Assembly: GCF_009674585.1 (NCBI RefSeq)
Contig: NZ_WKJP01000001.1
Coordinates: forward strand, 806,001 to 870,000
Reading direction: 5' to 3'
DNA length: 64,000 bases
Origin: Haloferax marinisediminis
GTDB lineage: Archaea > Halobacteriota > Halobacteria > Halobacteriales > Haloferacaceae
The notes under the pieces were generated by a model. It did not search any database, was not told where the DNA came from, and saw nothing but the letters and a program-made list of their open reading frames with translations. The translations under genes and the position numbers were made by a program. Positions 1-64,000 of this stretch are shown in pieces; position 1 is the first letter of the stretch, and every line of letters begins with the position of its first letter.

Positions 1-1077
1 TTTCTGCGGCAGGTCGAAGATGTCTGCTGGGTTCGTCGCGACCACGTCGCGGACGGTTTCGAGCGACAGGTCGCCGTCGACGGCCGCACCGAGGAGGAGC
101 GGAACCATCGTCTCGACGCCGGGAACACCACTCGGCGCGTCGAGGAGTGACTGGTCTTTCTCGTCGACCGTGTGCGGCGCGTGGTCGGTCGCGACCACGT
201 CGATACGGCCGTCTGCGAGGCGCTCGAACATGGCTTCGCGGCGTTCTTCGGAGCGGAGTGGCGGGTTCATCCGACCGTAGGTTCCGAGGTCGGCGAGGTC
301 GTCGCGCGAGAGGAACAGGTGGTGGGGCGTCACCTCACAGGTCGCACCGCCGTCGCGGGCGGCGTCGACGCCCTCCGGCGTGCTCGTGTGGGCGATGTGA
401 ATCTGCGCGCCCGTCTCGCCACCGACGCGAACGGCGCGTTCGACGGCGACCGCTTCGGCCTCAGCGCTGCGGTAGGCACTCCACGCGTCGGCGTCGGCGT
501 CGCGGCCGATGCCACCGAGGTCACCCTCGATAGCCGACTCGTCGAACAGGTCGGCGTCTTCGGCGTGGACGGTCACCGGGACGCCGGCCTCACCGGCGCG
601 CTCGGCGGCCGCCGAAAACAAGTCGGCGTCGATGCCCATGTCACCGGTCGAGTCGGCGAGGAACACTTCGCCGAGGGCGAACAGCGGTCGGTCGAACAGG
701 CTCTCGGGGTCCCAGTCGGGTGTCACGCCGCCGTTGATACCGTAGTCGATACACGAGTTCGCGGCCCGGTCGGCCTTGGCGTCGAATCCAGCACCCGTGG
801 TCGTCGTGGGGTCGGTGTTCGGTTGGTCGGCGACCGTCGTCACGCCGCCCGCGGCGGCGCTCTGCGACCCGGTCTCCCACGTCTCTTTGTGTTCGAATCC
901 CGGTTCGCGGAAGTGGACGTGGACGTCGATTGCGCCCGGTAGAAGGAGGTTCTCGTCGGCGTCGATGGTCTCTTCGTCGGCGACTGGGTCGAGGTCACCG
1001 ACGGCGGCGATGCGTCCGTCTTCGACGCGGACGTCAACCACGCGCCCGTCGGCCAGCGTCGCGTTCGCAATTCGCAT
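1..1077 (-). CDS. pyrC: Dihydroorotase, C-terminus cut by window edge
   Basis: Third enzyme of pyrimidine synthesis; it cyclises carbamoyl-aspartate to dihydroorotate in the cytoplasm. The 359 visible residues start with a small beta domain and then show the metal-binding motif HVHFREPG (His53 and His55). Later come VHAEDADLF, IHIAHTSTPEG and TDHAPH, which supply further ligands of the amidohydrolase barrel. Family members are usually 420-450 residues, so roughly 60-90 are missing beyond the left edge. The start is the ATG that opens MRIANATL. An allantoinase or hydantoinase is the main alternative, but HFREPG with this spacing favours dihydroorotase. Confidence 0.88.
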   Translation of the reverse strand, partial: MRIANATLADGRVVDVRVEDGRIAAVGDLDPVADEETIDADENLLLPGAIDVHVHFREPGFEHKETWETGSQSAAAGGVTTVADQPNTDPTTTTGAGFDAKADRAANSCIDYGINGGVTPDWDPESLFDRPLFALGEVFLADSTGDMGIDADLFSAAAERAGEAGVPVTVHAEDADLFDESAIEGDLGGIGRDADADAWSAYRSAEAEAVAVERAVRVGGETGAQIHIAHTSTPEGVDAARDGGATCEVTPHHLFLSRDDLADLGTYGRMNPPLRSEERREAMFERLADGRIDVVATDHAPHTVDEKDQSLLDAPSGVPGVETMVPLLLGAAVDGDLSLETVRDVVATNPADIFDLPQK

Positions 1078-1137
1078 AGGTGGGGGTGCCACGCGCCGCG
1101 TCCTAAGTCCGGCGGTTCGGGTGACGGACCTTTACAC

Positions 1138-1827
1138 TCACAACTCGACGTCGCTCGCGGCTTCGATTCGAGTCACCGCGTCGCCGACGAACACGTCTTC
1201 GAGCGCCTGGCAGACCGCGTCTGGGTCACCCGGTCCGCCTGCGGTGTCGACGCTCCCGACCGACTCGGGGTCGAACGGCACGTCGATTGCCTCGTAGATA
1301 GGGACGAGTACGTCGGCGATTTCGTCGCGGTCGGTGACGATGACGACGCCGGAGACGAGCGCAGACGACTTTCGCACTCGCTGGGCGATGCCGCAGAGTT
1401 TCCCACCGGCCTGAACTGAGTGGTCGCCCGGACAGTACGAGTTCGGCGGTTCGCCCCGTCGAGCGGGCACACCGAGGGTTCGAAGTGCACGGATGACGGC
1501 CGTGGCTCCCGCCTCGTACCGTTCGTCGAGACCGGCGCGGGCGTCGTCGAGCGGAATCGCGTGGGCGAACGCGACGGTCGTGCCGGTGTAGGCGACCGCC
1601 CGTCCGCCGACTGAGCGTTCGAGTGCGGGGAATCCGCTGGACTCGGCGGCAGCAACGGCGTCGTCGTATCGACTCGCTCGCGTGTCGCGCCGGCCGAACG
1701 CAATCTGTCGGTGCGGTGTCCACGCACGGAACGCGGGTTCGCCAGTCTCGCCAGTCTCGCTGAGCATGGCCGCGGTGACCGCCCGGTCGGCCTTCCTGTC
1801 GGATTTTCGGCCGCGGATGACGCGCAT
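1138..1827 (-). CDS. Lipoate-protein ligase A family protein
   Basis: Member of the biotin/lipoate ligase fold (229 residues). Family enzymes activate lipoate or octanoate with ATP and attach it to lipoyl domains of 2-oxoacid dehydrogenases or glycine cleavage H protein. Visible motifs are RSVGGRAVAYTG (the RRxSGGGxVxH-like loop) and GGKLCGIAQR (the K-x-x-G-x-A-Q lysine motif). The chosen start, MRVIRGRKSD, lies 29 codons inside a longer open frame whose N-terminus is low complexity. The gene is divergent from the M23-like gene at 1882, with 54 bp between the starts. Whether it transfers lipoate, octanoate or another acyl group cannot be told from the sequence. Confidence 0.75.
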   Translation of the reverse strand: MRVIRGRKSDRKADRAVTAAMLSETGETGEPAFRAWTPHRQIAFGRRDTRASRYDDAVAAAESSGFPALERSVGGRAVAYTGTTVAFAHAIPLDDARAGLDERYEAGATAVIRALRTLGVPARRGEPPNSYCPGDHSVQAGGKLCGIAQRVRKSSALVSGVVIVTDRDEIADVLVPIYEAIDVPFDPESVGSVDTAGGPGDPDAVCQALEDVFVGDAVTRIEAASDVEL

Positions 1828-1881
1828 ATCTGTTCGAAGCACCCCGACGTACCTAAGAACATCCGTCCCGTCCCCACGACC

Positions 1882-2790
1882 ATGCTGCGTCTGCCGCGGT
1901 CGGTCCTCACTCACTTCGAGCGGTTTTCGCTCTATAACTCACCGTATCCCGCGCACGATAGTGGATGCGCAATCGACCTCTACGTCGACGCCGACGACAC
2001 ACGCGCTCGCTCGCCCGTCGCGGGCGTCGTCCGCGAGACGAGAACCGTCCGTGCGCCCGATAAGCCGTACGCCCACGACGACGAATACCTCATCTTGGTC
2101 GACGTGGACGCCGACGCGACCGGGTTGTCGTGGACCGGTCGTCCCGCTGACGACCCACGTGAGGGTCTCGTGGCTCGAATGCTCCACGTCGACCCCGACG
2201 TGACTGCCGGTGACGAAGTCGCCGTCGGCGACTCACTTGGCCGACTCGTCCGGTCTGGGTTCTTCGCGCCGTGGGTCACGAATCACGTCCACCTCGGCTT
2301 TCGACCCGAGTCCGCGAATCACCACCGCGCTCGGGGGTCGCTCCCGCTCAGTGTCGACGTGACCGTCTCGCCACTCGACTGGGACGGGCGAGGAACCGTC
2401 GTCGAGGTGGGGGAGACGTACGTCGTCCTCGACCGACCGACGCGTGCCGGACAGGCAGAACCGGGGGCGTTCGTCGGCCTCGCAAGTGACGAGGGCGTCG
2501 TCTTAGACGGGGGACTCGCGCACTACGCGTTCGGAGGAACACTCTCCCCGGTCGACGACGACCGGTCACTCTCGCTCCTCGGCGCAGAACTCGGCCGAAC
2601 GACCGGACGCGACGTTCCGTGGACTGACTTCGACGTGTTCGCGAACGGTGAGCGAGCGACTGGATTGTCACTGTTTGCATCGCGGGGCGACTTCGGGACG
2701 AAAGTCGTCTACCCAGACCACGACTTCGCCGTCGGCGACGAAGTGAACGTGAGTATTCGTCCGAGTACGGACCCGATTCGACTCGGCTGA
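1882..2790 (+). CDS. M23/LytM-like beta-hairpin protein, haloarchaeal
   Basis: Protein of 302 residues without a signal peptide. The N-terminal half resembles the LytM (peptidase M23) fold: H25-DSGCAID32 followed by a SPVAGVV turn, and NHVHLGF with the H-x-H pair at residues 135 and 137. The His-to-Asp spacing in the first motif (seven positions) is longer than the usual four, so zinc binding and activity are uncertain. The C-terminal half has no recognised domain. It starts 54 bp from the divergent lipoate-ligase gene. Archaea lack murein, so a hydrolase role on peptidoglycan is unlikely. It may be a binding protein. Confidence 0.6.
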   Translation: MLRLPRSVLTHFERFSLYNSPYPAHDSGCAIDLYVDADDTRARSPVAGVVRETRTVRAPDKPYAHDDEYLILVDVDADATGLSWTGRPADDPREGLVARMLHVDPDVTAGDEVAVGDSLGRLVRSGFFAPWVTNHVHLGFRPESANHHRARGSLPLSVDVTVSPLDWDGRGTVVEVGETYVVLDRPTRAGQAEPGAFVGLASDEGVVLDGGLAHYAFGGTLSPVDDDRSLSLLGAELGRTTGRDVPWTDFDVFANGERATGLSLFASRGDFGTKVVYPDHDFAVGDEVNVSIRPSTDPIRLG

Positions 2791-2868
2791 CGGCGCCCTC
2801 AGCAGTCGACGTGTGTGGACTCTCTGTGTAATCCATCTCTCTGACAGGTGGCGCGATTGCAGTATTGC

Positions 2869-2878
2869 CTATAAAAGC
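2869..2878 (+). promoter_or_regulatory. TATA box upstream of the Bat-type regulator
   Basis: The sequence ctataaaagc stands out in GC-rich DNA and matches an archaeal TATA element. Transcription would begin near 2897. That leaves a leader of about 110 nt before the ATG at 3008, or about 57 nt before an alternative GTG at 2954. Most genes here are leaderless, so this one looks unusual. Confidence 0.45.
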
Positions 2879-3007
2879 ATTTACTATGAAAGGTAGGAAG
2901 TCCGGAAATAATATGTCGATATTTCCCTTACGCTTGTGCGCTCGTGAGACACAGTGTACTTCCCTCCGGAGAGTCGTGGAGATTCTCCGAAATCCTCCAT
3001 CACCAAC

Positions 3008-3700
3008 ATGATGCGTGACGACGACATCATCGCTGGATACGAAGTCGAACTCGGGTACCCCCTCGGTGATTCCTACCTCGGCTCTGCGCTCAAAAACTCG
3101 GACCTCGAAATCGTATTCGTCCCGGGCGTTCCCGTCTCGAGTGGCCCGGTTCCCTACTTCACTGTCCATGGCTCAGATGCCGACGTCGTCGAGGACGTTC
3201 TGCAGTCACACAGCGACGTCGAGGAGTTCGAACTCGTCTCCAGCGGGTCGGATGGCCGACTGTACCGTTGCCAGTGGAAACTCCAAGACGGAGGCATCGT
3301 CTCGACGATTCAGGCGCACGACGGTATCGTCCGAGAGATGGTCGGAACGAACGAAGGCTGGGTCGTCTCGGTGTTCTTCCCGACGAACGAACACGCCGCC
3401 AAGTTCCACGATGCGTGCCTCGACCGACGTCTCGAAATCGACATTCGCCGTGTCGAACCATCCCGTATCGACGGTCATCCACCAGTCAACGACGGACTCT
3501 CGGAGAAGCAACTGACGGCACTCGAACTCGCATTCTCGCGGGGGTACTTCGAGACGCCAAAAGAGGCGTCGTTGACCGAAATTGCGGACGACCTCGGTAT
3601 CTCTGAACAGGCACTGTCGCAGCGACTCCGTCGCGCACTCAATCGGCTCGTTGCATCGTCAGTCGACGATGCGGTACGAGGCCGTTCGCGTTCCAAGTAG
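3008..3700 (+). CDS. Bat-type HTH transcriptional regulator
   Basis: Probable DNA-binding regulator of the bacterio-opsin-activator (HTH_10) class. The C-terminal 55 residues begin LSEKQLTALELAFSRGYF, include LTEIADDLGIS and end QRLRRALNRLV, the typical HTH_10 pattern. The N-terminal 150 residues form the mixed alpha/beta sensor-like region common in haloarchaeal Bat paralogues, with no clear ligand motif. The chosen start is the first of two adjacent ATG codons. An in-frame GTG at 2954 would add 18 residues. The gene stands alone between an M23-like gene and a convergent PfkB kinase, so its targets are unknown. Confidence 0.8.
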   Translation: MMRDDDIIAGYEVELGYPLGDSYLGSALKNSDLEIVFVPGVPVSSGPVPYFTVHGSDADVVEDVLQSHSDVEEFELVSSGSDGRLYRCQWKLQDGGIVSTIQAHDGIVREMVGTNEGWVVSVFFPTNEHAAKFHDACLDRRLEIDIRRVEPSRIDGHPPVNDGLSEKQLTALELAFSRGYFETPKEASLTEIADDLGISEQALSQRLRRALNRLVASSVDDAVRGRSRSK

Positions 3701-3993
3701 ACTCGTCGAAACCGCAGTGCCCGAGGCGCAGTCGGACACCGACGGTGGCGTGTGTCAGTTATCGTACTGCCACCGATGACGGTTTACAGTCCGACATTCG
3801 CTGGCATCACGAGTGTCTGTGGGTGCCACTGACACATTCTCGTTCTCATATCGAATGGATATGCGTATCCCTTTCTCAGACAAGGGGTTTTTAAACATTG
3901 CCGGTGGTTTTAGCCGGTTTTACCGCTGTGTCAACCGACAATCTGTCGGTGGGTAGAAGAGAAGAGAAGAGAATAGCACAGAACAGAACGCGA
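3701..3993. other. Intergenic region, no gene recognised
   Basis: This lies between the convergent Bat-type regulator and PfkB kinase. It is less GC-rich than its surroundings. It holds a near-palindrome ggatatgcgtatcc (3857-3870), a T-rich tract with tttttaaac (near 3890) and a repeated ccggt-type motif. No convincing open frame with haloarchaeal codon use was seen. A short non-coding RNA is possible but unsupported. Confidence 0.4.
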
Positions 3994-5118
3994 TTACGCG
4001 TCGAAGTAGTCGAGGTACTCGTCGACGAATGCGCAGGTCTGTTCGTAGGTCGGGGGTGTTCCGTTGCGGACGAAGTGGCCAGCGACGGCGTTTCCGACGA
4101 CGAGCGATTCTGCGCGGCCGAGACCGAGCACGTGAGCGAGTGCGAGACCGGCGTTGAAGTGGTCGCCAGAACTCGTCGTGAGGACTGGGTTCTCGGTTCG
4201 TGGGACACCGACGCTCGTAGTTCCCTCGTCGTCGACGAGGTGTGCAGCGTCGATTCCGTGTCCGACGAACCGCGTGACGCCGAGGTGGTCGAACGCGGCG
4301 CGCGACTCCGTTTCGAAGTCACCTTCGTCGACCCCACCGAGTTGTGCGATGTACCGTGTTTCGTACCGGTTCGCCGAGACGAGTACGTCTACCACCTCGT
4401 CCAGTGCGGAGACCTCGGAGACGCCTTCGGCGACGACGTCGGGTTCGCGCTTTCGGAGGTCACCGGGGTCCAAGAGAAGCGTCTTCGGTGGGTTCGAGAG
4501 CGTCGGCCACAAGTCTTCGCGAATCCCTCGCGCAACGTCGGGCAGTTCGGGCATCTCTGACCAGTAGCCCATGCCGAACAGTTCGGCCCCGTCGACGAGT
4601 TCGGCCAGTCGGTCCAGTCCGACACGCGATACGATGGTTTCCCAGTCGAGCGTCATCAGTGCACCAATCTCGGTGAGCATCAGTTTCCCGTCGCCAAACT
4701 CGACTGCGTCGGTGTATCCCGGCGACCCGAGCGTTTCGAGCGGGAAGTCACCGAACTCCTCGACGAACGGCGCTTCCAGGGGGTCGCCGAGGCACCCAAC
4801 GATTGCGGGGTCGAACCCCATCTCGCCGAAGGCACGGGCGAGGTGGCTCACGTGTCCACCGGTACGGACGCCGTCTTGTATCCACTCGAATGAGAGCGAA
4901 CTCTCGGCCTCCACGGAGGCGTTCACGCGGTCTGAGAACGCGGCCAACGTCGACACGCGCTCGTACTCCTCAGCAGACTGCCGCTCGGAGACGACCTCGC
5001 GGACTCGGTCGATGTAGCCGTCGAACCCGAACACGACGCGTCCCCCGTCGACTGCCGGTGGCACGGCGTCACGACAAGAATCGACCGCCTGTGCCGTTGC
5101 TTCGTCTGGTCGGTCCAT
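3994..5118 (-). CDS. PfkB family carbohydrate kinase
   Basis: Ribokinase-fold ATP-dependent kinase of 374 residues. The C-terminal signature TTSSGDHFNAGLALAHVLG carries the anion-hole glycine and catalytic aspartate of the PfkB family. The N-terminal substrate part includes GFDGYIDRV and RTGGHVSHLARAFGEMG, where family members bind the sugar. The gene is single, convergent with the Bat-type regulator and 60 bp from the histidine kinase stop. The substrate is not evident: no KDG kinase or phosphofructokinase signature was recognised, and ketohexose, ribose or nucleoside are all possible. Confidence 0.8.
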   Translation of the reverse strand: MDRPDEATAQAVDSCRDAVPPAVDGGRVVFGFDGYIDRVREVVSERQSAEEYERVSTLAAFSDRVNASVEAESSLSFEWIQDGVRTGGHVSHLARAFGEMGFDPAIVGCLGDPLEAPFVEEFGDFPLETLGSPGYTDAVEFGDGKLMLTEIGALMTLDWETIVSRVGLDRLAELVDGAELFGMGYWSEMPELPDVARGIREDLWPTLSNPPKTLLLDPGDLRKREPDVVAEGVSEVSALDEVVDVLVSANRYETRYIAQLGGVDEGDFETESRAAFDHLGVTRFVGHGIDAAHLVDDEGTTSVGVPRTENPVLTTSSGDHFNAGLALAHVLGLGRAESLVVGNAVAGHFVRNGTPPTYEQTCAFVDEYLDYFDA

Positions 5119-5178
5119 ACCCCCGACTTCGAAAGGGCCTGAATTAGGTGTTTACGCTGACGGCGACCTTCGCGGTCG

Positions 5179-7779
5179 TCAGGATTCCTCTTCGGTCGTG
5201 ATTTCGAACCGCGCGCCTCCGTCTCGGCTCTCGGAGAACCAGATGCTCCACCCGTGGGCGTTGACGACGCTCTGGACGACGTTGAGCCCGAACCCGGTTC
5301 CGCTCGAACTCGTCGTGAACCCCGCTTCGAAGATACGGGGGCGGTCAGACATCGCGATTCCGGGCCCATCGTCTTCGACGTAGAAGCCAGAGCGGTCTTG
5401 CAGTGGCCCGATTCGGACGGTCACGTCGTCACCACCGTGTCGAATCGCGTTCGAGATGAGGTTCTCAAGGAGTTGCCGAAGACGGCCCCGATGCGCGAGG
5501 ACGTCTCTGTCTCGTTCGAGTTCAAGTGTCGCATTCGGGGCGTCCGACGCGGCGATGTCCCACGCCTCTGTCGCGACTGCTTCGAGCGACAACAGTTCGA
5601 CTTCGTCGATCGTCTGGCCGTTTCGGGCGAGTGCGAGAACGTCCTTGATGATTGCACCCATCCGGTCGTGGGCGTTTGCGACGCGTTCGAGTTCCTCAGA
5701 ATCGTGTTTCTCGCGGGCGAGTTCGAGATAGCCTGTCGCGACGTTGAGGGGGTTCTGTAAGTCGTGTGAGACGGCCGACGCGAACGACTCCAGTTGTTCG
5801 TTCTGCCGCGCGAGTTCCTCCTCACGCTGTCGGAGGAGTTGCTCGCGTTCGACCCGATCGAGTGCTGCACGAGTGTTCGACGCCAGCACTTTCGCCAGTG
5901 TGATGCGCTGGTCGGCCAACTCCCCTGCATCGTGGGACCCCACCAGGAACACGCCGTGGTCGGTTATCGGCACGATCAACTCCTCTGTGATGTCGGTGTC
6001 CGGGTTGTACCGCCGCGGATTCGACTCGACGTCGCTGTAGAGGCGGGGTTCGTTGGACTCGAAGACTTCCCACGAGAGACTCGCTCCCCGCGGAAACGGT
6101 GGTATCTCTCCAAACTCCTGTTTGGCCCGTTCCGAGAGCGCCGTCGGGACGAGGGCGTCGATTGATTCGTCGTACAGAAAGACGCCGCTGAGGTCGTAGT
6201 CGAGCACTTCGACGGCAGCGTCACAGACGACGTCCGCAACCGCTTCTTTGCTGGTTGCCGCGCTCAGGCGCCGTGTCGAGACGTGGAGTGCGTTGAGTCG
6301 CTCCTGGTAGCGTTTTCGCCCGGTGATGTCGGCCGAGAGGCCCACTGCACCTGAAACCTCGCCTTCGTCGTCGACGATTGGCGTGATAGTGAACTCAATG
6401 ACGAACTCGTCGTTGCCAATCGACAGTTCCACTTCGAACCGCTCGCCGGTACTCTCGCCGACGAGGACGTCTTCGAGTACAGTCTCGATTTGGTCGTACT
6501 GTTGCTCGTCGAGCAGGCCGAGTTCGTGTGCGACCGAGATGTGTTGGCCAACGAGGGACTCGCGTGGAATCGAGATGCGCTCTGCTGCCGCCTCGTTGAT
6601 GTACTGAAGAACGCCGTCGGCGTCGGCGACGTAGGCTCCCTGATGGATACTCTCGACGATGGTCTCGTACCGCTGGAGTTGGTTCTCGTAGGTTCGTTGC
6701 TCGGTCACGTCGCGCGAGGTCACGACGAAGCCATCGACTGTCGTGTCGATGTGGTTCGCCCCGACGGATTCGAGCCATCGCCACGACCCGTCTGCAGTCC
6801 GGTGACGATACCGAACCGGTTCGTCGGTTCCGTCGCCCGTCTCGAATGATTCCTCGTACGCGGACATGACCGTCTCCCTGTCGTCGGGGTGGACGAGGTC
6901 TTTGATGTGCGTCCCGACCAATTCGCCTTGGTCGTATCCGAGGACAGATTCGATAGACGGGCTCTGGTAGCGGATGTGGCCGTCGGCCCCGACGAGCGTC
7001 ACGACGTCGCGTGCGAGTTCGATGAGGCTTCGGAACTGCGCTTCGGTCGCGCGCTGTTCTGTCACGTCGCGCATCGTGACGAGGACGCCGTACTCCCCGT
7101 GGTACCCGATGTCCTGCACGTTCACCGAGCACTCGCGGACGTCACCGTCAGTGTCGACGATACAGATGTCGTAACTCTCCGGTGCCGCTTCACCACGTCG
7201 TCTGCGTTTGGATATCTCGGCGACCTTTTCTCTGTCGTCGGGGTGGACGATGTCCAAGACGGCGGTCCCAGCGAGTTCGTCATCGTCGAGGCCGGTCAGT
7301 TCTGTGAGTCGGCGATTCCAGAACTGGAAGGTCGTGTCCTGTGCGATGAAGATGGCGTCGTTGCTCTGTTCGACGATGAGTCGATACAACGAGTCGCCGT
7401 CTCGGGACGTTGTCGCCCACTGGGAGAACTCGATTGCGCGCTCGATACGGGCGGCGAGTGCGTCTGTGTCCTCGACTGCTGTCGACCGCTCGATACCGAT
7501 TCCGCCACCGAGGACGACAGTGGCAGAGACCTGTGTGGGGTCGTCTATGAGGACGTAGACGGGGACCGGTCCGACTGTCTCACGGACCCGTGAGACGAAC
7601 TCGGCGTCAGTGTCGGTGTCGGAGGAGCCGTCCAGGACGACGCCGTCGACCGTCTCGTCGAGTGTGTCGAAGACGTCCTGTCGCCCGTCGACTGTCTCGA
7701 CAGCGAACCCGCGCCGTTCGATACCCTCTGCGAGGATAGCGGCATCCTCACCAACGAGGAAGACACGGGAGTCGTTCAT
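5179..7779 (-). CDS. PAS/GAF multidomain sensor histidine kinase
   Basis: Soluble sensor kinase of 866 residues. Order: receiver-like domain (about 1-118, possible phosphoacceptor Asp50), PAS (130-245), PAS (245-365), PAS (368-490), GAF (500-645), HisKA with H-box SHDLQNPLN (His672) and C-terminal HATPase with N-box LLENLISNAIRHG, DDGPGIA and GTGFGLNVV. No transmembrane segment is seen, so it probably senses a cytoplasmic signal. No partner response regulator lies nearby, which is common for haloarchaeal kinases. A TATA box 26 nt upstream suggests a leaderless transcript. It is divergent from the PaaI-like gene. Confidence 0.92.
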   Translation of the reverse strand: MNDSRVFLVGEDAAILAEGIERRGFAVETVDGRQDVFDTLDETVDGVVLDGSSDTDTDAEFVSRVRETVGPVPVYVLIDDPTQVSATVVLGGGIGIERSTAVEDTDALAARIERAIEFSQWATTSRDGDSLYRLIVEQSNDAIFIAQDTTFQFWNRRLTELTGLDDDELAGTAVLDIVHPDDREKVAEISKRRRRGEAAPESYDICIVDTDGDVRECSVNVQDIGYHGEYGVLVTMRDVTEQRATEAQFRSLIELARDVVTLVGADGHIRYQSPSIESVLGYDQGELVGTHIKDLVHPDDRETVMSAYEESFETGDGTDEPVRYRHRTADGSWRWLESVGANHIDTTVDGFVVTSRDVTEQRTYENQLQRYETIVESIHQGAYVADADGVLQYINEAAAERISIPRESLVGQHISVAHELGLLDEQQYDQIETVLEDVLVGESTGERFEVELSIGNDEFVIEFTITPIVDDEGEVSGAVGLSADITGRKRYQERLNALHVSTRRLSAATSKEAVADVVCDAAVEVLDYDLSGVFLYDESIDALVPTALSERAKQEFGEIPPFPRGASLSWEVFESNEPRLYSDVESNPRRYNPDTDITEELIVPITDHGVFLVGSHDAGELADQRITLAKVLASNTRAALDRVEREQLLRQREEELARQNEQLESFASAVSHDLQNPLNVATGYLELAREKHDSEELERVANAHDRMGAIIKDVLALARNGQTIDEVELLSLEAVATEAWDIAASDAPNATLELERDRDVLAHRGRLRQLLENLISNAIRHGGDDVTVRIGPLQDRSGFYVEDDGPGIAMSDRPRIFEAGFTTSSSGTGFGLNVVQSVVNAHGWSIWFSESRDGGARFEITTEEES

Positions 7780-7801
7780 ACATCTACGATTTTCGGGGGC
7801 G

Positions 7802-7809
7802 ATAAATAT
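7802..7809 (-). promoter_or_regulatory. TATA box for the histidine kinase
   Basis: Read on the minus strand the box is atatttat, centred about 26 nt before the kinase start codon, which supports a leaderless mRNA. The same block reads gataaatatc on the plus strand and may also serve the divergent thioesterase gene. Confidence 0.6.
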
Positions 7810-7892
7810 CCTCTGCCCATCTATCCTGACATTTCTCTGACAGTGGGGCGCGGACCGTCGGTTACATGCGCTCTCACATACTCGGTCGTGAC

Positions 7893-8378
7893 ATGACCGA
7901 CGAGTTCCCTGCCGAGGCCGCGGCCATCGTCCAGCGGCACATCGAGGAGGAACACGGCTACCTCTCGTGGCTCAACACCCAGGTCGATGCCATCGACCGT
8001 GGTCGTATCGTGATGACCATCCCGTACGACGAGAAACTCACGAACACGGTCTCGCCACCCACCATCCACGGTGGTATCGCAGCGACGCTCATCGATACTG
8101 CGGGTGGCATCGCCCTTCGGACGATGCTCGACGACCCACTCTCCGGTGGTGTCGCCACGATCAACCTCAACGTGAACTACCTCCGCCGCGCGTCCGGCGA
8201 CTTGACCGCCGTCGCCGAAGTCGTTCGGGCGGGCGGAAGCGTTGGCGTCAGCACCATCACCGTCGTCAGTACCGATCCGAAAGAAGACGAAGACGTCGCG
8301 CGACGGCAGTCGCCGTCGGCCGACTGGGACGACGCCGTGGCCACTGGGCAGGGCGCCTACCGACTCTTCAGAGAGTAA
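7893..8378 (+). CDS. PaaI family hotdog thioesterase
   Basis: Single hotdog-fold domain of about 161 residues, as in PaaI/YdiI acyl-CoA thioesterases, which release CoA from aromatic or short-chain acyl-CoAs. Key segment: NTVSPPTIHGGIAATLIDTAGGIA (shown in part as PPTIHGGIAATLIDTAGG), the HGG motif and catalytic acidic position of this family. Then INLNVNYLRRAS and a long beta strand follow. ATG at 7893 is preferred. An ATG nine codons earlier (7866) is also open. The gene is convergent with the nicotinamidase-like gene, 18 bp away. The acyl substrate is unknown. Confidence 0.8.
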   Translation: MTDEFPAEAAAIVQRHIEEEHGYLSWLNTQVDAIDRGRIVMTIPYDEKLTNTVSPPTIHGGIAATLIDTAGGIALRTMLDDPLSGGVATINLNVNYLRRASGDLTAVAEVVRAGGSVGVSTITVVSTDPKEDEDVARRQSPSADWDDAVATGQGAYRLFRE

Positions 8379-8396
8379 GCCTTCGCTGCCGGCGAC

Positions 8397-8969
8397 TCAC
8401 TCGAATTCGACGTCGTCGAGCGTCGTCGTCTCGCCGAACAACCAGTCGGCGTGTTCGACGGCGTACTCCTTGTGTGCGTCTTCGATGTAGCCGAGAGCGT
8501 CCGTGACGAGGATTGGACGATAGTCGCGGAGGCCGGCGCTCCCAGCGGTGTGGAGCACACAGACGTTCGCGAGCGTCCCGCAGATGAGCAGGTCGTCGAC
8601 GCCGTGGGCGTCGAGCCATCCGTCTAACTGTGTCTGGTAGAAGGCGTCGTAGGTGTGTTTCTCCACCACGAGGTCGTCGTCTCGAACGTCGAGGTCGCCG
8701 AGTAACTCGGCGTCCCACGTGCCCTCGACGACGTGTTCGCCCCATCGCTCGAACTCGTCGTAGTAGTGGGCGTCGTCGAACTGCTCCGGTGGGTGTACGT
8801 CTCGCGTGTAAACCACCCGTGCGCCTTCCTCGCGGGCCAGCGAGACGAGAGTTGTGACGGCCTCGACGGCCGCATCGCTCGCCGGCGAAAAGAGACTCCC
8901 GTCCGGGTGACAGAACCCGTTTTGCATGTCGACGACGACCACTGCGGTCCGTGTCGGGTCGAGTGCCAT
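8397..8969 (-). CDS. Isochorismatase-family hydrolase, probable nicotinamidase
   Basis: Cysteine hydrolase of 190 residues. The catalytic triad of the family is visible: Asp14 in VVVDMQNGF, Lys104 in VVEKHTYDAF and Cys137 in GTLANVCVLH. The segment TRDVHPPEQ resembles the metal-site D-x-H of nicotinamidases, which convert nicotinamide to nicotinate for NAD salvage. Support from context is good but indirect: nicotinate phosphoribosyltransferase lies 3.2 kb away, beyond two lipoproteins. Other isochorismatase-type hydrolases cannot be excluded. The start MALDPTRTAV is taken because the nine residues before it do not belong to the fold. Confidence 0.78.
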   Translation of the reverse strand: MALDPTRTAVVVVDMQNGFCHPDGSLFSPASDAAVEAVTTLVSLAREEGARVVYTRDVHPPEQFDDAHYYDEFERWGEHVVEGTWDAELLGDLDVRDDDLVVEKHTYDAFYQTQLDGWLDAHGVDDLLICGTLANVCVLHTAGSAGLRDYRPILVTDALGYIEDAHKEYAVEHADWLFGETTTLDDVEFE

Positions 8970-9120
8970 AGGGAGTGGTTGTCTCGGGACGACCAAAACA
9001 GTACGCGCCGTGAGGGGCCGTCCCTCCAGCGACGCTCGCTTGCCACGGTTGCGACGGATTCTGTCGGTTTCGGCGAACGTATCAGAAAAGGTACTTCCCT
9101 GCGGAGGCTAACTGTATGGT

Positions 9121-10581
9121 ATGCGATTGACTGGCTTACGTGCCCTCTTCGTCGCTGCTCTCTTGGTTCTCGCTGGGTGCGCTGCCCCCACCGCGACACC
9201 CGGTGCAGCAAGTGGCGACACGTCTCCCCCCGCGACGCCGGACCCCGACAGAGAAGGATTCTCCGACCCAGAAACCGACGTTCTCGGGTGGGAGAACGGT
9301 TACTGGTACGACGAACCGATTGCAGTCGACCAGTCTGATGGTCTCAACGAGTCCGAACTCGACGCGTACGTCAGTCGCGGCATGGCACGGGTCGAACACA
9401 TACGGGAACTCGAATTCCAGCAGACGGTCCCCGTGAACGTCATCTCTCGGGACGAGTACCGAACGCAGAACGCCAACCGGTCTGGGTCGCCAGACTCCGA
9501 GTTCAACCGCTGGAACGACCAGGTGTGGGAAGCACTCTTCATCACCGGTGAGTCCCAAGGCAGTGCAGACGCCATCTCGGAGACGACCGGAAGTGCCGTC
9601 CTCGGATTCTACTCGCCGACCGACGACGAAATCAAAATCGTCACCGACTCGACGGGCGCGCCGACCATCGACAACGCCACGCTGATTCACGAACTCCAGC
9701 ACGCCCTCCAAGACCAGAACTTCGACCTGACCGACTCGCGCTTCCGTGGTGAGACGCAGGACGGTGACCTCGCAATCGACGGCGTCGTCGAAGGCGACGC
9801 GAAACTCGTCGAACTCATGTACACCGAAAAGTGCAACTCGGGTGCGTGGGACTGTGTGGAGACGCCCGCTGCGAACAGTTCTGGTGGGTCGTCCGATGGA
9901 GGAAGCGGACCGAATCTCGGAATCCTCCTCACGATCTTCCAACCGTACTCTGACGGTCCCGTCTACCTGAACACGCTCTACCAAGACGGTGGCTGGGAAG
10001 CCGTCAACGACGCGCTTCGCTCTCCACCCGTCTCGTCCGAGCAGGTCATCCACGTCACCAACGACACACCGACGCCCATCACGTTCGAAGACGAGGCCAC
10101 GAACGGATGGACGACGTTCTCTGAGCAGGGCGTCGATGGGTCCGATACCGTCGGTGAGGCGTCTATCTACGCCATGTTCTGGTATCAGGCGCGCACGACC
10201 GGTGCCGAGACCATCCGCCTGCAGACCATCGTCGAGACGGACGCCCAGTACGACACGTACAACTACGACGCTGCACCCTCGGAGGGATGGGGGAACGACC
10301 GCGTGTTCCCGTACCAAAACGAGGCCGGCGCTGAGACCGAATACGGCTACGTCTGGGTGACGCAGTGGGACTCCGACGGTGACGCCCGCGAGTTCGAGGA
10401 TGCGTATCTCAACATCCTCGAAGCCAACGGCGCGACCCAACAGGCTGACGGTATCTACGTCATCGAGCAAGGGGCGTTCAACGATGCTTTCCGTGTCGTC
10501 AGAACTGGTGACCGGGTCGTCATCGTCAACGGTCCGACGCCAGCAGACGTGAACGAGATTCGGCCGAGCCTCGCGTCCTGA
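9121..10581 (+). CDS. Hvo_1808-type surface lipoprotein with HELQH motif
   Basis: Secreted lipoprotein of 486 residues. The signal peptide ends in the lipobox LVLAGC, with the lipidated cysteine at position 20, followed by a Thr/Pro-rich linker. The mature domain has LGWENGYWY near its start and LIHELQHALQDQ (190-194) as a likely zinc-binding HExxH site. VVEGDAKLVE about 30 residues later could supply a third ligand. The name follows a haloarchaeal family of unknown function. A close paralogue follows 73 bp downstream, so the pair arose by tandem duplication. Protease activity is inferred, not established. Confidence 0.78.
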   Translation: MRLTGLRALFVAALLVLAGCAAPTATPGAASGDTSPPATPDPDREGFSDPETDVLGWENGYWYDEPIAVDQSDGLNESELDAYVSRGMARVEHIRELEFQQTVPVNVISRDEYRTQNANRSGSPDSEFNRWNDQVWEALFITGESQGSADAISETTGSAVLGFYSPTDDEIKIVTDSTGAPTIDNATLIHELQHALQDQNFDLTDSRFRGETQDGDLAIDGVVEGDAKLVELMYTEKCNSGAWDCVETPAANSSGGSSDGGSGPNLGILLTIFQPYSDGPVYLNTLYQDGGWEAVNDALRSPPVSSEQVIHVTNDTPTPITFEDEATNGWTTFSEQGVDGSDTVGEASIYAMFWYQARTTGAETIRLQTIVETDAQYDTYNYDAAPSEGWGNDRVFPYQNEAGAETEYGYVWVTQWDSDGDAREFEDAYLNILEANGATQQADGIYVIEQGAFNDAFRVVRTGDRVVIVNGPTPADVNEIRPSLAS

Positions 10582-10654
10582 GCGCGAACGGGCATCCATT
10601 CGCACGGCACCACCGCCGGGACGCTTTTTTTCGTCGGGGACCCAGTGGTCTTGC

Positions 10655-12085
10655 ATGAACCGGCGTCGACTCGCTGCGATTCTCTCGGCACTCCTCCTCG
10701 TCGTCTCAGGGTGTGCTGCACCCGTGATGAACCCCAACGCGGCGAGTGACGACGACGTCGACACCACAACCGAGTGGTCGTGGCCGGACGACCCACCGAC
10801 GGACCGACTCGGATGGGAAAACGGCTACTGGTACAACGAGACGATAGAGGTGAACCAGTCCGACGGCCTCAACGCCACAGAACGTGAGGCGTTCGTCGCC
10901 CGGACGATGGCCCGCGTCGAGGTCATCCGCGAACTCGAATTTACTGAACCGGTCCCTGTGGAAGTCATCTCGCGTGCCGAGTACCGCAACGAGTCTGCCA
11001 TCGGTACTGCCCCCGAAAACGAGTCTGAAGCACTCCACGCCGACTGGAACGACCAGGTGTGGGAATCGCTCCTGTTGGTCGGCGAAGACCGGACGATCGA
11101 CGAGGTGTTCGGCGAACTCTACGGCGGTGCCGTCCTCGGCTACTACTCCCCGTCGGACGACGAAATCGTCCTCATCAGTTCCGATGGCGACCCGGTCATC
11201 GACCGACGAACGCTCGCCCACGAACTCCACCACGCCCTGCAGGACCAGCACTTCGGTCTCGACCAATCGCCATCGACCCAAGACGAGCAACTCGCCGAGA
11301 ACGGCCTCGTCGAAGGCGACGCTCGATACGTCGACCGACTGTACGAAGAGCGCTGTGCAGCGGAGTGGGAGTGCGTTGCTCGTCCATCCGGAAGTGGCTC
11401 GTCCGGCGGCCCGTTCGACTACCCCGTCTTCTTGACCATCTACGCCCCGTACAGCGAGGGTCCTGAGTTCGTCTCCGCCCTCCACGAACGCGGCGGATGG
11501 GCGGCCGTCGACGCCGCCTACGCGAACCGACCAGTCTCCACAGAACAGATTTTCGACCCCTCGGCGTACCCCGACGAGCGACCAGTCGACGTGCGTATCG
11601 AAGACCGGTCGTCGGACGCGTGGACTCGATACGACCACGACCCAGTCGGTGACACCGTCGGTGAGGCGTCCATCTTCGCGATGTTCTGGAAACACGGCGC
11701 TATCGACCGAGACAACCTCCAGCGAAACACCGGTGCGTACTCGGCGTACAACTACTCTGCCGGTCCCTCTTCGGGGTGGGCCGGTGACCTCGTCGTGCCG
11801 TACCGCCCCACGTCGGACGAGACAGCGTCGGCAAACCCACACCAGCGGGCCTACGTCTGGAGGACGGTCTGGGACACCGAAGAAGACGCACGGCAGTTCG
11901 AGACGACGTACGTGAAGACGACGCTTCAACTCCGTCTGGGTGCGAAACGAGTCGCTCCGAACACCTACGTCGTAGAGGATGGTCCGTTCGCTGACGCCTA
12001 CCGAGTGACGCGAACCGGCGACACCGTCACCATCGTCAACGCGCCGACCGCCGCGGAGTTGGATGCGGTGCATCGGCCGGCGTGA
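10655..12085 (+). CDS. Hvo_1808-type surface lipoprotein, second copy
   Basis: Paralogue of the preceding gene (476 residues) with the same layout. It has a signal peptide ending in VVSGC (Cys20), a short acidic linker, LGWENGYWY and the putative zinc motif LAHELHHALQDQHF (HELHH at 189-193). LVEGDARYVD sits at the place of the possible third ligand. Shared blocks continue to the C-terminus, ending DTVTIVNAPT against DRVVIVNGPT in the first copy. The two have diverged well beyond recent duplication, which suggests separate roles. Both are predicted to be anchored outside the membrane. Confidence 0.78.
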   Translation: MNRRRLAAILSALLLVVSGCAAPVMNPNAASDDDVDTTTEWSWPDDPPTDRLGWENGYWYNETIEVNQSDGLNATEREAFVARTMARVEVIRELEFTEPVPVEVISRAEYRNESAIGTAPENESEALHADWNDQVWESLLLVGEDRTIDEVFGELYGGAVLGYYSPSDDEIVLISSDGDPVIDRRTLAHELHHALQDQHFGLDQSPSTQDEQLAENGLVEGDARYVDRLYEERCAAEWECVARPSGSGSSGGPFDYPVFLTIYAPYSEGPEFVSALHERGGWAAVDAAYANRPVSTEQIFDPSAYPDERPVDVRIEDRSSDAWTRYDHDPVGDTVGEASIFAMFWKHGAIDRDNLQRNTGAYSAYNYSAGPSSGWAGDLVVPYRPTSDETASANPHQRAYVWRTVWDTEEDARQFETTYVKTTLQLRLGAKRVAPNTYVVEDGPFADAYRVTRTGDTVTIVNAPTAAELDAVHRPA

Positions 12086-12160
12086 ATTGAAGAAAATTCC
12101 TCTTCGACCGCTCGCACCGATTATGTACCTTTTTCATCGGGCGCGCGGAATCGACGACCA

Positions 12161-13312
12161 ATGACTGAGTTCGACATCGTCGGTCCCGAGGCCATCCGCG
12201 AAGGCGTCGCGACTGACGCCTACTTCGAGCGGACTGAGGCCACTCTCCGACACGCGGGAAAGAACCCCCGCGTCGTCGCCGAGGTGACGGCGGACCAGTT
12301 CCCCGACGGGGAGTTCGAGGTGTTCGCCGGTGTGAAAGACGCCGCGGCACTCCTCGAAGGCCACGACGTCGACGTCGACGCCATGCACGAGGGCCAACTG
12401 TTCGACGGCGGCCCAGTGATGCGAATCGAGGGAGACTATCTCGAATTCGCTCGCCTCGAAACCTCTCTTCTCGGATTCCTCTCGCACGCGTCGGGGTGCG
12501 CGACGGCCGCACTCGACGCGCGAGTCGCCGCCCCCGACTCCACCGTGCTCTCGTTCGGTGCCCGCCACGTCCATCCGTCTATCGCCGCGATGGTCGAGCG
12601 AAGCGCGCTCGTCGCCGGACTCGACGGCTTCTCACACGTCGCCGCCGGCGACATTCTCGGCCGCGAAGCGAGCGGCACCATGCCGCACGCGTTGATAATC
12701 GCCTTCGGCCGCGACAAGCAGGAAGACGCCTTCCGGGCCTTCGACGAAGCAGTGCCCGAAGGTGTCCCACGAGTCGCACTCTGTGACACCTACGGCGACG
12801 AAGTCGGCGAAGTCCTCTCCGCAGTCGATGCGCTCGGGGACCACCTCGACAGCGTTCGCCTCGACACCACGTCGTCGCGCCGCGGGAACTTCCGCCACAT
12901 CGTCCGCGAGGTTCGCTGGGAACTCGACGCACGTGGCCACGAAGACGTCGGTATCTTCGTCAGCGGCGGTCTCGGACCCACAGAACTGCGCGAACTGCGA
13001 GACGTCGTCGCCGGATTCGGCGTCGGAGGCTACATCTCCAACGCGAACCCGGTGGACTTCGCGCTCGATATCGTCGAAGTCGAAGGCGAACTCGCGGCCA
13101 AGCGCGGCAAGCTCTCGGGCGTCAAGGAGGTCTATCGCACGGCGGACGGCGGCCACCACGTTGGCCTGCGTGGCCGACCCGGCCCGACGGACAGCGAGTC
13201 GCTCCTCAAACCACTCATTCGCGACGGCGAACTCGTCCGCGAGTTCGACCTCGACGCGGCGACGCGGCGAACCCGTGAAGACGCGCAGAAGGTCGGATTC
13301 GGCGAGGAGTAG
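12161..13312 (+). CDS. pncB: Nicotinate phosphoribosyltransferase
   Basis: Cytoplasmic enzyme of 383 residues that joins nicotinate and PRPP to give nicotinate mononucleotide, an entry point of NAD salvage. It matches the short archaeal NAPRTase type: FSHASGCATAA near the substrate site, SFGARHVHPSIA, a central LCDTYGDEV strand, VRLDTTSSRRGN and the phosphate-binding glycines of IFVSGGLGP. It follows the two HExxH lipoproteins on the same strand. The nicotinamidase-like gene is on the other side of them, so the salvage step and its substrate supply are encoded close together. Confidence 0.9.
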   Translation: MTEFDIVGPEAIREGVATDAYFERTEATLRHAGKNPRVVAEVTADQFPDGEFEVFAGVKDAAALLEGHDVDVDAMHEGQLFDGGPVMRIEGDYLEFARLETSLLGFLSHASGCATAALDARVAAPDSTVLSFGARHVHPSIAAMVERSALVAGLDGFSHVAAGDILGREASGTMPHALIIAFGRDKQEDAFRAFDEAVPEGVPRVALCDTYGDEVGEVLSAVDALGDHLDSVRLDTTSSRRGNFRHIVREVRWELDARGHEDVGIFVSGGLGPTELRELRDVVAGFGVGGYISNANPVDFALDIVEVEGELAAKRGKLSGVKEVYRTADGGHHVGLRGRPGPTDSESLLKPLIRDGELVREFDLDAATRRTREDAQKVGFGEE

Positions 13313-13441
13313 CGGAGACACGTCTCTCGACACGTCGGGTACACCCTATCTGCAAGAGAGAACGCTGCGTCGACAGCGGCACTGTGGCCGTCGTCGGTGT
13401 GCGAACTGTACCGCCCGTATTTCGTCTGTTGTCGGCCGGAC

Positions 13442-14044
13442 TTACAGCGCTTCGACGCTGCCGCCGTCTTCGCGCTCACGGAAGACCTGCCCTTCGAAGA
13501 GCGTAATCATCGTGTCGTCGTCCTGCCACGCGAGTGGGGAGAGACCGGATTTTCGGCACGCGTTCGTGAGGAACTCTTCTTTGGACCATCCAAGCTCGAG
13601 TGGGAGCGTCGGATACATCCATCCGTGGGTGCCGCCGGCGTCGATGGCGATGCCGTGTTTCCCGAGTTCGATGTCTGCAACAGGGTCGTTAGTCAGTGTG
13701 TAACTGTTAACGATGCAGACGGAGATGTTGAGGTTTGGTAGCTCTGGTGCTTCGATTTCCGTCTGACACGAGTCGCCGGACGCTGCCTTGATGGCGGCGT
13801 CGACGATGGCGTGCCCAAGTTGGTCTTTTCCACGATAGGCACCTGCACAGCCTCGAAGTCGTCCTCGCCCACGGGTCGACTTGATGCGCACGAACGCCCC
13901 AGTTCGTGCGTAAAAGGCATCTCGCATACTGCCCGGTTGTTCTCGTTGCCCGTGAAGAACGTACGATTCGACCGATTCCCGCGCCAGTTCGACCGCCCGC
14001 GCCCCATCCTCGTAGGTGAGGTGTACGGTCTGCGCCTCGGACAT
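13442..14044 (-). CDS. AMMECR1/TIGR00296 family protein
   Basis: Single AMMECR1 domain of 200 residues. The family hallmark is the segment GRGRLRGCAGAYRG, matching the conserved LRGCIG motif. TLPLELGWSKEEFLTNACRK and a late WQDDDTMITLFEGQVF are also typical. The biochemical role of the family is not firmly known. Archaeal members are sometimes found with radical-SAM AmmeMemoRadiSam proteins, but none is seen here. The start MSEAQTVHLT is preferred to an ATG ten codons upstream. It is convergent with pncB and divergent from rnpB. Confidence 0.85.
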   Translation of the reverse strand: MSEAQTVHLTYEDGARAVELARESVESYVLHGQREQPGSMRDAFYARTGAFVRIKSTRGRGRLRGCAGAYRGKDQLGHAIVDAAIKAASGDSCQTEIEAPELPNLNISVCIVNSYTLTNDPVADIELGKHGIAIDAGGTHGWMYPTLPLELGWSKEEFLTNACRKSGLSPLAWQDDDTMITLFEGQVFREREDGGSVEAL

Positions 14045-14189
14045 ACTACTATTCAAGGCCTGTATTGACTTCAACGCTTCCCTCGACTGTTAACCAGTTG
14101 TTAGGTTGATTAATGCCCACATAAGTTGGCTAAATGGGTCGTCCAACCGTCCCAATCGAACCGCTTATCCGAGGGACGAGACTACAGTA

Positions 14190-14613
14190 CGTCGGCAGAG
14201 AGAGCCCAGTTCCCGTGCCCGAAACGGGCATGAGGAAAGTCCCCCCACCGTCTGGACAGGTGACCGGGCGCAAGCCCGGAGTCGGAGACGGCTGGCTCTG
14301 GAACAGAAACGACACCCCTCGACCCGACCGATGACGCGCGGTCGTGGCCGCATGGCCGCTACCGACGTACCGGGATTCCTCTCGTGTACGTGCGAACCGA
14401 CCCGTAAGGGAAGGGAGATAACCCGCAGAGGGAAGACGGTCGAGAATGGATGGAACGGTGAATCCTCACCGGTGCAAGTCCGCGCCGTGAAGGTAGTCCG
14501 GACGGCGCGTCGGGTTCGCCCGGCGTGCCCCTGGGTTTCGACCCGGGAAGGACGCGGACGCTTAGCCGAATGCTGGGACGAACAGAAGGGGGCTTACTCC
14601 TCTCAGCCGATTT
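14190..14613 (+). ncRNA. rnpB: RNase P RNA (archaeal type A)
   Basis: Catalytic RNA that trims the 5' leader of precursor tRNAs. Helix P1 forms between gtcggc (14191-14196) and gccgat near 14607-14612. Universally conserved blocks are present: gaggaaagtcc (near 14232) of CR-I, ggtgcaagtccgcgcc (near 14473) and acagaagggggcttac (14582-14597) of CR-V. The length of about 424 nt fits known haloarchaeal RNase P RNAs. The ends are set by the P1 pairing and could be off by a few bases. No protein frame in this stretch is credible. Confidence 0.93.
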
Positions 14614-14685
14614 CGAACTCGTGAGCGACTGCTCTCGCAAGCTGGAGGACAAACCTTCTTGCCGATTCGCCACCCCTGTTCGTGT

Positions 14686-15840
14686 ATGCGAGGTCTCCCG
14701 ATTCTGCTCGCCTTCCTCATCACGCTCGCAGGGTGTACGGCACCTGTTTCGCTCGATGACGAGGGGCCAACAGTCGAGACCTCGACCGAGATTGCGGCGC
14801 CGCCGACCACGACGCCACCCACGGAGTCGACGGCGACCACGAGCACGCCCTCGACCGGTGTGACCGAAACGGCGACGCCACCACCGGAGACAGCGTCGAC
14901 AGCAGCCCAGACGACGACGGAGCAGGCGACGGAAACGACGACGTACCCGCCTGCGTCGGGATACGGGCCGTGGGGTGCAGACCCAGTTCTCGTCGACGTG
15001 GAGGCGCCGAACGACGGGCGAGACTACGAGTCACTGGTTCGTGAGGCGACGGTGTTCTGGGAGCGGAACGACGCGCGATATCTCGGCTACGAAATCGAGT
15101 ACGCGGTGACCACCGACGCGCGGAACCCCGACATCGTCGTTCGGTTCTCGGAGACGATTCCAGAGTGCAGTGGGCAGGTCGACGCCGTCGGGTGCGCGCC
15201 GTACATCACCGACGCCCGCCAAATCGACCGTCCCGAGACGGTGTACGTTATGACTGGGTTCGGAGACGACTCCACCGTCGAAATCATCGAACACGAGTTA
15301 GGGCACACGCTCGGACTCACCCACGGTGACGAACCGGCCGAGTTGATGAACGCGACGGGTATCCTCTACACGCTCCCGCGCACGAACGCCACCGACAGAG
15401 TGTTCCCGTGGGACGACCCCGACTTCACGGTGTACGTCGACGACTCCGGTGCGGCGGACTCCGATGGCGCGCGCGACCAGATTCGACACGCCTTCGACTA
15501 CTACGCTGCGGGTGCGCCGGGGATGCCCGACAACCTCACGTTCACCTACGTCAACGACCCCGGAGACGCGGATATCCACATCTCGTTTTCAGACACGTCG
15601 CCGTGTGGGACCGGGAGTGCCTCGTGTGCCGCCGTCACTGGATACGACCCCGACGGCGACAGAGCACTGGAGACGTACGACAGTTTCCGTGTCGTCCTCG
15701 TCGACCTCGACACCGACGCTGTCGGGTGGCACGTCGGCTACTGGACGGCGCACTATCTGGGCGCAGAAGACGACGCCGACAAACCCGAACCCTTCCAGAA
15801 CGCCACGTACACTGAACGACGAAGTGAGTGGTGGGAGTGA
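14686..15840 (+). CDS. Lipoprotein with metzincin-like protease domain
   Basis: Secreted lipoprotein of 384 residues. The signal peptide ends in the lipobox ITLAGC (Cys17), then about 80 residues of Thr/Ser/Pro-rich linker that is probably glycosylated or extended. The domain carries EIIEHELGHTLGLTHGD, the H-E-x-x-H-x-x-G-x-x-H zinc motif of matrixin-type metzincins, and a later LMNATGIL in the place of the Met-turn. A second, C-terminal module (about 245-384) repeats the opening fold (FTVYVDDSG, IRHAFDYYAAG) without HExxH. That suggests an internal duplication with one inactive half. It starts 70 nt after rnpB. Confidence 0.8.
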   Translation: MRGLPILLAFLITLAGCTAPVSLDDEGPTVETSTEIAAPPTTTPPTESTATTSTPSTGVTETATPPPETASTAAQTTTEQATETTTYPPASGYGPWGADPVLVDVEAPNDGRDYESLVREATVFWERNDARYLGYEIEYAVTTDARNPDIVVRFSETIPECSGQVDAVGCAPYITDARQIDRPETVYVMTGFGDDSTVEIIEHELGHTLGLTHGDEPAELMNATGILYTLPRTNATDRVFPWDDPDFTVYVDDSGAADSDGARDQIRHAFDYYAAGAPGMPDNLTFTYVNDPGDADIHISFSDTSPCGTGSASCAAVTGYDPDGDRALETYDSFRVVLVDLDTDAVGWHVGYWTAHYLGAEDDADKPEPFQNATYTERRSEWWE

Positions 15841-15962
15841 CTCAAGTCGCCGGCCGACCTCGTCAGTGAGTCTTTCGTCGAGTTCGTCGGTGACCAGCCA
15901 CCGGCCTGAGTGGCGACTCATCTGGCCGAGCCATTCTTTGTCACAGAACGCATAGGTTGGGT

Positions 15963-16274
15963 GTGATTCCCACCGATAGGCACGACAACCAACGCTCCTC
16001 GTTCGACGAGGAGACGTTCCGCGAGGCACTCGTCGAGTTCGGCGGTACCGAGGCGGAACGCCGGGTCGTCGCACGACAGGCCCGTGACCTCGCCGACTCG
16101 GGACAGGCCGAAGCAGACCGTGGCGCAGTGCTCACGGCCGACGAAATCATTCGTAACCTTCGGGATGCACCCGACGGTGGACCAGCAACACGCTGGAACT
16201 GGTGGCTTGGGGCGCTCGAAGCGGCCTACGGAAGCTATCGAGAGTTCCAAGTTCGACGCATTCCGGAAGTCTGA
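15963..16274 (+). CDS. Small haloarchaeal protein of unknown function
   Basis: About 103 residues, helical and acidic, with no membrane segment and no recognised domain. The conserved-looking core is FDEETFREALVEFGGTEAER, followed by TADEIIRNLRDAPDG and a Trp-rich WNWWLGALEAAYG. The GTG at 15963 is taken as start. A TTG two codons earlier is possible. It stands between the metalloprotease lipoprotein and the flavoprotein on the same strand, without obvious operon spacing. Confidence 0.6.
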   Translation: MIPTDRHDNQRSSFDEETFREALVEFGGTEAERRVVARQARDLADSGQAEADRGAVLTADEIIRNLRDAPDGGPATRWNWWLGALEAAYGSYREFQVRRIPEV

Positions 16275-16481
16275 CCGACGCTGCTGCCAGCAACGATTTT
16301 TCGACAATCTTCGTTCGTACCCTGAACACGTGCCCACTCGTCAATTCTGTCGGCGAACAGGCGACGATACACCAACCTATTCATAACAGCGCGAGCGTTC
16401 AAAACCAAAGCAGATTACACGCTCGTTTCAGAATGAGTGTGTAGCGCGTACGAACAACTTACCGGTGATGCCTACTCTACA

Positions 16482-17714
16482 ATGACAGACAACTATGATG
16501 TGATTATCGCAGGTGCTGGCCCTGCGGGTGGACAGGCGGCACGAGACCTCGCGTCCCGCGGGTACGACGTGTGCGTCCTCGAGACCGAGTCCAGAGACGA
16601 ATTCCCCTCGCGGAGTAACAAGTCGACTGCCGGGACGTTCCCCTCTACGATGTCCTCGTTCAACATTCCGGACGAGGTTGTGATGAACTTCACCGACGAC
16701 GTCGTCTTGGAGTCTCCAAACTACCACTACCGACGACACCAACCCGGTGCAGTCCTCGAGTTCGCCGATTTCAAGAACTGGCTCGTCGAGGAGTCCGAGG
16801 CCGACGGTGCAGAGTACCGATTCGACGCTCGCGTCTCGAAACCAGTGATGGAAGACGGGAAAATCGTGGGTGTGCGGTACAACGGCGACCAGGAGGTGTA
16901 CGGTGACATCGTCATCGACGCGACCGGCCCGAGCGCGCCACTGGCGAAGGCGCTCGACGTCTGCAACCTGCGACGCGAGAAACAAGCGATCGGAATCGAA
17001 TACGAGTTCGAGGGGATGAACCTCGACCCCGACGGCTACGCCGACCTCACGGACACGATGATGCTTCGACTCGACCACGACATGGCTCCGGGTGGCTACT
17101 CGTGGATTTTCCATACTGGTGAAGACGAGGCGAAAGTCGGCGTCTGTTACATCCAAAACGAAGGGCACCGACACAACGCCAAGTCTGGATACACGATCGA
17201 CGACTACCTCCAGCACTGGGTCGACACCGACCCCCGCTTCGAGAACGCCGAGCGTATCGCGGGCAAACAGCACCGCGGGTCCGCACACATCCAGCTCCCC
17301 GACCGGATGAGCACGGACAACTTCATGGCGATCGGCGACACCGTCCCGACCGTAGACCCACTCTGGGGTGAGGGCATCGACAAGTGCATGCGTTCTGGCC
17401 GTGCCGCCGCCGTGACTGCCGACCGCGCACTCACCCACACCGACCAAGACACGTCTGCGTCGGAACTCGCGATCTACGACCAACTGTGGCACGAGCGCGT
17501 CGCACCCAAGGTGAAAAACCGGCTGTTCATGACCGAGATGCTCTACCGCGCCTCCAACGAACGCTACGACGCACTCCTGAAGGACATCCACCGCTTCTCC
17601 GAAGACCAGTTAGACGACGCGAACGGTGGCAACCCCCTCGCGATGCTCCGAATGATGAGATTCGAAGACCTCTCGATTCTCGCCTCGACGGCGAAAGAGT
17701 GGTTCTCGAACTGA
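16482..17714 (+). CDS. Geranylgeranyl-reductase-family flavoprotein
   Basis: FAD-dependent oxidoreductase of 410 residues. The N-terminus has the dinucleotide-binding motif DVIIAGAGPAGGQAARDLASRG, quoted here as AGAGPAGGQAA, then LETESRDEF. The second FAD motif is MAIGDTVPTVDPLWGEGI. The substrate region shows APGGYSWIF, as in geranylgeranyl reductases that saturate isoprenoid chains of archaeal lipids or quinones. Haloarchaea carry several paralogues, and this one may act on lipids, menaquinone side chains or carotenoid precursors. ATG at 16482 is preferred over one 15 codons upstream. Confidence 0.82.
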   Translation: MTDNYDVIIAGAGPAGGQAARDLASRGYDVCVLETESRDEFPSRSNKSTAGTFPSTMSSFNIPDEVVMNFTDDVVLESPNYHYRRHQPGAVLEFADFKNWLVEESEADGAEYRFDARVSKPVMEDGKIVGVRYNGDQEVYGDIVIDATGPSAPLAKALDVCNLRREKQAIGIEYEFEGMNLDPDGYADLTDTMMLRLDHDMAPGGYSWIFHTGEDEAKVGVCYIQNEGHRHNAKSGYTIDDYLQHWVDTDPRFENAERIAGKQHRGSAHIQLPDRMSTDNFMAIGDTVPTVDPLWGEGIDKCMRSGRAAAVTADRALTHTDQDTSASELAIYDQLWHERVAPKVKNRLFMTEMLYRASNERYDALLKDIHRFSEDQLDDANGGNPLAMLRMMRFEDLSILASTAKEWFSN

Positions 17715-17768
17715 GCTGACTGATTCACACACCCGCGTCTGCAGCGTTTACGTCCTCTTCGACTTCTC

Positions 17769-18065
17769 TCACGCCCGCTCGTCGAGCACTGCGAGTGCAT
17801 CGTCGAGAGCGGCACGTGCCACGTCGACGTGTTCGTCAGCCTCGTCGTCTTCTGTGTCCTCGACGTTCGAGAGGAGGTGTTCGACGTGACCGAGGCGGGT
17901 CCGAACCACGTCGTCTGGCGGGAGTGGTCCAGCGGCGAGGTCGGCGGTGACGGCCTCTGCTTCACCCAGCCATCTACTGGCGTCTTCGCGGACTGGCCGT
18001 GTCGCCGTCGCAGCGAGGTTGTCGTGGAGGGCCGACACCAGTGAGTCGAGGGAACTGTCGGACAT
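17769..18065 (-). CDS. Conserved haloarchaeal hypothetical protein
   Basis: Acidic, all-helical protein of 98 residues (MSDSSLDSLVSAL at the start, VARAALDDALAVLDERA at the end). No catalytic motif, cysteine or membrane helix is seen. The amphipathic helices suggest a small bundle or partner-binding protein. It is convergent with the flavoprotein and divergent from the beta-CASP nuclease, 96 bp away. Function not recognised. Confidence 0.65.
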   Translation of the reverse strand: MSDSSLDSLVSALHDNLAATATRPVREDASRWLGEAEAVTADLAAGPLPPDDVVRTRLGHVEHLLSNVEDTEDDEADEHVDVARAALDDALAVLDERA

Positions 18066-18161
18066 GGTCTACGAGAGGCCGCCTACAGACAAAAACGTCC
18101 AGCGTCCACGCTGCCGCCCGGACCGACGGGCAAAAGCCCCTCCAGTCGGTACGGACCACCA

Positions 18162-19394
18162 ATGCAACTCCAGTTCCTCGGCGGGGCCGGGGAAGTCGGG
18201 CGCAGTGCGATTCTCGTCAACGAGTCGCTGCTCCTCGACTACGGGATGATGACCGGGAACCCTCCACAGTTCCCCGTCGGGTCGGTCGACCCCGACGCCG
18301 TCGTCGTCTCGCACGGCCACCTCGACCACGTCGGGACGGTCCCCTCGCTCCTCTCGGGTTCCGACTGGCCGGCAGTCCATTGGACACCGCCGACCTACGA
18401 ACTCGCGCTCACACTCGCACGAGACACGCTCAAACTCCACGGCGGCACCTACGACTGCCCGTTCACCGAGACACACATCCGCCGGATGACTCAGCAGTCC
18501 GAACCGCACGACTACGGCGAGACATTCGAGGCTGCTGGCCACGAGGTCACGTTCTACAACGCCGGACACATACCCGGGAGCGCACACGTCCTCGTCGACG
18601 ACGGCGAGACGCGCCTCCTCTACACCGCCGACTTCCACACGGACGACCAGCGGTTGGTCGCCGGAACCACCAACCGCCCAGACGCGGACGTCGTCATCTG
18701 CGAGTCCACGTACTCTGACGTCGAACACGAAGACCGGGCGACAGTCGAAGAGCGGTTCGTCGAGTCCGTTCGGACGACCATCTGGCAAGGCGGTACCGTC
18801 GTCGTCCCCGCGTTCGCCATCGGTCGCACACAGGAGATTCTCATGGTCCTCGATGCCCACGACATCGACTGCTACGTCGACGGGATGGGAACGCAGGTGC
18901 TCGAGATGCTCCGTAACTACCCCGGGTACGTCCGCGACCCGACGGCGCTCAAACGGGCCAAGTCGAACGCACGACTCGTCTCGGGACGCGACGGCCAGCG
19001 TCGCCGTATCGCGCGACAGAACTCCGTCATCGTCACGACGAGTGGGATGCTCTCGGGGGGCCCGGCGATGACGTACATCCCCGAGATTCGCCAAGACCCG
19101 ACGAACAAAATCTGTCTCACTGGGTATCAGGTCGAAGGAACACCGGGTCGTGAACTCGTCGAACGAGGGCGATGTGAACTCAACGGCGGCGTCGTTCCCG
19201 TCGCCGCACGCGCCGAGATGTACGACTTCTCCGCCCACGCGGACAAACACGGGCTACGGGAGTTCCTCGCCGACTATCGTGAGACGCCGGTCTTCGTCAA
19301 CCACGGCGACCGCTGTGAAGCGTTTGCCGAGGAGCTCAGGACTGACGGCTTCGAGGCGACGGCCCCCGAAGTCGGCGCTGTCGTCGATATCTGA
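18162..19394 (+). CDS. Metallo-beta-lactamase/beta-CASP RNA-processing exonuclease
   Basis: Zinc-dependent ribonuclease of the CPSF73/RNase J superfamily, 410 residues. Motif II is HGHLDH (51-56), then YTADFHTDD, and beta-CASP motifs A (ICESTYSDVEH), B (DFSAHAD) and C (VNHGDRCEAF) follow in order. The C-terminal region also has TTSGMLSGGPA, typical of CPSF-like members. It lacks the N-terminal KH domains of archaeal aCPSF1, so it belongs to the short aCPSF2-like group. Likely role is RNA 5'-3' turnover or 3' end cleavage in the cytoplasm. Confidence 0.88.
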   Translation: MQLQFLGGAGEVGRSAILVNESLLLDYGMMTGNPPQFPVGSVDPDAVVVSHGHLDHVGTVPSLLSGSDWPAVHWTPPTYELALTLARDTLKLHGGTYDCPFTETHIRRMTQQSEPHDYGETFEAAGHEVTFYNAGHIPGSAHVLVDDGETRLLYTADFHTDDQRLVAGTTNRPDADVVICESTYSDVEHEDRATVEERFVESVRTTIWQGGTVVVPAFAIGRTQEILMVLDAHDIDCYVDGMGTQVLEMLRNYPGYVRDPTALKRAKSNARLVSGRDGQRRRIARQNSVIVTTSGMLSGGPAMTYIPEIRQDPTNKICLTGYQVEGTPGRELVERGRCELNGGVVPVAARAEMYDFSAHADKHGLREFLADYRETPVFVNHGDRCEAFAEELRTDGFEATAPEVGAVVDI

Positions 19395-19970
19395 CTCGGG
19401 CCACACGCCGAAAAGGGAGTCTTGATTACGCTGTCTCGTCGTCCGACGACGCTTTCAGTGACCGGCTTGCCGCGACGCACGCCGAGACACGGAGGCGCGT
19501 TCGTTGTGGACGGAAGCGTTTGAGCACCTCGAGTGGACCACCTGTAGACGAGTCCGAAGCCATAGTTTTAGGCCGGCCTAAAGAAACAAAGCCGTTACGA
19601 AAAAATCGATATGTACCCCGCTTCGTTCAGTGCGGGGAGACTGTTACCGGCGGTATCGTCGCAGACTCTCTCGGTCGTGCCTTCCTCGGGTCACCGACTG
19701 GCCGCGTCGAACGGCTGGTGTGGCTGGCTTCGACCCTTCCGTCTCGGCTGTGAGTGAACCCATCGAAACCGACTGTTTTCCATCGGAACGTGGACTAATT
19801 AACACAACTAATCGAAGCGTTCCTCGTCGACTAGGCTATGTCTAATCTTGTCATGCGTTCTATAACTATGGCTGTCACACGCGTCTATTCTGCCGACTGT
19901 CCGAGAGCTGCTGAGAGACCTGTGTTGCCCACGACCGACTGCTCCGACTGCCCCGCTGCCCGCTTACCTG
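19395..19970. other. Long gene-poor stretch with operator-like palindrome
   Basis: No well-supported gene is seen over 576 bp. The stretch holds a perfect 16-bp palindrome (19567-19582), then an A-rich run and a 48-codon open frame beginning ATG at 19611 and ending TGA at 19757. That frame has weak codon bias and no recognisable similarity. The second half is AT-richer (around 19795-19870), with several TATA-like words, and probably holds the promoter of the secreted protease at 19971. Confidence 0.45.
19567..19582. promoter_or_regulatory. Perfect palindrome resembling DtxR/Idr metal-regulator operator
   Basis: TTTAGGCCGGCCTAAA is a perfect 16-bp inverted repeat of the TTAGG-n-CCTAA form bound by DtxR-family iron or manganese repressors (SirR, Idr, TroR type). 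No iron-uptake gene follows. The nearest plus-strand gene is the secreted metalloprotease about 390 bp on, and the nearest frame is a 48-codon one at 19611. Binding is inferred from the pattern only. Confidence 0.5.
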
Positions 19971-21302
19971 ATGGTACCGATACGCCTCATCGTCGTCATT
20001 TCGCTCCTCGTCGTTCCAGTGACGGCCAGTGCCGCAGTCTCCTTTTCACCCGCTGATGTTGTCACCTCGTTCGACGCCGATACCGACCGACCCTCCAGTG
20101 TGACTGACGTCCCCGCTGACACAGATGTGGTCCCCATCGACGCGAGCGACGATGTCGATTCGTATTCGATGACACCGACTGAGGACTCGTCGTTCGTCGG
20201 GACACCGACCGCGGTGTCAGAACCATCGTGGATAGATTCGGACGCTGATGGTCTCGACGACCGGTTGGAGGCGTCGCTCGGAACCGACCCGACTGTCGCC
20301 GACACAGACGACGACGGCCTCGACGATTGGGCCGAGGTACTCCGACACGAGACCGATCCGCTCGACCCCGATTCGGACGGTGACTCTTTCTTCGACGGAA
20401 CCGAGTTCCGACTCGGTCTGGACCCGACTGTCCCAGAGGGTGACGCTTCGCTCGACACCGACGGTGACGGCCTCACCGACGAGGTCGAACAGCGAATCGG
20501 GACTCGCATCGACCTCGCGGACACCGATGGTGACGGGCTCGCCGACGGGGTCGAAGTGTACGGCGCACCCCGGCAGTTCCCCGGCGCTGACCCACGCCAC
20601 AAAGACCTCTACTTCGAGGTCGACGCCTATCACACAGTCACGGTAAACCAAACTGCACTGGACCGCACTGCTCGTTTCTTCGCTTCTGCCCCGGTTGAAA
20701 ACCCTGATGGAACGACCGGCTTTGCAGTCCACTTCATCATCGACGACACGAACCTCACAGCGCTCCCTGCGGCGAACGTGAGCGACAACAGCGCAGTCAC
20801 CACGAACTTCGACCGGGCGGGGAGCGGCTACCTGTACATCTACCTCGCGGAGACGGTCTCCATCGATGACCGGCGCGTCCGCGCGTCTGCCAACTATGGC
20901 CGAGTCGCGATGGCCGGCGACGACCAAACAGACCGACTGTACGTCCACGAGATTGGGCACCTACTCGGTGTCCACGGAAGTGACGGCCCGGGCGTAGACT
21001 CCTACGAAGCCTCGGTCGACGAGTACCCCAGCATCATGTCCTACGAGTACCTCAACTCGAACCGAGAACTCCGGATGGCAGTCGGCGATGAGTCACCGAA
21101 GTCGAACGACGATTGGGACGATATCAGACGACGGTTCACCCGATGGGTCGATACGAGTGCCATCGACGGAACTGCGACTGAACCGCAGCAGGCGACTCCG
21201 AGAGAGAACAGGGCACCAGTGGAGAATCAGTCGGCGGCGGACACCCAGCACTCAGCGGCCACCGACCGCGCAACTCGCGAGAAACACGCCCGTCTTCGAT
21301 AA
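19971..21302 (+). CDS. Secreted metalloprotease with calcium-binding repeats
   Basis: Exported protein of 443 residues. A Sec-type signal peptide ends near VTASA-AV. Residues about 82-190 hold at least five DxDxDG-type calcium loops (DSDADGLDD, DTDDDGLDD, DSDGDSFFD, DTDGDGLTD, DTDGDGLAD), as in thrombospondin type-3 repeats. The catalytic domain follows with VHEIGHLLGVHGSDG, the extended zinc motif of metzincins, and SIMSYEYLN, a likely Met-turn. The Gln/Thr-rich tail may be a linker. There is no lipobox or PGF-type anchor, so it is probably released. No propeptide was recognised. Confidence 0.85.
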   Translation: MVPIRLIVVISLLVVPVTASAAVSFSPADVVTSFDADTDRPSSVTDVPADTDVVPIDASDDVDSYSMTPTEDSSFVGTPTAVSEPSWIDSDADGLDDRLEASLGTDPTVADTDDDGLDDWAEVLRHETDPLDPDSDGDSFFDGTEFRLGLDPTVPEGDASLDTDGDGLTDEVEQRIGTRIDLADTDGDGLADGVEVYGAPRQFPGADPRHKDLYFEVDAYHTVTVNQTALDRTARFFASAPVENPDGTTGFAVHFIIDDTNLTALPAANVSDNSAVTTNFDRAGSGYLYIYLAETVSIDDRRVRASANYGRVAMAGDDQTDRLYVHEIGHLLGVHGSDGPGVDSYEASVDEYPSIMSYEYLNSNRELRMAVGDESPKSNDDWDDIRRRFTRWVDTSAIDGTATEPQQATPRENRAPVENQSAADTQHSAATDRATREKHARLR

Positions 21303-21345
21303 TTCTCGCAGGGGGTCCACCCGTTTCACCCGACTGCGAGAGACG

Positions 21346-21735
21346 TCAGTTTTGGCTCCCGCTCTGTTCGAGGCGTGCCCGCCGACGGTCGAACTCGTCG
21401 TCGTCGATGTCGCCGCGAGCGTACGCACGGCGGAGTTCGTCGAGGGCGTCGTCACCACGGTTCCCAGTCAGTGTGCGGAACAGTATGACCCCACCTCCGA
21501 CTAACACCGTGAGGACGAGCAGTTGCCCAAAGAGGCCCATTCCCCACATCCACCACGGAACAGACCCACTGGTTCCGCCGTGCATCCACGTGTCGTGCAT
21601 CCATCCACCACCCCAGCCCATTGGGCCGGTTCCGAAGAGGCCGGACATCCCGACGAGTGCGGGGAAGATGAACAGTGCCGCGAGCGCGAGCAGTACGATG
21701 CCGATGAGCCGTGTCGAAGAACGTGTTGTCGTCAT
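21346..21735 (-). CDS. Small membrane protein with SHOCT domain
   Basis: Protein of 129 residues. Two hydrophobic segments (about 9-30 and 66-86) flank a Gly/Trp/Met/His-rich loop (MGWGGGWMHDTWMHGG). The C-terminal SHOCT motif is DALDELRRAYARGDIDDDEF followed by RRRARL, a short oligomerisation motif often placed after membrane anchors. The Met/His-rich loop could bind copper, but that is conjecture. The gene is convergent with the secreted protease and divergent from the second PAS kinase. Confidence 0.82.
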   Translation of the reverse strand: MTTTRSSTRLIGIVLLALAALFIFPALVGMSGLFGTGPMGWGGGWMHDTWMHGGTSGSVPWWMWGMGLFGQLLVLTVLVGGGVILFRTLTGNRGDDALDELRRAYARGDIDDDEFDRRRARLEQSGSQN

Positions 21736-21979
21736 GCGTTGTCACCTGGACAGTCACTGCTGTCCCTACACCAACATACGTGCTCCTGGTTTACGTCGCT
21801 TCTTGCTCTGTTTTCGCATTTACCACTGCCTTTCGACTTTCGAATCCAAGAGAGTCGAGTGCCGTTACTTTAGAAAGAGGCTGAACCGGTATCCTCCCAT
21901 ACCACCTTATACCATGCGGTCGCTCTCGACCCGTTGTCCTGTCCGGTTCATACTTGACCTTGTATTGCATCCTCTCGGT

Positions 21980-24088
21980 ATGCCCGGTAGAGTGAACGTT
22001 CTCGTCGTCGTCGAGAACGAAACAGTCCGTGACCGTCTCTCCGGGTCTCTTCCCGGTGTCGTCGGTGACGCGGCGACGACTGTCCAGGTCGAAACTGCTG
22101 TCAGCGCCGAAACTGCGCAGGCGGTACTCGAACGGTCGCGTGTGGACTGTCTCGTCGTCTCGACGGAACTGACGAACGGCGAGGGAGAACTCCTCGTCTC
22201 GGAGCTACGCACTACGAACGTTCCCCTCGTCTCGTTCGAGTGTGCTGAGCTGTCTGACTTGGATATCGAGAGCCTCGGTCACGTCGTCTACGATGCGGCC
22301 CGAAACACGGTCGGTTCACTGGACCACCGCGCACTCTTCGAGGCGGTGAACGTCGGCCTCGCGGTTCGGGACGTCGACACGCTCGAACTGGTCGATATCA
22401 ATCAGCACTACCTCGATATCCTCGGAACGAACCGTGAGGACGTCATCTCGACAGAGCCCGTCGAACTCACTGCTGACTTTCCCGGGTTCACAGAAGCGCG
22501 TGCTCGGGACGAGGTAAAACACGCCATCGAGACTGGCAGTAACGTGTTCTTCTGGCCGCTCGAACGAACGGACGGAGAACTCGTTTGGATTCAGGTGAGC
22601 CTCTCGATTGCACACTTTTCGGACCGTGACTACCTCATCTCGACCGTCGAAGACGTGACTGCAGACCGCGAGCGTGAGCGCGAACTCGAAGCGTTCAAGA
22701 GTGCGGTCGATGCTGTCGATGCCGGTATCGCACTGACTGAAGACGGGAGACACACCTACATCAACGAGACTGGCGCACACATCTGCGGCTACCCGGATGC
22801 CGCATCGATGGAGGGTACCTCGTGGACCGAACTCCACGACGAAGCGGAAGTCGAGCGACTGCACCGAGAACTCCGCCCCGCGCTCGACGCGACGGGCAGG
22901 TGGCAAGGTGAGGCGACGATTCGACGACCTGACGGCGTGTCTGTCCCCGTCCGTCTCTCGATTACGTCGCTTCCCGAGAACCGAAATGTCGTCGTGTTTC
23001 AGGACCTCTCCGAACAGAAGTCCCGGGAGCGCGAACTCGAACGGAGCCGTGACTTTCTCGAACGAACGCAGCGTATCTCGAAGGTCGGTGGGTGGGAGCT
23101 CAACCTCGTCGACGAGACGCTGGAGTGGACAGACCAGACGAAACGAATCCACGACGTTCCGCTGGACTACGAACCGTCGCTCGACGACGCCATCGACTTC
23201 TACGCCGCCGACGAACGTGAGTGGGTCCACGAACTTGTCGACCGCTGCCGCAACGAGGGTATCTCGTGGGAGGACGACTTCCGCATCGTGACGGCCAACG
23301 GGGCAGAGCGCTGGGTTCGAACCCGAGGAGAACCGGTCATCCGAGACGGTCGTGTGACCGCACTCCGCGGGACGATTCAAGACGTCACGACGCGTCGTTC
23401 CCGCGAACGGGAGTTAGAACGGACGAACGCCGAGTTGGAGGCACTCAACCGAATCATCCGCCACGACATCAGAAACGACATGGCGGTCATCGTGGGGTGG
23501 TCGGAGTTGCTCGAAGACCACGTCGACGACGCGGGTCGCGACATCCTCTCACGAGTGCTCTCGACCGGTCGACACACCATCGAGATAACCGAGGTCGCTC
23601 GTGACCTCATCGAGACGATGAGTGGCGGCGCAGTCGATACGCGTCCACTCTCACTGTCGGACACGCTCGACCGCGAACTCACGGTCCGTCGAGAAGCGTT
23701 CCCGACTGCCAACATCGTCGTCGACAGTGAGATACCGGACGTGGCCGTTCGTGCGAACCCACTGCTCACCTCGGTCTTCGGGAACGTCCTCAACAACGCG
23801 ATTCAGCACAACGGCGACGGCACGACCGTCACGGTATCGTCGTCCATCGACGAGGAGAGAGAGCAGGCTATCGTTCGAATCAGTGACGACGGGGTCGGGA
23901 TTCCAGACAACAGGAAACCAGTCGTGTTCGGGAAAGGTGAAAAAGGACTGGAGAGCACCGGAACCGGACTGGGGCTCTACCTCGTCAACAAACTCGTCGA
24001 GTCGTTCGGGGGGTCGGTCCACATAGAAGACAACGAGCCAACGGGGACGATCGTCGTCATCGAACTGCCACTCGCGTCGCCGTCGTAG
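21980..24088 (+). CDS. PAS-domain sensor histidine kinase
   Basis: Cytoplasmic kinase of 702 residues without membrane helices. Layout: receiver-like N-terminus (about 5-110, with DCLVVS where the acceptor Asp would lie), PAS (113-230), PAS (232-350), PAS_3 type (355-475), HisKA with H-box IIRHDIRNDMAV (His495) and C-terminal HATPase with NVLNNAIQHN, ISDDGVGIPD and GTGLGLYLVNKLVES. ATG at 21980 starts the receiver-like fold. Longer in-frame starts exist upstream but add residues without structure. No cognate regulator is adjacent. The other large kinase here (5179-7779) shares the plan but has four sensor domains. Confidence 0.88.
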   Translation: MPGRVNVLVVVENETVRDRLSGSLPGVVGDAATTVQVETAVSAETAQAVLERSRVDCLVVSTELTNGEGELLVSELRTTNVPLVSFECAELSDLDIESLGHVVYDAARNTVGSLDHRALFEAVNVGLAVRDVDTLELVDINQHYLDILGTNREDVISTEPVELTADFPGFTEARARDEVKHAIETGSNVFFWPLERTDGELVWIQVSLSIAHFSDRDYLISTVEDVTADRERERELEAFKSAVDAVDAGIALTEDGRHTYINETGAHICGYPDAASMEGTSWTELHDEAEVERLHRELRPALDATGRWQGEATIRRPDGVSVPVRLSITSLPENRNVVVFQDLSEQKSRERELERSRDFLERTQRISKVGGWELNLVDETLEWTDQTKRIHDVPLDYEPSLDDAIDFYAADEREWVHELVDRCRNEGISWEDDFRIVTANGAERWVRTRGEPVIRDGRVTALRGTIQDVTTRRSRERELERTNAELEALNRIIRHDIRNDMAVIVGWSELLEDHVDDAGRDILSRVLSTGRHTIEITEVARDLIETMSGGAVDTRPLSLSDTLDRELTVRREAFPTANIVVDSEIPDVAVRANPLLTSVFGNVLNNAIQHNGDGTTVTVSSSIDEEREQAIVRISDDGVGIPDNRKPVVFGKGEKGLESTGTGLGLYLVNKLVESFGGSVHIEDNEPTGTIVVIELPLASPS

Positions 24089-24103
24089 TTGCTGCTGTGC
24101 AGT

Positions 24104-24379
24104 TCACACCACGTCGGTCGGGTCGTGTTCTTCGGCCATCTTCGTCGCGGAGGCAGCGTACGCTGCCTGTGTCTCTTCGTCGGTGACGCGGCCTAACTCG
24201 TCTTCGGAAATTTCGAGTGCGGCGTAGGTGTCGCGGATGTCGGATTCGAAACTCGTCAGCGACCGCTCCTTCCTGTGATACCGTGTCCCGTCCGTGGTCG
24301 CGTACACGAGGATGATGATGTTCTGTTCGTCGTCCGAGTACGTCCGCTCGACGAGCCACGTGGTGACCGGTTCCGACAT
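24104..24379 (-). CDS. Conserved haloarchaeal hypothetical protein
   Basis: Small soluble protein of 91 residues. The first half is beta-rich (TTWLVERTYSDDEQNIIILV), then a basic turn (YHRKERSL) and an acidic helical tail ending EEHDPTDVV. No known domain or metal site. It is convergent with the PAS kinase, 15 bp away, and lies just downstream of the Lrp-type regulator on the same strand (48 bp), so the two may be cotranscribed. Function not recognised. Confidence 0.65.
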   Translation of the reverse strand: MSEPVTTWLVERTYSDDEQNIIILVYATTDGTRYHRKERSLTSFESDIRDTYAALEISEDELGRVTDEETQAAYAASATKMAEEHDPTDVV

Positions 24380-24427
24380 ACCTGACAGTACGCGGCGAAC
24401 CTGTGTAAGTAGTGAGGTGTTCGAGGT

Positions 24428-24916
24428 TCAGTCGTCGATTCCTAACTCGTCTAAGAGCGTCTCCAGGGTGTAACTCTGGAGGGCACGGTGACTGTCCCGC
24501 ATCGTCGAGATGACGAACGTCGAGTTCGTCCGTTCGACTTCGGGGATGGCCTCGAAGTTGCTGATGAGCCGTTCCACGCGGTCGGAGTCGGCGAGGTGGG
24601 CGACGACGATGAAGTCCGTCTCGCCCATGGTGAAGTACAGTTGCGTGACGCCTTCGATCTCCAGCAGCTGGTTGCCCACCTCTTCGTACGGACCGCTGTA
24701 GTCGGCCAACACCTCGACGACGACGGTGACGCCGAGACCGAACGACTCGAGGTCGATGTCGTAGAGGTCGTTCTCGATGACGCCGTCGTCTTTCAGGTTG
24801 TTCAGTCGGTAGTGGATGGTCGACACTGGGATGCCGGTCGCTTCGTGTAACTTCTCGGGGCTACCCGTTCCGAGGTCCGCGATGGCCTTCAACAGGCGCA
24901 CGTCGCGTTCGTCCAT
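24428..24916 (-). CDS. Lrp/AsnC family transcriptional regulator
   Basis: DNA-binding regulator of 162 residues. The N-terminal winged HTH is clear (LLKAIADLGTGSPEKLHEAT, IPVSTIHYRLNNLKDDGVI), followed by a RAM-type ligand domain (GLGVTVVVEV, GVTQLYFTMGETDFIVVAHL). Family members respond to amino acids or related metabolites and often control transporters. It is divergent from an EamA exporter gene, with a 204-bp AT-rich region between, so control of that exporter and of itself is a reasonable inference. Confidence 0.88.
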   Translation of the reverse strand: MDERDVRLLKAIADLGTGSPEKLHEATGIPVSTIHYRLNNLKDDGVIENDLYDIDLESFGLGVTVVVEVLADYSGPYEEVGNQLLEIEGVTQLYFTMGETDFIVVAHLADSDRVERLISNFEAIPEVERTNSTFVISTMRDSHRALQSYTLETLLDELGIDD

Positions 24917-25120
24917 ACGTACACTGGGCAGGTGATGGGACGTAAGTCCTTATGCTATCAGCCACAGTCGACCGCGCCCTCTCTCTAACAGACATTCACG
25001 ATTTATTCAAAATTTAGAACAGCCAAAGTCGGATTACTCAATGAAAAATACAACTATTGAGAAATCTATTGTAGAAGGATTTAACAACGGGCATCCCTGA
25101 CGGTTGAAGCAGATTCGACC
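24917..25120. promoter_or_regulatory. AT-rich divergent promoter region (Lrp / EamA)
   Basis: This 204-bp region between two divergent starts is markedly AT-rich from about 25000 to 25090. A TATA-like atttaacaa lies about 38 nt before the EamA start, and cttatgct lies about 40 nt before the Lrp start. Direct and inverted A/T-tracts in the middle would suit Lrp binding. No open frame was found. Confidence 0.5.
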
Positions 25121-26059
25121 ATGACGCACACTGCTTGGAGAAACCTCCCGACGACCCCGCTGATGTTCGTCGTCCTCGCACTGATGTGGGGGACGTCGTT
25201 CGTCGCCATCGAGGTCGGACTGGAGTTCTTCCCGACCCTGACGTTCGCGGCGATACGCTACGAGGCCGCTGGCCTCCTGATGCTCGCGTACGCCGTCTAC
25301 TCGACCGACCGCTGGCGCCCCCAGACCAGAGACGAACTACTCGCGACGGCTATCGGCGCGGTGTTCATCATCGCTGCCTATCACGGACTCCTCTACCTCG
25401 GGCAGAACTACGTCCCCGGTGCCATCGCCTCGATTATCATCAGCCTCTCGCCCATCCTGACGGCTGTCTTCGCGGGCGTCATCCTCTCGGAAGATTCGCT
25501 CGGGAAAGTGGGTGTACTCGGCTTGCTCGCCGGATTCGCCGGTGTCGTCCTCGTGGCCGACCCCGGTGCGGGTATCCTCGGGTCGGCACAGGGACTCGGC
25601 ATCGTCCTCATCTTCCTCGGCGCCGTCTCGTTCGCCCTCGGGTCGGTCCTCACCCGTCCGCTCCGAACAGCGTTACCGGTCCAGTCGATGCAGGCGTGGA
25701 CCATGTTCGGTGGCGGCGTCATCCTCCACGTCTGGGGATTGGTTCGCGGTGAGTCGCTGGCTGCCATCGAGTGGGCACCCGTCGGTATCGCGTCGTTCCT
25801 CTACCTGACGCTCGTCTCGGGTGCCGTGGCGTTCTTGCTCTACTTCGAACTCCTCGACCGCCTCGGCCCGACAGAACTCAACCTCATCGGCTACGTCGAA
25901 CCCGTCGTGGCGGCGGTGATGAGTTTCGTGCTCCTCGGGCACGCAATCGAGACGACGGCGTTCGTCGGCTTCGGCGCCATCTTCGTCGGGTTCGCGGCGA
26001 TGAAAAAAGACACAGTCGTCGACGCGGTCATCGCGGTCCGGCGACGCGTCACGGTCTAA
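25121..26059 (+). CDS. EamA (DMT superfamily) transporter
   Basis: Integral membrane protein of 312 residues with about ten predicted helices in two EamA repeats (first from MFVVLALMWGTSFVAIEVG, second from GLGIVLIFLGAVSFALGSV). Family members export amino acids, metabolites or drugs by proton or sodium exchange. It faces an Lrp-type regulator upstream and ends 15 bp from a second, convergent EamA gene. The substrate cannot be read from sequence. Lrp linkage suggests an amino acid or derivative. Confidence 0.87.
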   Translation: MTHTAWRNLPTTPLMFVVLALMWGTSFVAIEVGLEFFPTLTFAAIRYEAAGLLMLAYAVYSTDRWRPQTRDELLATAIGAVFIIAAYHGLLYLGQNYVPGAIASIIISLSPILTAVFAGVILSEDSLGKVGVLGLLAGFAGVVLVADPGAGILGSAQGLGIVLIFLGAVSFALGSVLTRPLRTALPVQSMQAWTMFGGGVILHVWGLVRGESLAAIEWAPVGIASFLYLTLVSGAVAFLLYFELLDRLGPTELNLIGYVEPVVAAVMSFVLLGHAIETTAFVGFGAIFVGFAAMKKDTVVDAVIAVRRRVTV

Positions 26060-26074
26060 GCGCGGATTTCCGTT

Positions 26075-26995
26075 CTACTCTGTTTCTGCGGGTCGTTTGA
26101 TCGACGTTCCGACGATTCTGGCCACGCTCTCGCGCTGGACCAACAGGAATCCGGAGACGATGACGCCGAACCCGAGAACCGTCCCCGAGGAGATGGACTC
26201 ACCGAGGAACGCCCATCCCGAGAGCGTCGCGACGATTGGCATCGCGTAGGCGACGAGGTTCCCGCGGACTGGACCGGCCTCTGCGAGCAGGGCGAAGTAC
26301 ACCGGGTAGGCGGCCGCCGTCGCCGGCATCCCGACGTAGAGGATGGCCGCAACGACAGTCGGTGACCAGACGACCTGCGTTGGGGATTCACCGATTCCGA
26401 GACTCACGGCGTGGATTCCGACGGCAGCCACCGCCATCGCCCACGCAGTCATCGGAATCGTGCCCATCGTCGCACCGACGCGCTTGAGCAAGACCGACCC
26501 GAACGCGACCGAGAGCGCAGCGCCAACGACGAGCGCTTGTCCGACGCTCCCGCCGCCGAGGACACTCTCGGGGCCGACGATGACGACGACGCCCGCGAGT
26601 CCGAAGAGGATACCCACGGCGTCGACGGCCGAGATGCGCTCGTCGTCCAGAAGGAAGAACGCGAACATCGGTGAGGCGATGGGCAGGATGCTGTACATGA
26701 CTGCCGCAGCGCCGGAAGTTGCGTTCTGCTGGCCGAGGAACAACAGGACGTTGTTCGCACCGAGGACGAACGCAGCGCTCGCGAGGACACCGAGGACGTC
26801 GGCACGAGAGCGAGGGCGCCAGTAGCCACCGCGGACGGCGACGAGCGTCAGCAGGACGACAGCGGCGACGTCGACACGGAAGGCCGCGAAGAGAACCGGT
26901 GGGACCGAGCCGATGGCGGCTTTGATACCGACGAACGAGGTACCGAACAGCACCGCGGCCGCGACGAAGAGGACGAGGGTCCGGTGACGACTCAC
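26075..26995 (-). CDS. EamA (DMT superfamily) transporter, convergent partner
   Basis: About ten transmembrane helices in two EamA repeats (306 residues). The GTG at 26995 is chosen because MSRHRTLVLFVAAAVLFGTS enters the first helix directly, as in relatives. An ATG at 27115 would add 40 residues of non-hydrophobic, low-similarity sequence. It is convergent with the other EamA gene (15 bp). Two EamA proteins side by side may act on related substrates, or may simply reflect local duplication. The sequences are clearly diverged. Confidence 0.82.
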   Translation of the reverse strand: MSRHRTLVLFVAAAVLFGTSFVGIKAAIGSVPPVLFAAFRVDVAAVVLLTLVAVRGGYWRPRSRADVLGVLASAAFVLGANNVLLFLGQQNATSGAAAVMYSILPIASPMFAFFLLDDERISAVDAVGILFGLAGVVVIVGPESVLGGGSVGQALVVGAALSVAFGSVLLKRVGATMGTIPMTAWAMAVAAVGIHAVSLGIGESPTQVVWSPTVVAAILYVGMPATAAAYPVYFALLAEAGPVRGNLVAYAMPIVATLSGWAFLGESISSGTVLGFGVIVSGFLLVQRESVARIVGTSIKRPAETE

Positions 26996-27310
26996 GCCAC
27001 CACCCCCCGTGCTGTGGCCGGCGTTCGATTCGCCGGGTAGGCACGGGAGGTAGTGGGCGGTCGACGAGCAATGCGTGGACAGCGTGAGGGCCTCGTCTGT
27101 AGCACAAGCCATCATTCTCGTCGCCTCACCATATGTCTAACGATGGGTCATATGGGTGGATGAATCATTAACAAGGTGCGATTCTTTCGGTGGAATTTGA
27201 ACCAAATCGAGAGAAAACTACCCATGGTGGATGTTGTCACTGTTCGCGCCACGTGTCGAGACTGCGCACTACGCGGCCGTCGAATCAAGAGAAAAAATCG
27301 AGAACTGCGG
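26996..27310. other. Upstream region of the second EamA gene
   Basis: Apart from a possible N-terminal extension of the EamA gene (to 27115), nothing coding is seen. A 7-bp inverted repeat, ccatatg at 27128-27134 and catatgg at 27148-27154, could be an operator. A run gatgaatcattaacaag (27158-27174) is the most AT-rich word and TATA-like. Confidence 0.35.
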
Positions 27311-27595
27311 TCAGTCGTCGGTCGCTGCCTCGACGCGGTCGGCGTGTTTTTCGAGGTCGGCCGCCAGCGTTCGCGCTTCGTCGGGCGAGAGCGTCACCCG
27401 GTCTGCGTGCGGTGAGAGCGTTTCGAGTTGCGTCCCGTCGAGTTCGAGTTCGAGCGTGATGGCGTCGGGATTCTTTCGGGGCGAGGTGACGTTGAGCACC
27501 GCGAACGCCGACTCTTCGAAGTCGTGACCAGTCGCCGTTCCGTCGACGAGGTCCAACGTCGTGTAGGCGTTTACTTTCAGGATTCGGTCTGGCAT
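27311..27595 (-). CDS. DUF6360-type haloarchaeal protein
   Basis: Soluble protein of 94 residues that resembles the haloarchaeal family DUF6360: MPDRILKVNAYTTLDLVDGT at the start, then FEESAFAVLNVTSPRKNPD, and an acidic helical end with VTLSPDEARTLAADLEKHAD. No catalytic motif. The start is the ATG at 27595. Longer frames begin in low-complexity Thr/Pro codons. It is divergent from the MaoC-like gene, with 124 bp between. Function unknown. Confidence 0.72.
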   Translation of the reverse strand: MPDRILKVNAYTTLDLVDGTATGHDFEESAFAVLNVTSPRKNPDAITLELELDGTQLETLSPHADRVTLSPDEARTLAADLEKHADRVEAATDD

Positions 27596-27719
27596 GGGTG
27601 GTAGTGGTGTTGGAGTGGTATCAGTGGTTGGTGTCTCGGTGGGCATCGCCGTGGTCGACAGTCGGGTGCTGAGCGAACACGGGTGAAGAACTACCTCGTC
27701 GCCGGCCGTCGGACGGGAT

Positions 27720-28112
27720 GTGTCCGCGAACGACGTCCCGACGGAGGGTGAAACCCTCGTCAGAGAGCGAACGTTCACGACGGCGGAGGTCGAGGCATTT
27801 GCGGCCCTCTCCGGCGACGAGCAACCGATTCACACCACCCCCGACGACGATGGTCGACTCGTCGTCCACGGGTTGTTGACTGCCACACTGCCGACGGAGA
27901 TTGGTGGTGAACTGGAAGTCCTCGCCCGGTCGATGGAGTTCGAATTCCTCGCCCCGGTGTACACCGGTGAGACGATTCGGTGCGAGGTGACGACGACCGC
28001 TGTCGACCCCCGCGAGGACCGCTACGACATCGTAACCGACATCGTCTGTCGGAGGGTGACCGACGGGTCGGTCGTCCTCAGGGGTGGGTTCGACGGCCTC
28101 ATCTGGAAGTGA
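27720..28112 (+). CDS. MaoC-like hotdog protein
   Basis: Single hotdog domain of 130 residues with a GTG start. The pattern RTFTTAEVEAFAALSGDEQPIH is the MaoC/R-hydratase opening, where the Asp-x-x-x-x-His pair hydrates trans-2-enoyl-CoA. Here the spacing is D-E-Q-P-I-H, consistent with the catalytic dyad. VHGLLTATLP and MEFEFLAPVYTGETIRCEV complete the fold. It may act in fatty acyl or polyhydroxyalkanoate metabolism. It is convergent with the nitrite/sulfite reductase gene, 10 bp apart. Confidence 0.75.
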   Translation: MSANDVPTEGETLVRERTFTTAEVEAFAALSGDEQPIHTTPDDDGRLVVHGLLTATLPTEIGGELEVLARSMEFEFLAPVYTGETIRCEVTTTAVDPREDRYDIVTDIVCRRVTDGSVVLRGGFDGLIWK

Positions 28113-28122
28113 GACGAGGGGC

Positions 28123-29901
28123 TCAGTCGTCGCTCGGTATCTGCGTCCCGTCGGCGCGATTCGGCGCAGGACTCGCGTCGAGGCTGTCGTCTTCGGCGTA
28201 CGGGTACCACGTGCGCTTCGTGTTGTGCATCATCGGGTCCTCGTAGCTGGTCTCTTCGGGTTCGACGAGGTCGGCGAGGTCTTCTCCGTCCGTCCGTTCG
28301 ACGAACTCTCGGAACGTCTCGTCGCCGTCACGTCGCTCCTCGAAGTTCGCGAGCAGGTTCTTGATTGCGCCGGGAACTTCGTCCACTGGAATGCGCTGGG
28401 CGACCCACTCGGCGAAGTTCGGGTTCTCGCCGAGACCGCCGCCGAGACCGATGTCGAGCGCTTCGACGGGTTCGCCGTCTTTGCGGGTCTTCATTCCTCG
28501 GAGGCTCACGTCGGCAATCTGGGGCTGGGCACAGGAAGCCGTACACCCCGAGAGGTGGATGTGGAAGTCTTCGACGCCGTCGGGCAGGTCGACGTTCTCC
28601 TTCAGCCAGCGTGCGTAGCGAACCTGTCGGTTCTTCGTCTCCACGATGGAGAGCGAACAGAACTCGGTGCCCGTACAGGCGACAGACCCACGCATGAACG
28701 GGTGTGGGTCGGGCGAGTAGTGTTCGAGGAGGTCCTCGTCCTGCAGCGCGTCGAGTTTCTCTTCGGGTACGTCGGTGATGATGACGTTCTGGCGCTGGGT
28801 GACGCGAACTTCGCCTGACCCGTACTCGTCGGCGACGCGGGCGAGTTCCTTCGTGTCGTCGACACCCATGCGGCCGACGAGCACGTCGAGACCGACGTAG
28901 TAGTTGCCGTCGGCCTGTTCGTGGATGCCGACGTGGTCGGCGTGACCGCCGTTGGCGTAGCCGGCGTTGTAGGAGTACTCCGAACGGAGGTCTTCGCCGG
29001 CGGTCTCCAGTTCGAAGTCGACGTACTCTTCCTGCAAGACGCTGCGGAACTTCTCTGGCCCCCACTCGTCGAGCAGGAACTTGATGCGGGCGTTGTAGCG
29101 GTTCTCGCGGTCACCGTTGTCGCGGAAGAGCGCGGAGATAGCACCCGAGACCTCTGCGGCCTGTTCGGGCGTCACGAAGACGTCGATGTCGCGGGCGAAT
29201 CGAGGCTCGTTACGGGAGAGGCCGCCGCCGACACGGATGTTGAAGCCCTTCGTCTCTTCGCCGTCGAGTTCCTTGGTCGCGGGTTCGAGCGCGAGGTCGT
29301 TGATGTCGCCTTGGCCACAGCCTTCGCGGCAGCCAGTGATAGAGACCTTCCACTTCCGAGGGAGGTTCGAGTGGTCGTCGTTGCCCTTGAACGTCTCGTT
29401 GAGTTCCATCGCGACGGGCAGTGCGTCCACGTGTTCGTGTTTGTCCTTCCCGGCGACGGGACAGCCGACGATGTTCCGCCACGAGTCACCACAGGCCTGT
29501 TGGGTGGAGAGGCCGACCGACTCGAGTCTGTCGAAGATGTCGGGGATGTCCTCCAGTTTTATCCAGTGCAGTTGGATGGACTGGCGGGTCGTCCAGTCGA
29601 CGTAGCCGTTTCCAAAAATCGGATTCTCGGCCGGCCCGCGGGCGTACTCGTCGGCGATTTCGGCGACGACTTCGGTCTGGCCGGGCGTCAGCACGCCGTT
29701 CGGCGTCCCGATGCGCATCATGAAATACGACTCCTGCCCGTTCCGCTGGTGGTACAGCCCCCACCATTTGAAGCGCTCGAACCACGCGTCTCGTTCGTCT
29801 TCGGGGATGGACTCCCATCCATCTTCGGCGAATTGGAACAGATGCTCTCGTATCTCGTTACCGTAGACCTCTGATTTCCAGCGTTCGACGTCCGTGGGCA
29901 T
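28123..29901 (-). CDS. nirA: Ferredoxin-dependent nitrite/sulfite reductase
   Basis: Siroheme and 4Fe-4S enzyme of about 592 residues that makes six-electron reductions, nitrite to ammonia or sulfite to sulfide. Two ferredoxin-like half-domains and two sirohaem domains are present. The cluster cysteines are seen as ACTGTEFCSLS (C-x5-C) and SGCTASCAQP (C-x3-C). The first half has the related SITGCREGCGQGD. Haloarchaeal assimilatory nitrite reductases look like this. No nitrate reductase or nitrate transporter is nearby, so nitrite versus sulfite is not settled by context. ATG starts also exist at 29916 and 29952. Confidence 0.85.
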   Translation of the reverse strand: MPTDVERWKSEVYGNEIREHLFQFAEDGWESIPEDERDAWFERFKWWGLYHQRNGQESYFMMRIGTPNGVLTPGQTEVVAEIADEYARGPAENPIFGNGYVDWTTRQSIQLHWIKLEDIPDIFDRLESVGLSTQQACGDSWRNIVGCPVAGKDKHEHVDALPVAMELNETFKGNDDHSNLPRKWKVSITGCREGCGQGDINDLALEPATKELDGEETKGFNIRVGGGLSRNEPRFARDIDVFVTPEQAAEVSGAISALFRDNGDRENRYNARIKFLLDEWGPEKFRSVLQEEYVDFELETAGEDLRSEYSYNAGYANGGHADHVGIHEQADGNYYVGLDVLVGRMGVDDTKELARVADEYGSGEVRVTQRQNVIITDVPEEKLDALQDEDLLEHYSPDPHPFMRGSVACTGTEFCSLSIVETKNRQVRYARWLKENVDLPDGVEDFHIHLSGCTASCAQPQIADVSLRGMKTRKDGEPVEALDIGLGGGLGENPNFAEWVAQRIPVDEVPGAIKNLLANFEERRDGDETFREFVERTDGEDLADLVEPEETSYEDPMMHNTKRTWYPYAEDDSLDASPAPNRADGTQIPSDD

Positions 29902-29991
29902 TCGTACGAATCCCATGTATTTGCCCACGTAAGGCCCCGAGCGTACCGTCAACCCTTCCCGGTGCTGCCGAAAATAAGCAGAAGTTGCCGG

Positions 29992-30312
29992 TTAGTTACT
30001 GTCGTCGGTGTGAACCGGGAGTACAGCGTGTTCTCGGTCGATATCGACGAACTCACCGTCGGAGAGCCGACCCACAGGAACCCACCCGGGGACGCCAGTC
30101 TCACCACAGGCGATACACTGGCCGTACACTTTCGCGGCGACAGTTCGGCCGTCAGCACCGACCGAGAGGACGTTTTCGACGACGAAGTCTGGCAGGTCAC
30201 ACCCACAGAATGACGGGTCGTCGAGGCGCCAGAGCTCACTGACGCTCACTTCTCTCGCATCGTTCACGGAGACCCACGCCCCGTCGTCGAGGACGCGCAG
30301 CGAGACACTCAT
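29992..30312 (-). CDS. Small cysteine-motif protein, probable zinc binding
   Basis: Protein of 106 residues with DDPSFCGCDLPDF and YGQCIACGETG, that is CxC and CxxC pairs placed to bind one zinc ion. The rest is beta-rich (MSVSLRVLDDGAWVSVND). No DNA-binding fold was recognised. It lies upstream of the nitrite/sulfite reductase on the same strand with a 90-nt gap, so cotranscription is possible. Function not recognised. Confidence 0.62.
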   Translation of the reverse strand: MSVSLRVLDDGAWVSVNDAREVSVSELWRLDDPSFCGCDLPDFVVENVLSVGADGRTVAAKVYGQCIACGETGVPGWVPVGRLSDGEFVDIDREHAVLPVHTDDSN

Positions 30313-30337
30313 ACTCCCTACTCAGACCCCCGCGTAC

Positions 30338-30481
30338 CTATGCAAGACGGCGGCCGCAATCTCCGCAGGGGTGCGCGACGTCCCAGTGTCCGTCAATCGC
30401 ACCCGAGTCTGTCGATTTCGAGTACATCTCCCCGTCTGAGATAGTGGCAACCTGTTCCGATACCCGGGAGTACGGGTACAC
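30338..30481 (-). CDS. Predicted 47-residue haloarchaeal micro-protein
   Basis: Very short frame with a GTG start. It reads MYPYSRVSEQVATISDGEMY and ends HWDVAHPCGDCGRRLA, a CxxC pair next to a histidine that could form half a zinc site. Codon choice is haloarchaeal. A TATA-like box (30499-30508) is centred about 22 nt upstream, and the same box can serve the divergent micro-genes at 30532. It could instead be a chance frame. Confidence is limited by its size. Confidence 0.4.
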   Translation of the reverse strand: MYPYSRVSEQVATISDGEMYSKSTDSGAIDGHWDVAHPCGDCGRRLA

Positions 30482-30498
30482 GTTACAGGTGCGGATTC

Positions 30499-30508
30499 CC
30501 TTATGGGA
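30499..30508. promoter_or_regulatory. Shared TATA-like element between divergent micro-genes
   Basis: ccttatggga lies centred about 28 nt before ATG 30532 on the plus strand and about 22 nt before GTG 30481 on the minus strand. Both genes would be leaderless. The minus-strand spacing is a little short. Confidence 0.35.
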
Positions 30509-30531
30509 GTGGCCTTTCTACGGAGGGAGTG

Positions 30532-30618
30532 ATGAGTGACCGCCCCACCGTTACCCGAGAACACGCCTCGGCTGATGCCGCACCCGAACTGTTCGAACTG
30601 ACGGAGGACGACGAATGA
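30532..30618 (+). CDS. Predicted 28-residue micro-protein
   Basis: A 28-codon frame (starts MSDRPTVTREHASADA, ends FELTEDDE). It is acidic and unstructured. Its stop codon overlaps the ATG of the next gene (atga), the usual sign of translational coupling. A TATA-like word sits 28 nt upstream, so a leaderless transcript is likely. No homologue is recognised and no function is proposed. Confidence 0.5.
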   Translation: MSDRPTVTREHASADAAPELFELTEDDE

Positions 30619-30761
30619 CGACCGAAGTCGAACTCGAACCCGAACAGGAGCGCTCCGACGAGGACGACGAAGTCGACCCCACCGCCCACCTCGACGACCT
30701 CGAAGACGGTGCCGGATGTACCGAAATCTGGTCGCATCTCTCGGAATCCCGCGACGAGTGA
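30615..30761 (+). CDS. Predicted 48-residue acidic micro-protein
   Basis: Acidic frame of 48 residues ending GAGCTEIWSHLSESRDE, a tail that looks conserved (Cys, Trp and His in a short helix). The first 30 residues are almost all Asp, Glu and Pro. It overlaps the preceding 28-codon gene by four bases and precedes the DUF7119 gene by 67 bp on the same strand, so the three may be coexpressed. One cysteine alone cannot bind zinc, but a dimer could. Confidence 0.6.
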   Translation: MTTEVELEPEQERSDEDDEVDPTAHLDDLEDGAGCTEIWSHLSESRDE

Positions 30762-30796
30762 ACGCTCGCGCGCGAACCTCGCCACTCAGGGAGATG

Positions 30797-30804
30797 TTTT
30801 TAAG
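30797..30804 (+). promoter_or_regulatory. TATA box for the DUF7119 gene
   Basis: tttttaag is centred 28 nt before the ATG at 30829. This gives a leaderless transcript and fixes the start codon. Confidence 0.65.
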
Positions 30805-30828
30805 TGAGAACGCGGAATCGGGTTGTAG

Positions 30829-31500
30829 ATGACGAACGACGAACGCCGACGCACCCGTCGGGTACCAGCCGACCGCCGAGAACCGGTCGGTCAGCCTGTC
30901 GTCCGTGGCGACCCCGCCGTCACTGGTGACCGTGCCCGCGAGGCAGTTGGGTTCGACCCCGACGACCCCGCCAGTGTCGAGGAGGCTGCCCGTACAGTTC
31001 GGTCGTTCGCCGAGTCCTCGGCGGGCGACGACCACGTCTTCATGCTCCGCGGCGCTGCCGCATGTGCTGCCCTCGTCCGTGGGGTCGGGTCGTACAAACA
31101 GGCCGCAGAGATGGCCGGTGGCGACGTCTCTGTCTCGTTTATCCGCAAGTGGGCCCGCGTCCACGACCTGCCGCAGTCGGTCCGCCGGCACGTCGCTCGC
31201 GGAAATATCGCTCCGACAGCGGCCAAACACATCGCTCGCGTCTCTGGAGACGCACGACTCCACCTCGCGTGGGCGACACTGGACGGCGACCTCACGGTTC
31301 GAGAGGTTCGTCGCCTCGCGAGCGAGGTCAACAACGGAACGCCAGTGACCGAGGCGCTCGACGACCACGGTGTCGCAGTCGGAACGTTAGACGTGTCGCT
31401 GCCGCCCGAACTCTACCTCGAACTTCGTCGGCGCGCGTCGCTGAACGACACCGAACCGGGAACCGTCGTGGCCGAGGCGCTGGACACCTACTTCGACTGA
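30829..31500 (+). CDS. DUF7119 family protein with ParB-like HTH
   Basis: Haloarchaeal protein of 223 residues. An Arg-rich N-terminus leads to a region VGSYKQAAEMAGGDVSVSFI, then RKWARVHDLPQSVRRHVARG and IAPTAAKHIARV, which resembles the helix-turn-helix of ParB/KorB DNA-binding proteins. The C-terminal LDVSLPPELYLELRRRASLN followed by VVAEALDTYFD looks like a ribbon-helix-helix. So it probably binds DNA with two modules. No ParA neighbour is present, and the role is unknown. The gene ends inside the convergent M20 peptidase gene (13-bp overlap). Confidence 0.78.
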   Translation: MTNDERRRTRRVPADRREPVGQPVVRGDPAVTGDRAREAVGFDPDDPASVEEAARTVRSFAESSAGDDHVFMLRGAAACAALVRGVGSYKQAAEMAGGDVSVSFIRKWARVHDLPQSVRRHVARGNIAPTAAKHIARVSGDARLHLAWATLDGDLTVREVRRLASEVNNGTPVTEALDDHGVAVGTLDVSLPPELYLELRRRASLNDTEPGTVVAEALDTYFD

Positions 31501-32732
31501 AGGAACTGCGCTGTAGTCTCCCGAATCACGTCACGGGCCGTCTCGACTTCTGCCCACTCGATGGTCTCGTCCGGGAAGTGTGCCTGGTCGATGTTCCCCG
31601 GTCCAAAGACGACCGTCGGGATCCCCGCTTCCACGTAGAGGCGTGAGTCCGCACCGTAGGTCGCACCGACCGGTTCGTCGTCGAGCGAGTGCGCTCGGAG
31701 CGTCGTTCGAAGTGCCTCGACAACCGGTTCGTCCACGTCTATCTCGGCGGGTTCGAACTGGATGGAGAATCGCTCGAACGTTGGCGGGTGCTCCGAAAGC
31801 CACTCGTCGTCGTCGACCACGGCCGCCAGTCGGTCTTCGAACGCCTGTTCGACCTCGGCGACGGTCTCGCCGGGAGCGACGCCCAGTCGCCACTCTGCAG
31901 TGAGTGTCCCGGCGACGCTCGACGCCCACGACCCCGCTTCCACTTTGCCGACGCAGATGGGCCACGGAATCGGATAGTCGTACAGTGGGTGCGAGACGTG
32001 TTCGGAACGCTCGGTTTCGAGGTCGAAGAACGCCTGTCTGATGGTCTCGAACTTCGGAAGCACATCGACACCGCGCCACCGTGATGCTGCGTGTGCGGTC
32101 CGGCCAGTCAGGTGGAGTCGTTTCATCACCGTCCCTTCGGTGGCGACCACCGGCTTGAGTCGCGTCGGTTCGGCCACCAGCGCGGCGTCTCGCTCGAAGG
32201 GGTACGGATTGTCCAGCGCGGCGGCGGCCGCGCCGATGCCACCTTCTTCTTCGCCGACGACGCACTCGACGACGACTCGCCCATCGATGTCGAGGTCACC
32301 GGATTCGACCGCCGCTTTCAGGTCGAGTGCTGCGAAGACACAGGCAGCGAGACCCGACTTCATGTCGGCCGCGCCGCGGGCGGTGACCGTTCCGGCCTCG
32401 TCGTCCCACTGGGGGAGGAACGGTTGATTCGACCACAGCTCTGCATCGGCGGGAACCACGTCTACGTGGCCGTTGAGGACGATAGTCCGCCCCGCATCGG
32501 GGTCCCCGAACTCGAAGACTCCGGCGACGTTCGGCCGGTTGATGGTCTCGATGTCGTCTGGGTCGTCCGGAAACGACGGATGGTCGGCGAGTCGGCGGGG
32601 GTTCGCGCTCCACTCGTACGTCTCGAAGCCGAAGTCGTGCAGACGGTTCTTGAACCACGTCTGCGCAGGTGCTTCGGCACGGCCGACGCTCTCGAATCGG
32701 AGGAACGTGTCGACGAAGTCGCGTAGGTCCAT
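31488..32732 (-). CDS. M20 family metallopeptidase (ArgE/DapE/ACY1-like)
   Basis: Two-zinc amidohydrolase of 414 residues. Metal motifs are visible in order: VLNGHVDVVPAD (His, Asp), TARGAADMKSGLAAC (bridging Asp), VVGEEEGGIGA (general-base Glu and ligand Glu) and a late VFGPGNIDQAHFPDE (His). An inserted dimerisation domain spans about 185-300 (HLTGRTAHAASRW). Relatives are acetylornithine deacetylase, succinyl-DAP desuccinylase and aminoacylase. The substrate is not decided by sequence. It is the first gene downstream of nothing in particular, with tRNA-Lys 84 bp upstream on the other strand. Confidence 0.87.
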   Translation of the reverse strand: MDLRDFVDTFLRFESVGRAEAPAQTWFKNRLHDFGFETYEWSANPRRLADHPSFPDDPDDIETINRPNVAGVFEFGDPDAGRTIVLNGHVDVVPADAELWSNQPFLPQWDDEAGTVTARGAADMKSGLAACVFAALDLKAAVESGDLDIDGRVVVECVVGEEEGGIGAAAAALDNPYPFERDAALVAEPTRLKPVVATEGTVMKRLHLTGRTAHAASRWRGVDVLPKFETIRQAFFDLETERSEHVSHPLYDYPIPWPICVGKVEAGSWASSVAGTLTAEWRLGVAPGETVAEVEQAFEDRLAAVVDDDEWLSEHPPTFERFSIQFEPAEIDVDEPVVEALRTTLRAHSLDDEPVGATYGADSRLYVEAGIPTVVFGPGNIDQAHFPDETIEWAEVETARDVIRETTAQFLQSK

Positions 32733-32816
32733 ACATGGTAGACGGGAACGGGGTACAAAGCAAGTTGGGGAACGAAAATAAACGCTTATCAGTATCCCCA
32801 CTTAAAGAAAGTTCGA

Positions 32817-32890
<74 letters not shown>

Positions 32891-33011
32891 TTTCTACATC
32901 CGTGAGCGACAGCGAGCGGTGCTGGGGAGATAACGTGTTCTTACCCGATGATAGCCACTGTATACTCAATACGGTAGCAGCGAATGTGTGTATCAGCGGT
33001 CGACTCCACAC

Positions 33012-33099
33012 GAAAGGGTCGCTCAGCCTGGTAGAGCATCCACCCCTGCGGTGGGTGGCCTGAAAAATGGCCTCGATGGTTCGAATCCATCCCCTTTCG
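33012..33099 (+). tRNA. tRNA-like gene of atypical structure, anticodon unclear
   Basis: An 88-nt element with tRNA ends: acceptor gaaaggg/ccctttc, D-stem gctc/gagc and T-arm gatgg-ttcgaat-ccatc. The anticodon part fits two ways. A 6-bp stem ccaccc/gggtgg around loop ctgcggt gives anticodon GCG (Arg) with U33. A 5-bp stem tccac/gtggg would give CTG without U33. An extra ggcc-tgaaaaat-ggcc hairpin sits where the variable loop belongs. This is unusual for Arg or Gln, and it may be a pseudogene. The tRNA call itself is sound; the identity is not. Confidence 0.55.
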
Positions 33100-33391
33100 C
33101 TCACACTGTTTTTCTGTCCAGTCTACGTTCGCTGCACGGCGACGAATCATCTCTCGTTGGAAAGTGACGAGTCTATCGAGACCACGCCGTTCCACGGTCG
33201 CGGGGCAATGTAGCGGCGTGGTCAGTCCTGACTACCCGAATATCGGAGAGTCGCTACTATTCAGTCTGGATTGGTTGTTTCAGAACGCTGTCTCACTGTG
33301 TTCGTGACCTGCTGGCGTGGTCGTGTGTGCCGAAAGAGGAAATTCGAGTACCACCATACTCAGCACCCTAACCCGGCACACTGTGGCACCA
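33100..33391. other. Gene-free stretch after the tRNA pair
   Basis: No open frame with haloarchaeal codon use, no RNA fold and no repeat was recognised here. Base composition is less GC-biased than in neighbouring genes. Short frames on the plus strand (for example 33271 onward) have atypical codons and overlap the micro-gene at 33392 on the opposite strand. Confidence 0.4.
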
Positions 33392-33532
33392 TCACCGTTC
33401 TCGGAGTATCGCTTCGACTGGAGGTGAGACCGAGACGAGTTCGTGGAACTCACCGTTCAACCGGAAGCCGAGGACGACTTCTTCGACATCGGTTGGTTCG
33501 TCCAACAACAACTTGAAGTGGTCTTCAGTCAC
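33392..33532 (-). CDS. Predicted 46-residue small protein
   Basis: Short frame with GTG start, MTEDHFKLLLDEPTDVEEVV to SPPVEAILRER. Codon use is strongly haloarchaeal (GC-rich third positions) and the composition is acidic with alternating hydrophobics, as in a folded alpha/beta hairpin. A TATA-like gattaacaag (33551-33560 on this strand) is centred about 24 nt upstream, which supports a leaderless mRNA. No family recognised. It could also be a remnant of a longer gene. Confidence 0.55.
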   Translation of the reverse strand: MTEDHFKLLLDEPTDVEEVVLGFRLNGEFHELVSVSPPVEAILRER

Positions 33533-33677
33533 GGCTGTCTCCCCTCGTAACTTGTTAATCATCCAACCATATGTGGTTTGCGGCTACTTCCGTCCTCTCT
33601 ACATGCCTGTCGTCGTCTCACTCGACCCTCGCAGCCTGAAAAAAGTCGTTTAGGGCGCGACTGCCCCGGGTGTTACG

Positions 33678-33989
33678 TCACCCCTGTTTGAACACGACCC
33701 CACCACCGGTTTTCGGGTACTCCCACTCGACGTTGTCGTAGGGGCAGCCGAACCGGCATGTCCCGCATTCGAGGCAGTTCTCGTAGGCGATGGATGGAAC
33801 GCCGTCACTGTCTTCTTCGACCGTCCAGACGGCGGCCGGACAGACTTGCATGCACTCGTTGGTCGTGCAGTCGACGCAGACGTCTGGGTTCTTGACGCCG
33901 AGGTGTGACTCGCCGGCGTCGCGGTACTTGACCGTGTAGAGACGGTCTTCGATGCTCACGTCTGGGACGTGTGGTTGTGCTGTGCTCAT
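33678..33989 (-). CDS. fixX: Ferredoxin-like protein FixX
   Basis: Ferredoxin partner of FixC, 103 residues. Cysteine pairs are VCVDCTTNECMQVCPAAVW and NCLECGTCRFGCPYDNVEW, the pattern for 4Fe-4S binding. FixX passes electrons within the FixABCX complex, which bifurcates NADH electrons to ferredoxin or flavodoxin and to quinone. It is the last gene of the fixABCX operon and overlaps fixC by four bases. The ATG at 33989 is chosen for this overlap. Confidence 0.9.
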   Translation of the reverse strand: MSTAQPHVPDVSIEDRLYTVKYRDAGESHLGVKNPDVCVDCTTNECMQVCPAAVWTVEEDSDGVPSIAYENCLECGTCRFGCPYDNVEWEYPKTGGGVVFKQG

Positions 33990-35359
33990 GATAACATCCT
34001 CCGGAAGCGCCACGCACGCTTCGCCGCGCCAAACCACCCACCGGCGGCGTCGAGGAGGCGGTCACGTGCTGCGTCAGTGTGTTCGTCTTTCGAAGAGCGG
34101 TCCATCTTGAAGTACTCAGTCTCGGCGTCGGCCAGCGCTCGCGGGAGGTCCTCGAAGAGGAACTGCCGGTCGTCTGCGATGGTTCGCTGGAACCAGTCGT
34201 AGTGCCGCAGGTTCTGGACGACGAACGAGTCTTCCAAGTCGCGCGGATAGGCGGCGAGTGCTGCCTCGTCACTGCGGTCGTCTGCGAGTGCGGCCACAAT
34301 CGCCTTGCCGGCGTGGTAGCCACTCTCGACGGCCATGTTGGTCCCTTCGAGGTGGACACCGTTGTTCAACACCAACCCGGCGGCGTCGCCGACGACGACG
34401 GCCCCATCGTGGACGAGGTCCGGCATCGCCTTGGCTCCCCCTTCGGGGATGACGTGCGCGGAGTACTCGATGCGACGCCCGCCACGGATGAGCGGGGCAA
34501 CCGCCGGGTGTGACTCGAAGGCGTTGAGCGTCGCTTCGGGCGTCTGCCCATGAGCGGCGTCTTCGATGCGATAGGCGACACCGACGCTGACAGAGCGTTT
34601 GTTCGTGTAGACGAACCCACCGCCGACTGCCTCGCCGACGGCCCCGTCACCGAAGTAGTGGTAGGCCGCACCGGCGTCACCGTCGAGGTGGAACCGGTCG
34701 TCGATGGTCTCGCGGTCGAGTTTGAACACCTCTTTGACCGAGACGGCGACCTCTTCGCGCTCTGGGCGGTCTTTGAGGTCCGCCCCTTCGCTCACGAGAG
34801 AGTTCGCACCCTCGGCGAGGACGACGACCGGTGCACGAATCTCGCCGTCCGGGCGGTCGGTTTCGACCCCGACGATTTTGTGGCCGTCGCGGATGAGCCC
34901 CGTCACCGTCGTCTCGGTGATGAGCGTCGCACCGGCTTCGACGGCCTGTTTCGCGAACCACTCGTCGAACCGCCGTCTGAGGACGGTGTACGAGTCGTTG
35001 TGGGGTTCGTCGCGCCACGCGCCGGGTCGCATCGAGACGGCCGTCTCGTCGCCGTTCGACGTGAGCATCGAGAAGCGCTTCTCGGCGATGTAGCGCTCCA
35101 TCGGTGCGCTGTCGATGTCGACCAACTCGCGGATGGTCGGCGTGTAGAGCACCCCACCGAAGACGTTCTTCGTCCCCGGTGCGGGGCCACGTTCGAGCAT
35201 CAGCACGTCGAGTCCCTCGCGGGCCATCGTCAACGCTGCGGCAGTCCCTGCGAGGCCGGCACCCACGATGATCGCGTCGTAGGTGTCGTTGTAGTTCGGC
35301 GTCTCAGACTGCAGCTTCGGGAGTTGCAGGGCGCCGCTCTCTGTTCCGTTGGCGCTCAT
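33986..35359 (-). CDS. fixC: FixC, electron-transfer flavoprotein-quinone oxidoreductase
   Basis: FAD protein of 457 residues. The Rossmann motif AIIVGAGLAGTAAALTMA lies near the N-terminus, with ERGPAPGTKNVFGGVLYTP after it. The later VVGDAAGLVLNNGVHLEGTN is the second FAD motif of the ETF-QO/FixC family. It delivers electrons to the quinone pool at the membrane surface. It has no transmembrane helix and lacks the C-terminal ferredoxin domain of mitochondrial ETF-QO. That domain is supplied separately by fixX, with which it overlaps. It overlaps fixB by four bases. Confidence 0.92.
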   Translation of the reverse strand: MSANGTESGALQLPKLQSETPNYNDTYDAIIVGAGLAGTAAALTMAREGLDVLMLERGPAPGTKNVFGGVLYTPTIRELVDIDSAPMERYIAEKRFSMLTSNGDETAVSMRPGAWRDEPHNDSYTVLRRRFDEWFAKQAVEAGATLITETTVTGLIRDGHKIVGVETDRPDGEIRAPVVVLAEGANSLVSEGADLKDRPEREEVAVSVKEVFKLDRETIDDRFHLDGDAGAAYHYFGDGAVGEAVGGGFVYTNKRSVSVGVAYRIEDAAHGQTPEATLNAFESHPAVAPLIRGGRRIEYSAHVIPEGGAKAMPDLVHDGAVVVGDAAGLVLNNGVHLEGTNMAVESGYHAGKAIVAALADDRSDEAALAAYPRDLEDSFVVQNLRHYDWFQRTIADDRQFLFEDLPRALADAETEYFKMDRSSKDEHTDAARDRLLDAAGGWFGAAKRAWRFRRMLS

Positions 35360-36369
35360 GCGACGACCTCCTGTTTTTCGCGAATCATGGCAGTGAGCTT
35401 CGGCAGCACCTCGTGGAGGTCACCGACGATGCCGTAGTCGGCGTGTTCGAAGATTGCCGCGTTCGGGTCGGAGTTGACGGCGACGACGTACTCGCTGTCG
35501 TTCATCCCTTCGAGGTGCTGGACGGCACCCGAGATGCCGGCGGCGATGTACAGGTGCGGGCGAACGGTTTTCCCCGTCTGGCCGACCTGTCGGGCGGGTT
35601 CGACCCACCCTTCGTCGACGGCGGCGCGACTGGCGGCGACCTCGCCACCGAGTGCGTCGGCGAGGTCGACGATGGGTTGGAAGTTGCCTTCACATCCTGC
35701 GCCACCGGCGACGACCACGTCGGCGTCGGTGATGTCCACCACGTCGCTGACGACGCGTTCGATGACTGTCGAGAGCGTGTCTGCTTCGGTGACGACGACG
35801 TCGACCTCTTCGACTGCTGTTGTCGTGTCTACGTCCTCGTCGAGCGGTTCACTGGCGTCGAAGACGCCGGCGCGGACGGTGGCCATCTGTGGCCGGTGTG
35901 ACGGACACTTGATGGTCGCCATGGCGTCACCGCCGAAGGTCGGCCGACTCGCGAGGAGGAGGCCTTCGTCGTCGACGGCGAGTTCGGTACAGTCGGCGGT
36001 GAGGCCGGCGTGTGCCGGGACGGCGACACGGCCAGCGAAGTCGCGGCCGGTGTGGGTCCCGCCGATGAGGACGATACTTGGTTTGCGTTCCTCGACGAGA
36101 GCGCGGAACTGTTCACCGTAGGGGTCAGCCCGGTAGGGTTCGAACACCGGGTCGTCGGCGAGGAGTGCGTGGTCCGCCCCTCGCGCAACTGCCTCTTCGG
36201 CGAGGTGAGACACGCCGTCGCCCATGACGAGTGCGACGAGTGGTTCGTCCGTCTCGTCGGCGAGTTCGCGTCCTTTCGAGAGCAGTTCCCACGAGACGGG
36301 TACCGCTTCACCCTCGTGTTGTTCGACGAACACCCAGACGCCTCGATACTCGCTGATGTCGACTGTCAT
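35356..36369 (-). CDS. fixB: Electron transfer flavoprotein alpha subunit, FixB
   Basis: ETF alpha subunit, 337 residues. N-terminal domain I starts YRGVWVFVEQHEGEAVPVSW. The C-terminal FAD domain carries VVAGGAGCEGNFQPIVDLAD, then PARQVGQTGKTVRPHLYIAA and GISGAVQHLEGM, the classical ETF-alpha signature that holds FAD. With FixA it forms the bifurcating flavoprotein. Adjacent to fixA without a gap, and overlapping fixC. Confidence 0.93.
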   Translation of the reverse strand: MTVDISEYRGVWVFVEQHEGEAVPVSWELLSKGRELADETDEPLVALVMGDGVSHLAEEAVARGADHALLADDPVFEPYRADPYGEQFRALVEERKPSIVLIGGTHTGRDFAGRVAVPAHAGLTADCTELAVDDEGLLLASRPTFGGDAMATIKCPSHRPQMATVRAGVFDASEPLDEDVDTTTAVEEVDVVVTEADTLSTVIERVVSDVVDITDADVVVAGGAGCEGNFQPIVDLADALGGEVAASRAAVDEGWVEPARQVGQTGKTVRPHLYIAAGISGAVQHLEGMNDSEYVVAVNSDPNAAIFEHADYGIVGDLHEVLPKLTAMIREKQEVVA

Positions 36370-37149
36370 TCAGAGCACCTCCATGATGTGGTCGTACAGT
36401 TCGTCGACGTCGTCGACACGTACGCGTTCGCGCTCGACTGGTGTCGCCGTGTCCATGCCACCGACTTTCGTCGGCGAGTTTGCGAGGCCGACTCGGTCTA
36501 CGATACCGAGGTCGGCAGCAGTCCACTCGACCGGTTCGAACTCCGTCTCGGCGAATATTTTTCGGTGGAGTCCTGCGGGTCGCGGTCTGTTCGCGCCGAA
36601 CTCCATCGCCACGACGACGGGGAGTTTTGCTGCGACGCGCTCGTAGCCTCCCTCCACGTCTCGCTTTCCGACGAGGACACCCTCGTCGGGTCGCGGTTCG
36701 AGTGATTCGACGTAGGTGAGTTGTGACCACCCGTTGTGGGCGGCGATGCCGGGAGGCACCTGCCCAGTCGAGGAGTCTGTACTCTCTTCACCGCAGATGA
36801 CGACGTCCGCGTCGAGTTCTTCGGCTGCCCGCGCGAGTGCGAGGCTGGTCGGCCACGTGTCGCTGCCACCGAAGGCTCGGTCGGTCAGCAAGACGCCACC
36901 GTCGGCACCGGCTCCGACTGCTGTCTGGAGGACGGCCTTCGCCGGGGGTGGTCCCATCGTAATCGCGGTTACTGTCCCGCCGACCTCCTCGCGGAGTGCG
37001 AGCGCCGACTCGACGGCGTTCTGGTCGGGCCTGTTCAGGACCGCGGGCGCGTCGGATCGGTTCAACGTCCCTGTATCGGGGTCAATCGTGACGTCGTCCG
37101 CGTCGGGTACTTGTTTGACGCAGACGACGATGTTCCATCCGTCATTCAT
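36370..37149 (-). CDS. fixA: Electron transfer flavoprotein beta subunit, FixA
   Basis: ETF beta subunit, 259 residues: NIVVCVKQVPDADDVTIDPD at the start, LNRPDQNAVESALALREEVGG (family signature region) and VVICGEESTDSSTGQVPPGI. First gene of the operon fixA-fixB-fixC-fixX. The group as a whole matches EtfABCX of archaea and bacteria, which oxidises NADH and bifurcates electrons. No nitrogenase or carnitine genes lie here, so the ferredoxin sink is unknown. It is divergent from a UspA gene with 144 bp between the starts. Confidence 0.93.
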   Translation of the reverse strand: MNDGWNIVVCVKQVPDADDVTIDPDTGTLNRSDAPAVLNRPDQNAVESALALREEVGGTVTAITMGPPPAKAVLQTAVGAGADGGVLLTDRAFGGSDTWPTSLALARAAEELDADVVICGEESTDSSTGQVPPGIAAHNGWSQLTYVESLEPRPDEGVLVGKRDVEGGYERVAAKLPVVVAMEFGANRPRPAGLHRKIFAETEFEPVEWTAADLGIVDRVGLANSPTKVGGMDTATPVERERVRVDDVDELYDHIMEVL

Positions 37150-37280
37150 GATTGGACGGCGCCGTCGTATGCGGCGCTCAGCCCGAACTACGCGCGTTGG
37201 GACTACATAGCGGGAACATCATTCTCGAAAATTAGGAACGGAATGTGTGCTATTACACCTCCTCCGACGTACACAGTTTC

Positions 37281-37286
37281 AGGAGG
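37281..37286 (+). promoter_or_regulatory. Shine-Dalgarno site of the UspA gene
   Basis: aggagg lies six bases before the ATG at 37293. This is a strong anti-16S match. Most genes here lack such a site, so this mRNA has a leader. The site sets the start codon. Confidence 0.7.
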
Positions 37287-37292
37287 GTTACA

Positions 37293-37904
37293 ATGTACAC
37301 TCACATCCTCGTTCCCGTCGATGGCAGTCCAGAAGCCGAGAATGCGGTGGGTCACGCGGTCCATCTCGCCGACGCAGTCGACGCCGCGATTCACGCGCTG
37401 TACGTCGCGGGGGCACCATCTGGCGACGAATCGAAAGACCGAGCAGTCGCCGAGCGCGGGCGGCGCGCACTCGAAGACGTCCGTGAGCGTGCCGAAGAAC
37501 ACGGCCTCACCGTCGATACGACCGTCGCCGACGGAGAACCGGCCGCGACCATCGCCGAGTACGCCGACACGACCAACGCGGACCTCATCGTGATGGGGAC
37601 CCACGGCCGCGATGGCGTCGACCGACTGCTCAACGGCAGTGTTGCAGAACGCGTCGGCCGCCACGTCTCGATTCCCGTGATGACGATTCGACTGGGCGAC
37701 GGCGAACAGTCGGTGAAGTCGCCACTCCAGGCGCAGCGAATCGCTCGCGAGAAACTCGAACTCGCCGGTCACGACGACGCCGTCATCGAGTCGCCGTCAC
37801 ACCAGCGGACCGCGTGGGTCGTCCACGCGACGGACGAACGAGGCGAGTACAACGTCCACATCAACAGCGCCTCTGGACGGGCGAAAATCGTCCAACTCGG
37901 GTGA
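37293..37904 (+). CDS. UspA protein with extra C-terminal domain
   Basis: Universal stress protein of 203 residues. Residues 1-142 are a UspA domain: MYTHILVPVDGSPEAENAVG, then DLIVMGTHGRDGVDRLLNGS and SIPVMTIR. The motif G-x2-G-x9-G-S is present, so it probably binds ATP. About 60 residues follow: LQAQRIAREKLELAGHDDAV and AWVVHATDERGEYNVHINSA, which look like a PepSY-like beta-alpha unit. Most haloarchaeal UspA proteins stop near 145. It is divergent from fixA, and it has a Shine-Dalgarno leader. Confidence 0.85.
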   Translation: MYTHILVPVDGSPEAENAVGHAVHLADAVDAAIHALYVAGAPSGDESKDRAVAERGRRALEDVRERAEEHGLTVDTTVADGEPAATIAEYADTTNADLIVMGTHGRDGVDRLLNGSVAERVGRHVSIPVMTIRLGDGEQSVKSPLQAQRIAREKLELAGHDDAVIESPSHQRTAWVVHATDERGEYNVHINSASGRAKIVQLG

Positions 37905-37917
37905 CGAGACCCGAGTT

Positions 37918-39717
37918 TTATTCTAAGTCGAGGAGCGTCGCCGCTTCGTCGAGGAACGACTCGTACACCGACATCGCGTCCTCGATTGGGTCGGGTTCGG
38001 TCATGTCCACGCCGGCCGTCTTCAGCACGTCGAGTGGGTACTCACTGCCGCCGAGTGCGAGCGCCTCGCGGTAGTCTGCGGCCGCAGAATCGCCTTCTTC
38101 GCGGATACGTTCGACGATGGCGGCGGCCGCCGAGATGCCCGTCGCGTACTGGTAGACGTAGTAGTTGTAGTAGAAGTGGGGAATCCGCATCCACTCGCGG
38201 GCGATGTGGTCGTCCGTCTCGGCGGGTGCGTAGTACTCGGCTTTCAGGTCGCCGTAGAGTTGGTCGAAGCGGTCCGGGGTGAGTGCGCCGTCTTCTTCGA
38301 CGATTTCGTGAATCTGGAGTTCGAAGTCCGCGAACATCGTCTGGCGGAACAGCGTCGAGCGGAACCGTTCGAGGTACTCGTCGAGGACGTGCATCCGGAG
38401 TTCGTCGTCGTCGACGTTCTCTAAGAGGTACTCGGTGAGGAGCGTCTCGTTGACCGTCGAGGCGACTTCGGCCGTGAAGATGTCGTAACTCGCGTCGTGC
38501 CACGGTTGCTCGTCGTTGGCGAGTTCGGAGTGCATCGAGTGGCCCAGCTCGTGGGCGAGCGTGAACATACTCGCGGCGTCGTCCTGATAGTTCATCATGA
38601 TGAACGGCTGGGTGTCGTAGGTCCCGGACGAGAACGCTCCGGCGCGCTTTCCGCGGTTTTCGTACACGTCCACCCATCGGTTTTCGAGGCCCTCGGCCAT
38701 GCGCTCTTGGTACTCCTCGCCGAGGGGAGCGACGGCTTCGATGATGTACTCTTTCGCTTGCTCGTACGGAATCTCCGGCCCGTGGCCACCCGTCAGTGAG
38801 ACGTAGAGGTCCCACATCTGCAACTCGTCTGCACCGATGGCCTCTCGCTTCAGTTCGGCGTGGCGGTGGAGGTGTTCGAGGTTGTCGCGGACGGATTCCA
38901 GCAGGTTGTCGTACACTTCGACGGGCACGTTCGGGCCGTCGAGTGCGGCTTCCCGGGCAGTCTCGTAGTTACGAATACGGGCCTTTTTCACGTCGGCTTT
39001 GACGCTGTTTTTCAGCGACGACCCGACGGTGTTTCGCACGTCTGCCCAGCGGTCGTAGAACTCCTCGTGGACTGCTCGGCGGAACGCGCGGTCGGGGTGC
39101 TTCTGCAGTTTGGTGAAGTTCCCTTGCGTAATCTCGACAGACGTTCCGTCGGGCTTTTCGACCGTCGGGAACTCGAGGTCTGCGTTCGCGAGCATGGAGT
39201 AGATGTCGCTCGGCGACCCGGTCACGTCCGAGAGGTCAGCGAGGACCGCTTCGACTTCGGTCGAGCGCGTGTGTTCTTTCGTCCGAAGGACGTCGTCGAA
39301 GTAGTGTTCGTACGCTTCGAGCGCCGGTTCCTCGTCGATGAACGCCTGCATCTCGTCGCGGTCGAGTTCCTGCAGTTCGGGGTCGAGGTAGCTGACCGCG
39401 CTCCGTGCCTTCGACGCCAGTGCTTCGGCACGGCCGGCCTGTGCTTGGTACTCCTGGTTTCGCGTATCCTCGCTGCTCCGAAGGTTGGCGTACGAGACGA
39501 CCATCGACACCTCGCGAAGCACCGACTCCATCGTCTCGAGGAGTTCGAGAAGCGTTTCGGGGTCGTCCGTCGCTCGCCCCTCGTACGCTTCGAGTTCGGG
39601 GATTCGTTCGGCAACCTCCTCGTACGCGCTCTCCCACTCCTCGTCGGTGGTGTAGATGCTGTCGAGGTCCCATTTGTACTCCTCGTCGATGTCGCTCCGC
39701 TCGGGAACCGAACTCAT
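37918..39717 (-). CDS. pepF: Oligoendopeptidase F (M3 family)
   Basis: Zinc oligopeptidase of 599 residues, usual length for PepF. The zinc site is TLAHELGHSMHSELA (HELGH near residues 384-388), with the third ligand Glu in IFTAEVASTVNE. The N-terminal two thirds is helical and closes over short peptides, so only oligopeptides enter. It degrades peptides left by the proteasome in the cytoplasm. It is convergent with the UspA gene, 13 bp apart. Confidence 0.93.
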   Translation of the reverse strand: MSSVPERSDIDEEYKWDLDSIYTTDEEWESAYEEVAERIPELEAYEGRATDDPETLLELLETMESVLREVSMVVSYANLRSSEDTRNQEYQAQAGRAEALASKARSAVSYLDPELQELDRDEMQAFIDEEPALEAYEHYFDDVLRTKEHTRSTEVEAVLADLSDVTGSPSDIYSMLANADLEFPTVEKPDGTSVEITQGNFTKLQKHPDRAFRRAVHEEFYDRWADVRNTVGSSLKNSVKADVKKARIRNYETAREAALDGPNVPVEVYDNLLESVRDNLEHLHRHAELKREAIGADELQMWDLYVSLTGGHGPEIPYEQAKEYIIEAVAPLGEEYQERMAEGLENRWVDVYENRGKRAGAFSSGTYDTQPFIMMNYQDDAASMFTLAHELGHSMHSELANDEQPWHDASYDIFTAEVASTVNETLLTEYLLENVDDDELRMHVLDEYLERFRSTLFRQTMFADFELQIHEIVEEDGALTPDRFDQLYGDLKAEYYAPAETDDHIAREWMRIPHFYYNYYVYQYATGISAAAAIVERIREEGDSAAADYREALALGGSEYPLDVLKTAGVDMTEPDPIEDAMSVYESFLDEAATLLDLE

Positions 39718-39799
39718 GACTCACCCGTCGCACGCGCGAATGGTAAGCCTTGTCAATCGACTGCCGGCGAAGAGAAGAGTGGACGAACTGGTGTCGAGA

Positions 39800-39955
39800 T
39801 TAGTGCCGCGTCGCTCTCGCTTGGCGGACCTGCGCACCGTCACGAACCATGTCTTCACAGTGAGGACAAACTCGTGGCTCCTCCATGCCTTCTGGGGCGA
39901 ACACCCTGACGTAACCTTCCGTAACGAAAGAACCGCAGTTCTGACATTGTGGCAT
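39800..39955 (-). CDS. DUF7563-type zinc-finger micro-protein
   Basis: A 51-residue protein, MPQCQNCGSFVTEGYVRVFA at the start and ARATRH at the end. Two CxxC knuckles, CQNC and CPHC, bind one zinc ion. The pattern matches the haloarchaeal DUF7563 family of small zinc fingers. Its function is unknown. A minus-strand TATA-like box (39977-39986) is centred 27 nt before the ATG, so it is leaderless. It lies next to pepF and divergent from the M28 peptidase gene. Confidence 0.85.
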   Translation of the reverse strand: MPQCQNCGSFVTEGYVRVFAPEGMEEPRVCPHCEDMVRDGAQVRQARATRH

Positions 39956-39994
39956 GGTAATCGTCGCTACCACGTCAAATTAGTTAGAAGTTGG

Positions 39995-40011
39995 GGATAA
40001 ATTTTTTATCC
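39995..40011. promoter_or_regulatory. Palindromic TATA-like element
   Basis: GGATAAATTTTTTATCC is an inverted repeat with a three-base centre. On the plus strand it can act as TATA box of the M28 peptidase gene, with transcription starting near 40030. The symmetry also allows binding by a dimeric regulator. Confidence 0.45.
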
Positions 40012-40066
40012 GAGTTGTCAGCACCCACGACGGAAGCCACTTGGAGTGGCGGTGAGTGGTGAGGCC

Positions 40067-41404
40067 ATGGACGATCTGCCACCTGCGGCCCGTGAGGCGT
40101 TTGCCCGAACGTGGACCGATGGCCGGCCGTGGAACTTTCTCACCCGATTGACTGCACTCGGTGACCGGATGGCCGGTGGGCCGGGTGACGCCCGTGCAGG
40201 TGACCTCGTCGCCGACGCCTTCGCAGACGCCGGTGTCGAACGCGTCGAATTTGACCCCTTCGAGATGGCTCACTGGACGCGTGGCGAGACGACGCTCGAA
40301 CTCACCGCCCCTGACGAACGTTCGTTCGAAGCCATCGCGCTCCCGTACGCTCCCGCCGCTGACGTGTCGGGTCCACTCGTGGACGTTGGCTACGGGACGC
40401 CCGCCGAAATCGATGACCACGACGTCGAGGGAGCCATCGTCGTCGCCAGTACGACGACCCCCGCGGGTGGCCGATTCGTCCACCGGATGGAGAAGTTCAA
40501 CTACGCTATCGACTCGGGAGCGGCGGGGTTCGTCTTCGTCAACCACGACCCCGGACAACTGCCACCGACGGGTGCGCTCCGCTACGACGAAGAAGCAATC
40601 GCCCCCGCGGCCGGAGTGAGCAAAGAGACCGGGGCGTGGTTGACCGACTACGCGAAGCGAGGGGGACGCGCCCACCTCACGGTCGATGCCGCCACGGAAC
40701 CCGGCGAGAGCAGAAACGTCGTCGGTCACCTCGGCCCGGAGACGGACCGAGAACTCGTCTTCTGTGCGCACTACGACGCGCACGACACTGCCGAAGGCGC
40801 ACTCGACAATGGGTGTGGCATCGCAACTGTCGTCACCGCGGCCAGAATCCTCGCTGAGATGGACCTCGACGTCGGCGTCCGTGTCGTCGGCGTCGGTGCC
40901 GAAGAACTCGGTCTGACCGGCGCAGAACACCTCGTCGAGACGCTCGACCTCGACCGGGTCGCCGCCGTGGTGAACGTCGATGGCGCGGGGCGGTTCCGTG
41001 ACCTCGTGGCGATGACGCACGCCTCGGAACAGATGGGCGATGTCGCGTCCCGCGTCGCCGACGACGCTCGGCACCCGATTCGCGTCGAATCCGAACCACA
41101 TCCGTTCAGCGACCAGTGGCCGTTCGTTCGTTCTGGTGTTCCGGCCGTCCAACTCCACAGTGACAGCGGCGAACGCGGCCGCGGATGGGGCCACACCCAC
41201 GCGGACACGCGAGACAAAGTAGACGACAGAAACATCCGCGAACACGGGATGTTGGCGGCGCTTCTCGTCCGCGAACTCGCGACAGAAGTGGCGGACGGAG
41301 AACTCCCGCGACTCGACGACGACGAACTCGCCGCGGAGTTCAGACGGGCGAACTTCGAGACGGGCATGAAAGCAGCGAGTATCTGGCCGACAGACTGGGA
41401 GTAG
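40067..41404 (+). CDS. M28 family zinc aminopeptidase-like protein
   Basis: Two-zinc peptidase of 445 residues. Ligand motifs are in order: VFCAHYDAHDTAEGALDNGC (His and bridging Asp), GVGAEELGLTGAEHLV (catalytic Glu pair), VVNVDGAGR (Asp) and GWGHTHADTRDKVDD (His). The N-terminal 170 residues hold a PA-like insert (GTPAEIDDHDVEGAIVVAST). There is no signal peptide, so it is probably cytoplasmic. The start is taken at the ATG. GTG codons at 40046 and 40052 are possible. Substrate may be short peptides or an N-acyl amino acid. Confidence 0.86.
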   Translation: MDDLPPAAREAFARTWTDGRPWNFLTRLTALGDRMAGGPGDARAGDLVADAFADAGVERVEFDPFEMAHWTRGETTLELTAPDERSFEAIALPYAPAADVSGPLVDVGYGTPAEIDDHDVEGAIVVASTTTPAGGRFVHRMEKFNYAIDSGAAGFVFVNHDPGQLPPTGALRYDEEAIAPAAGVSKETGAWLTDYAKRGGRAHLTVDAATEPGESRNVVGHLGPETDRELVFCAHYDAHDTAEGALDNGCGIATVVTAARILAEMDLDVGVRVVGVGAEELGLTGAEHLVETLDLDRVAAVVNVDGAGRFRDLVAMTHASEQMGDVASRVADDARHPIRVESEPHPFSDQWPFVRSGVPAVQLHSDSGERGRGWGHTHADTRDKVDDRNIREHGMLAALLVRELATEVADGELPRLDDDELAAEFRRANFETGMKAASIWPTDWE

Positions 41405-41426
41405 CCCGGTTCGAGTCTCGCGCGGA

Positions 41427-42236
41427 CTACTCGTCGACTCCGTCGCGGATGCGTGACCCAACGCGCCACCCAATTCGGTCTTCGAGTGCTTGTTCGTCGA
41501 AGGCGCGGATGGTACTCTCGGCCGCATCGGGGTCGAGACGGAACTCGACGTCGGGATAGTCGACCCCAGTGAGGACCAGGGGTGTCGGCGGTGCGGGAGG
41601 GACGCCAGCAGGTCCCTTCAGATGTTCCGGTCCGAGTACGTCGTCTACTTTCGACATCGGGGCTGCTTCCGTCGCGACGGAACGAACCAGCGAGACGAGA
41701 CGGCGGACGAGTTCGCGAGCGAACCCGCCTGCTTCGACGCGACAGACGAGGAAGTCACCATCTCTGGTCAGGTCGCCGTCGATGGTTCGAACAGTGCCCC
41801 AGTCGTCGGGCGTGAGGTTGTGGAAGTCGTGTTCGCCGCGAAGGGCGTCGAAAACGGCACGAGCGCGTTCGTCGTCGAACGTCCCTGTCGGCGCGTAGAG
41901 TTCGTAGACGTACTCTCGCCGAGTCGGGAGGTGTCTCGCGTGAAAGTCGTCGGGAACGTCGGCGGCGGCCCACGCTCTGACCGTCCCCGGCAGTTCGGAG
42001 TTCAACGCTCGCGGCGTACACCAGCCGGGACACTCGAACGCGACGGTCTGTGCGAGCGCCGAGACGCCGGCGTCTGTCCGCCCCGCGGCGGCGTATCCTT
42101 CCGGGACCGCTTCCGACTCACAGACACCGAGGTCACGACAGGCATCGAGAATCGCGTCTTCGACGGTGGGGACGTCCGGTTGTCGCTGGAATCCGTAGTA
42201 CGGACGGCCATCGTACGCGATACGGAAGGCGCGCAT
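41427..42236 (-). CDS. truA: tRNA pseudouridine synthase A
   Basis: Enzyme of 269 residues that isomerises uridines in the anticodon arm (positions 38-40) of tRNAs. MRAFRIAYDGRPYYGFQRQP at the start and AAAGRTDAGVSALAQ with catalytic Asp55 are family signatures. EYVYELYAPTG, HDFHNLT and AGGFARELVRRLVSL follow as usual. The start is the ATG at 42236, since the 13 residues before it do not belong to the fold. It is convergent with the M28 gene, 22 bp away. Confidence 0.93.
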   Translation of the reverse strand: MRAFRIAYDGRPYYGFQRQPDVPTVEDAILDACRDLGVCESEAVPEGYAAAGRTDAGVSALAQTVAFECPGWCTPRALNSELPGTVRAWAAADVPDDFHARHLPTRREYVYELYAPTGTFDDERARAVFDALRGEHDFHNLTPDDWGTVRTIDGDLTRDGDFLVCRVEAGGFARELVRRLVSLVRSVATEAAPMSKVDDVLGPEHLKGPAGVPPAPPTPLVLTGVDYPDVEFRLDPDAAESTIRAFDEQALEDRIGWRVGSRIRDGVDE

Positions 42237-42315
42237 GCCACGGAGTTTACCGTGACCGTACTTAATCGACCCCACTCTGACGGCGGCGAAAAAAACAGGT
42301 CCTACGCGAAACTAC

Positions 42316-42762
42316 TTACTCGTCTTCCATCGGCGACTCTTCGCCACGGATGGTGAGAATCGGCACGTCCGTTATCCGAAGGACGCGCTCTGTGACGCTT
42401 CCAATGAGGTAGCGTTCCAGTCCACGGCGGCCGTGGGTTCCCATCACGATGAGGTCGACGTCGTGTTCGTCGGCGTACCGAAGGATTGTGCGGTGCGGCG
42501 ACCCGTTTTCGACGGCCGTCACGACCTCGACACCTGCTTCGTCACCAGCCTCGACGGCCTTCGAGACGATTCGCTCGCCCTCTTTTTCGTAGGCACGAAC
42601 GAGACCACCGGCATCGAGTTGTGTCGCGTGGAGGACGCGTTCGTCGACGACGTAGAGCGCGTGAACCGTCGCGTCCATGGCCTTTGCGAGGCCCATCGCC
42701 TCGTCGAGTGCCGAGTCGCTGGGGCCGCTTCCGTCGAGAGGGACGAGAATCGTGTTGTACAT
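42316..42762 (-). CDS. Universal stress protein UspA
   Basis: Single UspA domain of 148 residues, the standard size. MYNTILVPLDGSGPSDSALD starts the fold. DLIVMGTHGRRGLERYLIGSV and RITDVPILTIR contain the ATP-binding G-x2-G-x9-G-S motif. It is 79 bp upstream of truA on the same strand. It lacks the C-terminal extension of the UspA at 37293. Confidence 0.9.
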   Translation of the reverse strand: MYNTILVPLDGSGPSDSALDEAMGLAKAMDATVHALYVVDERVLHATQLDAGGLVRAYEKEGERIVSKAVEAGDEAGVEVVTAVENGSPHRTILRYADEHDVDLIVMGTHGRRGLERYLIGSVTERVLRITDVPILTIRGEESPMEDE

Positions 42763-42882
42763 GTCAGTCAACGATACGGCGGGAAGAGAGAAAAGGACGT
42801 TCGCCACTACCACTCGGCGAGAATCGCGGGTGTGAGGCGAGTTCAGTGCCGCAGAGCGTGACTCCGCGGCGACGTACGAAGA

Positions 42883-44178
42883 TTACTCGTAGTCTTCGTA
42901 GGTGGGTTCGTCTCGGTCACCCGGGAAGTCGTCGACGGGTGCGGTCGTCTGGTCGCCAGACGCCATGTCCTTGATGGTCACTTCGCCGTTTTCGAGGTCG
43001 CGCTCACCGACGATGACGACGCTGCTGGCGTTTATCGAGTCGGCGTAGGACATCTGTGCGCCGAAACTCCGGTCGGACACGTCGACTTCGACGACGTTGC
43101 CTGCTGCACGGAGTTCTCGGGCGATGCGAGACGCCACGTCACGGGTGTCGCCGACGGTGAGGAGGTAGTAATCCGTCGAGAGTTCTTCGTCGGGCCAGAC
43201 GCCGGCGCGCTGGCAGAGCAGTTGTAGCGGTGCGGCACCGATGCCGACACCGACCGCAGGGGTGGGTTGGCCACCGAAGGATTCGATGAGGTCGTCGTAT
43301 CGACCGCCACCGAACGCGGCACGGGAGACCTCACCCGTCGAGTCGAAGCACTCGAAGACGACGCCGGTGTAGTAGTCGAGGCCGCGAGCAGTCGTCAGCG
43401 ACACGTGACAGACGTCTCCGGCACCGAAGTCTTCGACTGCAGCGAGGACGTTCTGGAGGTTTTCGACCGCCGCTTCGACGTTCTCGCCACCGAATTCGGC
43501 GATTTCGTCGAGGTCGCCGCGTTCGATGAGGGAGGCGAACTCGTCGGCCTGATCGTACGAGAGGCCCGCATCGGAGAGCAGTCCGAGGTACTCCTCGCGT
43601 TCGACTTTCTCGGACTTGTCGACGGCTCGGATGGCGTCTCGAACGTCGACGTCAGCGTCGAACGACCGGAGCAGGCCACCGAGAATGTCGCGGTGGGAGA
43701 CACGGAACTCGAAATCGTCGGCCGTGAGGCCGAGGTCGAAGAGGGCGTCGGCACAGAACGCCAGAATCTCGGCGTCGGCCTCCGGTTCAGACGACCCGAA
43801 GATGTCGGCGTTCGTCTGGTAGAACTCGCGGAAGCGAGCCTGTTGGACCTGTTCGTAGCGCCAGAACGGGCGGGTCGAGACCCACTTGATGGGCTTCGAC
43901 AGTTCCTGCTGTTTCGCGACGACCATGCGGGCGACGGTCGGCGTCAGTTCCGGTGCGAGAGAGATGTTACGGCCACCTTTGTCCTCGAAGGCGTACAACT
44001 CGTCGACGATTTCCTCGCCGGACTTGTCGACGTACATCTGCGTCCGCTCGAGGTACGGCGTCCCGATCTCACGGAACCCGTACTGAGCGGCAGCGGTCTC
44101 GACAGTGTCGATGACCGCTCGCCGTGCCGACATCTCGCCGGGATAGAAATCACGAAATCCCTTGAGTCGCTCGTACAT
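42883..44178 (-). CDS. hisS: Histidyl-tRNA synthetase
   Basis: Class II aminoacyl-tRNA synthetase, 431 residues. It shows motif 1 around EIGTPYLERTQMYVDKSGEE, motif 2 at RPFWRYEQVQQARFREFYQ, the histidine-A motif GLDYYTGVVFE and motif 3 at AFGGGRYDDL and AVGVGIGAAPL. The anticodon-binding domain occupies the C-terminal 95 residues, with an acidic tail. Single gene with its own start. The downstream stop lies 120 bp from a UspA start. Confidence 0.95.
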   Translation of the reverse strand: MYERLKGFRDFYPGEMSARRAVIDTVETAAAQYGFREIGTPYLERTQMYVDKSGEEIVDELYAFEDKGGRNISLAPELTPTVARMVVAKQQELSKPIKWVSTRPFWRYEQVQQARFREFYQTNADIFGSSEPEADAEILAFCADALFDLGLTADDFEFRVSHRDILGGLLRSFDADVDVRDAIRAVDKSEKVEREEYLGLLSDAGLSYDQADEFASLIERGDLDEIAEFGGENVEAAVENLQNVLAAVEDFGAGDVCHVSLTTARGLDYYTGVVFECFDSTGEVSRAAFGGGRYDDLIESFGGQPTPAVGVGIGAAPLQLLCQRAGVWPDEELSTDYYLLTVGDTRDVASRIARELRAAGNVVEVDVSDRSFGAQMSYADSINASSVVIVGERDLENGEVTIKDMASGDQTTAPVDDFPGDRDEPTYEDYE

Positions 44179-44255
44179 GGGCAGTGGTTGGCGAAGGCCG
44201 CGCTTGAAACCTGTTGTTCGGGCGCGCGGCCGACCACTCGTCCGTCAGATGAGTA

Positions 44256-45158
44256 TCAGACGACCGAGACGAGTGTTCCCACGTCGCCGACGGCGATGAG
44301 CGCGACGCCGGCGACGGCGAGCAACGCCGCGACGAGGCGGGTTCCGAACTGAGACTCGCGGAGGATGACGCCACCGAGAATAACCGCGACGATTGCCTGC
44401 GTGTTGATGATGGGCGACCCGATACTCGCCGGGACGAGTGAGAACGCGACTGAGGTGACGTGCTCGCTTCCCGCCACGAGGAGGCCCGCAGCCGCGAACC
44501 TCGGCAGGTGGCCTCGAACCGGTCGCCAGTCGCGAACGGCGAGCGGAAGCAGAACGAGTGTGCCACCGACGAAGAGAATCGGTACCCACAGTGACGTCGG
44601 GATGGCGAGTTCCTGCAGGGCGACGCGCTTTCCCACGTCGCTGACGGCGTAACAGGCGGCACTGGCGAGGGCCAACTGTGCCGGACGGGAGTTCGCGGCC
44701 CGGCGAAGTGGTTCGAACAGGCTTCCGCCCTGGTAGTTGGCGACGTAGACGGCGAGCGTGGCGACGCCCACACCCGCGACTTGGAGCGGCGAGAGATGGG
44801 CCGACAGCAGGACGATTTCGATGGGGAGGACGAACACGGGGACGAGTTTGTTTATCGGTGTGACGTACGACACGTCGCCGTCGTCGAGGGCTTCGACGAA
44901 GAGGACGAAGCCGAGGCCGATGAACACAATCGTCGTGAGGACGACACCGACGCCGAGGGCGCCGAGTTCGGCGAGCGTGGGAACTGACGCCGAGTCGAGT
45001 CTCGTCGCCGTCACTGGTGCGTACCACGTGATGGAAAAGAGGTTGATGACGACTGCAATCTGCGCCGCGGCGTACCCCTCGAAGAACCGCTTGAGGGCGA
45101 AAATGTAGACACCCCACCCGAGTGCGGCGAGGATAGCAAAGAGGATACCGGGGTCCAT
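44256..45158 (-). CDS. EamA (DMT superfamily) transporter
   Basis: Membrane protein of 300 residues with about ten helices in two EamA repeats, beginning FAILAALGWGVYIFALKRFF. It has the family's characteristic pseudo-repeat and no signal peptide. It is third of its kind in the window but is distant in sequence from the convergent EamA pair at 25-27 kb. It follows the PP-loop gene on the same strand with 79 bp between and precedes hisS. Substrate unknown. Confidence 0.85.
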   Translation of the reverse strand: MDPGILFAILAALGWGVYIFALKRFFEGYAAAQIAVVINLFSITWYAPVTATRLDSASVPTLAELGALGVGVVLTTIVFIGLGFVLFVEALDDGDVSYVTPINKLVPVFVLPIEIVLLSAHLSPLQVAGVGVATLAVYVANYQGGSLFEPLRRAANSRPAQLALASAACYAVSDVGKRVALQELAIPTSLWVPILFVGGTLVLLPLAVRDWRPVRGHLPRFAAAGLLVAGSEHVTSVAFSLVPASIGSPIINTQAIVAVILGGVILRESQFGTRLVAALLAVAGVALIAVGDVGTLVSVV

Positions 45159-45237
45159 GATTCACTTCCCTCTCGGTGCGGTGAAAAGCGACGCGATACG
45201 CTCGGCGGGTGAGCCCAAACACCCACTGCAGCGACGA

Positions 45238-45828
45238 TTACCGGCGGCCGTGGACGTAGCTCTGGACGTGGTCGGGGAACACTTCGTCTACGGCTTCGGG
45301 GCCGTGTTCTGCCGCGATGAGGTTTCTGAGTTCGCCTTCGTAGTCCGCCTTGGGAATCTCTTCGGACGGTCCCGTCTCCACTTCGAGGTGTGATTCGACG
45401 AGGCGGTCGACTGCACCGCGCCCAAAGCCAGAGAGTGGAGAGAGGTAGTCGACACCGTGTCGGTCTTCGAGGCTCTGTGCCTGTGCTCGGGAGATAGACG
45501 GAACCCGGTCGTCACGACGCGTGCCGTCGGCGACGGCGTCGAATCCCATCTCGCACACCGATTCGAGGGCGTGTTCGTGGACCTGCTGGATGCCGTTTCG
45601 CGGGTAGCCGTCGTTGACCATCCGGGCGGCGGCGGCTTCGGCGACGTCGCGGTCCAGTTCGAGCGTCTCGAACTGGTAGTCGAGTTCGAGCGCCGCGTCT
45701 TTGGCGTACTTCCAGTCGTCGGTGACTCCGAAGTGCGCGGTTACGAGCGTCACGTCGTAAAACGTATCGAGAAGCAGTGCGGCGAGCGAAGAGTCTTTGC
45801 CGCCGCTGTAGAGGAGCGCGAGTTCCAC
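45238..45828 (-). CDS. PP-loop ATPase (N-type ATP pyrophosphatase)
   Basis: Adenylating enzyme of 196 residues. The PP-loop motif LLYSGGKDSSLAALLLD sits at the N-terminus, where ATP pyrophosphate is bound. AVADGTRRDDRVPSISRAQA is typical of haloarchaeal members, which relate to diphthine-ammonia ligase and tRNA thiolation enzymes but are shorter. The exact product is unknown. It lies four bases after the PDCD5 gene and so shares its transcript with that gene and rps19e. Confidence 0.82.
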   Translation of the reverse strand: MELALLYSGGKDSSLAALLLDTFYDVTLVTAHFGVTDDWKYAKDAALELDYQFETLELDRDVAEAAAARMVNDGYPRNGIQQVHEHALESVCEMGFDAVADGTRRDDRVPSISRAQAQSLEDRHGVDYLSPLSGFGRGAVDRLVESHLEVETGPSEEIPKADYEGELRNLIAAEHGPEAVDEVFPDHVQSYVHGRR

Positions 45829-45832
45829 GTGC

Positions 45833-46195
45833 TTACCGGCGGCGGATGTTGAAGCTCTTCGACTCCGGTTGGAGTTCTTTCAGGAGCGCCTTCATCTTCG
45901 CGTCGTCGATGCGGCCCTGGATACGACCGCTCTGTGCGAGCGCGACGATTTGGCGCTCGACCTGCTCGGCGAAGTCGGGCTTGGACATCTGCACCGCGTT
46001 GAGACGCTGGCGTGCTTCGTCGGTCAGGAACTGCTTGAGGAGTGCCTGCTTCTGCTGTTCGGCGCGCTGCTGAGCTGCCTCTTCGGCCTGCTGCTGCTCT
46101 GCGGAGCCCTGCTGTCCAGCCTGCTGTTCTTGGAGCTCTTGCATCTTCTTCCGTCGAAGCTCCTCCAGTCGCTCATCGTCTGGGCTGCCACTCAT
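45833..46195 (-). CDS. PDCD5 family DNA-binding protein
   Basis: Archaeal homologue of human PDCD5, 120 residues. An N-terminal glutamine-rich coiled helix ([19 protein letters not shown]) leads to the three-helix core [20 protein letters not shown] and [14 protein letters not shown], and a basic tail SKSFNIRRR. Members bind double-stranded DNA or ribosomal partners. The operon rps19e-PDCD5-PP-loop is typical of archaea. Confidence 0.92.
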
Positions 46196-46301
46196 ACGCT
46201 AGGGCACGGTCTGATGTCTGAAAACCATTACGGACCCGCGTACTGACCGCTCTCGGGGATTCACGGTCGAAGAAGAACTCTCGGGGTGGTGTCGGCGTCA
46301 G

Positions 46302-46757
46302 TTACGCGTAGCGCTCGAGTTCCGGACGGTCGAGGTCCGTGAGAACGTCGGAGGCAGCGTTGTCGAGGAAGCTGGTACCCTCGGCCGTGATGCGGCGGCC
46401 TTCGCCCTTCGCGGTCTCGATGAGACCTTCGTCTTCGAGCTGCTGGAGGAGCTTGCGGATGATCTTCTTGCTTCCAGTGTCGCTGTGTGCGCCGCCGACA
46501 CTGTATCGGTTCGAGCCACGCTTGAGGCCGCCGTACTCGGTCGAGAGTCGGTCGACACCGACCGGGCCGTTCATGGCGACTTTCCGGAGCAGGCTGGCGC
46601 CGCGGATGAACCAGAAGTTGTCCTGCTGTGGGGGCAGTTCACGGGTCTGGCCGGTCTTAGCGAAGGCCATCCAGTCGGGTTGCTCGATACGGTCCTCGAG
46701 TCGTCCGGCGACCTCTTCGATGAGGGCGTCCGCCGGGACGTCATAGATGGTTACCAT
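46302..46757 (-). CDS. rps19e: 30S ribosomal protein S19e
   Basis: Small-subunit protein found in archaea and eukaryotes, 151 residues. MVTIYDVPADALIEEVAGRL, then AFAKTGQTRELPPQQDNFWF and a winged-helix region IIRKLLQQLEDEGLIET are all typical. It has a role in 18S/16S maturation in eukaryotes. A TATA box sits 27 nt upstream, which supports a leaderless transcript. The first gene of an operon with PDCD5 and the PP-loop ATPase. Confidence 0.96.
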   Translation of the reverse strand: MVTIYDVPADALIEEVAGRLEDRIEQPDWMAFAKTGQTRELPPQQDNFWFIRGASLLRKVAMNGPVGVDRLSTEYGGLKRGSNRYSVGGAHSDTGSKKIIRKLLQQLEDEGLIETAKGEGRRITAEGTSFLDNAASDVLTDLDRPELERYA

Positions 46758-46780
46758 GGCTATTCGTTCATAATCGCGGC

Positions 46781-46788
46781 GTTTAAAG
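46781..46788 (-). promoter_or_regulatory. TATA box of rps19e
   Basis: gtttaaag (ctttaaac on the minus strand) is centred about 27 nt before the S19e start, in otherwise GC-rich DNA. Confidence 0.65.
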
Positions 46789-46873
46789 GCATCGTATTCG
46801 CCTGATACGGGCAGTTGGAGGCTCCTGCGCCCCGACCGGCGTGTGCCGGCGACTCACCCTGAGACGCGGGGAT

Positions 46874-47902
46874 TTAGCTTCGCCACCCACGGGCGCTCTC
46901 GAGCCCCATCACGATACCCCCGAGGAGTGTGGGAACCCAGTAGACGAACCCTCGGAAGAGGACGACGCCGGCAGTCGCCACGTCGAATCCGACGGCCGGA
47001 CTGGCCGCGGCGACGAGGATGGCGAGTGTCCACTCGATACCGCCTGCACCGCCCGGAAGTGGTGTCACGCCGGCGATCGCTCCGATGGGGACGACGAACA
47101 ACGCGATGGAGAACGCGATGGGCGCCCCAATCGCGTGGAACGCCGTCCAGAGACCGACCATCTGGCAGAGCCACCCGAACCCGGACAGGCCCAGTGCAAT
47201 CGCCAACCCGCGTGGATTCCGCCCGACGCGTTCGATCGAGCGGAAGAAGCCGTTGATTCGGCGTTGGACGCCATCTGTCGAGGGGACAGAGACACGTGGG
47301 ATGTACTGGGCGACGGTCTGGATGACCGGCGTCAACGCTCGAATGAGTTTTCGTTCGAGTTCGTAGCGGCGTTCCCAGACGATGTAGACGGCGGTCGGGA
47401 CGCCGATTGCGAGTCCGACGACGGCGACGAGCGCGATTTCGAGATTCCGGCCGAGGGTGACTTCGGTGGCGTAGTAGCCCACACCGATGAGCGCGATCGT
47501 GATGGACGGAACGAAGTTGATCGTGTCCACGCTGGCGATTGCAGCGAGTCCCGTCTCGTACTCGGTGTCGGCGCTCCGCGAGATGAGAAGTGCCGTCACA
47601 GGCTCGCCGCCGGCCTGTCCGAACGGGGTGATGTTGTTCGAGAACATCGCACCCGTGAAGACGAGGAACGACCGCAGGACGGAGATATCGACGCCGAGGA
47701 CACCGAGCACTGTCTTCAGGGACGTCCCCCAGGCGACGAGCCAGACGAGCGTGATGGCGAAGAGGGCCGCCAGAAGGGCAGGGCTCGCCATCGTCAATCG
47801 GTCGACGAGTTCGTCGACGCCCGCGAAGTAGAAGAGGACAGCAAAGACGACGAACGCGGCGGCGAATCCGAGAAGCGTCGCACGAATATTCTCGCGGGCC
47901 AT
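46874..47902 (-). CDS. UPF0104/LPG-synthase-type membrane protein
   Basis: Membrane protein of 342 residues, about eight helices, related to lysylphosphatidylglycerol synthase transmembrane domains (YbhN, AglD). It shows GGEPVTALLISR and TPLPGGAGGIEWTL, two conserved loops of the family. In archaea relatives help to transfer or flip lipid-linked sugars. The start MARENIRATLLG is backed by a TATA box about 29 nt before it. An ATG seven codons upstream overlaps that region. It is divergent from thiL with about 135 bp between the starts. Confidence 0.83.
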   Translation of the reverse strand: MARENIRATLLGFAAAFVVFAVLFYFAGVDELVDRLTMASPALLAALFAITLVWLVAWGTSLKTVLGVLGVDISVLRSFLVFTGAMFSNNITPFGQAGGEPVTALLISRSADTEYETGLAAIASVDTINFVPSITIALIGVGYYATEVTLGRNLEIALVAVVGLAIGVPTAVYIVWERRYELERKLIRALTPVIQTVAQYIPRVSVPSTDGVQRRINGFFRSIERVGRNPRGLAIALGLSGFGWLCQMVGLWTAFHAIGAPIAFSIALFVVPIGAIAGVTPLPGGAGGIEWTLAILVAAASPAVGFDVATAGVVLFRGFVYWVPTLLGGIVMGLESARGWRS

Positions 47903-47927
47903 CTGCCAAAAGTGGGTCCACAAAGGG

Positions 47928-47935
47928 CATTAAGC
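47928..47935 (-). promoter_or_regulatory. TATA box of the UPF0104 gene
   Basis: cattaagc, gcttaatg on the minus strand, is centred about 29 nt before ATG 47902. It shows that the shorter start is used. Confidence 0.5.
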
Positions 47936-48037
47936 CACCGGATTCGGTGGACTGAACATCGGTCACGTCCCGCACTGTGGTCTGTTCGCTTGCACCGGAT
48001 AGATGGAAATTTCCGCTCCGGGCAACACGACGGATGT

Positions 48038-48919
48038 ATGGACGAGCGCACCGCCCTCCGACTGCTCGCCGCGGACCTCCCCGGCGCGGGTGACGACGCT
48101 GCAATCGTAGATGGTCTCGTCGTCACGACAGACATGCTTCACGAGACCACTGACTTCCCCCCCGGGACGACGCGATACACTGCGGGGTGGCGGTCGGTTG
48201 GCGCGTCGCTCTCGGACGTGGCTGCGATGGGGGCGACAGCAACCTGTGCGGTCGCCGTCTACGCCGCCGCTGAACTCGACGAGACGGAACTCGGTGACTT
48301 CGTGCAGGGTGCCCGTGACGTGTGTGAGGCAGTCTCGGCGGAGTACGTCGGTGGCGACCTCGACACGCATCGTGAGTTCACGGCGGTCAGTACGGCGATT
48401 GGCCGCACAGACGACCCGGTTCTTCGCTCCGGCGCACGGCCGGGTGACTGTCTCTGTGTAACTGGCGAACTGGGGCGGTCGGCCGCTGCCGTGCGATTGT
48501 TCGAGGCGGGCGAGACTGACCGCGCCAACGACCTGTTCCGATTCACGCCGCGTGTCGCTGCGGGTGTCAGACTTCGAGAGTCGGCGACTGCGATGATGGA
48601 CTCCAGTGACGGGTTGGCCCGCTCGGTCCACCAACTCGCCGAAGCGAGCGACTGCGGGTTCGAACTCGACTGGGACGCCCTTCCAGTTCACGAGGCGGTC
48701 GAGGACGTCGCTACCGACGACACCGAGAGACGAGAACTCGCTGCGTACTTCGGAGAGGATTTCGAACTCGTGTTCACCATCCCAGAAACCGAACTCGATG
48801 CTGTCCGCGACGACGTCGACGTTCCGCTCACCGTGGTGGGACAGGTGACGGCCGAGTCCGACATCGTCGCCGACGGGGAACCGCTCCCGGACCGTGGATA
48901 CACCCACGGCGGCGACTGA
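48038..48919 (+). CDS. thiL: Thiamine-monophosphate kinase
   Basis: Kinase of 293 residues that makes thiamine diphosphate, the cofactor. The N-terminal pattern GAGDDAAIVDGLVVTTDMLH, then VGASLSDVAAMGA and GGDLDTH are typical of the ThiL/PurM fold. AMMDSSDGLARSVHQLA near the end binds ATP and magnesium. The open frame runs far upstream without a believable fold. ATG at 48038 is the first start that gives the family N-terminus, though it lacks the usual 'DER' spacing of bacterial ThiL. It precedes a CPBP-like gene by 81 bp. Confidence 0.9.
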   Translation: MDERTALRLLAADLPGAGDDAAIVDGLVVTTDMLHETTDFPPGTTRYTAGWRSVGASLSDVAAMGATATCAVAVYAAAELDETELGDFVQGARDVCEAVSAEYVGGDLDTHREFTAVSTAIGRTDDPVLRSGARPGDCLCVTGELGRSAAAVRLFEAGETDRANDLFRFTPRVAAGVRLRESATAMMDSSDGLARSVHQLAEASDCGFELDWDALPVHEAVEDVATDDTERRELAAYFGEDFELVFTIPETELDAVRDDVDVPLTVVGQVTAESDIVADGEPLPDRGYTHGGD

Positions 48920-49000
48920 TACCTGTGCCGAATTTTGACAAGTTCTCACTGGTGTAGAACCAGTGTCGTGTGCTATCACGCCAGAATACAATCATCTAGT

Positions 49001-49846
49001 ATGGCTTCCGAATCGACACTCCAGCGGCAAGTATCGCGGTTCGCGACGGGAACTGCGTGGACACCACGAGACACCCTGTTCGTCGCGTTGGGTGTCTATG
49101 TGCTCTGGGTCGTCGCGACGTTCGTCTTCGAAGGGCGAATCCAGACGCTCCTCCGACCAGACGCGACGCTCGACAGGTTGGTGTACGCCGTCGTGGCGAA
49201 CCTCGTCGTCGGCACAGTCCTCGCGCTGTGGGTTGTTCGGCGAATCGTCGGAGCAGGCGTCGTCGACCCAACACGGGCAGGGTTCCGGTCAGTCCTGCGA
49301 ACTGCCAGCGCTGTCGTCCTCACCGGTATCCTCGGCGGGGTACTGTACGTCGTGGGGAACCCACCGTCGACGGACCCGATGGTCGTCGCGAACGTCTTTG
49401 CTCAGGTGTTCCCGACCTCTATCGCGGAGGTCGTCGTCTGTTGGGTGCTCGTTGGAGCAACCGTCGAAGCACTTCTCCGCGCTCGTGGGTCGAACAAGTA
49501 CGTGGCAATCGCGGCCGCGCTCGTGACCGCGAGTGTCCTCTTCGGCGTCTACCACGTCGCGCACAGTCCACCGTTCAATACGCTCCCACAGGTTGCGTTA
49601 CTCACCGTCGTCGGCGTCGTCACGAGTCTCGTGTACTTCGCCGTCCGAGACGTGTACGCGACAATCGTCTTCCACACACTGTTAGCCCTGGCCGGTGTCA
49701 CGCAATCGCTCGCTGACGCTGGTCGCCTCGGGACGTTCACCGAACCAATCGTTCCGCTGTTCGCCGTAGCGCTCGTGGCACTCGCGGTGCTCGTCGCTTC
49801 CGACAGTGGTCTGGTCCGACGTGCGTCGGTCGAACCGCAGGTGTGA
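49001..49846 (+). CDS. CPBP-like intramembrane protein
   Basis: Membrane protein of 281 residues with about eight helices. It resembles CPBP (CaaX-protease/bacteriocin-processing) proteins: VEALLRARG (partial EExxxR), LFGVYHVAHS (FxxxH) and TIVFHTLLAL (HxxxB). The first Glu pair is only partly kept, so activity is uncertain. A TATA-like tgctatcac lies about 26 nt upstream. It follows thiL on the same strand. CPBP proteins may be intramembrane proteases or immunity proteins in other organisms. Confidence 0.65.
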   Translation: MASESTLQRQVSRFATGTAWTPRDTLFVALGVYVLWVVATFVFEGRIQTLLRPDATLDRLVYAVVANLVVGTVLALWVVRRIVGAGVVDPTRAGFRSVLRTASAVVLTGILGGVLYVVGNPPSTDPMVVANVFAQVFPTSIAEVVVCWVLVGATVEALLRARGSNKYVAIAAALVTASVLFGVYHVAHSPPFNTLPQVALLTVVGVVTSLVYFAVRDVYATIVFHTLLALAGVTQSLADAGRLGTFTEPIVPLFAVALVALAVLVASDSGLVRRASVEPQV

Positions 49847-49905
49847 CACACTGTCCATTGCAGACGTGCCATCCCTGTACCGGGTGCCGACACGACTCTC
49901 GCTTC

Positions 49906-51045
49906 TTACCCCGGAATCACTTGAATCGGAACGAGCAGGAAGCACGCCGCACCGAGGGCGAACGTAAACAACCCGACAGCGATTCGTCCCGTCCCGAGTG
50001 GTGTCTCGTCGACCGGGTCTGCAGGGCCGTTGTAGGCGATGAACGTCGAGAGGAGACCCCAGAAGAACCAGAGGCCGACTGACTCGTTGATACCGAGGCC
50101 GCGGACGTAGTGGAGGTAGCCGGCGATACCGAACAAGACGAGGGGGACGGCCGCAGCGAGTGACTCCTGACGCTCACCGAGCATCGCGCGGACCATGTGT
50201 CCACCGTCGAGTTGGCCGACTGGGAGCAAGTTGAGGACGGTGAAGAACATCCCCACCCATCCACCGATGACGACGGGGTGGACGACAGTTCGTGGGTCGG
50301 GGTACTCCGTCGGGCGACCGAGTATCGTCGCGATAGCGTCCAACAGCGGTGGGTTGTTGAAGATGATGACGTCGCTCGAACTGGAGAACGCCCACGCTGG
50401 AACCGTCATCGGTTCGAGCGAGAGGCCGATGACGGTGACGACGATGGTCGCCGCGAGTCCGGCGAGAGGCCCCGCGACGCCGATGTCGAACAGGGCCTTC
50501 CGGTCTGGCATCTGCCCGCGCATGCGAATGATAGCACCCAGCGTCCCGAACGGGAAGATGAACGGGATGAGGTAGGGAAGCGAGACGTTGACGCCGTGGT
50601 ACTTCCCCATCAGATAGTGGCCGAGTTCGTGAACCGAGAGGACACCGAGGACCGCAGCCGTGAAGGGCCACGCCTGGAGCGCGAGAAGCGGGTTGGCGGT
50701 GAGGTCTGACAGCGGAACGTAGTACCATCCCACCGCACCGACGAACAGCGTCGAGACGATCGTCGCGACGAAGAGGGCGACGTTCTTCCACGGAATGCCG
50801 TCGACACCGGTCGAGATGGGTTCGGCGACGACGACGTCTGTCCCGCCGAACCCAGTCGTCTGTGCTTGGACTTCGTATCCGGCCTGACGGAACGCCGGCC
50901 ACACCTCACGGACTAACATCTGTTCCGGAACGAGCGACTCACCGTAGTAGACCAGTCGCTCACCGTCGGTCCGTGTCTCGTGGACGTCGAAGACAGCACG
51001 GAGGGCCTCGACCGGCGGTCCGTCCGCCGATTCGAACTGTTCCAT
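49906..51045 (-). CDS. Site-2 protease family membrane peptidase (M50)
   Basis: Intramembrane metalloprotease of 379 residues. The zinc site SVHELGHYLMGKYHG has HELGH at 139-143, and the second motif LNLLPVGQLDGGHMVRA supplies the Asp ligand. About seven membrane helices. A soluble N-terminal domain of about 85 residues precedes the first helix. ATG at 51045 is supported by a TATA box at about 29 nt. A second site-2 protease is at 56776. Substrates unknown; relatives cut membrane-bound regulators. Confidence 0.88.
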   Translation of the reverse strand: MEQFESADGPPVEALRAVFDVHETRTDGERLVYYGESLVPEQMLVREVWPAFRQAGYEVQAQTTGFGGTDVVVAEPISTGVDGIPWKNVALFVATIVSTLFVGAVGWYYVPLSDLTANPLLALQAWPFTAAVLGVLSVHELGHYLMGKYHGVNVSLPYLIPFIFPFGTLGAIIRMRGQMPDRKALFDIGVAGPLAGLAATIVVTVIGLSLEPMTVPAWAFSSSSDVIIFNNPPLLDAIATILGRPTEYPDPRTVVHPVVIGGWVGMFFTVLNLLPVGQLDGGHMVRAMLGERQESLAAAVPLVLFGIAGYLHYVRGLGINESVGLWFFWGLLSTFIAYNGPADPVDETPLGTGRIAVGLFTFALGAACFLLVPIQVIPG

Positions 51046-51070
51046 TACCCGACGATAGGTGTGCAACGTG

Positions 51071-51078
51071 CATAAATC
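51071..51078 (-). promoter_or_regulatory. TATA box of the first site-2 protease
   Basis: cataaatc, gatttatg on the minus strand, is centred about 29 nt before ATG 51045. Confidence 0.6.
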
Positions 51079-51099
51079 CCGTGACCCTCAGAACGGACT

Positions 51100-51393
51100 G
51101 ATACGCCGCTCTCGGCGGAGTATACACGGTGGTCGGGAAAACAGAAATCCACGGGGGAGACGTTTGGAGGGCGTGTCGCAGGCGGGGTGCCACAGGCGGG
51201 GGTGTGTTACAGGTGAGAGTGTGCTGTGGGTGAGGGGGAACGTTGGTGATGTACGTTCGGGTGGTGGTCGGTTCGTGTGGTGGTGGTCAGCGGTGCGGTG
51301 GTGGTGTGTGGTGGTCTCTGGCCCGAGGTGGTGTCTACCAGGGCCGTGTGGGGGCTATTCGGGGGCTTTCAGGGTTGTCTCCACGGGACGACG
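51100..51393. other. Non-coding, strand-skewed G/T-rich block
   Basis: No credible gene on either strand. On the plus strand it has many runs of ggt, ggtgg and gggg, especially 51150-51340, and very little C over the core. It lies between the divergent site-2 protease promoter and the DUF7123 stop. The complementary RNA would be C/A-rich. It may be a long 3' untranslated part of the DUF7123 transcript, or a low-complexity tract. No fold could be tested. Confidence 0.5.
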
Positions 51394-51639
51394 TCAGGCA
51401 GACTCGACACGCCACGTGGTCGCACTCGTGTACGACCACTTCTCGATGGTCAGCTCGGTGGCGGAGTCACGGAGTTTGACCATCAGCGCGCCGATCTCTT
51501 TGGGGGACAGACCGACGTCGTCGGCGATGAATTTGCTCTTGAAGTACATCTCTCCGTCTTTTGCACGGTCGATCAGATACTGCTTGAGACGGTCTTCCTT
51601 CGAGCTACCATCGGTGGAGGGGGATACTGTAACGCTCAT
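51394..51639 (-). CDS. DUF7123-type winged-helix protein
   Basis: Haloarchaeal protein of 81 residues. EDRLKQYLIDRAKDGEMYFK, then KSKFIADDVGLSPKEIGALM form a winged-helix-like region, and TIEKWSYTSATTWRVES ends it. DUF7123 proteins may be small transcription factors, which is suggested only by the HTH pattern. The ATG at 51639 is chosen over one six codons earlier. A TATA-like ttataaag (51676-51683) is about 40 nt upstream, so the mRNA has a short leader. Confidence 0.82.
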   Translation of the reverse strand: MSVTVSPSTDGSSKEDRLKQYLIDRAKDGEMYFKSKFIADDVGLSPKEIGALMVKLRDSATELTIEKWSYTSATTWRVESA

Positions 51640-51945
51640 CTGGTACACCTCACCCACTTCTTACCCCCAGAAGGTGTTATAAAGGAAGGACCGTTGAGAT
51701 TAGTTCGACCGCTTTCAGCCTGAATCCACGAAAAGGGTTCGTTTTACAATTCTTCTAGAAACGCTTAGATATTTTATAACGCGTTCTAAGAGATTTATTC
51801 GTCACTTGTATTCTAAACATAATGTGGTGGAAATATACCCCAAATACACGCTGAGATGCGTCATTTTGCGGTAATATATTCCTCAATTTCGGCCAAATGG
51901 GCCAAGTATTCCGTCGAACGCCCCGATTTGGTGTCGCGTGGCGGC
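51640..51945. other. AT-rich non-coding region
   Basis: Upstream region of the DUF7123 gene joined to the 3' side of moaE. The part 51735-51900 is much more AT-rich than the rest of the window (gatattttataacgcgttc, taatatattcc). An inverted repeat cttaga/tctaag brackets tattttataacgcgt at about 51765-51790. No open frame looks real. It could hold a non-coding RNA gene or be foreign or degraded DNA. Confidence 0.45.
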
Positions 51946-52731
51946 TCAGCGGTCGTGCACCCAGAACTCCTCGTCGACGGTCGTCTCCTTCTTGAATATC
52001 GGCACTTCGTCTTTCAATCGGTTGATGCCGTCTTCGACGGTTCTGAACGCTTCTGTCCTGTGTCCTGCGAGCACGACGACGAACACGATATCTTCGCCGT
52101 CTCCGATGACGCCGACTCGGTGGTACATGAGGACCCGGTAGACGCCCTCTCGGTCTTCGAGTTCTTCGGAGATGGTCGCCATCTTGGCTTCGGCGACGCC
52201 GTCGTACTTCTCGAATTCGAGGCTCGTCGTCGGTGAATCGTCTTCGGAATCCTTCGCGCGGACGCGTCCAGTGAACGTCGCAATCGCACCGGAGTACTCC
52301 GCTTGTGGGTCGGATTTCACTTGCTCGACGAGCGAGCCGAGTGTTATGTGGGGCTCGAAGGAGTCGATGTCGACCGCGAGTTTGTCGAGGTCGACCTCGT
52401 TCGTGGCTTCTGCCTCCACGACGACGTTCGCTGCTTCAACGTCACCGAGAGAGAGTGTCGGGACGTGCGCGTCGGGGAATCCAGAGAGAAGCGCGTAGTC
52501 GTAGCGAGACGACAGTTCGTCGAGCAGGCTGTCGAGGTCACGGTTCTCACCTGCACCGACCCAGTTTCCTTCGGGTGCGAGTCCGTACGCACCGTCGACT
52601 GAGTCGGGTGCGTCTGACTCTGCCGCGTTGCGCGGGAGCGATTCGACGGTCGCGACGCGCCCATCCAGATGGGGGGCGAGTCGTTCACAGAGGACGGTCG
52701 CGCCCGGACCGACCACGCCAAGTACGTGCAT
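51946..52731 (-). CDS. moaE: MobB-like/MoaE fusion, molybdopterin synthase large subunit
   Basis: Cytoplasmic protein of 261 residues. Residues about 122-261 are MoaE, which inserts dithiolene sulfur into cPMP with a MoaD-like partner. LEFEKYDGVAEAKM, HRVGVIGDGEDIVFVVVLAG and EVPIFKKETTVDEEFWV hold the catalytic lysines. Residues 1-115 look like MobB, which binds guanine nucleotides, but the P-loop GVVGPGATVLCERL lacks the Lys-Thr pair. In Haloferax the homologue uses the ubiquitin-like SAMP1. It is 25 bp after a small membrane protein gene. Start MHVLGVVG. Confidence 0.88.
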   Translation of the reverse strand: MHVLGVVGPGATVLCERLAPHLDGRVATVESLPRNAAESDAPDSVDGAYGLAPEGNWVGAGENRDLDSLLDELSSRYDYALLSGFPDAHVPTLSLGDVEAANVVVEAEATNEVDLDKLAVDIDSFEPHITLGSLVEQVKSDPQAEYSGAIATFTGRVRAKDSEDDSPTTSLEFEKYDGVAEAKMATISEELEDREGVYRVLMYHRVGVIGDGEDIVFVVVLAGHRTEAFRTVEDGINRLKDEVPIFKKETTVDEEFWVHDR

Positions 52732-52756
52732 ACAGAGTCTCTCGCCCCGCGACGGA

Positions 52757-53086
52757 TTAAGATTGCTCCGAGGGAGGTGTGTCGTCGGCCGTGTCGTCGC
52801 CCCTGTTGGGCCGCGTCCGATAGAGGTAGAACGTGATGGCAAACCCGAGGAGACCGAACAGTGTGGAAATCCACGGTGCGACCGTCCCGACGACGGTTTC
52901 GGCGGTCTCGGGGAGTGTGTTGTACTGTCTGAGTGCCCACCCGATAGAAAAGCACGCCACAACCGCCCAGTAGAGGCCGGTTCGGCGGCCGAACTCACCT
53001 CGGTAGTAGCGGACGTAGAGTGCACCGAGGGCGAGCACCCATCCGACGACGATGAACGATATCGTCTCCACGGTGACCAGTCGCAT
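52757..53086 (-). CDS. Small membrane protein of unknown function
   Basis: Protein of 109 residues with three predicted helices (about 6-27, 38-55 and 69-91) and an acidic C-terminal tail. RYYRGEFGRRTGLYW is a basic loop. It is upstream of moaE on the same strand, and probably in one transcript. A palindromic TATA box (gtttaaac) lies about 26 nt before the ATG, so the mRNA is leaderless. No known domain recognised. Confidence 0.7.
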   Translation of the reverse strand: MRLVTVETISFIVVGWVLALGALYVRYYRGEFGRRTGLYWAVVACFSIGWALRQYNTLPETAETVVGTVAPWISTLFGLLGFAITFYLYRTRPNRGDDTADDTPPSEQS

Positions 53087-53108
53087 ACCCGTACTCGCCG
53101 CGAGACTG

Positions 53109-53116
53109 GTTTAAAC
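53109..53116 (-). promoter_or_regulatory. TATA box of the small membrane protein / moaE unit
   Basis: gtttaaac is a perfect palindrome centred about 26 nt before ATG 53086 on the minus strand. Confidence 0.6.
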
Positions 53117-53147
53117 CCCCCGACACGGGTGTCTCGCACTTGATAAC

Positions 53148-53155
53148 CCTTAAGA
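53148..53155 (+). promoter_or_regulatory. TATA-like box of pyrH
   Basis: ccttaaga is centred about 28 nt before ATG 53180. The pyrH-lysS transcript is likely leaderless. Confidence 0.5.
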
Positions 53156-53179
53156 TGCGCTCACGGATACCCGTGTGCA

Positions 53180-53893
53180 ATGAGAGTCGTCATCTCCATC
53201 GGCGGAAGCGTACTCGCGCCGGACCTCGACCCACAGCGTGTAGAAGCCCACGCGTCTGTCGTTGAGTCTCTTGCACGAGAGGGGTGTGAAATCGGTGCAG
53301 TCGTCGGCGGCGGCGGTGTCGCGCGTGACTACATCGGTGCGGCCCGTGAACTCGGTGCGAACGAGGTTCAACTCGACCAAATCGGCATCGACGTGACCCG
53401 AATCAACGCCCGTCTGCTCATCGCAGCGCTCGGGTCGCAGGTCGACCCGAAGGTCGCCCACGACTACGAAGACGCGGGCGACGCCATCCGCCGCGGCGAC
53501 ATCTCCGTGATGGGCGGCGTCATGCCCGGCCAGACGACGGACGCTGTCGCGGCCGCCTTCGCAGAGTACGTCGACGCCGACTTGCTCATCTACGCAACCA
53601 GCGTCGACGGCGTGTTCAGCGCCGACCCGAAGAGCGACCCCGACGCGACGAAGTTCGAGGAGATGACTGCGGGAGAACTCGTCGACGTCATCGGTGACAT
53701 CGAGATGAACGCCGGGTCGTCCGCGCCGGTCGACCTCCTCGCCGCGAAACTCATCGAACGGGCGAAGATGCGCACCATCGTCCTCGACGGAACCGACCCG
53801 TCTCGCGTCGAACCTGCAGTCCTTCGTGGCGAGCACTCTGGGACGGACATCATCCCCGAAGGCGGCGACGAACCGACGTACTGGGCCCAGTGA
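53180..53893 (+). CDS. pyrH: UMP kinase, archaeal type
   Basis: Amino-acid-kinase-fold enzyme of 237 residues that phosphorylates UMP to UDP. MRVVISIGGSVLAPDLD and GAVVGGGGVARDYI bind phosphates. QLDQIGIDVTRINARLL, GGVMPGQTTDAVAA and YATSVDGVFSADPK are diagnostic. It forms a two-gene unit with lysS, with one base between the stop and the next start. That places a nucleotide kinase and a tRNA synthetase in one transcript. Confidence 0.94.
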   Translation: MRVVISIGGSVLAPDLDPQRVEAHASVVESLAREGCEIGAVVGGGGVARDYIGAARELGANEVQLDQIGIDVTRINARLLIAALGSQVDPKVAHDYEDAGDAIRRGDISVMGGVMPGQTTDAVAAAFAEYVDADLLIYATSVDGVFSADPKSDPDATKFEEMTAGELVDVIGDIEMNAGSSAPVDLLAAKLIERAKMRTIVLDGTDPSRVEPAVLRGEHSGTDIIPEGGDEPTYWAQ

Positions 53894-53894
53894 G

Positions 53895-55553
53895 ATGACG
53901 GCAGACGAAGCTCCTTCCACCGACGCCTTCGACAGCGCGGGCGAGTCGAGTGACGGCCACCGCGACTTCTGGGCGGACGACGTCGCAGACGAAATCGAAG
54001 CACGAGACCCCGAGGAACCAATCGTCATCAAAGGCGGCGTCTCGCCGTCTGGTGTCGCCCACCTCGGCAACTTCAACGAGATTATCCGTGGCTACTTCGT
54101 CGCCGAAGTGCTCCGCGAACGCGGCCACGAAGTTCGGCAGGTCTTCACGAGTGACGACAAAGACCCACTCCGCAAACTCCCCCGAAAACTCGCCGACGAA
54201 GACGGCAACATCGTCGGTCTCGGTGAGGTCGACGCCGGCGCTCTCGGGCGAAATCTCGGCAAGCCGTACACGTCGATTCCGGACCCGTTCGGTGAAGAGG
54301 AGTCGTACGCGGCCCACTTCGCCGCCCTGCTGAAGGCCGACGCCGACCGCCTCGACATCCCCGTCGAGATGATTTCGAACACCGAGATGTACGCCGACGG
54401 CGACTTCGACCCTGTCGTCGAACACGTCCTCGACAACATCGACACCGCGCGCGAGGTCCTCTCGAAGTACCAGTCGAAGGTCGACGAGGACTACGTCCCG
54501 TTCAACCCGGTCTGTGAGGAGTGCGGGAAGATTACCGAGACCATCTCCTCGGTCGACGTGGACGCCGGTACCGTCGACTACGTCTGTACCGACATGACCG
54601 TCGGCGACAACACCATCGACGGGTGTGGCCACGAGGGAACCGCGACGTTCCGCGAGGGCAAGCTCCCGTGGCGCTTCGAGTGGCCCGGTCAGTGGCAGGT
54701 CCTCGGTGTCGACTTCGAGCCGTTCGGCAAGGACCACGCCGAAGGGTCGTGGCCCTCTGGTGACGACATCGCACGCAACGTCCTCGGAATCGAACCGCCG
54801 GTTCCGATGGTCTACGAGTGGTTCACGCTCAACGGGAAGGCACTGTCGTCCTCGGCAGGAAACATCGTCACCGTCTCGGAGATGCTCGAACTGCTCGAAC
54901 CCGAGGTCCTGCGGTACTTCTTCGCGCTCAACCCGCGGAAGGCCCGCGACCTCGACCTCACCCGTCTCGACCAGTTGGTCGACGACTTCGACCGCTTCGA
55001 ACGCGCGTACTTCGGCGAGGTCGACGACGAGAACCTGACGCGGTTCGCCAAGCGAGCGTACCCGTTCGTCGTCGACGAAGTGCGCGAAGACTGCATCCGT
55101 CTTCCCTACACGTTCGCGGCCGTCCTCGGGATGACCGACGACGAGGAACTCCGCGAGCAGATGGCCAAAAACGAGGGCTTCTTCGACGACGACACGCCGG
55201 AAGACGTGGTCGAAGAGGCGCTCGCGCGGGTCGAACGCGCCCGCAACTGGGCGGAGAAGATGGACAACCAGTACAACTACCGTCTGCAGGTCGACCTCCC
55301 CGAGTTCGACTTCGACCCCGCAGTCGAGGCGGCACTCGACGAACTGGCCGACTTCGTCGAGGAGAACCACGACGGCGAGGCGATTCAGGGCGAAATCTAC
55401 GAGACCGCCCGCCGCAACGACATCGAGATGGGCGACTTCTTCGCCGCTGGCTACCGCCTGTTCTTCGACGCGACGCAAGGCCCGCGTCTCGGCGAGTTCC
55501 TCGGCGAGCTCGAACAGGACTTCGTCGTCACGCGCCTCCGCCGCGAGGCGTGA
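53895..55553 (+). CDS. lysS: Lysyl-tRNA synthetase, class I
   Basis: Class I LysRS of 552 residues, found in most archaea. SPSGVAHLGNFNEIIRGYFV carries the HIGH-like motif, and KALSSSAGNIVTV the KMSKS-like loop. A zinc-knuckle-like part VCEECGKITETIS precedes it. The C-terminal helical domain recognises the anticodon. It follows pyrH closely. The tRNA-Lys(TTT) gene lies elsewhere in this window at 32817. Confidence 0.95.
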   Translation: MTADEAPSTDAFDSAGESSDGHRDFWADDVADEIEARDPEEPIVIKGGVSPSGVAHLGNFNEIIRGYFVAEVLRERGHEVRQVFTSDDKDPLRKLPRKLADEDGNIVGLGEVDAGALGRNLGKPYTSIPDPFGEEESYAAHFAALLKADADRLDIPVEMISNTEMYADGDFDPVVEHVLDNIDTAREVLSKYQSKVDEDYVPFNPVCEECGKITETISSVDVDAGTVDYVCTDMTVGDNTIDGCGHEGTATFREGKLPWRFEWPGQWQVLGVDFEPFGKDHAEGSWPSGDDIARNVLGIEPPVPMVYEWFTLNGKALSSSAGNIVTVSEMLELLEPEVLRYFFALNPRKARDLDLTRLDQLVDDFDRFERAYFGEVDDENLTRFAKRAYPFVVDEVREDCIRLPYTFAAVLGMTDDEELREQMAKNEGFFDDDTPEDVVEEALARVERARNWAEKMDNQYNYRLQVDLPEFDFDPAVEAALDELADFVEENHDGEAIQGEIYETARRNDIEMGDFFAAGYRLFFDATQGPRLGEFLGELEQDFVVTRLRREA

Positions 55554-55620
55554 CGAGATAACTCCTGTCTGAAACTCTCCTCTCAGTTCTCCCGTCCGTC
55601 TCTCCTCTCTATCTCTCCTC

Positions 55621-56160
55621 TCAGTTCTCTTCTATCGCGTCGATGACGACTGCGCCGACGACGAGCAGTCGCGGGTCTATCTCGTCGGTATCTGCTTCAA
55701 TCGTGTATTTGTCTCGGAGTGCGAACTGTTCGGAGATTTCGCCGACAGACTCACCGCCAGCGTTCTCGACGCGGTACGAGAACGGAATGAGGGTAGTGAT
55801 GAACCGCCGGGCGACGGCCATCGGCACGTTGTCTTCGACGATTCGGCCGACGACTGACCCGTTCGGTCCGAGCAGTTGGTAAGTGTGTTTTGCGAACGAG
55901 AACGCGCCACGCTTGACCGCACCAACCCGAGTGTCGGTCTGGCTATCGACGATATCGTAGGCCGCCGAGACGTCGAGGACGCTGTCGGCTTTCACGCGGA
56001 AGCGCTCTTTGCCCGTCTCGTAATCGTTCAGGCGGAAGTCTTCTTTCAGTTTGAACTTCTTCTTCTTCGCCGAGAGGATGGGTTCGTCGTTGCCGTAGAC
56101 GACGTATTTGGTTCCGATGGACACCTTCTGTCTGACTTCGTAGCGGGAACTATCGAACAT
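55621..56160 (-). CDS. LURP-one/tubby-like phospholipid-binding-fold protein
   Basis: Beta-rich protein of 179 residues, like LURP-one-related and tubby C-terminal proteins. KKKKFKLKEDFRLNDY, FRVKADSVLDVSAAYDIVDS and GAVKRGAFSFAKHTYQLLG give the typical beta-barrel pattern. The function in archaea is unknown. A TATA-like ggataaag (56183-56190) is centred about 27 nt before ATG 56160, so the shorter start is preferred over the one seven codons upstream. It is convergent with lysS (67 bp). Confidence 0.8.
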   Translation of the reverse strand: MFDSSRYEVRQKVSIGTKYVVYGNDEPILSAKKKKFKLKEDFRLNDYETGKERFRVKADSVLDVSAAYDIVDSQTDTRVGAVKRGAFSFAKHTYQLLGPNGSVVGRIVEDNVPMAVARRFITTLIPFSYRVENAGGESVGEISEQFALRDKYTIEADTDEIDPRLLVVGAVVIDAIEEN

Positions 56161-56286
56161 GGGTTCGGATGCTTCCGCCATCGGATAAAGACCTTCTGGG
56201 GGACGACTTATGTCCTCGTCGTGCGTACTCGAAAACAGGTTCGTTCACACGAACGACCCGCCGCGGCCGTGCCGCAGTGATTTCAC

Positions 56287-56682
56287 ATGTCCCTCATCGA
56301 CTTTATCCGAAGCATCGAAGAATCGCAAGACGAGTTCGATATCGAATTAGAAGAGTTCGACGCCGACTCCGAACAGGCAGACGTCGGTGACGACTCGTCC
56401 GGCGGACGGTCACTCGGGCGACTGTTCCTCCTCGTCGTCCTCCTCGCCGGCGTCGCCTACGTCGTCTACCGACTCCGCTCGTCGCGCAGCGAGTCGTACA
56501 CCGACATCGACCTCGACGACGAGACCGAGTCGGTGGCAGACGACACTGCCACTGTCTCCGTCGAACACGATCCCGACGAAGAGATGGCCGAAGAGGAATC
56601 GACTACTGAATCTGCGGACGAAGACGCCGTGGAAGTCGAAATCGAGTCGCCCGGTGACGAGTCCGACGAAGACGAAGAGTAA
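56287..56682 (+). CDS. Single-span acidic membrane protein
   Basis: Protein of 131 residues. A cytoplasmic acidic N-terminus (MSLIDFIRSIEESQDEFDIE) leads to one helix RLFLLVVLLAGVAYVVYRL (about 45-63), then a very acidic tail. No signal peptide, lipobox or domain is seen. It lies 93 bp upstream of a site-2 protease gene on the same strand. A single-span protein beside an intramembrane protease could be its substrate, but this is only positional. Confidence 0.65.
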   Translation: MSLIDFIRSIEESQDEFDIELEEFDADSEQADVGDDSSGGRSLGRLFLLVVLLAGVAYVVYRLRSSRSESYTDIDLDDETESVADDTATVSVEHDPDEEMAEEESTTESADEDAVEVEIESPGDESDEDEE

Positions 56683-56775
56683 TCCGGTTCGTTTAGCGTG
56701 GTACTGCAATCCGGTTCGTCCAGCGTGGTACCGTAACCCGAACGCCTTTTGGCGCGCGCCGCTTCTTTCCGGGCG

Positions 56776-58569
56776 ATGAATACGCTGCTGTGGATCCTCG
56801 CCGGATTCATCGCCTACTCTCTCCTCGCGGCGCTGTTGCGTACCCGTGGGATTCTCCCCGAGTACGTCCGCGTCCAGGGCCCACTCACGACGGTTCACAC
56901 CCGTCGAGGACGTGAGTTACTCGACACACTCGCCGAACCCAAACGGTTCTGGCGTGCGTGGAGTAACATCGGCCTCGGTATCGCCCTCGTGATAATGGTC
57001 GGGACGTTCGTCCTTCTGGTCTATCAGGCCGTCCTCATCGTCCAGAACCCCCCCGCGCCCTCACAAGTCAACCAACCACAGAACTTCCTCGTCATCCCCG
57101 GCGTCAACGACTTCCTCCCGCTGTCTGTCGCGCCGGAGATTCTCTTCGGCCTCCTCATCGGACTCGTCGTCCACGAGGGTGGCCACGGTATCCTCAGTCG
57201 CGTCGAAGGCATCGACGTGGAGTCGATGGGCATCGTCCTCCTGACGATTCTCCCCGTCGGCGCGTTCGTCGAACCGTCCGAAGAGAGTCAACGCCGCGCC
57301 GACCGAGGTGGAAAATCTCGCATGTTCGCCGCTGGCGTGACCAACAACTTCGCGGTCACCTTCGTCGCGTTCGCGTTGCTGTTCGGTCCGGTCATCGGGT
57401 CGATTTCTGTCGCACCGGGAATCGCAGTTGCCGGCGCGTACGCAGGCTCACCCGCCGACGCCGCAGGCATCAGCGGTGGCGACAGAGTGACCGCAATCGA
57501 CGGCACATCGGTCAACACGACACAGGAACTCGATGCGGCCCTGCTCGCTGCCGACGACCGAACTGTGACGGTGGAACTCGACGGTGAACGAACCACGTCG
57601 GTCCAACGTGGACTCATCGTCGCCGGGTCTGTCGCCGGCAACCCGGCCAATCTCACCGTCGAGTCGGGAAGCGACCCGATTCGTGTGACTGCAGTCAACG
57701 GGACGCCCGTCTACACGCGTGCTGGCTTCGAGGAAGCCGTCGGTGACTCGCGGTTCGCCCGTCTCGAAACGTCGGCCGGCGAGCGGACCATCCCCATCGG
57801 CGCGTACATCACGAACATCGCCGAAGACCAACCCCTCTACAACGCGACGGGGGCGGCGGCACCAGTCATCATCACGAGTTTCGACGGAAAGCGAATCACG
57901 TCGTCGACCGAGTTACAGGTCGCACTCGATGCGACTACCCCCGGACAGACCGTCTCCGTCGAAGTGTACCAGGACGGTGCGTTCCAGACGGTCGACGTGA
58001 CGCTCGGTGAGAACCCACAGGACGGAAACGGGTTCCTCGGTGTCAACATCTTCGACGGGACGAGTGGGCTTCTCCTGACGGACTTCGGGACCCAAGCGTA
58101 CCCCGCCGGGACGTATCTCTCGCTCCTCGGCGGTGACGGCGGCGACGGTGCCGGTGGCCTCGGCAACGCCTTCGGTGGGTCACCCCTCCAACTCGTCTAC
58201 GTCTCGCTTCTGTTACCGCTCGCGTCCGTCGTCCTCGGGATTCCGAACTTCCCCGGGTTCACAGGCGACGTCATCAACTTCTACCAAGTGGGCGGTCCCT
58301 TCGGGTTCCTCGGCGGCGGTGTCTTCATCCTCGCCAACGTCCTGTTCTGGACGGCGTGGATTAACCTCCAACTGGGTCTGTTCAACTGTATCCCGGGCTA
58401 CCCACTCGACGGTGGACGCATCCTCCGGACCGGGGCGGAAGCCATCGTCTCGCGGCTCCCGGTGGACGACCGGCACACGCTGGTCCGAACCATCACCACG
58501 TCCATCGGGTTGACGATGCTCGCGTCGCTCTTGCTCATGATATTCGGCCCGACGCTTCTCGGCGGATAA
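56776..58569 (+). CDS. Site-2 protease with two PDZ domains (M50)
   Basis: Intramembrane protease of 597 residues. HEGGHGILSRVEGID holds the zinc motif (133-137). PDZ-like segments are GAYAGSPADAAGISGGDRVT (near 218) and a second around AGFEEAVGDSRFARLE and SVEVYQDGAFQTVDVT. The second ligand motif is CIPGYPLDGGRILRTGAEAI. About eight membrane helices. It is like bacterial RseP, which cuts anti-sigma factors, but the regulatory target here is unknown. Next to an acidic single-span protein upstream. Confidence 0.9.
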   Translation: MNTLLWILAGFIAYSLLAALLRTRGILPEYVRVQGPLTTVHTRRGRELLDTLAEPKRFWRAWSNIGLGIALVIMVGTFVLLVYQAVLIVQNPPAPSQVNQPQNFLVIPGVNDFLPLSVAPEILFGLLIGLVVHEGGHGILSRVEGIDVESMGIVLLTILPVGAFVEPSEESQRRADRGGKSRMFAAGVTNNFAVTFVAFALLFGPVIGSISVAPGIAVAGAYAGSPADAAGISGGDRVTAIDGTSVNTTQELDAALLAADDRTVTVELDGERTTSVQRGLIVAGSVAGNPANLTVESGSDPIRVTAVNGTPVYTRAGFEEAVGDSRFARLETSAGERTIPIGAYITNIAEDQPLYNATGAAAPVIITSFDGKRITSSTELQVALDATTPGQTVSVEVYQDGAFQTVDVTLGENPQDGNGFLGVNIFDGTSGLLLTDFGTQAYPAGTYLSLLGGDGGDGAGGLGNAFGGSPLQLVYVSLLLPLASVVLGIPNFPGFTGDVINFYQVGGPFGFLGGGVFILANVLFWTAWINLQLGLFNCIPGYPLDGGRILRTGAEAIVSRLPVDDRHTLVRTITTSIGLTMLASLLLMIFGPTLLGG

Positions 58570-58665
58570 CTCCGCTTCTGTCGGGGATACGTCCGTTCTC
58601 TCGTCTGTTCTCGCGCGCCGAAAAGACTCGCAACTTCAATACCGGATGAATCCTAAACCCCGGGT

Positions 58666-60165
58666 ATGGTAGAGGCCCCACAGACCGACGAGGGCTGGTT
58701 CGCGCTGCACGACTTCCGAACCGTCGATTGGGACGCGTGGCGGGATGCGCCCGAGCACGAGCGCCAACGAGCACTCGAAGACGGCGTCGCCTATCTCGAA
58801 TCCCACGAAGCGGTCGAAGACGACGAGGAAGGCACCTCGGCTATCTTCTCTGTCCTCGGCCACAAGGCCGACTTCGTGGTCGTTCACTTCCGGCCGACGC
58901 TGGACTCCCTCTCTCGCGCCGAACGGAAGTTCGAACAGACCGCCTTCGCCGCGTTCACGGAGCAACCGACTTCGTACGTCTCCGTTACCGAAGTGTCCGG
59001 GTACGTCTCGGACGACTACTTCGAGGGCAACAAAGAGGACATCGACACCGGACTCCTCCGCTACATCGAGGGCAAACTCAAGCCCGACATCCCGGAGGAC
59101 ACCTACATGTCGTTCTACCCGATGTCGAAGCGTCGCGGTGAGAAACACAACTGGTACGACCTGCCGTTCGACGAGCGCCGCGAACTCATGTCCACCCACG
59201 GGGACACGGGTCGCAAGTACGCCGGCAAAATCAAGCAGGTCATCGCGTCGTCGGTCGGATTCGACGACTGGGAGTGGGGTGTCACGCTGTTCGGCGACGA
59301 CCCGACAGACATCAAGGATATCGTCTACGAGATGCGCTTCGACGAAGTGTCGAGTCTGTACGGCGAGTTCGACCAGTTCTACGTCGGCCGACGCTTCCCG
59401 CCGTCGGACCTCGGCGCGTTCCTCGCAGGTGACGCGGTCCCGACGAGCGAGTTCGGCGACGAATCGCACCATCACGCCCACGCACACGGTGAGGGTGACC
59501 ACCACCACGGCGAAGGTGGACACCACGGTGAGGGCGGCCACCACGGCCACGGTGACGACGACTCCGACGAAGAGCGCGCAGACGAAGACATTCGCGGAGA
59601 ACTCGAAGACCTGAACATCTACGCCGGAAAGCCGCACGGCGAAGACGTGTACGCGACGGTGCTGTACTCGGAAGCCGATTCAGACGACCTGTTCGACGAA
59701 GTCGACGGCCTCCGCGGGAACTTCGACCACTACCCGACGCACGTCAAGACGGCCGTCTACGAGGCCAACGAGCGTGGCCGAACCGCTGTCGTCTCCATCT
59801 GGGAGACCGCATCGGCCGCCGAGACTGCCGCAGGGTTCCTCTCGGAACTCCCCGGCATCGTCGAGCGCGCCGGCGAAGAATCCGGCTTCGGGACGATGGG
59901 GATGTTCTACACCGTCAAGCCCGACTCCCGCGAAGACTTCGTCGAGAAGTTCGGCGTCGTCGGTGGGCTCCTCGACGACATGGAGGGGCACTTCGACACG
60001 GACCTGATGGTCAACGTCGAAGACGAGAACGACATGTTCATCGCCAGTCAGTGGCGCTCGCAGGAAGACGCCATGGGATTCTTCCGGTCTGACGCCTTCC
60101 GCGACACGGTCCAGTGGGGCCGTGACGTGCTGGCAGACCGGCCGCGACACGTCTTCTTGGCGTAA
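58666..60165 (+). CDS. pitA: PitA: chlorite dismutase-like/monooxygenase-like fusion
   Basis: Haloarchaeal fusion of 499 residues. Residues about 10-255 form a chlorite dismutase fold with FYPMSKRRGE (Tyr151) and MSTHGDTGRKY (His178). In HemQ enzymes these two residues are the catalytic Tyr and the proximal heme ligand, so this may be the coproheme decarboxylase that ends heme synthesis. A histidine-rich linker (268-295) follows, with many HH pairs that may bind metal. The rest is one or two antibiotic-monooxygenase-like beta-alpha units. The last 40 bp are repeated downstream. Confidence 0.93.
   Translation: MVEAPQTDEGWFALHDFRTVDWDAWRDAPEHERQRALEDGVAYLESHEAVEDDEEGTSAIFSVLGHKADFVVVHFRPTLDSLSRAERKFEQTAFAAFTEQPTSYVSVTEVSGYVSDDYFEGNKEDIDTGLLRYIEGKLKPDIPEDTYMSFYPMSKRRGEKHNWYDLPFDERRELMSTHGDTGRKYAGKIKQVIASSVGFDDWEWGVTLFGDDPTDIKDIVYEMRFDEVSSLYGEFDQFYVGRRFPPSDLGAFLAGDAVPTSEFGDESHHHAHAHGEGDHHHGEGGHHGEGGHHGHGDDDSDEERADEDIRGELEDLNIYAGKPHGEDVYATVLYSEADSDDLFDEVDGLRGNFDHYPTHVKTAVYEANERGRTAVVSIWETASAAETAAGFLSELPGIVERAGEESGFGTMGMFYTVKPDSREDFVEKFGVVGGLLDDMEGHFDTDLMVNVEDENDMFIASQWRSQEDAMGFFRSDAFRDTVQWGRDVLADRPRHVFLA
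60126..60165 (+). repeat. Direct repeat copy 1: 3' end of pitA
   Basis: Forty bases (cgtgctggcagaccggccgc and on to the stop codon) including the last codons of pitA. Copy 2 at 60274-60313 is identical except for one base (gcgacac against gcgtcac). Confidence 0.9.
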
Positions 60166-60193
60166 GGCCGCGACTGAAGGGAGCGGGGTGAGG

Positions 60194-60265
60194 ACCCCCC
60201 GAACGGGGGTGACGAACCTTTTGGTCCAGATTTTGCCAGCGAGCTAAGCGAGCGCAGCAAAAGGT
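60194..60265. repeat. Palindromic intergenic element between the pitA repeats
   Basis: The 108 bp between the two direct repeats are not coding. They hold a hairpin acccccc-gaac-gggggt (60194-60210). A larger inverted repeat follows, acctttt (60216-60222) with aaaaggt (60259-60265), and inner ttttgc with gcaaaa. The pairing could end transcription of pitA or be a mobile palindrome. No transposase is seen. Confidence 0.7.
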
Positions 60266-60273
60266 GGCGTGTG

Positions 60274-60313
60274 CGTGCTGGCAGACCGGCCGCGTCACGT
60301 CTTCTTGGCGTAA
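60274..60313 (+). repeat. Direct repeat copy 2: duplicated pitA 3' end
   Basis: A near-identical copy of the final 40 bases of pitA, ending again in taa, 148 bp downstream of the first. It does not belong to any open gene here. It likely arose by recombination or by slippage around the hairpin element. Confidence 0.9.
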
Positions 60314-60352
60314 AGGCTGGGTTAGGAGAAACCGCGTTTTACTTTTTCAGCC

Positions 60353-60601
60353 CTATGCGAGAGCGGCGCGAACCTCTCGCAGCTTCGGGTGGAACTTGTC
60401 GGTCCCGAGGAGGTACGCGAAGTAGAGCACTGCGGCACCCATGACGAGTGCCCACGCGCCGAATCCGAGGTCGCCGTGTTGGACGGTCAGCAGTGCGAAT
60501 CGCTCGATGTACGCACCGGCGACGGAGAGGCCGGCGCTTCCGATGCCGAAGACGAGGAGTTCGAGAAGGTCGGGCAGTAGGTCGACGAATGACTGGCGCA
60601 T
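60353..60601 (-). CDS. Small membrane protein of unknown function
   Basis: Protein of 82 residues with about two helices (LLELLVFGIGSAGLSVAGAY and GAWALVMGAAVLYFAYLLG). MRQSFVDLLPDLLE is an amphipathic start. There is no catalytic motif. It is 99 bp downstream of another small membrane gene on the same strand, and convergent with pitA. Confidence 0.65.
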   Translation of the reverse strand: MRQSFVDLLPDLLELLVFGIGSAGLSVAGAYIERFALLTVQHGDLGFGAWALVMGAAVLYFAYLLGTDKFHPKLREVRAALA

Positions 60602-60700
60602 TACTGCCGCTCACAGCGTGCGGTGTTGTGTCTCTTTTGGTCTGGCGACGCGCGTTCAGTGTCGAGGGCGACGAAGAGAGTGTTCGGGTCGGGTGGCGAG

Positions 60701-60871
60701 TTACCGTCCGTTCTGAACGTAGTCGGCGACACCGAACACGCCCGTCAGGAGCGTCTTCACGACCCAGCGACCGGCGTCGTCACCACGTTTTCTCGCGTCG
60801 AGGCTGACCAACCACGCGAGCAGGACGTGGGCGACGGCGGTGATGCCGAGGATGGTCCGCAGGCGAACCAT
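60701..60871 (-). CDS. Predicted 56-residue small membrane protein
   Basis: Frame of 56 residues, MVRLRTILGITAVAHVLLAW at the start, then LVSLDARKRGDDAGRW and a second hydrophobic stretch. It has one or two membrane segments. Its start codon directly abuts the stop of the aldo/keto reductase, with no gap, so it is translated from the same mRNA. No family recognised. Confidence 0.65.
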   Translation of the reverse strand: MVRLRTILGITAVAHVLLAWLVSLDARKRGDDAGRWVVKTLLTGVFGVADYVQNGR

Positions 60872-61945
60872 CTATGCTTCGTTGCGGGCGCCTTCGGCGA
60901 CGCGCTTGTCGAGGCCGGCGTCGCGGATGTCGTCACCGCCGACCGACGAGCGGAGTGCGTCCATGCCGTCGAAGCGGTCGATGCCGAAGTTGTCTGCGTA
61001 GAGGTCTGCGACGCGCTGCATCTCTTCGTCGGAGAGTTTCGGCACGTCGGAGGCGGCAGCCCACTCGGTGATGTCGTCTTTCGTGCGGAACGTCGGGGTG
61101 ACTGCTGCCGTGGCGTCGAAGCCGAGGAGCCACGCGATGGAAGCCTGCGCCATGGAGCGCTCGCCGTCGCGTTCGAGGAAGCGGAGGGTCTCGAGCTTCT
61201 CCCAACCAGTCTCGTACCACTCGTCGGGGCGGAAGCCACGGTGGTCGCCCGCACCGAGTTCCGTCTCGGGGCGAACCTGCTCGTTCAGGAGGCCCGAAGA
61301 GTGTGGGACGCGAGCGATGAGGCTCGTCTCCGACCCGGTCTCGTCGATGGTGTCGAGGAAGTGGTTCCCGACCTCCTGTTCGAACATGTTCCAGACGATT
61401 TGGAGCGCGTCGAACTCTTCGGTGATGGCCATGTCGCCTTCGGCGAGCCACCCGATGGAGGGGCCGAGCGCCCAGCCAGTGGCCTTGATGAGGCCTTCTT
61501 CTTTCAGTTCGTCCAGCGTTTCGAGGACGTCTGGCGTGACCTCCTCGACGTTCGCGTTGTGGAGTTGGAGCAGGTCGACGTACTCCATATCGAGCCGTTC
61601 GAGGCTCTTTTCGGTCGCTTCGCGGACCCACTCACCGGTAATCACCTTGGGGAGTTCACCGTGGCCGGCCTGTGGGTTGTTGTAGAAGTCGTAGCCGACT
61701 TTCGTGGCGACAGTGACTTCGTCGCGGTAGTCTGCGAGCGCCTCGCCGACGACCTCTTCGGAGTGGCCAAGACCGTACACGTCTCCGGTGTCGAAGAACG
61801 TGATTCCCTGGTCGATGGCGTGGTGAATCATCTCGATGGAGTCTTCGTCGGAGCGGTCGCCCCACCAGTCGGTCCCGACGACCCACGCACCGAAGCCAAC
61901 CTCGCTGACTTCGATACCGGAGGTCCCGAGTTCACGGTAGTGCAT
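60872..61945 (-). CDS. Aldo/keto reductase
   Basis: NAD(P)-dependent reductase of 357 residues. The AKR tetrad is visible: Asp and Tyr in FFDTGDVYGLGHSEE, Lys in VATKVGYDF and His in DLLQLHNANVEE. The cofactor end includes AQASIAWLLGFDATAAVTPT. The barrel is longer than the common 320, with an insert GFRPDEWYETGWEKL. The substrate is unknown: sugars, aldehydes or methylglyoxal are common. A TATA-like acttattg, centred about 28 nt upstream, marks a leaderless start. Confidence 0.88.
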   Translation of the reverse strand: MHYRELGTSGIEVSEVGFGAWVVGTDWWGDRSDEDSIEMIHHAIDQGITFFDTGDVYGLGHSEEVVGEALADYRDEVTVATKVGYDFYNNPQAGHGELPKVITGEWVREATEKSLERLDMEYVDLLQLHNANVEEVTPDVLETLDELKEEGLIKATGWALGPSIGWLAEGDMAITEEFDALQIVWNMFEQEVGNHFLDTIDETGSETSLIARVPHSSGLLNEQVRPETELGAGDHRGFRPDEWYETGWEKLETLRFLERDGERSMAQASIAWLLGFDATAAVTPTFRTKDDITEWAAASDVPKLSDEEMQRVADLYADNFGIDRFDGMDALRSSVGGDDIRDAGLDKRVAEGARNEA

Positions 61946-61969
61946 ACGCAGGGCTTAGCAGTCCGGTGA

Positions 61970-64000
<2,031 letters not shown>

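Follow-up and report, generated by a model that had tools for sequence, protein, structure and literature searches.

A probable gene for a non-decoding tRNA-like RNA in Haloferax marinisediminis and its relatives across Halobacteria

RNAs that take the shape of a tRNA but act outside translation have so far been known singly. The tRNA-like domains of tmRNA and of YrlA, a bacterial Y RNA, consist of a tRNA acceptor and T arm and do no decoding. For instance, tRNAOther, a pseudo-tRNA of B. cereus, is reported to have a job outside translation, and in that account it retains a Trp anticodon, forms part of a longer RNA and belongs to the B. cereus group (PMC3399842). A long variable arm and a longer anticodon stem are described for tRNA-Sec, the allo-tRNAs and further non-canonical tRNAs, which keep an anticodon and decode (PMC7609411). 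Within Haloferax itself, the t-elements of H. volcanii are described as tRNA-like structures that serve as substrates for tRNase Z and RNase P (PMC4326828, PMC7714728), the 5S t-element being a processing signal in the rRNA operon; the RNA genes given for the H. volcanii genome include 51 tRNAs, RNase P RNA and 7S RNA (PMC2841640).

Here we describe a locus to set beside these systems. The window—the whole stretch of 64,000 nucleotides of H. marinisediminis DNA that was analyzed—carries at positions 33012–33099 what is, judged from its sequence, very probably a gene for a non-decoding tRNA-like RNA. Taken as a whole, the locus is best explained as a stand-alone, non-decoding tRNA mimic, a reading that we consider likely. 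The likeness to tRNAOther would be that of a tRNA-shaped RNA acting outside translation, with shape alone compared here; unlike tRNAOther, the haloarchaeal family lacks an anticodon, carries its own promoter-like box and extends over an archaeal class. From tmRNA and YrlA it differs in having neither a Y module nor a tag frame, and Ro60 (TROVE) does not track the RNA. Members share the long variable arm and lengthened stem of tRNA-Sec and allo-tRNAs, but lack their anticodon and have an acceptor/T helix of 7/5. And whereas the 5S t-element belongs to an operon, the family genes are free-standing and conserved in sequence across many genera. The literature that we searched, in which few subscription journals were covered, gave no description of the family, and the annotation tools applied here either miss its members or assign them dozens of false anticodons. 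In 2012 Holzle et al. reportedly listed more tRNA-like candidates in H. volcanii, selected ones of which are said not to have been cleaved in vitro; those elements may overlap with the family.

Fold and sequence place an 88-nt cloverleaf exactly at 33012–33099 on the forward strand, where a tRNA-like gene of that length had originally been predicted. It comprises an acceptor stem of 7 bp, a D arm of 4 bp with GG and a T arm of 5 bp with a UUCGAAU loop, in keeping with the earlier view that these three arms are sound, and the fold also bears out the GGCC/GGCC hairpin proposed for the variable region. The features of the locus are as follows.

33012–33099, forward strand: gene of 88 nt for a tRNA-like RNA of type A, with G as discriminator and CCA not encoded (Rfam, ARAGORN, fold, homologues).
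33012–33018, forward strand: 5' strand of the acceptor stem, GAAAGGG, pairing with 33092–33098 (fold).
33021–33037, forward strand: D arm, GCUC-AGCCUGGUA-GAGC (fold; conserved in all aligned members).
33038–33056, forward strand: hairpin replacing the anticodon arm, 7 bp with loop CCUGC (33045–33049), no anticodon (fold, covariation).
33057–33072, forward strand: variable arm hairpin, GGCC-UGAAAAAU-GGCC (fold; different or absent in other members).
33075–33091, forward strand: T arm, 5 bp, straight in type A and bulged in type B (fold).
33092–33099, forward strand: 3' strand of the acceptor stem, CCCUUUC, with discriminator G (fold).
32950–33011, forward strand: upstream block, probable promoter with a short leader (alignment of four Haloferax type A loci; AT enrichment).
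33109–33113, forward strand: T-run 3' of the gene, possible terminator (sequence); TTTT lies within 35 nt past the gene in only 2 of the 8 type A loci.
32817–32890, forward strand: ordinary tRNA-Lys(UUU), a neighbor and not part of the RNA (ARAGORN; Rfam, 71 bits).

The tRNA-Lys(UUU) gene ends 121 nt before the tRNA-like gene, on the same strand. With the Rfam tRNA model (RF00005) the window gene scores 40.4 bits, where the gathering score is 29, and the same model matches the loci of five of six other members (39.1–44.2 bits; L095 is unmatched). A fast Rfam scan of the whole window did not pick up the cloverleaf, and ARAGORN labels it tRNA-Arg(gcg). Its folding-energy z-score is −3.51, with 1 of 200 dinucleotide shuffles folding equally well. 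As a candidate class II tRNA (Leu/Ser), type A shows the variable arm and lacks the anticodon loop. The setting of the gene is a peptidase M20 gene on one side and ETF-quinone oxidoreductase genes on the other. Elsewhere in the window lie an archaeal RNase P RNA gene (14194–14608, forward strand; 170.9 bits) and a gene for a DUF7119 protein with a ParB-type helix-turn-helix (30829–31500, forward strand).

In the anticodon position, the minimum-energy arm of the window gene has 7 bp (AUCCACC/GGUGGGU) and a 5-nt loop, CCUGC, and in a homologue CCACC/GGUGG has become CCAUC/GAUGG, a compensatory pair change that fixes the register with the 5-nt loop. The original prediction left the anticodon undecided between GCG and CTG; in light of this change, both of those registers are wrong. 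In the type A test the standard register was defined by 1 nt at position 26. So placed, each of the 8 distinct type A sequences forms 5 of 5 bp, yet U33 is found in none of them, and the would-be anticodons run CTG, TCG, TTG, TCG, TCG, CCG, CGG and CGC. The GCG register requires a 3-nt junction, and its stem and U33 are satisfied in 2 of the 8. Ordinary tRNAs of both identities were sought elsewhere in the genome, as had been suggested, and both were found: a tRNA-Arg(GCG) at G000:C1:203582-203654 and a tRNA-Gln(CTG) at C1:653365-653437.

The same holds across the family. We scored a standard anticodon arm as a junction of 0–2 nt, a stem of 4 bp or more, U33 and a purine at 37, and compared 155 distinct pattern-matching family sequences with the intronless ordinary tRNA entries of the H. 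marinisediminis genome. Such an arm occurs in 0 of 155 family sequences and in 49 of 49 ordinary tRNAs, the family counts for this arm, as for the T stem and discriminator below, being confined to strict-pattern members, so that L053, L056 and L068, among others, are not counted. When junctions are widened to 0–5 nt (at least 4 bp), 5 of the 155 form a standard arm. ARAGORN calls a tRNA in 102 of the 155, under 63 different labels, so that no constant decoding identity is found among these orthologues; this is the outcome expected of an arm without an anticodon. By fold and comparison, the place of the anticodon arm is taken by a hairpin whose length and sequence vary, whose pairing is conserved and which has no anticodon.

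How far the family extends was traced in steps. The window gene, searched against 59 relatives, has homologues in six other genomes (95, 91, 94, 86, 74 and 75% identity), while 10 further genomes of the 59 gave short tRNA-like or chance matches only; type A was found in 4 of 15 Haloferax genomes. A covariance model from 6 sequences (R1), run over 391 genomes of the class, gave many relatives with the acceptor GGAAGGG/CCCUUCC, mixed with real tRNA-Ser. Since R1 could not tell weaker family members from tRNA-Ser, a second model (R2) was built from 34 diverse sequences. In one test on 65 loci, R2 scores ran from 69 bits (the window gene) to 87 bits for members with the strict pattern and from 51 to 60 bits for three divergent members, with ordinary tRNAs reaching 48.9 bits at most. 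At a presence cut-off of E 1e-7 or better, R2 matches 201 of 391 Halobacteria genomes and 51 of 86 genera, a count that includes five rows weaker than 1e-9 near tRNA-Ser scores (G231, G298, G044, G180 and G338), among which G231 alone was inspected. Its locus, L068:1501-1589 in genus g14, holds an apparent divergent member at 51.3 bits with R2; the other listed genomes of that genus are R2-negative. Presence is patchy (201 of 391 genomes), with no R2 match in two Haloferax genomes, G008 and G009.

The strict pattern occurs in 180 of the 391 class genomes and 43 of 86 genera, and its reversed control in none among the matches listed for the same genomes. In named contigs it marks at least 120 stretches, nearly all from Halobacteria; among the matches listed are Haloferax, Haloarcula, Natrinema, Natrialba, Halorussus, Haladaptatus, Halobellus, Halorientalis and others. 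Most genomes carry one copy and some carry two, H. marinisediminis being an example of the latter: its second copy, a long type B2 of 99 nt (C1:1705052-1705150, reverse strand; L297:8001-8099), lies directly downstream of sdhA. A phylum-wide search gave matches in 18 genomes outside the class, among 196, and of the 32 genomes matched phylum-wide, 18 come from a single other family. Four genes from three such out-of-class genomes, inspected as candidate members, are ordinary tRNA-Ser. Within the genomes sampled, the family is known only from Halobacteria. Among 54 tRNA entries of the H. marinisediminis genome, some counted twice, no clear candidate for a parent tRNA was seen.

The 155 distinct sequences divide into 8 of type A, 54 of B1, 56 of long B2 and 37 of short B2, and their variation falls unevenly over the molecule. 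In an alignment of 34 sequences (748 cells), 93.0% of cells are paired and 54 are changed on both sides, against a shuffled mean of 17.1 and with 0 of 500 shuffles reaching as high. Relatedness could inflate the shuffle control; a control with slid structures, which retains relatedness, agrees, giving at most 24 double-changed cells. The replaced stem in the anticodon position changes on both sides at 6 of 6 scored pairs among the 34 members, and the second pair of the acceptor stem covaries as A-U/G-C. Acceptor, D arm with GG and T loop, which make up the tRNA body, hardly vary across the family. Elsewhere the members diverge: loop sizes of the replaced arm vary, many long members have no variable arm, and 114 of the 155 carry G as discriminator against 41 with A (A in 39 of the 56 long B2). 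Because the discriminator varies and the variable arm is often missing, no conserved binding face remains apart from the body. A one-nucleotide bulge in the 5' strand of the T stem is needed to form 5 bp in 147 of 147 type B sequences and in 0 of 8 of type A.

Genomic settings are fixed within lineages and differ between them. By rough gene calls, on flanks as short as 1.5 kb at some loci, B1 adjoins a helicase gene (Helicase_C_2) in 45 of 51 sequences, always on the opposite strand, and 40 of 52 long B2 sequences follow sdhA on its own strand. Between −35 and −26, where archaeal TATA boxes lie, the AT content goes up (to 0.77–0.79 in B1). Four Haloferax type A loci, which put the gene at three different places in four genomes, share an upstream block of about 60 nt, whereas their outer flanks are unrelated. 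A tRNA-Gly(UCC) lies a few nucleotides 3' of the type A gene, on the same strand, in 4 of 8 sequences (L290, L291, L292 and L293), a tandem that suggests that the two are transcribed together and that the ends are processed as in a tRNA. Surface-glycan regions contain the short B2 and some of the type A copies, with sugar epimerase or glycosyltransferase flanks in G030, G324, G055, G337 and G032; the type A copies of G005 and G010, like the window's own, have non-glycan genes nearest. One member (L334:7001-7090) sits on the 120-kb plasmid pHOS100 of Halorientalis sp. IM1011, near orc1/cdc6 and in a glycosyltransferase region. That plasmid was the single match of a B2 member searched against plasmids; a B1 member matched no plasmid, the B2 member matched no phage, the window gene gave 0 matches in phage and plasmid nucleotide sets, and no viral contig matched the pattern.

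Partners were sought by co-occurrence in a hand-picked panel of 26 carrier and 26 non-carrier genomes. Ro60 (TROVE) proteins show no association with the RNA (3 of 26 carriers, 4 of 26 non-carriers, none in H. marinisediminis itself). In all, Ro60-like TROVE proteins are present in 7 of 52 haloarchaeal genomes (G025, G037, G050, G053, G070, G100 and G391). Nor does either of the other two protein families screened, an MprF-type synthase domain and lantibiotic dehydratase (see below), track the RNA, which counts against the preferred reading.

Several other readings of the locus can be weighed against these data. A decayed tRNA gene, one of the original proposals, would account for the absence of a usable anticodon and for the bulged T stem of type B, but decay is ruled out by the compensatory changes in the replaced arm and by the presence of the gene in 51 of 86 genera, and the fixed positions also speak against it; we give it next to no credence. 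An intron-bearing pre-tRNA with an odd splice site, proposed alongside it, could appeal to the occurrence of archaeal introns at odd places (PMC8450103) and to the extra sequence of long B2, yet the type A arm is only 2 nt longer than a standard anticodon arm, the GGCC hairpin lacks a flanking bulge-helix-bulge in folds judged by eye, and no register across the family yields an anticodon. With nothing to splice in the shortest members and no shared register with a standard anticodon arm, this reading too is judged barely conceivable. It is highly improbable that the RNA is a translating class II tRNA (Arg, Gln or mis-sense), a role that the cloverleaf, the ARAGORN label and the long variable arm would fit: none of the 8 type A sequences has U33 when read in the standard register, loop sizes vary and the genome has its ordinary Arg(GCG) and Gln(CTG) tRNAs, and we reject it. 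The halovirus HF2, for which a tRNA-like attP gene is described (PMC8707807), sets a precedent for the attachment site of an integrative element, and the three places of type A in four Haloferax genomes would suit one; such a role is very improbable given that the arms covary, that neither phages nor viral contigs gave a match and that no second partial copy of either gene end was found within the window.

A cis-acting role is harder to dismiss, although we think it quite unlikely. The gene would then be a t-element, a tRNA-shaped signal at which RNase P or tRNase Z cuts so as to trim a neighboring transcript, for which Haloferax offers described cases such as that upstream of the H. volcanii 5S rRNA (PMC4326828). 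The same-strand position of long B2 after sdhA and the type A tandem with tRNA-Gly suit this role, but B1 stands opposite its helicase neighbor, neighbors change between lineages, the genes have their own promoter-like box and a covarying hairpin would be superfluous for a processing signal. Also unlikely is an aminoacyl carrier working off the ribosome, charged by an anticodon-blind synthetase (SerRS, for example) and donating its amino acid to a glycan, lipid or peptide. The conserved acceptor end fits such a carrier, as do G73 and the long variable arm of type A and many short members, both described as SerRS identity elements (PMC7609411), and surface-glycan clusters contain several of the type A and short B2 copies, with one more in the glycosyltransferase region of pHOS100. 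Against it, the discriminator of long B2 is mostly A and its variable arm often absent, most copies lie outside glycan clusters, an MprF-type synthase domain exceeded the cut-off in 0 of 52 panel genomes, and lantibiotic dehydratase was found in 0 of 52, by a search that gave no match in any control either and is therefore uninformative.

The preferred reading remains a stand-alone, non-decoding tRNA mimic. A tRNA body has been kept while its codon-reading end has been replaced by a plain hairpin, and the job of the family is therefore very probably something other than protein synthesis. Of the three guesses originally offered, it is the tRNA-like RNA with another job that gains support. The RNA would be transcribed from its own putative promoter or together with a neighboring tRNA, its ends would be cut by RNase P and tRNase Z, and after CCA addition it would fold into an L shape. 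Constraint is strongest on the parts seen by RNase P, tRNase Z, the CCA-adding enzyme and elbow binders, and the decoding part is gone, which leads us to read the RNA as a protein-binding mimic. In essence, it may bind one or more elbow-recognizing proteins as a decoy, scaffold or regulator, and we put mimicry through the acceptor-T-D elbow at roughly even chances. The T-stem bulge of type B falls where elongation factor 1A grips tRNA, and by that argument type B would stay out of translation; the T stem of type A is straight, so this exclusion does not reach the window's own gene. A more speculative prospect, which we hold only tentatively, is that these are free-standing tRNAs without the genetic code, kept across the clade, with a matured and perhaps aminoacylated body and a replaced decoding end. 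The type B bulge would bar the elongation factor, and the RNAs would be devoted to a reaction away from the ribosome or to a control circuit.

The family occurs in Haloferax and Haloarcula, both genetically tractable, so that a direct test by deletion or tagging is possible. If the reading is true, about half of the haloarchaeal genomes sampled would carry a natural case of a tRNA body cleanly parted from decoding.
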